A stretch of 20,681 bases of DNA, from positions 1 through 20,681 of IMG/VR virus record IMGVR_UViG_3300028045_000134; one strand, given 5' to 3'. The translations under genes were made by a program, and so were the position numbers. The notes beneath the pieces were generated by a model that was not told the origin of the DNA, did not search any database, and saw nothing but the letters and a program-made list of their open reading frames with translations. The stretch's first letter is position 1; each line of letters opens with the position of its first letter. Below are positions 1 to 20,681 of this stretch, piece by piece. Source of the stretch: a virus.

Positions 1-243
1 TACTTCTTTGTATGTGTTATTAAAATCAACAACCATAAGGTAGTGCATTATATATTGCATATCCCCATCCTCAGAATTATCAAAGCATTTTTGAATTACA
101 GGCATCAGCCAATCCCAAGAATCGTGATAAGCAAGGTCTACTTCTGTTCTGTGGTTGTCCTCTGAGTACACAAAATTAGTGTAACCAAACGCTTCATAGG
201 ATTTTACTCCCATAAATTCTGCTATTAGTTTATTGTCTTTCAT
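1..243 (-). CDS. Phage ABA sandwich domain protein, partial (3' end outside window)
   Basis: Hand translation gives 81 residues from the ATG at 243 to the window edge with no stop. It begins MKDNKLIAEFMG and contains YHDSWDWLMPVIQKC. The pairing of IAEFMG with Y-H-x-S-W-D-W-L-M-P is the signature of the small Phage_ABA_S family (Phage ABA sandwich domain), common in Bacteroidota phages and of unknown function. It is the third gene after the promoter at 727-757, 11 bases downstream of the 255-476 gene, and so probably belongs to a short operon that continues beyond the left edge. The C-terminal part cannot be judged. Confidence 0.75.
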   Translation of the reverse strand, partial: MKDNKLIAEFMGVKSYEAFGYTNFVYSEDNHRTEVDLAYHDSWDWLMPVIQKCFDNSEDGDMQYIMHYLMVVDFNNTYKEV

Positions 244-254
244 ATTATATAGTT

Positions 255-476
255 TTAATATTTTAACAGAATTTCTCTGTCGGTTTCTAATTGTTTTTTA
301 CTTAATACATTCATCATTGGGGAAAAGTTTTCATCCCAAGAATAAAACTGATTATCATTTGTTTCGTCAATACATCTTATTGATGTTACTTCTCTTGAAA
401 GAAAGTTATCTCTTTCGATAACATCAAGAACTTTCATAACATCATCTGTCATAACATCTAATATAAATCTTGCCAT
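255..476 (-). CDS. Small hypothetical protein (73 aa)
   Basis: An uninterrupted 73-residue frame with an ATG start, sitting 12 bases after the 489-695 gene and 11 bases before the ABA-sandwich gene. It begins MARFILDVMTDDVMKVLD and has SIRCIDETNDNQFYSWD in the middle. Small proteins with an N-terminal MARF-type strand and an R-C-I-D-E-T-N segment recur in Bacteroidota phages, but I know of no function. No signal peptide, membrane segment or metal motif is visible. The tight spacing and shared direction with both neighbours are the main support. Confidence 0.65.
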   Translation of the reverse strand: MARFILDVMTDDVMKVLDVIERDNFLSREVTSIRCIDETNDNQFYSWDENFSPMMNVLSKKQLETDREILLKY

Positions 477-488
477 AATATTTTGTTT

Positions 489-695
489 TTATTGATTTAA
501 AATTATTGCTCCTTTTGTTTTTAACATAGCTCCAATATATGAAAATGGTTTCTCGTCTGTAATAGTGTTACCATTCTCCCAAGTGGATATGTACTTAGAG
601 GATATGTAAAATAAATAAGTGTCATCCTCTCCATAATTTGACTCTACGTCATAATCGACAATCCTTTTGTCTTTTAAAATTTTTGATAAGTTCAT
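489..695 (-). CDS. Small hypothetical protein (68 aa), first gene of left operon
   Basis: A 68-residue frame with an ATG at 695, about 32 bases downstream of a near-perfect Bacteroidota promoter (727-757), making it the first gene of the transcription unit that runs off the left edge. The sequence is polar with a few aromatic residues (DDTYLFYISSKYISTWENG) and has no recognised motif, membrane segment or cysteine pair. Acceptance rests on the promoter, its spacing to the gene, and the closely packed genes after it. The function is unknown to me. Confidence 0.6.
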   Translation of the reverse strand: MNLSKILKDKRIVDYDVESNYGEDDTYLFYISSKYISTWENGNTITDEKPFSYIGAMLKTKGAIILNQ

Positions 696-726
696 AATGT
701 TCTGTTTTTAATTAATTACTACGATA

Positions 727-757
727 CAAATATACACTTTATTTTTAATTACACAAC
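727..757 (-). promoter_or_regulatory. Bacteroidota-type promoter for the left operon
   Basis: Read on the minus strand, GTTG (757-754) is followed after 19 bases by TATATTTG (734-727). This fits the Bacteroidota sigma-ABfr consensus TTTG-N19-TAnnTTTG. Transcription would start near 720, about 25 bases before the ATG at 695. It is the best promoter in the window and lies in a true intergenic gap. Confidence 0.75.
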
Positions 758-931
758 AAAAAAAATAAAAAACTTTGCAATTTAACTTTTTTTATGAATT
801 GCCATCTTTTAACACTATTGTAAATTTGTAACATAACTTAATAAGGAAACACGTGCATACGTCTACAACAATTCTTTCATATAACAAAATAAATCTACTA
901 CTAAATTTTGGTATGAATAATAATGAATTGC

Positions 932-1037
932 ACCCCATTATATTAAACATAGGATTACCCCATTATATTAAACATACCCCATCATATTAAACAAAAAAAG
1001 GGAGACAAAATTAATTGACCCCCTCCATATTAAACAT
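932..1037. repeat. Four-copy 19-20 bp direct repeat beside terL
   Basis: Plus-strand copies: 932-950 and 957-975 are identical (ACCCCATTATATTAAACAT). 976-994 differs at two bases, and 1018-1037 is a variant with one extra base and changes around the C-run. Start-to-start steps are 25, 19 and 42 bases. On the transcribed strand each copy reads ATGTTTAATATAATGGGGT, so each has an A/T core followed by a G-run. Candidate roles are terminase or pac/cos recognition sites, replication iterons, or a phage-specific promoter array. Confidence 0.8.
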
Positions 1038-1093
1038 TTTATTTTTACACATTTTATCTGTACTATCTAAGCAAGTACATACTATTTGTGTAA

Positions 1094-2305
1094 TTATCTT
1101 ATCACATAAACTCCAGAGTTTACTCCTTGCACTAAGTACATCATACCATACCTAATAGCATCTATAAAGTGATTGAACTTATCTATTGGTGCTTCACCCT
1201 TATCTTTCCATACATAGTTGTTTAGCTCTCTTATTATACCGTGAGAACCCCTATCTACTACTATCTCATAATCTTGCATAAGTGCAATACCAGATAATAT
1301 ACTACCTTTCTTCTTGATCGTAGGCTTTATGTTAAGACCCAATGTTTTTAGTTCTGAGATCAAACGTGGTTCACTATTATCACAGATAATCAAATCCATA
1401 CCACACTCATTCTTATTCCTTGTAGCTACCTCAGATGTGTTTAAATGTGCTTTTCCGTAGATTTCCTTAACCCAAACCTTTCTTGCGTGTTTATCTATAG
1501 AAATCTTCACAAGTGTCGTTAAATCGGCTGAAAATCCAAAATCTTGACCATAGCAAGTAAGTTCTGTAGGAATAAAGTCTCCAACTCTCCATTTCCTTAT
1601 AATAGTACCTTCTGCTTTCTCAAGCCAACCTCCTAATATCTGATGTTGGTATTTATCTGGTCTCTTACGTTTCATTTCGTATATTCTCTGTAGAAACGAC
1701 TGAGATAAGTTATTCTTGTTATCCTTATAAGTTGTATGTACATAAGTAACATTACCTTTATTCATATTCGAAGCTGGTAATACGTTTTCGTTCTGAAAGA
1801 ATCTTTGATATATCCAATGCTCTTTAGTTGTTGGATTAAGTATCAATATAACTCTGTTTTGCTTAACTTGTGAACGTATAGAGAAGTCTATCTTATCAAA
1901 AACACCTTCATCTACAAGTTCCTCTGCTTCATCGACTACAAACGTAGTTATACCATTCAAAGACTTTAAAGCAGCAGTTTGATTACCAGATGATGTCCTA
2001 ATACCTTTAAATATGATAGAGCTACCTGTTTTAAGGTTCATTATTTCATCTTTAGTGATCCTAAAATCTTCGTGAACACCCATTAGGTTAATTTTCTCAA
2101 TAAATTCAGGTATAATAGATGTATGTGCTGACATCATCGTATATCTTGAGAATAAAACCTTATGCCCTACCTCATAGGTAAGATTTAGCAAGAAAACATT
2201 GATTCCAAACGACTTTCCACTACCCCTACCTCCTGTAACAACAAAATACCTACTCTCATTCTTGAAAATAGGTATGTATTTCTCGTGTATGTCTATCTTA
2301 CTCAT
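1094..2305 (-). CDS. terL: Phage terminase large subunit (TerL)
   Basis: This is the DNA-packaging motor ATPase and headful or cos nuclease, which docks on the portal. The 403 residues carry Walker A GGRGSGKS (25-32), Walker B TTFVVDEAEE (about 120-129, with D125/E126) and a coupling motif ILNPTT (155-160). The C-terminal RNase-H-like nuclease has acidic sites in GQDFGFSAD (D255), ICDNSEPR (D309) and FNHFIDAIRYGM (D382). Order and spacing match the PBSX/Terminase_3 type and look complete. The ATG at 2305 overlaps the preceding small-terminase candidate by 8 bases, indicating coupled translation. It is the last gene of its operon, followed by the repeat-bearing gap. Unusually, it lies far from portal and capsid, at the opposite end of the window. 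Confidence 0.95.
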   Translation of the reverse strand: MSKIDIHEKYIPIFKNESRYFVVTGGRGSGKSFGINVFLLNLTYEVGHKVLFSRYTMMSAHTSIIPEFIEKINLMGVHEDFRITKDEIMNLKTGSSIIFKGIRTSSGNQTAALKSLNGITTFVVDEAEELVDEGVFDKIDFSIRSQVKQNRVILILNPTTKEHWIYQRFFQNENVLPASNMNKGNVTYVHTTYKDNKNNLSQSFLQRIYEMKRKRPDKYQHQILGGWLEKAEGTIIRKWRVGDFIPTELTCYGQDFGFSADLTTLVKISIDKHARKVWVKEIYGKAHLNTSEVATRNKNECGMDLIICDNSEPRLISELKTLGLNIKPTIKKKGSILSGIALMQDYEIVVDRGSHGIIRELNNYVWKDKGEAPIDKFNHFIDAIRYGMMYLVQGVNSGVYVIR

Positions 2306-2684
2306 TTTTTGGTGTTACGTCTATAATCTTCTCCTTAATCTTCTTACCTTCAACACTATCTCCAAAGAAATTAATCACAGGTGCTTGAACTTTGTTGTTA
2401 ACAGTCTCTTTATCGTCTCCATAAGCAAAATCCATAAGCAATTTCATATGATTATAGCTACCTTCTTCTGCTTTCTTAGCTAAACTCTCAAAAGCGTTTA
2501 CTTCGCTCCCAAATACGTTCTTAATAGCTTTTTTAGCGTATTGTTTCTTCCTATTCTTCTTTGCAGTATTCATTGCAGGTTTATTAGACCTCTCTTTTTC
2601 TGGAATTGGTAACTTGGGAATAGATTTCTTACGACTATTCCCTTTTCTACCATCTGTTGGCTTAATCTCTTGTGAATTACTCAT
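2298..2684 (-). CDS. Putative terminase small subunit / DUF5681-like protein
   Basis: The protein has 128 residues. The first ~55 are very basic and proline-containing (GRKGNSRKKSIPKLPIP, AKKNRKKQYAKKAIKNVFG), suited to DNA binding. A short helical part follows (FESLAKKAEEGSYNHMKLLMDFAYG), then an acidic/basic tail. The basic lead plus helix resembles DUF5681-type proteins found before phage terminases. Position directly upstream of and overlapping terL by 8 bases is the usual place of terS, which recognises the packaging site. No classical helix-turn-helix is obvious, so the role is inferred from position and charge. Its leader shares 17 of 18 bases with the leader of the gene at 18939. Confidence 0.6.
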   Translation of the reverse strand: MSNSQEIKPTDGRKGNSRKKSIPKLPIPEKERSNKPAMNTAKKNRKKQYAKKAIKNVFGSEVNAFESLAKKAEEGSYNHMKLLMDFAYGDDKETVNNKVQAPVINFFGDSVEGKKIKEKIIDVTPKNE

Positions 2685-2699
2685 ATTATGATAACTAAA
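2682..2699 (-). promoter_or_regulatory. Start-codon leader element shared with 18937-18954
   Basis: The minus-strand sequence TTTAGTTATCATAATATG ends in the start codon of the small-terminase candidate. It matches the leader of the gene at 18939 at 17 of 18 bases in the same register. It may be a translation-initiation or operator element; chance is not excluded in DNA this AT-rich. Confidence 0.3.
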
Positions 2700-2717
2700 G
2701 TGTTGTTATTTTGTTTT

Positions 2718-2960
2718 TTACAAATCATCTAAGCACCAAATAGGTGTCATATCTCCAACCCAAGCAGAACTAACATTAAATTCAAAATACTCTAAAGCCT
2801 CTTCCTCTGTCATACCTTGTGATATGAGAATATTTATGCACAAACTTTTAGAGTATATCAATCTCATACTTCTATCATCTAATCCAATTATAGCACTATC
2901 AAAGCCATCAGCTCTTAGCAACTCTTCTTCGCTAATAAATTCTAATATTTTATCTAACAT
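2718..2960 (-). CDS. Small acidic hypothetical protein (80 aa)
   Basis: An 80-residue acidic protein beginning MLDKILEFISEEELLRADG and containing GMTEEEALEYFEFNVSSAWVG. The E-E-A-L-E-Y-F-E-F-N segment, followed by a tryptophan and an acidic C-terminus, is a recurrent small-protein pattern in Bacteroidota phages, sometimes next to terminases. I cannot give a function. It is five bases after the 2966-3283 gene and 33 bases before the small-terminase candidate, so it is part of the packaging operon. There are no membrane segments or metal motifs. Confidence 0.65.
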   Translation of the reverse strand: MLDKILEFISEEELLRADGFDSAIIGLDDRSMRLIYSKSLCINILISQGMTEEEALEYFEFNVSSAWVGDMTPIWCLDDL

Positions 2961-2965
2961 ATTTT

Positions 2966-3283
2966 TTAGCTATAGTAGTAATCGTTATCTTGCTGACCTC
3001 TTTCCGCATCATAATAGTTCTTAGTAATTTGTATTTCGTATTCCAATAGACCAGATAAGTAACCACATAGAAAGGTAATATCTGCATCAGATAAGTCATA
3101 AGCATCCTCTCCTTCTAATATGTCTATTCTTAACACTTCATTGATGTCAAGGAATAATTCTACTGTAAAATCTTCTCCTTCGTAATAGATAGAAACCTCA
3201 TTTGGAAGTGGGTTCGATGAAAACCCTTCTGTTGAATATTCTGGTCTGATTGATAATATCTTGTCCTTTAGTTGCTCTTTCAT
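2966..3283 (-). CDS. Acidic hypothetical protein (105 aa)
   Basis: A 105-residue acidic protein in the packaging operon, two bases after the ParB-like gene and five before the 80-aa gene. The central part alternates hydrophobic and acidic residues (EVSIYYEGEDFTVELFLDI), suggesting beta strands. It then has a helix-like LCGYLSGLLEYEIQITKNYYD and an acidic, tyrosine-rich end. No recognised family. Small acidic phage proteins sometimes mimic DNA or inhibit host enzymes, but nothing here proves that. Confidence 0.6.
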   Translation of the reverse strand: MKEQLKDKILSIRPEYSTEGFSSNPLPNEVSIYYEGEDFTVELFLDINEVLRIDILEGEDAYDLSDADITFLCGYLSGLLEYEIQITKNYYDAERGQQDNDYYYS

Positions 3284-3285
3284 AA

Positions 3286-4047
3286 TTATAGTCTTGTATA
3301 AGTTTCTTTAACAAATTCTTTAAACTCTTCCCTTCCTTGAATGTTTTTATCTTCTTGATTTGATAATGATCTAAACAGTCTCGATCTTAACTTAAAGAAA
3401 TCAATGTCTTTCTTTTCGTTGATTCTCCCAAATGCCCACATAGATAAACCTGTTAAAGCAAAAGATGCCTTTTTGAAATCCTTCTTTAAATCATAACACA
3501 AACTTGCAAGTTTATCACTAAATTCTCTATTTTTAAACTCAAGATTACCTTCTCTGAATGAAGATTTAGAAACAGAATACAAGTCTACTAAAAATCCACA
3601 AGGTAAACCATCATAAACTTCATTGTACAAATTATATAAATAAGCGTAATTACTAAAATATGCTTCATTACTTCTTCCGTATTTATACCAAGCATCTAAA
3701 TAGTTTTCATCATTCCAAGATTTCTGTGTATTATTTAATTTAGAAATATCTTCAATTACTTGTTTTTTGTCAGTGTATGTCTTTGTGATAGCACTTACTT
3801 TATTTATAGCACTTCCATTTGGTAGATTAACAATAGCTTTACATAAGTGTTGACCATCAATAATCACATACTTTCTTTTATCAAAAGCAGATACGTCTCC
3901 AATAACAGGGAATCTTAATATTCCACAATCAACAATACTTTTGATCATTTTCTGTACGTGCTTCCCACTTAAATCTCTATTAAACTCTAATAGATTTTTT
4001 GGTTGTAACAATTCCTTTAGTTCTGTTTTTTTAAATTCTTTAATCAT
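3286..4047 (-). CDS. ParB-like N-terminal domain protein
   Basis: The 253 residues begin with a ParB/sulfiredoxin-like domain: a position-defining segment NRDLSGKHVQKMIKSI (about 23-38), a strand PVIGD (47-51), then YVIIDGQHLCKAI (about 60-72). The last segment sits where ParB proteins have GERRxRA and where DGQHR-type proteins have DGQHR. Next comes SKLNNTQKSWNDENYLDAW, a stretch seen in phage and plasmid ParB-like proteins. The C-terminal half is helical and unrecognised. True ParB proteins bind CTP and DNA; with H-L-C in place of E-R-R, that activity cannot be assumed. As first gene of the packaging operon behind the promoter at 4089-4119, a role in genome recognition or modification is possible. 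Confidence 0.65.
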   Translation of the reverse strand: MIKEFKKTELKELLQPKNLLEFNRDLSGKHVQKMIKSIVDCGILRFPVIGDVSAFDKRKYVIIDGQHLCKAIVNLPNGSAINKVSAITKTYTDKKQVIEDISKLNNTQKSWNDENYLDAWYKYGRSNEAYFSNYAYLYNLYNEVYDGLPCGFLVDLYSVSKSSFREGNLEFKNREFSDKLASLCYDLKKDFKKASFALTGLSMWAFGRINEKKDIDFFKLRSRLFRSLSNQEDKNIQGREEFKEFVKETYTRL

Positions 4048-4088
4048 TTTGATTGGTTTTTAATTATTAATATTATTTTGTTATGAGA

Positions 4089-4119
4089 CAAACCTACAAT
4101 ATTTTTTTAAAACCTACAA
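4089..4119 (-). promoter_or_regulatory. Promoter of the ParB-like/terminase operon, built from a tandem repeat
   Basis: On the minus strand TTG (4119-4117) is followed after 20 bases by TAGGTTTG (4096-4089), fitting the Bacteroidota TTG-N19/20-TAnnTTTG pattern. The TTG comes from one copy of a 20-bp tandem repeat and the TAGGTTT from the other. It overlaps the end of the 4114-4323 gene (TTG is its last codon). Transcription would start near 4082, about 35 bases before the ATG at 4047. Confidence 0.65.
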
Positions 4120-4129
4120 TATTTTTTTA
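4090..4129. repeat. Perfect 20-bp tandem duplication
   Basis: The unit AAACCTACAATATTTTTTTA occurs twice without mismatch or gap (4090-4109 and 4110-4129, plus strand). The second copy contains the last codons and TAG stop of the 4114-4323 gene; the first is intergenic. The duplication sets the spacing of the promoter above. Confidence 0.95.
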
Positions 4130-4323
4130 GTTTTCTTTTCGTGTTTATTAAATATTGAATAAGTTGATGCAGTATTTGGTCTTGTTGTAACCTTTGGTTT
4201 TTTTGGTTTTTCTTTATCACTCTGTTTCTTAATTTGTTTTTTTAGTTTCTTAACTAAGTGTAACAAATACAGGTTTTCTGTTGCTGTTGCTAAATCTTTG
4301 ATTTGTCTAATTGTTTCTTTCAT
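4114..4323 (-). CDS. Small basic hypothetical protein (69 aa)
   Basis: A 69-residue, strongly basic protein. A helical N-terminal part (MKETIRQIKDLATATENLYLLHLV) with coiled-coil character is followed by lysine clusters (KKLKKQIKKQSDKEKPKKPK) and a basic tail ending KKTKKIL. The composition suits a nucleic-acid-binding or scaffold-like peptide, but no family is recognised. It begins 22 bases after the DUF3310 gene and is the last gene of the replication block. Its final codons are embedded in the 20-bp tandem repeat, so the C-terminal K-K-I-L end may be a by-product of that duplication. Confidence 0.6.
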   Translation of the reverse strand: MKETIRQIKDLATATENLYLLHLVKKLKKQIKKQSDKEKPKKPKVTTRPNTASTYSIFNKHEKKTKKIL

Positions 4324-4345
4324 TGTTCTAATTGTTTCTATCTCT

Positions 4346-4549
4346 TTATAGAGCCTCCCTTAATAGTTCTATCTCTCTCTCTAAGTAATCCTTTGCTTTA
4401 ATCAGATCAAGTAATTCATCTTGTTTCTTACCTGCTCTTGCAACATACTTAATAATATTACCTCTACAGAAATTCAAGTCGTAATCCCTTATAACATCTA
4501 TAATGTCATAGTCTTTACCATTCTCGTAATGTGGTTGTGTGCCTCTCAT
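4346..4549 (-). CDS. DUF3310 family protein
   Basis: The 67 residues match the small DUF3310 domain almost end to end: PHYENGKDYDIIDVIRDYDL, then NFCRGNIIKYVARAGKK, then LLDLIKAKDYLEREI. This domain is widespread in phages and occurs fused to the nucleotide-kinase region of T7 gp1.7-type proteins, where it is linked to nucleotide metabolism. The stand-alone function is not established. It lies in the replication block, downstream of the DnaA-like and exonuclease genes, which fits a nucleotide or DNA-metabolism role. No truncation is apparent. Confidence 0.85.
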   Translation of the reverse strand: MRGTQPHYENGKDYDIIDVIRDYDLNFCRGNIIKYVARAGKKQDELLDLIKAKDYLEREIELLREAL

Positions 4550-4551
4550 AA

Positions 4552-4620
4552 TTAGTTGTCTTTAATTGTAACTATTATTTTTATTACTATTATTATAAGT
4601 ATTATAATTATTACTCCCAT
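4552..4620 (-). CDS. Possible 22-aa hydrophobic micro-protein
   Basis: In the 87-base gap between the DnaA-like and DUF3310 genes, an ATG at 4620 opens 22 codons. They begin MGVIIIILIIIVIKII and end in a polar tail before TAA, two bases before the DUF3310 start. It would be a single short membrane helix. The isoleucine run can arise simply from AT-rich DNA, so this is a candidate only. Support is that it fills the gap exactly and lies in the operon direction. Confidence 0.3.
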   Translation of the reverse strand: MGVIIIILIIIVIKIIVTIKDN

Positions 4621-4636
4621 AATTTATTTATTTACG

Positions 4637-5185
4637 TTATACTAGAAATGAACTTCCTAAATCATACTCGCCTTGTATTATCTTACATTGGTCTTTACTC
4701 TTCCAGCTCCAAGATTTAATCCTTAAACTAACAATCTCTCTTACTTCATCCCTTCTATCTTGTGGAACGCTATCTATAAGGATGTCTAAAGCATCTTTAT
4801 TTTTATTTGATATACTTGTGTGTAAATTCTGTTTAATGTCTTTAATCGCCTTCTTTTGAGTCTGCTCTATTGACAAAAACTCTTCAGCTCTATCATTAAA
4901 GTAAATATTATATCTGTTTCTAAATACTGCATAAGACTTGTAGTAAATACCTATCTTGTGTAAAGCGTGAGTTATAGATGATCGACCTTTATTAACCCCC
5001 CTTAACTTAAACCATTCTGAGATCATCCTATCATTCATAAAGTTTAAATCCTTTAGAATCTTATAGAAAAGTGTTCTTGTGATCATTATATCTGTTTCTC
5101 TTGAATCGCTATTTAACTGTATTCCTGTTAAATCTTCAAAGTCTTTTGCTAATTCGTCTGCGTTATCTTTATTGTATCCTAACAT
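4637..5185 (-). CDS. DnaA domain IV-like DNA-binding protein
   Basis: A 182-residue protein. The segment from about residue 28 to 88 (RETDIMITRTLFYKILKDL, then SEWFKLRGVNKGRSSITHALHKI) resembles the C-terminal helix-turn-helix domain of DnaA, where the signature GRDHTTVLHAxxK contacts the DnaA box; here it reads GRSSITHALHK. There is no AAA+ ATPase part, so it cannot be a full initiator. Phages of Bacteroidota carry such stand-alone domains near replication genes. The remainder is helical and charged. A role in origin recognition or in redirecting host DnaA is inference. Ten bases separate it from the upstream 5196-5438 gene. Confidence 0.55.
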   Translation of the reverse strand: MLGYNKDNADELAKDFEDLTGIQLNSDSRETDIMITRTLFYKILKDLNFMNDRMISEWFKLRGVNKGRSSITHALHKIGIYYKSYAVFRNRYNIYFNDRAEEFLSIEQTQKKAIKDIKQNLHTSISNKNKDALDILIDSVPQDRRDEVREIVSLRIKSWSWKSKDQCKIIQGEYDLGSSFLV

Positions 5186-5195
5186 ATTGTTTGTT

Positions 5196-5438
5196 TTAAT
5201 TTAAATTATTGTTTTCTTTTATATTATCTATCTCTACCATAACCTTAGTGAAGGTATTCATATGATGCCAATCTAAGGCTTTCTTTATACCAGCACAAGC
5301 TAAGTAGTACTCTTGTTCTTCGTAATGCTCTAAGACCTCTTCTAAGACGTATTTAGGGCAACCTTCTTGTATTTCAATTATAGCATTTGTAAAGTACAAT
5401 TCTATGATGTCTTTATCTTCATCGCTTAATGTTCTCAT
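5196..5438 (-). CDS. Small acidic hypothetical protein (80 aa)
   Basis: An 80-residue, acidic, helical protein (MRTLSDEDKDIIELYFTNAI ... VLEEVLEHYEEQEYYLACAG). Its start overlaps the exonuclease gene by 20 bases, indicating translational coupling. It contains two isolated cysteines but no metal-binding spacing. I do not recognise a family. Position between the exonuclease and the DnaA-like gene suggests an accessory role in DNA metabolism, by context only. Confidence 0.65.
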   Translation of the reverse strand: MRTLSDEDKDIIELYFTNAIIEIQEGCPKYVLEEVLEHYEEQEYYLACAGIKKALDWHHMNTFTKVMVEIDNIKENNNLN

Positions 5439-6156
5439 AACAATCGGTTTTAAGTGTTAGTAGTGATTTAGCTTCGTTAAACATAGACTTAGCCTCGTCT
5501 CCATATATCTCCTTGTACAATCTATAGGTTCTACTAACTAATGAGTATTCGCTGTTAGCTTCTTGGAATAACTTCTTAGCATAAGACTTGCCATAACCTT
5601 TACAGTAGTTTATGTTATCAGCAGTGTCTCCTACAATCATTTGTGAGTAGAAGTTATTAAGTGCTTCCTCTCGACTAATCTTAACTAACTCTCTCTTCTT
5701 ATAGTTGTAGTCATAAAACCAGCAAGGGAATTGTTTGTAGTCCTTATCAATAGACATAATGATAACACTATCTACACCATTGTTTAAAACCTCTTCTGCC
5801 CATAGTGTAGCTACAACATCGTCTGTTTCAACACCATCACCATAAACAGAATCGTAGGTGAATTTAACCATATCGTGAAGTAGAGGCAATATCTCTGGTC
5901 TCTTCTGTGTTCTGTTAAGTTTATATGTAGGAGATATGTCTTTTCTAAAGTTATTCTTAGAACCATTACAAACGATAATCTCATCTATATCTACCAATTC
6001 CCATAAAAAACAAATTAGCTTATCAAAGCCATCCTCAAACTTATCGAAAGCCACATTGACATCAGTCTCAAATACATCATCTATAGACTCTCTATCCTGC
6101 TTCCTTTTAAAGCAAGAAGCGTATATCAAACTGTCTGCATCAAATATTACTTTCAT
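5419..6156 (-). CDS. 5'-3' exonuclease, FEN/T7 gp6-like
   Basis: The 245 residues show the 5'-3' exonuclease (flap endonuclease) order of motifs. IFDADSLIY at the N-terminus supplies metal-binding aspartates D6/D8. NFRKDISPTYKLNR is the arch-region R/K motif. GVETDDVVATL carries paired aspartates, and SIDKDYKQFP is the SxDxDxxQ motif. QMIVGDTADNINYCKGYGKSYAKKLF is the DxxDN plus helix-3-turn-helix DNA-binding region. All catalytic acids appear present. Such enzymes remove RNA primers and resect DNA ends, feeding single strands to annealing proteins like the ERF protein at 11135-11680. The upstream gene ends two bases before this ATG. Confidence 0.9.
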   Translation of the reverse strand: MKVIFDADSLIYASCFKRKQDRESIDDVFETDVNVAFDKFEDGFDKLICFLWELVDIDEIIVCNGSKNNFRKDISPTYKLNRTQKRPEILPLLHDMVKFTYDSVYGDGVETDDVVATLWAEEVLNNGVDSVIIMSIDKDYKQFPCWFYDYNYKKRELVKISREEALNNFYSQMIVGDTADNINYCKGYGKSYAKKLFQEANSEYSLVSRTYRLYKEIYGDEAKSMFNEAKSLLTLKTDCYENIKR

Positions 6157-6158
6157 AA

Positions 6159-6299
6159 TTAACCTTCTTTACATAAGTTTATAACCCTAACTTTAGATGT
6201 TTTAGCCTCGCATCTTCTATTCTCTTCCATCCATCCTGTTATTGGATTTATTTTGTAGTTCCAAAATTCTTTTAATTTATAGTTTTTGTTTTGCCTCAT
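6159..6299 (-). CDS. Small hypothetical protein (46 aa)
   Basis: Found by translating the gap: ATG at 6299, 46 codons, TAA at 6159, two bases before the exonuclease start. It begins MRQNKNYKLKEFWNYKINP and is basic with several aromatics; two cysteines lie far apart. The ATG is about 17 bases downstream of the expected start site of the promoter at 6323-6353, making it the first gene of that transcript. Function unknown. Confidence 0.6.
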   Translation of the reverse strand: MRQNKNYKLKEFWNYKINPITGWMEENRRCEAKTSKVRVINLCKEG

Positions 6300-6322
6300 A
6301 ATATGTTTGTTTTAATATAAAG

Positions 6323-6353
6323 CAAATCTACAAAACTATTTATAAACCTCCAA
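6323..6353 (-). promoter_or_regulatory. Promoter for exonuclease/DnaA-like operon
   Basis: On the minus strand TTG (6353-6351) is followed after 20 bases by TAGATTTG (6330-6323), the Bacteroidota pattern. A second TAGTTTTG (6338-6331) lies directly upstream but lacks a partner at -33. The -33 element is inside the end of the 6336-6830 gene. The predicted start near 6316 gives a leader of about 17 bases. Confidence 0.65.
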
Positions 6354-6830
6354 GTATTTTTTTAATTTTTTCACAATTCCTATCATACAAGGTTCGCAGC
6401 TTGTATCTCTTTGATTAGTATTGAATACGTTATTATGTATTTTAATCAATCTTACTCTCTGATTATAAGTTGCCTTTCTTGGATTGCTATTTATAAAATC
6501 ATTTAAGTAAGTATAATCATCCTCAGATATACAGTTTATCTTTTTATAACTAAATAACTTATTTAGCTTAACTTGTCTATCATCACAACCACAATCTTCA
6601 CCAGCTATAAATTTAACTAACTTGTCTACTCCTGTAGCTTTAGTGATCTTAGCCACTGTATCACCTACACCTTTTGATTGTGTTTCTACATTCTGCTTTA
6701 ACTTACTGTAGTTTTCACTTCTCTTAGATGCCTTCCATTCTTTGTACTCTCTGTAATCTTTAGACCTTTTGTCTATAGTTTCGTAGTACCCTTGTTTCTC
6801 TAATTCTAAATAATAATTATCTAATCTCAT
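6336..6830 (-). CDS. Cys-rich phage protein paired with the sigma factor
   Basis: A 164-residue protein with a charged, tyrosine-rich first third. A conserved centre follows (GVGDTVAKITKATGVDKLVKF, then AGEDCGCDDRQVKLNKLF), and the end carries TSCEPCMIGIVKKLKKYLEVY. Proteins with G-D-x-x-x-K-x-T-x-x-T-G and D-C-G-C-x-x-R-x-x-x-L-N recur in Bacteroidota phages and mobile elements. The C-G-C and C-x-x-C pairs could bind zinc. Function unknown. It overlaps the sigma gene by 4 bases (ATGA), so the two are probably translated together; an anti-sigma or co-factor role is worth considering but not shown. Confidence 0.65.
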   Translation of the reverse strand: MRLDNYYLELEKQGYYETIDKRSKDYREYKEWKASKRSENYSKLKQNVETQSKGVGDTVAKITKATGVDKLVKFIAGEDCGCDDRQVKLNKLFSYKKINCISEDDYTYLNDFINSNPRKATYNQRVRLIKIHNNVFNTNQRDTSCEPCMIGIVKKLKKYLEVYK

Positions 6831-7357
6831 ATCTTGTCAAAATCTTGGTTAAAGTAATCTAATAAATCCTCTGATAAATGTTCTTTTAATATAGCTTTGT
6901 AGTTTAGTATAGAATTGTGTATTGATGTTAAGCCTATGTTAGCACCTTTAGATATCGCTCTTAATGATAAGCCTTGTATAAAGTAAAGTTCAAACAACCT
7001 TTTATCATAAACACTCCACTCTGATATTATCTCTCTTACTTGAGTCATTATATTACTGAAAGCATCATCCTCTTCCATATTGTACTCTGACTGAACAACT
7101 TCATCGTTTTCTAATATCCTATAGAAGATACTACCCATTTCTTTCTTTAGGTGAGAATAGTATAAGTTTCTTAATGTTTTCCATATAAAATACCTATTTA
7201 TATCTCCCTTATACATTATTCTCTCAGGGTCTTTAACAAGTCTATGAACTCTTAAATACATATCCTGAACTAAGTCTTTAGCAAGGTTTATATCGCATCC
7301 TAAGTTCACAAGCATCTTAATCCATAACTCTTGATGAACTGCTATTTTTTCTAACAT
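6827..7357 (-). CDS. Phage RNA polymerase sigma factor, ECF-like
   Basis: The 176 residues have the two-domain plan of an ECF sigma factor. Region 2-like helices span about 7-70 (CDINLAKDLVQDMYLRVHRL, then FIWKTLRNLYYSHLKKE). An acidic linker covers 83-99. A region 4 helix-turn-helix lies at about 115-160 (YDKRLFELYFIQGLSLRAIS, then IGLTSIHNSILNYKAIL). It would redirect host RNA polymerase to phage promoters. The ATG at 7357 overlaps by one base the stop of an orphan rusA-tail sequence, suggesting the gene once followed rusA directly. The TAnnTTTG promoters seen here fit the host main sigma, so its own target sites are elsewhere or differ (the 932-1037 repeats are one candidate). Confidence 0.8.
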   Translation of the reverse strand: MLEKIAVHQELWIKMLVNLGCDINLAKDLVQDMYLRVHRLVKDPERIMYKGDINRYFIWKTLRNLYYSHLKKEMGSIFYRILENDEVVQSEYNMEEDDAFSNIMTQVREIISEWSVYDKRLFELYFIQGLSLRAISKGANIGLTSIHNSILNYKAILKEHLSEDLLDYFNQDFDKI

Positions 7358-7440
7358 TAAATCTCTTTTATATTTATTTCTACTCTTGGGTTCTCTCTAT
7401 CTAATTCTTCTGATACTTGTGTTTCAAGAAATTTAATTAC
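7357..7440 (-). pseudogene. Orphan copy of the rusA 3' end
   Basis: The frame ending at the TAA at 7357 encodes ETQVSEELDRENPRVEINIKEI at its end, in two pieces ETQVSEELDREN and PRVEINIKEI. The intact RusA ends ETILPTELDREN and PRVEIMIKEI. By hand count 17 of 22 residues match, and 39 of 48 bases match between 7360-7407 and 7763-7810. The open frame reaches about 7521 but has no ATG and no catalytic part, so it is a remnant. Its stop overlaps the sigma ATG by one base (TAATG). Confidence 0.75.
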
Positions 7441-7594
7441 TTTTTTTACTTCTTTTATCTGGAAACAACGGATGCAATCCTTGACTACTATAACCTGTAA
7501 ACTCTTGCAATTCAAACGTAATTAAGTTATACTCATCAATTTCATTTAAAATCAACTTTTTATAACCCCAAACTAATTTTTTATCTAATTTCAT
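7433..7594 (-). CDS. Small hypothetical protein (53 aa)
   Basis: Hand translation from the ATG at 7594 gives 53 residues, starting MKLDKKLVWGYKKLILNEID and containing GLHPLFPDKR. The ATG overlaps the stop of the upstream small gene (ATGA, 7591-7594), a typical coupled pair. Its end overlaps the orphan rusA tail in another frame. It lies in the 403-base interval between the two copies of the rusA 3' end, so it may have entered with that rearrangement. Function unknown. Confidence 0.5.
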   Translation of the reverse strand: MKLDKKLVWGYKKLILNEIDEYNLITFELQEFTGYSSQGLHPLFPDKRSKKSN

Positions 7595-7758
7595 AGTTTA
7601 TTTTTCTTGAGATATTCTTTCATTGCTTTATCAAATTTATTCCATAAAAACTTACCTTCATCGCTTTGTTCAAATTCTATTCTTGATTCATTATCACATT
7701 TAAGAAGCAACTTCTTTAATTCATTATAATAAACCTCTTTACTATCTCTATACCACAT
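7591..7758 (-). CDS. Small hypothetical protein (55 aa)
   Basis: Starts at the ATG at 7758, a base after the end of rusA (stop at 7760), and runs 55 codons to a TGA overlapping the next start. It is helical and charged (MWYRDSKEVYYNELKKLLLK, then FLWNKFDKAMKEYLKKNKL). No family recognised. Together with the 53-aa gene it fills the interval between the two rusA tails. Confidence 0.55.
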   Translation of the reverse strand: MWYRDSKEVYYNELKKLLLKCDNESRIEFEQSDEGKFLWNKFDKAMKEYLKKNKL

Positions 7759-7759
7759 A

Positions 7760-8155
7760 TTATATCTCTTTTATCATTATTTCAACACGAGGATTTTCTC
7801 TATCTAATTCTGTTGGCAATATAGTCTCTGTCTTCACATAATCATCATTATCATCTTCCCAACAACCATACTCAGTAATCGAATCCAATAAGAACTTACT
7901 TACTACACTAATCACATTCATCTTGTCTAAACGTCTTTTAGAGGCTTTAAAGACCTTATAAGTTACCTCGACAGGTGTTTGTATAGCTAACCCCTCTAAC
8001 TGCTCTCTAAGAGCCTCTGAATAGGCTTTCTTAGCATCATTACTTATTCTATGATGTAAGTTCCTATAGGTATTCATATTCAAAGCAATCCTCTTATCTT
8101 TAACAGTCTTTCTCGGTAGTGTTACAAATAGAGGAGATATGATCTTATGAGTCAT
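7760..8155 (-). CDS. rusA: RusA-like Holliday junction resolvase
   Basis: The 131 residues end in the RusA-family catalytic region. K70-ASKRRLDKMN supplies a basic patch and D77/N80, FLLDSITEYG contains D91, and CWEDDNDDYV carries the acidic cluster 100-105. It closes with ELDRENPRVEI, a typical RusA C-terminal strand. Length and order fit the small homodimeric resolvases that cut four-way junctions before phage DNA packaging. The start overlaps the preceding nuclease-like gene by 11 bases. An orphan copy of its 3' end lies 403 bases downstream, so the end of this gene may be a recombination product. The catalytic residues appear intact. Confidence 0.85.
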   Translation of the reverse strand: MTHKIISPLFVTLPRKTVKDKRIALNMNTYRNLHHRISNDAKKAYSEALREQLEGLAIQTPVEVTYKVFKASKRRLDKMNVISVVSKFLLDSITEYGCWEDDNDDYVKTETILPTELDRENPRVEIMIKEI

Positions 8156-8546
8156 ATTTTATATATTTAGCCATTGACTCAGGTAATTCATAAGAATACT
8201 TATCTATCTTACTATTGTCATTAAAGTCTGTAGTCTTAGGGCATTTAAACGCTTTTGCAGGTGTTTTAACAATAGATGATATGTTCTTTGATATATTGAA
8301 TACCCAAACTCCTTTTTCGTCTGTTACAACGTATAAAAACGTCTTTCCCTTTATTTGTGCTTCTTGATAATTTCTATACATTTTCATAGCTTCAATAATT
8401 TTATCAGAATAATATTTTCTTCTGTTCTTTATCTCAACTATATAATTAACGTCAAAAGCATCGTAACAACTATAAGTGTCCGATGCTAATGAAAGGTTTA
8501 TTCCTTTAATTCTATTTAATAAATCTACAGTAGATGCCTCTGTCAT
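8145..8546 (-). CDS. Putative PD-(D/E)XK nuclease-like protein
   Basis: A 133-residue protein with the compact layout of the PD-(D/E)XK fold. An acidic strand DAFDVNYIVEIKNRR has the E-x-K half-motif (E-I-K), preceded by D residues. A helix DKIIEAMKMYRNYQEAQIKG follows, then a strand pair FLYVVTDEKGVWVF. Small Bacteroidota phage proteins of this layout are often called endonucleases, sometimes VRR-NUC-like. The first acidic residue is not certain, so activity is an inference. It overlaps the metallophosphoesterase by one base and RusA by 11, forming a run of three DNA-processing genes. Confidence 0.5.
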   Translation of the reverse strand: MTEASTVDLLNRIKGINLSLASDTYSCYDAFDVNYIVEIKNRRKYYSDKIIEAMKMYRNYQEAQIKGKTFLYVVTDEKGVWVFNISKNISSIVKTPAKAFKCPKTTDFNDNSKIDKYSYELPESMAKYIKYDS

Positions 8547-9262
8547 TACAAGCCCATCTTAACGTTAAAAGCAGTATGACCACCCAATACAATACCAATA
8601 CCAATAGCCTCTTTCTTACCTCCTTGCATATAACCCATAGCATAAGACTTGCTATCTATACCACAACCTACTGCCATACCGAAGATGGCTCTTGTTTTAC
8701 CAAAAAACCATTCTACATACATATCAGTATGGTAATGTCCTGAAACAGTTGATATCATATCTCTTTTGGCTGCCATTCTTGGCTTACCACTTTTATCTCC
8801 GTGAACGTATCTTACACCATCAATGTAAACTTCCGTTACAAACCTCCAATTAGGTGTTTCTAATACTTCTGAAAACTCCTTAATCCATTTACTTGGAATA
8901 TTAGATGATTGAGCTTTACGGATGATTAATCTATCGTGATTACCCAAAGTAACAGCTGCATTAGGAAATGCTTTATACCATTTAGCTAATTTCTGTATTG
9001 CTTGTTCTAATTCAAACCTACCTCCCATACCATCTGCTGATGATTCGTGATAACTTGAATAATGATTGTCAATAATATCTCCAATAAAAATAACCTTGTT
9101 ACAGTTATGTATAGCGTACTGCTCTTTACAGAAATCTAAGTAACCATCTAAACAAAATGGTTCGTGCAAGTCCCCTATAACAAGGACTCTGTCCTCTACT
9201 TTAGTTAGGTTCTGGTAGGCTTTTAGTATCTTACCTTTTAATCTTGGTCTAAAATCTTTCAT
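8546..9262 (-). CDS. Calcineurin-like metallophosphoesterase
   Basis: The 238 residues carry the full metallophosphoesterase signature: GDLHEPF (D31, H33), GDIIDNHYSSY (D62), GNHDR (N108, H109), VHGDKSG (H154) and GHYHTD (H176, H178). These are the two-metal-ion ligands and catalytic histidine, all present. Members cut phosphomonoesters, phosphodiesters or act as nucleases like SbcD/Mre11. In this setting, followed by a nuclease-like gene and RusA, a role in phage DNA metabolism is likely; the substrate is not evident. First gene after the promoter at 9313-9343. Confidence 0.88.
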   Translation of the reverse strand: MKDFRPRLKGKILKAYQNLTKVEDRVLVIGDLHEPFCLDGYLDFCKEQYAIHNCNKVIFIGDIIDNHYSSYHESSADGMGGRFELEQAIQKLAKWYKAFPNAAVTLGNHDRLIIRKAQSSNIPSKWIKEFSEVLETPNWRFVTEVYIDGVRYVHGDKSGKPRMAAKRDMISTVSGHYHTDMYVEWFFGKTRAIFGMAVGCGIDSKSYAMGYMQGGKKEAIGIGIVLGGHTAFNVKMGL

Positions 9263-9312
9263 AATTATGTTTTATACTATAAATATAATGCTTTTTGTAT
9301 ATGTTTTTATTA

Positions 9313-9343
9313 CAAAGTTATTAACAAATTAGTTAAAATCCAA
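9313..9343 (-). promoter_or_regulatory. Promoter for the metallophosphoesterase/RusA/sigma operon
   Basis: On the minus strand TTG (9343-9341) precedes TAACTTTG (9320-9313) by 20 bases, fitting the Bacteroidota pattern. The -33 part overlaps the last codons of the ATPase gene. The expected start near 9306 leaves a leader of about 44 bases before the ATG at 9262. Confidence 0.6.
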
Positions 9344-10190
9344 GTAGATCATCAGGACTAATTATCTTAGGTAATCCGTTTTCATCTAAATTAAAGTCAA
9401 ATGATTCAAATGGTGTATTCCTACTTCTCTTACAGGATACTGTTATACAACCAAACTTATTCTCGTCTCTCTCTAACTGTATCTGAGTTTCTGCCTTCTT
9501 CTCTAAGAAACTACCTAAGTGTCCTGTTGGCTTATCTGAACCAAAGTTACTATGGATTACAGTTACAATGTGGCAATTATAAATAGATGTCCAAGACATT
9601 ATCTTTTGCACTATAGCAGAAGATTCCTCTAAATTATTAGCATCGCTAACTAAATCAGCAATTCCATCAATCACGACTAAACCTATCTCTTTACCTTCTT
9701 CCCTCATACAGTCTAAGTAATACTGTATAAAATCTATTCTATCCTTATACCCTATTTTTCTTAAAGCAAAGGTATGGTAGAAATCTAAGTTCAATCCTTT
9801 ATTCATCCATTCTATCCTCTTAAACACTCTCTGTGAGTGCCATTCGCCTTGCTCTGTATCAAAGTGTACAAAATGTTTATTCTCCCTAAAAGAACTCATA
9901 CCCTTCGTAAATCTACCATTAGGATTACAAAAGGCTGAACCTAATAAACTAACAAAGAAAGTTTTCATTGATTTTGGAGGTGCTTGTACAAAGCTAAAGT
10001 TACCGTAGGTGCAAATTGCAGTTGGAAACTCCTTTATATTACCATCTTTAAGTGCTACTTTATTAGTCTTAAAACCAATAGCTATAGGAGGATGCTCAAT
10101 CTTTTTATTTATATCAATAGCACATTCTTCTTCTATTGATTGCATATACATTATGTGATCGTTCTGTTCTTGTAATTCTTGTTCTGTCAT
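9333..10190 (-). CDS. RecA-like/AAA_25 ATPase (RepA/helicase-type) with unusual P-loop
   Basis: I start at the ATG at 10190 (285 aa, MTEQELQEQ), five bases after the upstream gene's stop. A longer frame exists only via a TTG start and would overlap that gene. The protein shows a RecA-fold ATPase core: FSFVQAPPKSMKTFF (P-loop position, 65-79), HFDTEQGEW with a likely catalytic glutamate (about 113), Walker B GLVVIDGIADL (about 170-180), and a strand HIVTVIHSN. This is the layout of AAA_25/RepA-like hexameric helicases of plasmids and phages. The P-loop lacks the usual glycines (APPKSMKT instead of GxxxxGKT) but keeps K76-T77. Likely role: replicative helicase or recombination motor. Confidence 0.75.
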   Translation of the reverse strand: MTEQELQEQNDHIMYMQSIEEECAIDINKKIEHPPIAIGFKTNKVALKDGNIKEFPTAICTYGNFSFVQAPPKSMKTFFVSLLGSAFCNPNGRFTKGMSSFRENKHFVHFDTEQGEWHSQRVFKRIEWMNKGLNLDFYHTFALRKIGYKDRIDFIQYYLDCMREEGKEIGLVVIDGIADLVSDANNLEESSAIVQKIMSWTSIYNCHIVTVIHSNFGSDKPTGHLGSFLEKKAETQIQLERDENKFGCITVSCKRSRNTPFESFDFNLDENGLPKIISPDDLLGF

Positions 10191-10195
10191 TGTAG

Positions 10196-10438
10196 TTATT
10201 TTAAAAATTGTTTGGAGGTGTGAGGACAATCAGAAAGTTGAGTTTCCAAATAATGAATCCGAGATTTTAAACGATTCCTCGTCTTATAAGCCATATAATA
10301 AAAATCAAAGTACAAATAAGTCATTATTAGATACATTAAAAACCAAAAAGGAATCTGATTGAATAATATTTTGGCGGATTGAAAAAAACGGTAGCCAACA
10401 CAGTGTAAAAAAAATTGCTTAATTCTGTTATTTTCCAT
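10196..10438 (-). CDS. Small membrane protein with C-terminal coil (80 aa)
   Basis: An 80-residue protein with a polar lead, one clear hydrophobic stretch (IPFWFLMYLIMTYLYFDFYY, about 29-48) and a basic C-terminal helix (KTRNRLKSRIHYLETQL). It is probably a single-pass inner-membrane protein with the coil in the cytoplasm. It lies between a 37-aa membrane peptide and the ATPase gene. The shared location of two membrane peptides ahead of a replication ATPase could point to membrane attachment of replication, but no family is recognised. Confidence 0.55.
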   Translation of the reverse strand: MENNRIKQFFLHCVGYRFFQSAKILFNQIPFWFLMYLIMTYLYFDFYYMAYKTRNRLKSRIHYLETQLSDCPHTSKQFLK

Positions 10439-10447
10439 TATTTCTGT

Positions 10448-10561
10448 TTATTTTTTTGTATTCCTTAATTCTTTAAACATTTCAATAGTACATAATATTA
10501 TTCCAGCAAATGAGAACAATACTATAATACAAAATATTAGTGTAATAAATTCTTTGATCAT
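10448..10561 (-). CDS. Single-TM micro-protein (37 aa)
   Basis: Hand translation from the ATG at 10561 gives 37 residues: a short polar lead, then a hydrophobic helix (FITLIFCIIVLFSFAGIIL, about 5-23), then a charged tail. It starts only about 20 bases after the U-run of the terminator at 10581-10610, with no room for a separate promoter, so it depends on read-through. Function unknown. Confidence 0.5.
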   Translation of the reverse strand: MIKEFITLIFCIIVLFSFAGIILCTIEMFKELRNTKK

Positions 10562-10580
10562 CTTATTTGTTTTATTTAAT

Positions 10581-10610
10581 AAAAAAAGGGAGGCTTTTAA
10601 ACCTCCCTTT
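10581..10610 (-). terminator. Rho-independent terminator after the DUF3127 gene
   Basis: The minus-strand transcript forms AAAGGGAGG / CCUCCCUUU, a 9-bp stem (arms 10610-10602 and 10593-10585) with an 8-base loop, followed by a U7 run (10587-10581). It lies 8 bases after the stop at 10618. It closes the recombination cassette and is nearly the same hairpin as the one at 12503-12529. Confidence 0.9.
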
Positions 10611-10617
10611 ATCTAAT

Positions 10618-10956
10618 TTAGAAAGGTAAATCTGGAGTTGCTAACTCCTCTGTTGGCACACCAATATCTGTCGCTGGTGCATTAGCTCCTGATTTAAACA
10701 CTTTCCAAGCTGAAAGACTCACATAGTATTTACCATTATACTCATTACCTCTAACATTGAAATCTACATCTACTGATGCTCCTACTTTGTTATACTTGAT
10801 AAAGTCATCTACCTTATCTTGTACGATTTCAAACTTAACATCTTGAGGGTACTTCTCGTCATTTGTTGTGATAACAAATCCTACTTTCTGAAATCCAGAG
10901 TCAAATACTTGTTTCTCTTCGATTAATTTAATTGTTCCTGTTAATTGGTTACTCAT
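10618..10956 (-). CDS. DUF3127 protein, single-stranded-DNA-binding (SSB-like)
   Basis: The 112 residues begin with a short OB-fold-like domain (LTGTIKLIEEKQVFDSGFQK, then FVITTNDEKYPQDVKFEIVQD, then VDVDFNVRGNEYNGKYYVSL). The Q-x-F-x-S-G-F-x-K-x-x-F-V-I-x-T pattern is typical of DUF3127, common in Bacteroidota phages. The protein ends in PDLPF, very close to the DDxPF tip by which bacterial SSB recruits partner proteins. Role: coating single strands for the ERF annealing protein 180 bases upstream and the replication proteins downstream. Last gene before a strong terminator. Confidence 0.85.
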   Translation of the reverse strand: MSNQLTGTIKLIEEKQVFDSGFQKVGFVITTNDEKYPQDVKFEIVQDKVDDFIKYNKVGASVDVDFNVRGNEYNGKYYVSLSAWKVFKSGANAPATDIGVPTEELATPDLPF

Positions 10957-10986
10957 AATTTCTAATTTTAATTTAATTGTTAATAT

Positions 10987-11133
10987 TTATAATCCTACTC
11001 CTATTCCTTTATCTATAACCTCTTCAATATGTCTAAACACACTTCTCTCTTGTTCACCAGTTACATCTACTCCATTTAGTAATAGTCTGTAATGGTCTTT
11101 TTTACCTGTTGGCTTTAACTCTATACTATTCAT
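10987..11133 (-). CDS. Small hypothetical protein (48 aa)
   Basis: The ATG at 11133 lies one base after the ERF stop codon. The 48 residues start MNSIELKPTGKKDHYRLLLNG and read on to a helical, acidic part (VFRHIEEVIDKG) and a G-I-G-V-G-L end. There is 30-base spacing to the DUF3127 start. The pattern (short beta pair, then a helix) resembles small proteins often seen between ERF and SSB-like genes in related phages. Function unknown. Confidence 0.6.
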   Translation of the reverse strand: MNSIELKPTGKKDHYRLLLNGVDVTGEQERSVFRHIEEVIDKGIGVGL

Positions 11134-11134
11134 A

Positions 11135-11680
11135 TTATTTAATTAAGATTTGTTTAACTTGTTTTGACATAGTGTATCTTGCTTCTACCGCTTCCATAGA
11201 ACCACCATCCTTTAAATACTTCTTTACTTTATCGAACTCAGTACTTGTTTGAGTTAATGTAGTTTTAGCGTTCTTAGAGTGTGTATTAGTAGCATCACTA
11301 TCTTTATTATCATCTATTAATAATAAGTTACCTAAAGCATATTTCTTAGCATAACTACTTGCAGCACCTGTTCTTTGTGGCATTTGCATACCTTTAGCAC
11401 TAAAGTCTATAATAGCTTGTGCTTGTGAAGATATAGAACTCTCTCTGTCTGTAGATTCCACATCTATAATCTTAGCTTCAGAAGCTATGTAAACGTGTTC
11501 TCCATAACCAGCTAATTCGTCATTAATCTTAAATACTACTTTGTACTTTTCTTCAAAAGGTTTAACTGCTTCTAAGATATCTTCTGCTGAACGATACTTG
11601 TACTTACCGAAAGCATTTGTTTGGTTCTTTGTAACCTTTAATTCTACTTGAATCTTCTGTAATTTTTCTAAAATTGTCAT
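11135..11680 (-). CDS. erf: ERF-family single-strand annealing protein
   Basis: The 181 residues show ERF-superfamily hallmarks: FGKYKYRSAEDILEAVKP near residue 24-41, a central strand region EHVYIASEAKIIDVES, the loop RTGAASSYAKKYALGNLLLI (about 103-122), then DDNKDSDA. ERF proteins form rings that anneal complementary single strands during phage recombination and repair. The 5'-3' exonuclease (5419-6156), DUF3127 protein and RusA are natural partners. The C-terminal third is a low-complexity threonine/asparagine linker followed by a small helical domain. Start chosen at the ATG at 11680; the upstream gene stops four bases earlier. Confidence 0.88.
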   Translation of the reverse strand: MTILEKLQKIQVELKVTKNQTNAFGKYKYRSAEDILEAVKPFEEKYKVVFKINDELAGYGEHVYIASEAKIIDVESTDRESSISSQAQAIIDFSAKGMQMPQRTGAASSYAKKYALGNLLLIDDNKDSDATNTHSKNAKTTLTQTSTEFDKVKKYLKDGGSMEAVEARYTMSKQVKQILIK

Positions 11681-11683
11681 AAT

Positions 11684-11857
11684 TTACTCTGTTTTTAATA
11701 ATTCGTTTTTAACTATTTGTTTGTACTCTGTTGGGCAATCTCTATCTGTTAGTTCAAAGATGTAGGTTTCATAATTACCTACCTTAGCTTCTAATTCAAA
11801 TAATCTTTTCTGTAATGCGTTAATCTGTGCATTTTTAAAATCTATTAAGTCTTTCAT
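11684..11857 (-). CDS. Small coiled-coil hypothetical protein (57 aa)
   Basis: Found in the gap upstream of ERF: ATG at 11857, 57 codons, TAA at 11684, 3 bases before the ERF start. It begins MKDLIDFKNAQINALQKRLF and has a heptad-like pattern through about residue 30 (ALQKRLFELEAKVGNYE), then a polar end. It is probably a small coiled coil. It belongs to the recombination operon by spacing. Function unknown. Confidence 0.6.
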   Translation of the reverse strand: MKDLIDFKNAQINALQKRLFELEAKVGNYETYIFELTDRDCPTEYKQIVKNELLKTE

Positions 11858-11872
11858 TATTGTTTTGCTATA

Positions 11873-12076
11873 TTATAATTTATTTATTCCTTGTTTAACT
11901 TCTTGCCAATAATCATATGTTTTTGGCATCACTCCAACTAACACTTTGTAGTGTGATTCTAATATCTTATCTACACAAATTAATGCACATTGTTTGGCTT
12001 GATTATCTGTCAATAAACAAAACTCAATATTTAAATACTCTTGCACTAACTCTTTTGCTTCTTCTTTTGCTTTCAT
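11873..12076 (-). CDS. Small hypothetical protein (67 aa)
   Basis: A 67-residue protein with an ATG at 12076, two bases after the 12079-12252 gene. It reads MKAKEEAKELVQEYLNIEFC, then a second helix ALICVDKILESHYKVL, and ends with YWQEVKQGINKL. The K-E-E-A-K-E-L-V-x-x-Y/F helix followed by A-x-x-C/A-V-D-x-I-L is a common motif in small Bacteroidota phage proteins of unknown function. No DNA-binding or membrane feature is visible. Member of the recombination cassette. Confidence 0.65.
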   Translation of the reverse strand: MKAKEEAKELVQEYLNIEFCLLTDNQAKQCALICVDKILESHYKVLVGVMPKTYDYWQEVKQGINKL

Positions 12077-12078
12077 AA

Positions 12079-12252
12079 TTATTCATCTATCTTTACGTTT
12101 AATCCTAAGTAGTTTCTTGTGCCTCTCGCTGGTATCTTAACTTGGTAGTTAATTCTAATGTCAGTTAAATTACTATCTTGATCTAAGTGATATTCAATCT
12201 GTTTCTTTAACTTCTCCCAAGCAGAGTCGTTTATCTTCGTAGTACTTTCCAT
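12079..12252 (-). CDS. Small hypothetical protein (57 aa)
   Basis: I start at the ATG at 12252 (MESTTKINDSAWEKLKKQIE), which overlaps the zinc-ribbon gene by 22 bases. A frame three codons longer exists but begins with TTG. The first half is a charged helix; the second half looks like beta strands (DIRINYQVKIPARGTRNYLG). It is followed two bases later by the next gene. No family recognised; membership of the cassette is clear from spacing. Confidence 0.55.
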   Translation of the reverse strand: MESTTKINDSAWEKLKKQIEYHLDQDSNLTDIRINYQVKIPARGTRNYLGLNVKIDE

Positions 12253-12416
12253 TGTTCCCAAAAGTTCTTAAGTTTGTTAGTAAATGATTTACTTGTTTCA
12301 TTATACACCTGTTCTTTAATTTTCTCCCAAATAACAAAGTCAGCGTGTTGTTTACATCTGTTGCAAATATCGGTTTCCCATAATCTACTTGCACCACAAC
12401 AATTTGATTTTTCCAT
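12231..12416 (-). CDS. Small zinc-ribbon-like protein (61 aa)
   Basis: The 61 residues begin MEKSNCCGASRLWETDICNRCKQHADF. The C-C-G-A and C-x-x-C pairs are spaced as in small zinc ribbons of Bacteroidota phages and mobile elements, and a tail of basic and aromatic residues follows. It is the first gene after the promoter at 12442-12449 and its triple repeat, so it leads the recombination cassette. Leader genes of this sort could regulate their own operon, but that is speculation. Another frame over the same DNA (from 12397) lacks any recognisable feature and was dropped. Confidence 0.65.
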   Translation of the reverse strand: MEKSNCCGASRLWETDICNRCKQHADFVIWEKIKEQVYNETSKSFTNKLKNFWEQWKVLRR

Positions 12417-12441
12417 AATACTTTATTTAATAATTACTCTG

Positions 12442-12449
12442 CAAACATA
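12442..12449 (-). promoter_or_regulatory. -7 element of the recombination-cassette promoter
   Basis: TATGTTTG on the minus strand (12449-12442) fits TAnnTTTG. At -33 there is no TTG; instead that position lies in the third copy of the 11-bp repeat (12468-12500). This layout is what one expects of an activator-dependent promoter. Start expected near 12435, about 19 bases before the ATG at 12416. Confidence 0.5.
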
Positions 12450-12467
12450 CAAATAATTATTTAAAGT

Positions 12468-12500
12468 AAATGTTAAAGAAATGTTAAAGAAATGTTAAAG
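12468..12500. repeat. Three perfect 11-bp tandem repeats upstream of promoter
   Basis: AAATGTTAAAG occurs at 12468-12478, 12479-12489 and 12490-12500 without mismatch (CTTTAACATTT on the transcribed strand). Eleven bases is close to one helical turn, so all copies present the same face. They cover the -33 position of the promoter and the DNA just upstream, between it and the previous terminator. Confidence 0.95.
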
Positions 12501-12502
12501 TT

Positions 12503-12529
12503 AAAAAAGAGAGGCTTTTACACCTCTCC
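12503..12529 (-). terminator. Rho-independent terminator after the M15-like gene
   Basis: The transcript folds as GGAGAGG / CCUCUCU with a G-U pair at the base (12529-12523 with 12514-12508) and an 8-base loop UGUAAAAG, then a run of U (12508-12503). It lies 26 bases after the stop at 12555. Confidence 0.85.
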
Positions 12530-12554
12530 ATAATTAAAAAACAAAATGAAATAA

Positions 12555-13010
12555 TTAAAACAAAACAAACTCTTGATCTTTTAAGTAGTTATCTGTATCG
12601 AAGTATATCCACTCATTAGAAACATTTATTCTTTCTATACCGTATTGAATAAGACCTCTAATTAGTTTAAGCCTTTTAGCCTTATTAATACATTTAAACT
12701 TTATGGATTTACCAACTCTATGCCCACTATTAGATGGTATAGCTATCTTATCACCATAAGTCTTACTTACATATCCTCTCAATATAAAACCTGAGAGCCT
12801 TTCTTTTCTAAACACCTCATCCAATATGAATACTGGTTCACTCTCCATAAAGTATTTACCACTACCTAACTTATCAGGGCTATCAAACATACTCCATTTA
12901 AGTACTGCTAAACCTTCACAATCCATTTCCTCAGTATAGGTATCTGTATATTCTACCCTGTGTAAAGAGAAACTTTCCTTCTTGCGTTTATGTACCTTTC
13001 TCAAAGACAT
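12555..13010 (-). CDS. Degenerate M15 peptidase-fold protein (probable pseudoenzyme)
   Basis: The 151 residues have a basic lead (MSLRKVHKRKKESF), then MFDSPDKLGSGKYF (41-54), which matches the FDSPD-x-x-GSG-x-x-M opening of phage M15_3 peptidases. From H97 to D138 the protein aligns without gaps to residues 54-95 of the intact M15 protein at 13993-14319. H97, G100, R113, G124 and R127 line up, and the final strand WIYFD sits on FIHVD. But the zinc-ligand aspartate is K104 and the second ligand histidine is Y136, so metal-dependent activity should be lost. It is a single-gene unit between an AT-rich gap and its own terminator. Role unknown; lysis control, cell-wall binding or DNA binding through the basic lead are possible. 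Confidence 0.6.
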   Translation of the reverse strand: MSLRKVHKRKKESFSLHRVEYTDTYTEEMDCEGLAVLKWSMFDSPDKLGSGKYFMESEPVFILDEVFRKERLSGFILRGYVSKTYGDKIAIPSNSGHRVGKSIKFKCINKAKRLKLIRGLIQYGIERINVSNEWIYFDTDNYLKDQEFVLF

Positions 13011-13342
13011 ATGTAAAGATAATTTTATTATACTTAATAAACAAACTTTTGTTAATAAGTGTATATTTTTTTTATTGAATAGGGGTCAGATATCTTATAT
13101 TTATTTTTATACTATAATAGTATTATTTTTAATATAATATTAATTATTATTATTTTTTTATAATAGTGAAGTATTAATAAATTACAAAGTTATATATTTT
13201 TTTTTAAATAACCTAATAAAATATAATTTATTTTTTAAATGTAATATTACCTACTACTGCTATTATACTAAACAGTGTAAAATATTAAATAAGACAATCA
13301 GCTAATTAAGTTTATTAGGTAAATCTTAATTAAGAAACAATC
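13011..13342. other. AT-rich non-coding gap with nested dyads
   Basis: These 332 bases between the holin and the M15-like gene hold no gene I can support. On the holin side is a perfect 12-base palindrome TCTTAATTAAGA (13324-13335) within an outer 8-base inverted pair (AAATAAGA 13287-13294, TCTTATTT 13341-13348). A smaller dyad ATACTA-TAA-TAGTAT is at 13109-13123. A TAACTTTG box (minus strand, 13192-13185) could be a -7 element but lacks a -33 partner. Composition is almost pure A/T. It may serve as a replication origin, unwinding element or weak terminator. Confidence 0.5.
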
Positions 13343-13735
13343 TTATTTATTGATCGTAATATTACCAGCTATCTTTTCAGCACTTCTACCAACTACATAC
13401 CCTCCTATACCTAACTGCAACAAGTTCCAAAACTCATTCTCTAAAGGAGGAATAGGTAAACTAAATAAAGGTGCAATGAATTTAACATAGATCACTATAA
13501 AACCAAATGCTAACATAAGTATTGGTCTCCAACTTCTTTGTAACCAATTACCACTTGCTTCAGCTAATATAACTTCTGTTTGTAGTTTCTGTAATTCTAA
13601 CTGTTGTTCTTGTAATACCTTGAATATTTCATTCTTGGCTTTTAAGCGTTCTTCTTCAGTAGTGAATAGCTTATCTATTGCATTGCCTATTTCTTTAATT
13701 ACACCACCTGTAAACCAATTTAGTATCTTCTTCAT
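13343..13735 (-). CDS. 3TM-type phage holin
   Basis: The 130 residues have an amphipathic N-terminal helix, a long charged coil (TTEEERLKAKNEIFKVLQEQ, about 25-44), and GNWLQRSWRPILML leading into a first membrane helix (about 71-91). A second helix is at about 101-117 (EFWNLLQLGIGGYVVG). The sequence S/G-N-W-x-x-x-x-W-R-P is the hallmark of the 'holin of 3TMs' family (also linked to gene transfer agent release). It forms membrane holes to release the endolysin at 13993-14319. Its ATG lies one base after the stop of the 45-aa gene. Confidence 0.85.
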   Translation of the reverse strand: MKKILNWFTGGVIKEIGNAIDKLFTTEEERLKAKNEIFKVLQEQQLELQKLQTEVILAEASGNWLQRSWRPILMLAFGFIVIYVKFIAPLFSLPIPPLENEFWNLLQLGIGGYVVGRSAEKIAGNITINK

Positions 13736-13736
13736 A

Positions 13737-13874
13737 TTATTCCCATCTTACTTGTATCTGACCAAAGAATAAAAACAGATTAAATTCTGAATATTCAAAA
13801 GTTTCATCACGTTCATAATACTGCCACCCTAACATCATTGCATTAGGTACTAATAAAATTAAGTTTATTTCCAT
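13737..13874 (-). CDS. Small conserved lysis-region protein (45 aa)
   Basis: Hand translation from the ATG at 13874 gives 45 residues starting MEINLILLVPNAMMLGWQYY, then an acidic middle (ERDETFEYSEF) and a hydrophobic end FLFFGQIQVRWE. Near-identical small proteins recur beside holins in flavobacterial phages, from memory. Both ends are hydrophobic, so membrane association is likely. It lies one base upstream of the holin. Function unknown, perhaps a holin partner. Confidence 0.6.
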   Translation of the reverse strand: MEINLILLVPNAMMLGWQYYERDETFEYSEFNLFLFFGQIQVRWE

Positions 13875-13920
13875 AATCACTTTTGGTTATAACTATTGGT
13901 TAATATATTATTACTCTCAT

Positions 13921-13973
13921 TGTAAACATAAAGGTTTACATTATTTGTGTTTTGTAAACTTAAATATTTACAA
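13921..13973. promoter_or_regulatory. Paired TGTAAA dyads in lysis cassette
   Basis: Two inverted repeats lie side by side. TGTAAAC-N6-GTTTACA is at 13921-13940, and TTGTAAA-N8-TTTACAA is at 13952-13973. Together they give four TGTAAA half-sites within 53 bases. They sit between the endolysin and the 45-aa gene, the only sizeable gap in the lysis block, and may be operator sites or RNA hairpins. Confidence 0.5.
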
Positions 13974-13992
13974 GGAACAAGAAATAATCCTC

Positions 13993-14319
13993 TTAATAAG
14001 TCCAAACTACCTTATCAGATTTACTTTTATCATCGTCAACGTGGATGAATGAACTTGCAATACCTATTCTATTAAAGCCAACACTCATAAGAGCGTTTAA
14101 GACAATATATCTTGTACTGCTATCGTTTGCCCTTATATCTACTGCAAGACCTCTTAAATGGCTTGAATTAGGTTTACCACCTACTCTTGAATTTTGCTCT
14201 GGATTTCTGTATGCAGAATTGATAGTAAAAGGTATATTAGCCAACTCTCTTGCCTTATCTAATTTAGCAAGAAAGTCAGCATCCATATTATACTCTATTT
14301 CTTTGAAGTACTTACTCAC
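13993..14319 (-). CDS. M15 family peptidase, endolysin-like D-Ala-D-Ala peptidase
   Basis: The 108 residues fit the M15_3 (VanY/DD-carboxypeptidase-like) family: DADFLAKLDKARELANIPF, then SAYRNPEQN, then SSHLRGLAVDIRA (H54, D61 zinc ligands), then GFNRIGIASSFIHVDDD (H93 third ligand, D95). All metal ligands are present, so it should be active on peptidoglycan cross-bridges. The start is a GTG at 14319, overlapping the upstream membrane gene by 8 bases. Starting at the next ATG (residue 12) would cut into the fold. With the holin genes on both sides, it is the likely endolysin. A degenerate paralogue is at 12555-13010. Confidence 0.88.
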   Translation of the reverse strand: MSKYFKEIEYNMDADFLAKLDKARELANIPFTINSAYRNPEQNSRVGGKPNSSHLRGLAVDIRANDSSTRYIVLNALMSVGFNRIGIASSFIHVDDDKSKSDKVVWTY

Positions 14320-14461
14320 TTTTATTTTTTAAGTTAAAAATCTTTAGAACTGTATATGCAATAGAAACTACTAAAAGCGTTAATTTTAGCCATTGCTCTG
14401 CATCAGAGAAACTCACTGTGAAAGTAAGGAAATTTATAAACGCTAATTTTAGGTCTTGCAT
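14312..14461 (-). CDS. One-TM holin-like protein (49 aa)
   Basis: Located by hand: ATG at 14461, 49 codons, TAA at 14312, overlapping the peptidase start by 8 bases. It reads MQDLKLAFINFLTFTVSFSD, then a hydrophobic helix (LKLTLLVVSIAYTVLKIF, about 26-43), then a lysine-rich tail. Small proteins of this pattern recur just upstream of M15 endolysins in flavobacterial phages and are treated as holin candidates. Overlap with the peptidase indicates coupled production. With the 3TM protein downstream, the phage may have a holin and antiholin. Confidence 0.65.
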   Translation of the reverse strand: MQDLKLAFINFLTFTVSFSDAEQWLKLTLLVVSIAYTVLKIFNLKNKSE

Positions 14462-14470
14462 ATTCACTTG

Positions 14471-14821
14471 TTAGAATTTTAATGAATTGTAGCTTAACCC
14501 AAAGAAAGAATGTACTCCATCCCCATCAAGAGATACACTTTTAGATTTCCAACCATAAGGATGATCTATTAATCCATCTTCGTTAGGTTCTAAATTAACC
14601 CATAGAGCGTCTATGTGCCATTTGTAAGATAGTATTGGAGCAGATACTTCTTCTCCTTCTTCGTCATATTCGCCTTGTTCTAAAACGATATTACCAAGAT
14701 GTACAACAGTGTGTTTGTGAGTTGGATATTCGTTTCCATCCTCGTCTGTTGCAGTTCCTAAAGCATCAATCTTTTTTTGTGCTTGTTCCCTTGAATCAAA
14801 TTCGTATTTTCCTATTTTCAT
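14471..14821 (-). CDS. Conserved small phage protein near lysis genes (116 aa)
   Basis: The 116 residues begin MKIGKYEFDSREQAQKKIDA and contain a histidine-rich part (YPTHKHTVVHLGNIVLEQGEY), then WHIDALWVNLEP, then HPYGWKSKSVSLDGDGVHSFFG. I recall close relatives in the structural region of flavobacterial phages, always of unknown role. The beta-rich, aromatic pattern suggests a virion component rather than an enzyme, but the two histidine groups could also bind a metal. It lies between the LamG-like adhesin and the lysis genes. Confidence 0.65.
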   Translation of the reverse strand: MKIGKYEFDSREQAQKKIDALGTATDEDGNEYPTHKHTVVHLGNIVLEQGEYDEEGEEVSAPILSYKWHIDALWVNLEPNEDGLIDHPYGWKSKSVSLDGDGVHSFFGLSYNSLKF

Positions 14822-14862
14822 AATATTTACTCTTGTTGGTTATACGTGTGTATTTTTTACTC

Positions 14863-16017
14863 TTATATTGTTGTTAATGCTTGTAATTCTTGATCTGTTA
14901 ATGCGGTATTGTAAAATCTTACATCTTTTATTTCTCCAAAAATTCCTGAATTGTTAAAAGAAAGATTTAATTTACTTAATCCAGTTATTGATTGATTAAC
15001 AGCAAGTGAATATCTTGAAATAGAAACTCCATTTACAAACATCTTATAATTACTGCCAATAGAATCATATTGAATTGCTATTTTATTATTTTTTGTAAAA
15101 TCAATATCATTAGCAATAAACTGTATATTTGAACTCCCAGTTCCATTAACATAAACTCTTGCTTGTCCGTTATCTCTATATTGTAAAATTACTGAATTAA
15201 CAAAACTATTTAAAGAAGATTCAATTCCAATATACATACTAATGCTTGGAACTTCTTCAAACGCTTTTATCTCAGCAAACAATACCCCCTCACTATCATT
15301 AAACACTTCGCTATTACCAGAATCATTAGCGGTTTCAGCTGAACGAGTAGCTGAACTACCAGATGTTGGGATATAAGATGTAGAGTAATCGCCTTCTTCT
15401 ACTTGTGCACCATATATATATATATAATCATTTGAAATGCAGTTTGGTAATGTTATATCAACCCACCTATCATTGGTCTGATTATTTACAGTAATTTCAA
15501 ATCTTTGCCAATCATCAGTCAAATCAAAAGTTGTACCACCTTGATCCGCAATATCTAATCTAATTTTATCTTTGCTTCCTTTTTTAGCATAACACGAAAA
15601 AGTGAAAACACTATTAAATGTAGCAATATTATTATGCCTTAAAGATAAAAGAGTTACCCCTCTTATTAATTTTGTAGCAGTTAAATCACCTTTAGGAGAA
15701 ATTACATCAGCTATTTCAGTTGTAGACCCTCCAGACTTTACCCACAAACTATTACTAAAGTCCTCTGAATAACTAATTAAATTAATTCTCTCTGGCTCTA
15801 ATAAATGACTTGGACAACTATTTACAACACCATCAATCAAAGTATAGTTTAATCTTGAAACACCATTTGCAACTGTTTCTATCAGTCCTTGTGAGTTTAT
15901 TCTTGTTGCTGAACCACTACGTGTAAATTCAAAATCCCCTACACCACTTGATGGCAGTACGGAATAAAATTTAGTTCCTTGTGCAGATGGTATTAATGCT
16001 AATTCTGGGTTTTCCAT
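14863..16017 (-). CDS. LamG/concanavalin-like phage adhesin or fibre
   Basis: A 384-residue, beta-rich, serine/asparagine-rich protein. The N-terminal part (about 24-50) has FTRSGSATRINSQGLIETV, a short motif frequent in phage fibre and carbohydrate-binding proteins. The middle (about 75-215) resembles a carbohydrate-binding module ending in YIPTSGSSATRSAE. The C-terminal part (about 240-384) looks like a LamG/concanavalin fold (KNNKIAIQYDSIGSNYKMFV, then GEIKDVRFYNTALTDQELQAL). It is likely to be displayed on the virion to recognise host surface glycans. There is no catalytic pattern. It follows the small 16023-16205 gene closely. Confidence 0.75.
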   Translation of the reverse strand: MENPELALIPSAQGTKFYSVLPSSGVGDFEFTRSGSATRINSQGLIETVANGVSRLNYTLIDGVVNSCPSHLLEPERINLISYSEDFSNSLWVKSGGSTTEIADVISPKGDLTATKLIRGVTLLSLRHNNIATFNSVFTFSCYAKKGSKDKIRLDIADQGGTTFDLTDDWQRFEITVNNQTNDRWVDITLPNCISNDYIYIYGAQVEEGDYSTSYIPTSGSSATRSAETANDSGNSEVFNDSEGVLFAEIKAFEEVPSISMYIGIESSLNSFVNSVILQYRDNGQARVYVNGTGSSNIQFIANDIDFTKNNKIAIQYDSIGSNYKMFVNGVSISRYSLAVNQSITGLSKLNLSFNNSGIFGEIKDVRFYNTALTDQELQALTTI

Positions 16018-16022
16018 TGTTT

Positions 16023-16205
16023 TTAGTTTTGTATGTCCTGTATTCCTATTCTATGAATTGCATCATCTAAACACTTAACCGCTTCAACTTCTTGTCTGTC
16101 ATCCATATTAAATTGACCTTGTATCATTTCAGTTACTGTTCCTATTGAAATTGCAGTTTGTATTGTGTCACCCCACCAAGTACTATCGTATATTTCGTTT
16201 GCCAT
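16023..16205 (-). CDS. Small conserved phage protein (60 aa)
   Basis: The 60 residues start MANEIYDSTWWGDTIQTAIS and read on to an acidic part with one cysteine (DDRQEVEAVKCLDDAIHRIG). The MAN-x-I-Y-D-S-T-W-W-G opening is one I associate with small genes in the structural region of flavobacterial phages. It overlaps the upstream 39-aa gene by 23 bases and stops five bases before the adhesin start, so it is translated in the late operon. Function unknown. Confidence 0.65.
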   Translation of the reverse strand: MANEIYDSTWWGDTIQTAISIGTVTEMIQGQFNMDDRQEVEAVKCLDDAIHRIGIQDIQN

Positions 16206-16302
16206 ATTCCGATTTTGTTTCGTTACTGATCTTCTTATAAAATTCAGCTAACTTTATTATGTTAACCTCTTTTGTTTTATATTGTTTTTTTTTACCCTCC
16301 AT
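16183..16302 (-). CDS. Small lysine-rich protein (39 aa)
   Basis: The ATG at 16302 shares a base with the connector stop (TAATG), and 39 codons run to a TAG at 16183, inside the next gene. The sequence is lysine-rich (MEGKKKQYKTKEVNIIKLAE, then FYKKI). A run of nine A's at the fourth to sixth codons makes this frame sensitive to slippage. The tight coupling to both neighbours supports it; function unknown. Confidence 0.45.
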   Translation of the reverse strand: MEGKKKQYKTKEVNIIKLAEFYKKISNETKSEYGKRNIR

Positions 16303-16814
16303 TATAAAACCCAACTTGAAAACTCATCTGCATCTTTATCAGGGTACATATCTCCGTTCTGATTACTGGTATATTCTGGATACTTATTACTGTTAAAAGT
16401 AATATGATCTAAAAACCTTCTTGTGTAAAATTCAGCCCTATCATTAATCTTACTCATCATTCTATCAATGTCAGTAAAATTAACAGAATCAGACTCCTCT
16501 CCTCTATGCTTAGATACACCTCCATTATCCACTTTGAACATAGAGAAAGGGAAGTACTCTGACTGAGTAAACCAAATTAACATTGGCTTAATGTAAACGT
16601 CTCTAAGACTCTTATAATCGCTATTAGCAGGTAAGTCTATATCACCTGATATTATTAAAGCCTGTAGCTTATCATATAGTTTACCACCTAAATAGTTCTG
16701 TATGTGTATATCTTGAGCTACCTCAATAAAGTGAATCAGCTTATCAGCATCGGTATTACCACTAATTATTGACTTAGCTTTTAAATCTTGTATTGTTATG
16801 AATAATGCTTTCAT
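16302..16814 (-). CDS. Head-tail connector-like protein (DUF6712 type)
   Basis: The 170 residues are mostly helical with DADKLIHFIEVAQDIHIQNY, then LGGKLYDKLQALI, then SLRDVYIKPMLIWFTQSEYF. The pattern of a bundle with G-x-x-L-Y-x-x-L and a later Y-x-x-K-P-M-L-x-W/Y matches the family DUF6712 seen downstream of portal genes in Bacteroidota phages, which resembles gp6-type adaptor proteins. It begins inside the portal stop (ATGA), so the two proteins are made together. Expected role: an adaptor ring between portal and tail. Confidence 0.75.
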   Translation of the reverse strand: MKALFITIQDLKAKSIISGNTDADKLIHFIEVAQDIHIQNYLGGKLYDKLQALIISGDIDLPANSDYKSLRDVYIKPMLIWFTQSEYFPFSMFKVDNGGVSKHRGEESDSVNFTDIDRMMSKINDRAEFYTRRFLDHITFNSNKYPEYTSNQNGDMYPDKDADEFSSWVL

Positions 16815-18577
16815 AGTCCTAAAGTCTTTCTTATTTTATTTAAAGTACTTCTATAAGCACCTTTGTCTGCTCTATCTATCATTCTCTCTCCCATTTCAGA
16901 TGGATTCTTAGGTTCTTTTAAACCATCGCCATAAGCATTAGACGAATCTACTTGCTTACCATCTTTCTTCTTGTAAACTCTTAGTTCCCAATAGTGATGA
17001 CAGTTCTTACCACCTTTGTATTTTAGTAAACTATAGTTCTGTTTTTTATGACCTAACTCCTTATTTACACCTCTAAAAGACATCATATTAATATCTTCCT
17101 TTCTAAATACTATCTTTCTACCTGTTAATACTTCCATTCTCTTACAGAAATCTCTACTGTTAGGAGACTTTCTTTCTGGCATATAAGCGTATCTAACTTT
17201 ATATACACCATCATCCTCAGACGATGCTTTATCAGAATACTTGATTTCAGCCATTTTAACGGACTCATTCTCGTCTTGGTATATCTCACTATGGATTACC
17301 TCCCAATCATCGCTTAAAACCTCTCCTAAGGCTTCTAATTGATTAATCATATCATCACCATCTTCTTCTGTAAAGTCATTACTCTCTTGTGTAGATAATT
17401 TCTCTCCTGTTTCCTCTTCTCTTCTGATCTTAGTTTCAATGTTGTCTAACTCAGTAAACTCTATTGGCTGTAATGTAACGAAGTATAAATCTTGGTAAAT
17501 CTTGTTAAATTCAAGTATTTCTGTTAAACCATAGATAACTCCATCTTGCAAAGGTCTAATAATAACATTGTCCATTAGTACAGATGCAGTTCTTAATTCT
17601 TCTGCATTGTTACCAAATCCTGTGTTATCTTTAATACCTAAAAGAATAGGAGATACAATTCCGTGTCCTAACATAATCTTCTCTCTTGCCTCATCAGATA
17701 AGAATTGGTATTGAGCGTGAGCATCTGGTAAGTGTATAGCTTCTATGTCAGCCTTAGTTTCTGCTGATTCGTTAAATGCGATAATTGCTTTACCACTATT
17801 TGAACTACCTGAGAACTTATCGTTTATCTTACTCTCTATAATTTGCTGAGTCTCTGAATTAGGTACTCCATTGTTAAAGTTTACGAATAAACTTGGTTGT
17901 AAACCATTCTGTATATTTGATATATGATAGTTAGATACCTCTGATTCTAATTCAGCATATTGTAAACAAGCCTGATAATCAACAGTAGCATAGTAATAGA
18001 AACCACTTCTGTAAGGTTTGAATATGTAAAGTTCGTTTACTTGTGATTTAGTACCATTGCTAAAAGTAGGTATTCTCTTAGGTTTATCTGAGTTCTTGCA
18101 GTCTTTCCAAGATGGATGATAGTAATATGCCTTAACCTTACCATCAGTTGCTTTCTCTGCCCTCAAAGTCTCCATAGGAAAGTGAGATACCTTTAATATC
18201 TTTGTCTTAGCTTTGTTGTAAGTAAGCTGCATAGCACCTTGACCTAATAGCTTGTAATCATTAACAAGTCTCTTAACCTCTCTTGGTCTAAGAAGTTTCT
18301 TCATTTTAACATAGTCTTCTGGAAATAACTCAGAGTTTGTAGACTCTAAACCTCTTCCATAGATCATATCTACAATACCATTTACACACCTACCATTAGT
18401 AGGAGAATCAAGATACCTTTCTATTAAAGTATCAAAGTAATCGTTATTGTTACCAAAGGCTATCCAATCCCTGTTATGTACCTCTTTGATCTCAGGAATC
18501 TCATAAGAAGACATATTAACAATTCTAATACTGTCTTTGTATTCCTTTCTAACTACGTTATTCTTTTTTGAACTCAT
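16811..18577 (-). CDS. Phage portal protein with Cys/His-rich C-terminal extension
   Basis: The first ~390 of 588 residues look like a portal: NDYFDTLIERYLDSPTNGRC, then VNGIVDMIYGRGL, then a long helical core with GHGIVSPILLGIKDNTGFG and EELRTASVLMDNVIIRPLQ. It forms the 12-mer DNA gate of the head. From about 430 on is an extra domain: SPNSRDFCKRMEVLTGRKIV, then YSLLKYKGGKNCHHYWELRV. S-R-x-F-C and C-H-H-x-W recall the C-H/C-R ends of MuF/SPP1 gp7-like head proteins, perhaps a metal-binding module. The extension recurs in flavobacterial portals, from memory. Both neighbours overlap by 4 bases. Confidence 0.8.
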   Translation of the reverse strand: MSSKKNNVVRKEYKDSIRIVNMSSYEIPEIKEVHNRDWIAFGNNNDYFDTLIERYLDSPTNGRCVNGIVDMIYGRGLESTNSELFPEDYVKMKKLLRPREVKRLVNDYKLLGQGAMQLTYNKAKTKILKVSHFPMETLRAEKATDGKVKAYYYHPSWKDCKNSDKPKRIPTFSNGTKSQVNELYIFKPYRSGFYYYATVDYQACLQYAELESEVSNYHISNIQNGLQPSLFVNFNNGVPNSETQQIIESKINDKFSGSSNSGKAIIAFNESAETKADIEAIHLPDAHAQYQFLSDEAREKIMLGHGIVSPILLGIKDNTGFGNNAEELRTASVLMDNVIIRPLQDGVIYGLTEILEFNKIYQDLYFVTLQPIEFTELDNIETKIRREEETGEKLSTQESNDFTEEDGDDMINQLEALGEVLSDDWEVIHSEIYQDENESVKMAEIKYSDKASSEDDGVYKVRYAYMPERKSPNSRDFCKRMEVLTGRKIVFRKEDINMMSFRGVNKELGHKKQNYSLLKYKGGKNCHHYWELRVYKKKDGKQVDSSNAYGDGLKEPKNPSEMGERMIDRADKGAYRSTLNKIRKTLGL

Positions 18578-18939
18578 TGTATTATGTATGTGTTATCATC
18601 TACCACGCTATAAGGCTTGTATATTGTTCCGTTGCCTATTTCGTGCTTATTAGTTAATCTTTCTGTTGCAGTTTGAGACGTAACATATATTTTATCTCTA
18701 TACCACAATTCATCATTATTAGTTATTTCTAAATAATAAGTAGAATCCTCTTCAAGAATAGTTGATTGAAATGTAACTTCTGTAAAGTTAGTAATGTTCG
18801 CAAAAGTAGCGTTTGTAACACTTTCTTCTTTACCATCGCCATCCCTTCTAATCTTTAACACAACAGTTCCTGAAAAGTTACTACTTCTCGGTGCTATCGT
18901 GATTGTTTGATTTACTGATGTTGGTTCTAATATTAACAT
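18574..18939 (-). CDS. Beta-rich structural hypothetical protein (121 aa)
   Basis: A 121-residue protein of alternating hydrophobic and polar residues (NQTITIAPRSSNFSGTVVLK, then TEVTFQSTILEEDSTYYLEI, then DELWYRDKIYVTS), typical of an immunoglobulin-like sandwich. Phage head-decoration, tail-fibre base or connector proteins often look so, and it lies directly before the portal with a 4-base overlap. No specific family recognised. Its leader (18937-18954) repeats the leader of the small terminase gene, and it follows the terminator at 18979-19006, so its expression depends on read-through or an unseen promoter. Confidence 0.65.
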   Translation of the reverse strand: MLILEPTSVNQTITIAPRSSNFSGTVVLKIRRDGDGKEESVTNATFANITNFTEVTFQSTILEEDSTYYLEITNNDELWYRDKIYVTSQTATERLTNKHEIGNGTIYKPYSVVDDNTYIIQ

Positions 18940-18954
18940 ACTATGATAACTAAA
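18937..18954 (-). promoter_or_regulatory. Start-codon leader element shared with 2682-2699
   Basis: The minus-strand sequence TTTAGTTATCATAGTATG ends in the start codon at 18939 and differs from the leader of the small-terminase candidate at one of 18 bases. It may be a ribosome-loading or regulatory element of certain late genes; no purine-rich Shine-Dalgarno is present in either. Confidence 0.3.
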
Positions 18955-18978
18955 TAATTTATTTTTGTTTTATTTAAT

Positions 18979-19006
18979 AAAAAAACCCCACCAAATGGTA
19001 GGGCTT
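18979..19006 (-). terminator. Rho-independent terminator after the tail-tube-like gene
   Basis: The minus-strand transcript pairs CCCUACC (19003-18997) with GGUGGGG (18992-18986), including one G-U pair, around a 4-base AUUU loop. Three more pairs extend the stem (19006-19004 with 18985-18983), and a run of seven U follows (18985-18979). It lies 22 bases after the stop at 19029. It may act as a partial block lowering expression of the portal block. Confidence 0.88.
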
Positions 19007-19028
19007 AGTTTAAATTAATCAGAAACTA

Positions 19029-19574
19029 TTATACAATAGTGAATCCAGCAGCAGCAATGTTCTCAGCAGCAGTATTTCCTACAACTGCAACATTAATGAA
19101 ATTAGCAGGTGCTTTTTCCATTCCTGTAAAACTTAGAGTATATCCACTCATATCAGCCATAGCTCCACCTGTTACTACAGTACCTCCTGTTACGTCAGCA
19201 CCATACTCAGCTCCAGCTAAGAATACATTTCCGTTATTGTCTTCGATAAGAATGTTTGGTCTTCCGAAAGATAATAATTTAATAGTATTGTGATCTTCTT
19301 TAGTTAATTTTTTAAGTGTCAACTCTAACACTTGCTCAAAAGCAGTAGTTCCATTCTCTCTACTTGATTGAATGTTTTCTGTATAGGTAGAGTTTCCTCT
19401 AACTTCGTATTTGTAAGCACTTGGAGAACCAGCTACAGCATCAATTACATCTGTATCTGTACCATCGTATGTTATACTAGTTATATCTCCAAAATTTACA
19501 AAATAAACAGCATTGATTCCTCCAACACTATCTTTACAAGGTTCTGTTCTACCTAAAGTAATATCACAAGCCAT
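19029..19574 (-). CDS. Putative major tail tube protein
   Basis: A 181-residue beta-rich protein starting MACDITLGRTEPCKDSVGG. The C-terminal half has FEQVLELTLKKLTKEDHNTI, then GRPNILIEDNNGNVFLAGAE, then a loop GADVTGGTVVTGGAMADMSG followed by YTLSFTGMEKAPANFI. The ordered pattern of G-A-E-Y/N-G-x-D-x-x-G, M/S-G-Y-x-L-x-F/L-x-G-x-E-x-x-P/A-x-x-I is characteristic of phage tail-tube proteins. High expression is expected, fitting a gene flanked by two terminators right after the capsid gene. If so, the virion has a tail tube, though no tape-measure gene is in this window. A head-decoration role is the alternative. Confidence 0.55.
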   Translation of the reverse strand: MACDITLGRTEPCKDSVGGINAVYFVNFGDITSITYDGTDTDVIDAVAGSPSAYKYEVRGNSTYTENIQSSRENGTTAFEQVLELTLKKLTKEDHNTIKLLSFGRPNILIEDNNGNVFLAGAEYGADVTGGTVVTGGAMADMSGYTLSFTGMEKAPANFINVAVVGNTAAENIAAAGFTIV

Positions 19575-19602
19575 AATATTTATATTTTATTTATTAGTTA
19601 TT

Positions 19603-19638
19603 AAAAAAGGGATAGATAGTAATTACCTACCCCTTTTT
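19603..19638 (-). terminator. Strong Rho-independent terminator after the capsid gene
   Basis: The transcript has a 15-bp stem (19638-19624 with 19618-19604) around a 5-base loop, followed by a U6 run (19608-19603). Two of the pairs are G-U on the minus strand but would be A-C mismatches on the plus strand, so the hairpin works only for the minus-strand transcript. Located 21 bases after the capsid stop. Confidence 0.92.
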
Positions 19639-19658
19639 ATTATTTATTTATTTGAATC

Positions 19659-20591
19659 TTAGATTCCGTAAGTTACGATATCTTCAACAACTCCGTACTG
19701 TACACCAGCAGTAAATCTCATAATGATTCTTACGTTTTGAGAACCATCTAAGTCAGCCATATCTAAAACTTTTACTTCTTGGTGATCTGATAATAAACCA
19801 GTTCCAAATTGTAAGTTATCTTTAGTAGTTGCTACAGCAGTGTTTGCTGCTAATCCGTTAGCCATAAAGATTTTTATACCATCAAAGTATAAGATGTTGA
19901 TGTCTTGGTTGTTTCCTTGAGAACCTACACCAGCAGCACCTTGTCCTCCAGATTGGAATCCTCCTAATGACCTCTTGTATGCTCTAAAGATGTTTTGAGA
20001 TACATAGATAAACAAATCGTCTCTACCATATAAAGAATCAGGGATTTCATCAACAACTTTTCCTAATTCAACAATTACGTTTCCTGCGTTTACAGTAGTT
20101 CCTGCAATTTGTTGTGCAACTGGTAAAGCAGCATCAGCAGCTAATAAAGTAGAGAATCCATCAAATGAACCTTCTCCATCTGCTCCTGCCCATATGTTCT
20201 GCTCATTCTTTTGTGCTACTTTAGAAGCAACATAAGAGATCAAGTAATCTTGGAAAGAAGATGGTAAGTTGTCAAATGCAGAATATCCCATTTGGATTGC
20301 ATCCCAGTCAGAACGGAAATCTTTCTTACATAGTTCTAAGTTAACTTGTAGTTCCTTTGGTTCAAGGATTCTTTCAGTTAAAGTCAAAGTTGAAGTATCA
20401 GAAAAGTCGCAAGTACCGTTTTTGGTAATTCCATCTATTTCTAATCTTTTTACAACTTCTTTAAATTTTACATTTGGTCGGATAGTTAATCCACCATTTG
20501 CGATAGTGTTACCTGATAATAATGCAGCAGAAATATATTTCCCTGCTGATTCTCCAGCGTAAGTAGTAGTAATACTTGTAGTAGTAGCCAT
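19659..20591 (-). CDS. Major capsid protein, HK97-type fold
   Basis: A 310-residue, alanine- and threonine-rich protein, ordered as in major capsid proteins of Bacteroidota phages: an N-terminal arm (SITTTYAGESAGKYISAALL), TIRPNVKFKEVVKRLEIDG, then TLTERILEPKELQVNLELCK, a helix SSFQDYLISYVASKVAQKNE, then NIWAGADGEG, and late FDGIKIFMANGLAANTAV. It reads as an HK97-like shell protein with a short arm and no obvious delta domain, so a separate scaffold or protease upstream is expected. It is followed by a strong terminator, matching high-level expression. The ATG at 20591 is 12 bases after the preceding gene's stop. Confidence 0.85.
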   Translation of the reverse strand: MATTTSITTTYAGESAGKYISAALLSGNTIANGGLTIRPNVKFKEVVKRLEIDGITKNGTCDFSDTSTLTLTERILEPKELQVNLELCKKDFRSDWDAIQMGYSAFDNLPSSFQDYLISYVASKVAQKNEQNIWAGADGEGSFDGFSTLLAADAALPVAQQIAGTTVNAGNVIVELGKVVDEIPDSLYGRDDLFIYVSQNIFRAYKRSLGGFQSGGQGAAGVGSQGNNQDINILYFDGIKIFMANGLAANTAVATTKDNLQFGTGLLSDHQEVKVLDMADLDGSQNVRIIMRFTAGVQYGVVEDIVTYGI

Positions 20592-20603
20592 TGTTTACAA
20601 TTT

Positions 20604-20681
20604 TTAATTAAATAACATTCTATTGACTCTTTGTTCAATAGTCATAGGTTGATTTAGGTTTGATAATAAATTCTTTTTAGT
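20604..20681 (-). CDS. C-terminal end of an unknown gene upstream of the capsid gene (partial)
   Basis: From the right edge one frame reads 25 codons to a TAA at 20604: it ends in LNQPMTIEQRVNRMLFN. Its 12-base spacing from the capsid start suggests it belongs to the same operon. In related phages this position holds a scaffold, head protease or other head gene, but 25 residues are too few to decide. Confidence 0.45.
   Translation of the reverse strand, partial: TKKNLLSNLNQPMTIEQRVNRMLFN

Follow-up and report, generated by a model that had tools for sequence, protein, structure and literature searches.

The open reading frame at positions 12555 to 13010 (minus strand) of the window, the whole 20,681-nucleotide stretch of viral DNA that was analysed, is a real gene. 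Its product, here termed pseudo-M15, is a homologue of the M15_3 peptidases and has the M15/Hedgehog fold, as judged from sequence comparisons and a structural model; its former active site is lost, it is under purifying selection, and it belongs to a constant recombination module, where it occupies a slot that is filled by NinG/Rap in sister phages. On balance, we favour the view that this M15 pseudo-peptidase has been recruited into phage recombination or replication and that it binds DNA or a recombination partner via the cleft that once held the metal, acting either instead of NinG or together with RusA.

The gene starts with ATG and encodes 151 amino acids, with the M15 domain at approximately residues 40 to 141. 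As the original prediction stated, the segment from H97 to D138 aligns without gaps to residues 54 to 95 of the active M15_3 endolysin encoded nearby (13993 to 14319, minus strand; H54-D61-H93 and R38 intact), which served as the comparison protein and was judged to lie outside the system. H97 pairs with H54, G100 with G57, R127 with R84, and D138 with D95; K104 and Y136 stand opposite D61 and H93, respectively. The opening of the protein had also been correctly likened to phage M15_3 proteins: the motif FDSPDxxGSG also occurs in M15_3 enzymes that are active and keep their ligands (EFDSPDAVGSGAEFM in L139/L153 and EFESPDEKGSGEKM in L384). Profile-profile comparison of the pseudo-M15 family with the active endolysin family gave a probability of 96.9% (E value, 1.9e-10) over 87 gapless columns, and hhalign with more divergent pseudo-M15 members added gave 97.6% (E value, 4.4e-12), so that the profile search suggested at the outset did reveal M15 similarity. 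The pseudo-M15 HMM matched the active endolysins of these phages with E values of 1e-6 to 1e-15, and in plain tblastn searches of cultured phages the divergent members matched annotated M15A peptidases and endolysins (E value, 1e-4). Structure prediction likewise returned the M15/Hedgehog fold: the best match of the AlphaFold model, which had a mean pLDDT of 68 and values of about 72 to 88 in its core, was the zinc DD-peptidase 1lbu (Z, 9.6; 110 residues; rmsd, 3.5), followed by Hedgehogs and M15 endolysins (Z, 7 to 8), and the named top matches of the model in the viral structure library BFVD were M15 peptidases. Because the profile-profile, HMM, tblastn, and predicted-fold matches all point to M15, chance similarity is excluded. 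Searches with the window protein alone, as a single sequence, returned nothing useful from Pfam, PHROGs, PDB sequences, or cultured phages (tblastn); a PDB profile search gave only chance matches to ribosomal protein L18; none of 22 pseudo-M15 members reached the gathering score of PF08291 (Peptidase_M15_3); and pseudo-M15 showed no similarity to any DNA-binding family.

The active site was compared across 182 unique sequences, both pseudo-M15 and active. Every active protein that covered the site had His-Asp-His and the Arg, whereas every pseudo-M15 member that covered it had His-(Lys/Arg)-Tyr, with Thr, Val, or Leu in place of the Arg; the exceptions were L064 and a branch comprising L356, L358, and L361, which carries Tyr-Arg-Glu at the ligand positions (Y97-R104-E136) and keeps D138. 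Intermediates between the two types were not seen among the 182 sequences, and the pseudo-M15 family contains no relative with intact ligands, since every member covering the site lacks His-Asp-His. Lys or Arg was present at position 104 in 26/26 pseudo-M15 rows, Y136 in 25/26, and D138 in 26/26; the catalytic or substrate Arg (R138 in S. albus, R38 in the endolysin) was replaced by Thr, Val, or Leu in 26/26 and was retained in 57/57 active rows. In the window, H97 and D138 are kept, and the replacement of the ligand Asp by K104 and of the second His by Y136 had been recognised beforehand; V81 in place of the Arg is a third loss that had not been listed. From these residues, the former cleft is predicted not to coordinate zinc as M15 enzymes do. 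The window protein has also acquired the basic residues R98, K101, K104, K106, and R113, of which R98, K/R104, K/R106, and R113 are almost fixed in the family. The mean net charge of the M15 domain is +4.8 in pseudo-M15 versus -0.6 in the active proteins; members of the L148 type have an overall net charge of 0. Truncated copies of the gene were observed in L064 (positions 470 to 829; 119 amino acids, with H97 changed to Tyr, giving Tyr-Lys, and the C-terminal strand missing) and in L035.

Two scans of IMG/VR yielded 62 pseudo-M15 loci, and family members come from dozens of uncultured phages; they are all metagenomic, and many of the records are fragments. In the phylogenetic tree, 26/26 pseudo-M15 rows fell on one branch with a support of 100/100 and a stem of 2.18 changes per column, weakly placed next to FDSPD-type active enzymes. 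Given this single, fully supported clade on a long stem, the most simple explanation is that M15 function was lost once, long ago, and that the gene did not arise as a new copy of the adjacent endolysin. A recent duplication of that endolysin was considered as the origin of pseudo-M15 and rejected; the clade is single and deep, and the N-terminus fits the longer M15_3 type. The description of the gene as a paralogue is therefore untenable if a recent offshoot of the endolysin at 1 kb distance was meant. The ratio dN/dS between the window protein and other pseudo-M15 members was 0.04 to 0.21, with most pairs at about 0.05 to 0.2, which is equal to or lower than the values for the active endolysin (0.14 to 0.29); some distant pairs of other members gave higher values, at distances where synonymous sites are near saturation. 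Pseudo-M15 is under purifying selection and is not decaying: the term "decayed" used in the original prediction was wrong, and its suggestion of a maintained pseudoenzyme is borne out by these ratios, the near-uniform replacements, and the lack of intermediates.

Three queries did not find pseudo-M15 in 50,697 cultured-phage records, and it was not found in genome contigs or in 395 Bacteroidota genomes, where E values were calculated per record; three matches in Bacteroidota genomes were M15 proteins with the His-Asp-His pattern. The hosts are probably marine Flavobacteriia, a view based on the relatives of the ERF and AAA proteins and on the promoter type.

On its downstream side, the genomic setting of pseudo-M15 is constant. 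In the window, it lies between a holin/M15 endolysin pair (13343 to 14319; holin, GTA_holin_3TM, 13343 to 13735) and a block that encodes a 57-amino-acid coiled-coil-like protein (w11857; 11684 to 11857), an ERF single-strand annealing protein (PF04404; 11135 to 11680), an SSB (PHROG 4932, DUF3127; 10618 to 10956), a helicase-like AAA ATPase (AAA_25; 9333 to 10229), a phosphoesterase, and a RusA-like Holliday-junction resolvase (7760 to 8155); the genes given with individual coordinates here are all on the minus strand. ERF, SSB, the helicase, and RusA are its steady neighbours across the family, and pseudo-M15 is always found just upstream of the w11857-ERF/SSAP-SSB-AAA module. The w11857 protein, which has a conserved CP-x-x-YK end, is the first downstream gene product common to nearly all pseudo-M15 phages and is also present in some NinG phages.

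Two further scans gave 160 loci around the AAA protein; they relied on two queries, and the counts are not a census. The gene order in these loci was M15, holin, X, w11857 (in some), ERF or SSAP2, SSB, and AAA, with the holin bordering the slot upstream in most clades and with X being either pseudo-M15 or NinG/Rap, the latter identified by PF05766 (E value, 1.6e-11). SSAP2 is our working name for a protein in the place of ERF; it has 141 amino acids in L294 (4839 to 5261), occurs in many NinG loci, matches nothing in Pfam and nothing significantly in PHROGs, and is possibly an unrecognised annealing protein. None of approximately 70 nonredundant loci had both pseudo-M15 and NinG. In a reference tree of 90 AAA proteins, 46 came from pseudo-M15 loci, 42 from NinG loci, and 2 from loci with neither (L296 and L299), with no co-occurrence in 88; supported branches forced at least 5 changes of the pseudo-M15 label and at least 4 of the NinG label. 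NinG was absent from the whole pseudo-M15 records tested, and in whole NinG records the pseudo-M15 profile matched only at endolysin positions or marginally. The exclusion holds where the annealing protein is uncoupled from it, as L356-L361 have pseudo-M15 with SSAP2 and L295 has NinG with ERF. RusA, counted by means of the PHROG-confirmed window protein (Pfam PF05866 finds none of these RusA proteins), travels with pseudo-M15 in the majority of loci, whereas none of the NinG loci showed it; neither RusA, NinG, nor M15 was found nearby in L356, L358, L360, and L361.

In lambdoid phages, the recombination mediator Orf is encoded between the lysis and replication genes, upstream of rap or rusA, whose products are alternative Holliday-junction resolvases (PMC4118853). 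Pseudo-M15 resembles lambda Orf/NinB in this gene position only, and their sequences are unrelated. With NinG/Rap, it shares the slot between the lysis and the annealing/helicase genes and the same recombination module, and the two are mutually exclusive; however, NinG/Rap, the lambda branch-specific endonuclease, is a nuclease, whereas pseudo-M15 lacks a known catalytic motif, does not match PF05766, and contains no NinG-like sequence or HNH motif. The exchange of modules as wholes could make two unrelated genes seem exclusive, and pseudo-M15 may share only the slot of NinG and not its function, since most pseudo-M15 phages have a resolvase in RusA already.

We postulate that an M15_3 peptidase was recruited once, by a phage ancestor, into the DNA recombination and replication module. 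Across the family, the Asp ligand is invariably Lys or Arg, Tyr has taken the place of the second His (in one branch it is Glu, and Tyr stands there for the first His), the catalytic Arg is lost, and the conserved basic residues R98, K/R101, K/R104, K/R106, and R113 have been gained, which shifts the domain from roughly neutral to basic. Because several of the basic positions lie at or beside the former zinc ligands in the sequence, the simplest reading is that a basic former cleft holds DNA or an acidic partner. Its anionic ligand would most likely be branched or single-stranded DNA or, alternatively, a partner protein, for example RusA, ERF, or SSB, and pseudo-M15 might take over, wholly or in part, the task of NinG/Rap in the sister phages. 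DNA handling has thus probably made new use of an old lysis fold. DNA binding had been proposed from the start, via a basic N-terminus; a DNA role is indeed favoured, but binding through this basic N-terminus was rejected as a trait of the family, since the minimal members L148 and L304-L306 lack it. It is possible, if rather doubtful, that the peptidase fold has turned into a nucleic acid-handling protein that replaces NinG/Rap outright, perhaps with a new catalytic site formed by H97, K/R104, Y136, and D138.

Another explanation may be that the dead M15 fold acts in host takeover, as a scaffold that blocks or redirects a host protein, and that it lies beside the replication module by co-expression only. 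Its own promoter and terminator, which insulate the gene in the clade of the window, would fit such a role. The -7 element TATCTTTA (13014 to 13021, minus strand) lies directly before the ATG and departs in its last base from TAnnTTTG, the Bacteroidetes-type consensus; TATnTTTG precedes pseudo-M15 in most relatives of this clade and is absent in the clade in which the gene is associated with DUF3310. The abutment of this element on the start codon suggests a dedicated promoter and a nearly leaderless mRNA, and for that reason pseudo-M15 probably forms a separate, nearly leaderless unit in the clade of the window; the proposed single-gene unit stands for that clade and not elsewhere. The predicted terminator was also found, as a hairpin at 12503 to 12528 (minus strand; GAGAGG/CCTCTC stem and T run; -12.8 kcal/mol; z, -4.0) that ends the unit, and a hairpin with a T run recurs 3' of the gene in many relatives with a changed sequence. 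Between it and the promoter of the downstream replication/recombination operon, which has the -7-like element TATGTTTG (12442 to 12449, minus strand), are three 11-bp-phased repeats with the sense sequence TTTAACATTTC (12459 to 12500, minus strand). Relatives have the motif in the corresponding position; in L017/L018/L020/L023 its orientation is reversed (GTTAAAGAAAT), and the DUF3310 clade has it as TTTTAACATAA. We suspect that these repeats are operator, activator, or iteron sites. Host takeover would further agree with the high conservation, as expected with a conserved host target, and pseudopeptidases commonly serve as binding scaffolds (PMC11266112). Nevertheless, it does not predict that pseudo-M15 and NinG should repeatedly trade places in one slot and never co-occur, and we consider it unlikely.

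Even less probable is that pseudo-M15 is a new enzyme that attacks DNA junctions, for instance as a phosphodiesterase or nuclease, with a non-peptidase site at H97, K/R104, Y136, and D138. These residues are almost invariant, the Y97-R104-E136-D138 variant (L356, L358, and L361) shifts two positions jointly, as expected of a linked site, and the slot is otherwise occupied by a nuclease. However, that same branch replaces both H97 and Y136, a known nuclease motif is absent, and RusA already provides a resolvase in most of these phages.

A role in lysis, with pseudo-M15 as an endolysin modulator or as a wall-binding or immunity protein that attaches to peptidoglycan or to the M15 endolysin but does not cleave, was part of the original prediction. 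It would accord with the M15 fold and with the location downstream of holin and endolysin in most clades. In L017, L020, L022, L027, L028, and L031, however, a different type of M15 endolysin has taken over (29 to 34% identity), while pseudo-M15 is still 77 to 85% identical; conversely, L210, L212, and L215 have a similar endolysin and no pseudo-M15. Furthermore, in L029, L030, L032, L036, L043, and L045-L061, with the exception of the lysis-adjacent L051, L052, L054, and L055, the gene lies beside early genes, DUF3310 among them, and the stretch examined contains no lysis gene; in that clade it often abuts DUF3310 in an operon-like arrangement. The substrate-binding Arg is lost, and the transcription unit is separate from the lysis genes. 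Since the endolysin is swapped freely beside a conserved pseudo-M15 and one clade lacks nearby lysis genes, the lysis reading fails and is very improbable. That the gene is a pseudogene in progress, to which the lost ligands and the truncated copies might point, can be dismissed in view of the dN/dS of 0.05 to 0.2 in most pairs, the dozens of intact copies, and the near-uniform replacements.

Pseudo-M15 is like the phage M15_3 peptidases and endolysins (PF08291) of the FDSPDxxGSG type in its whole domain, gapless core, N-terminal motif, H97, G100, and D138; unlike them, it has the zinc Asp, second zinc His, and catalytic Arg replaced, has no Pfam match, is basic in its domain, and has recombination genes as constant neighbours. 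If the nucleic acid reading is true, it would be, to our knowledge, the first M15/Hedgehog-fold protein that acts on DNA, and it would show how DNA metabolism can put a lysis enzyme to new use; pseudo-M15 should then substitute for NinG or work with RusA. A literature search for an M15 phage pseudoenzyme found none. The N-terminal domain of Sonic hedgehog, the M15 case in a 2024 review of metallopeptidase pseudoenzymes, likewise has an M15 fold (Z, 7 to 8 to our model) without a peptidase role and is used for binding, but it retains the zinc triad H140, D147, and H182 (PMC11266112), whereas pseudo-M15 has lost two of the three ligands. In pseudo-M15, by contrast, the zinc site itself is gone, and the family is old, strongly selected, and located among phage recombination genes. 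The fold alone is no basis for annotating such genes as endolysins.

In L213 (G025), a sigma-RusA-AAA-ERF-pseudo-M15 block occurs twice in tandem (3824 to 8227 and 8528 to 13860), with its pieces partly broken, which is either a real duplication or an assembly artefact. In the window, the 3' end of the RusA gene (7760 to 8155) is duplicated 403 bp away as a 53-nucleotide direct repeat that is 83% identical (7356 to 7408 and 7759 to 7811), with a leftover C-terminal reading frame at 7357 to 7515.
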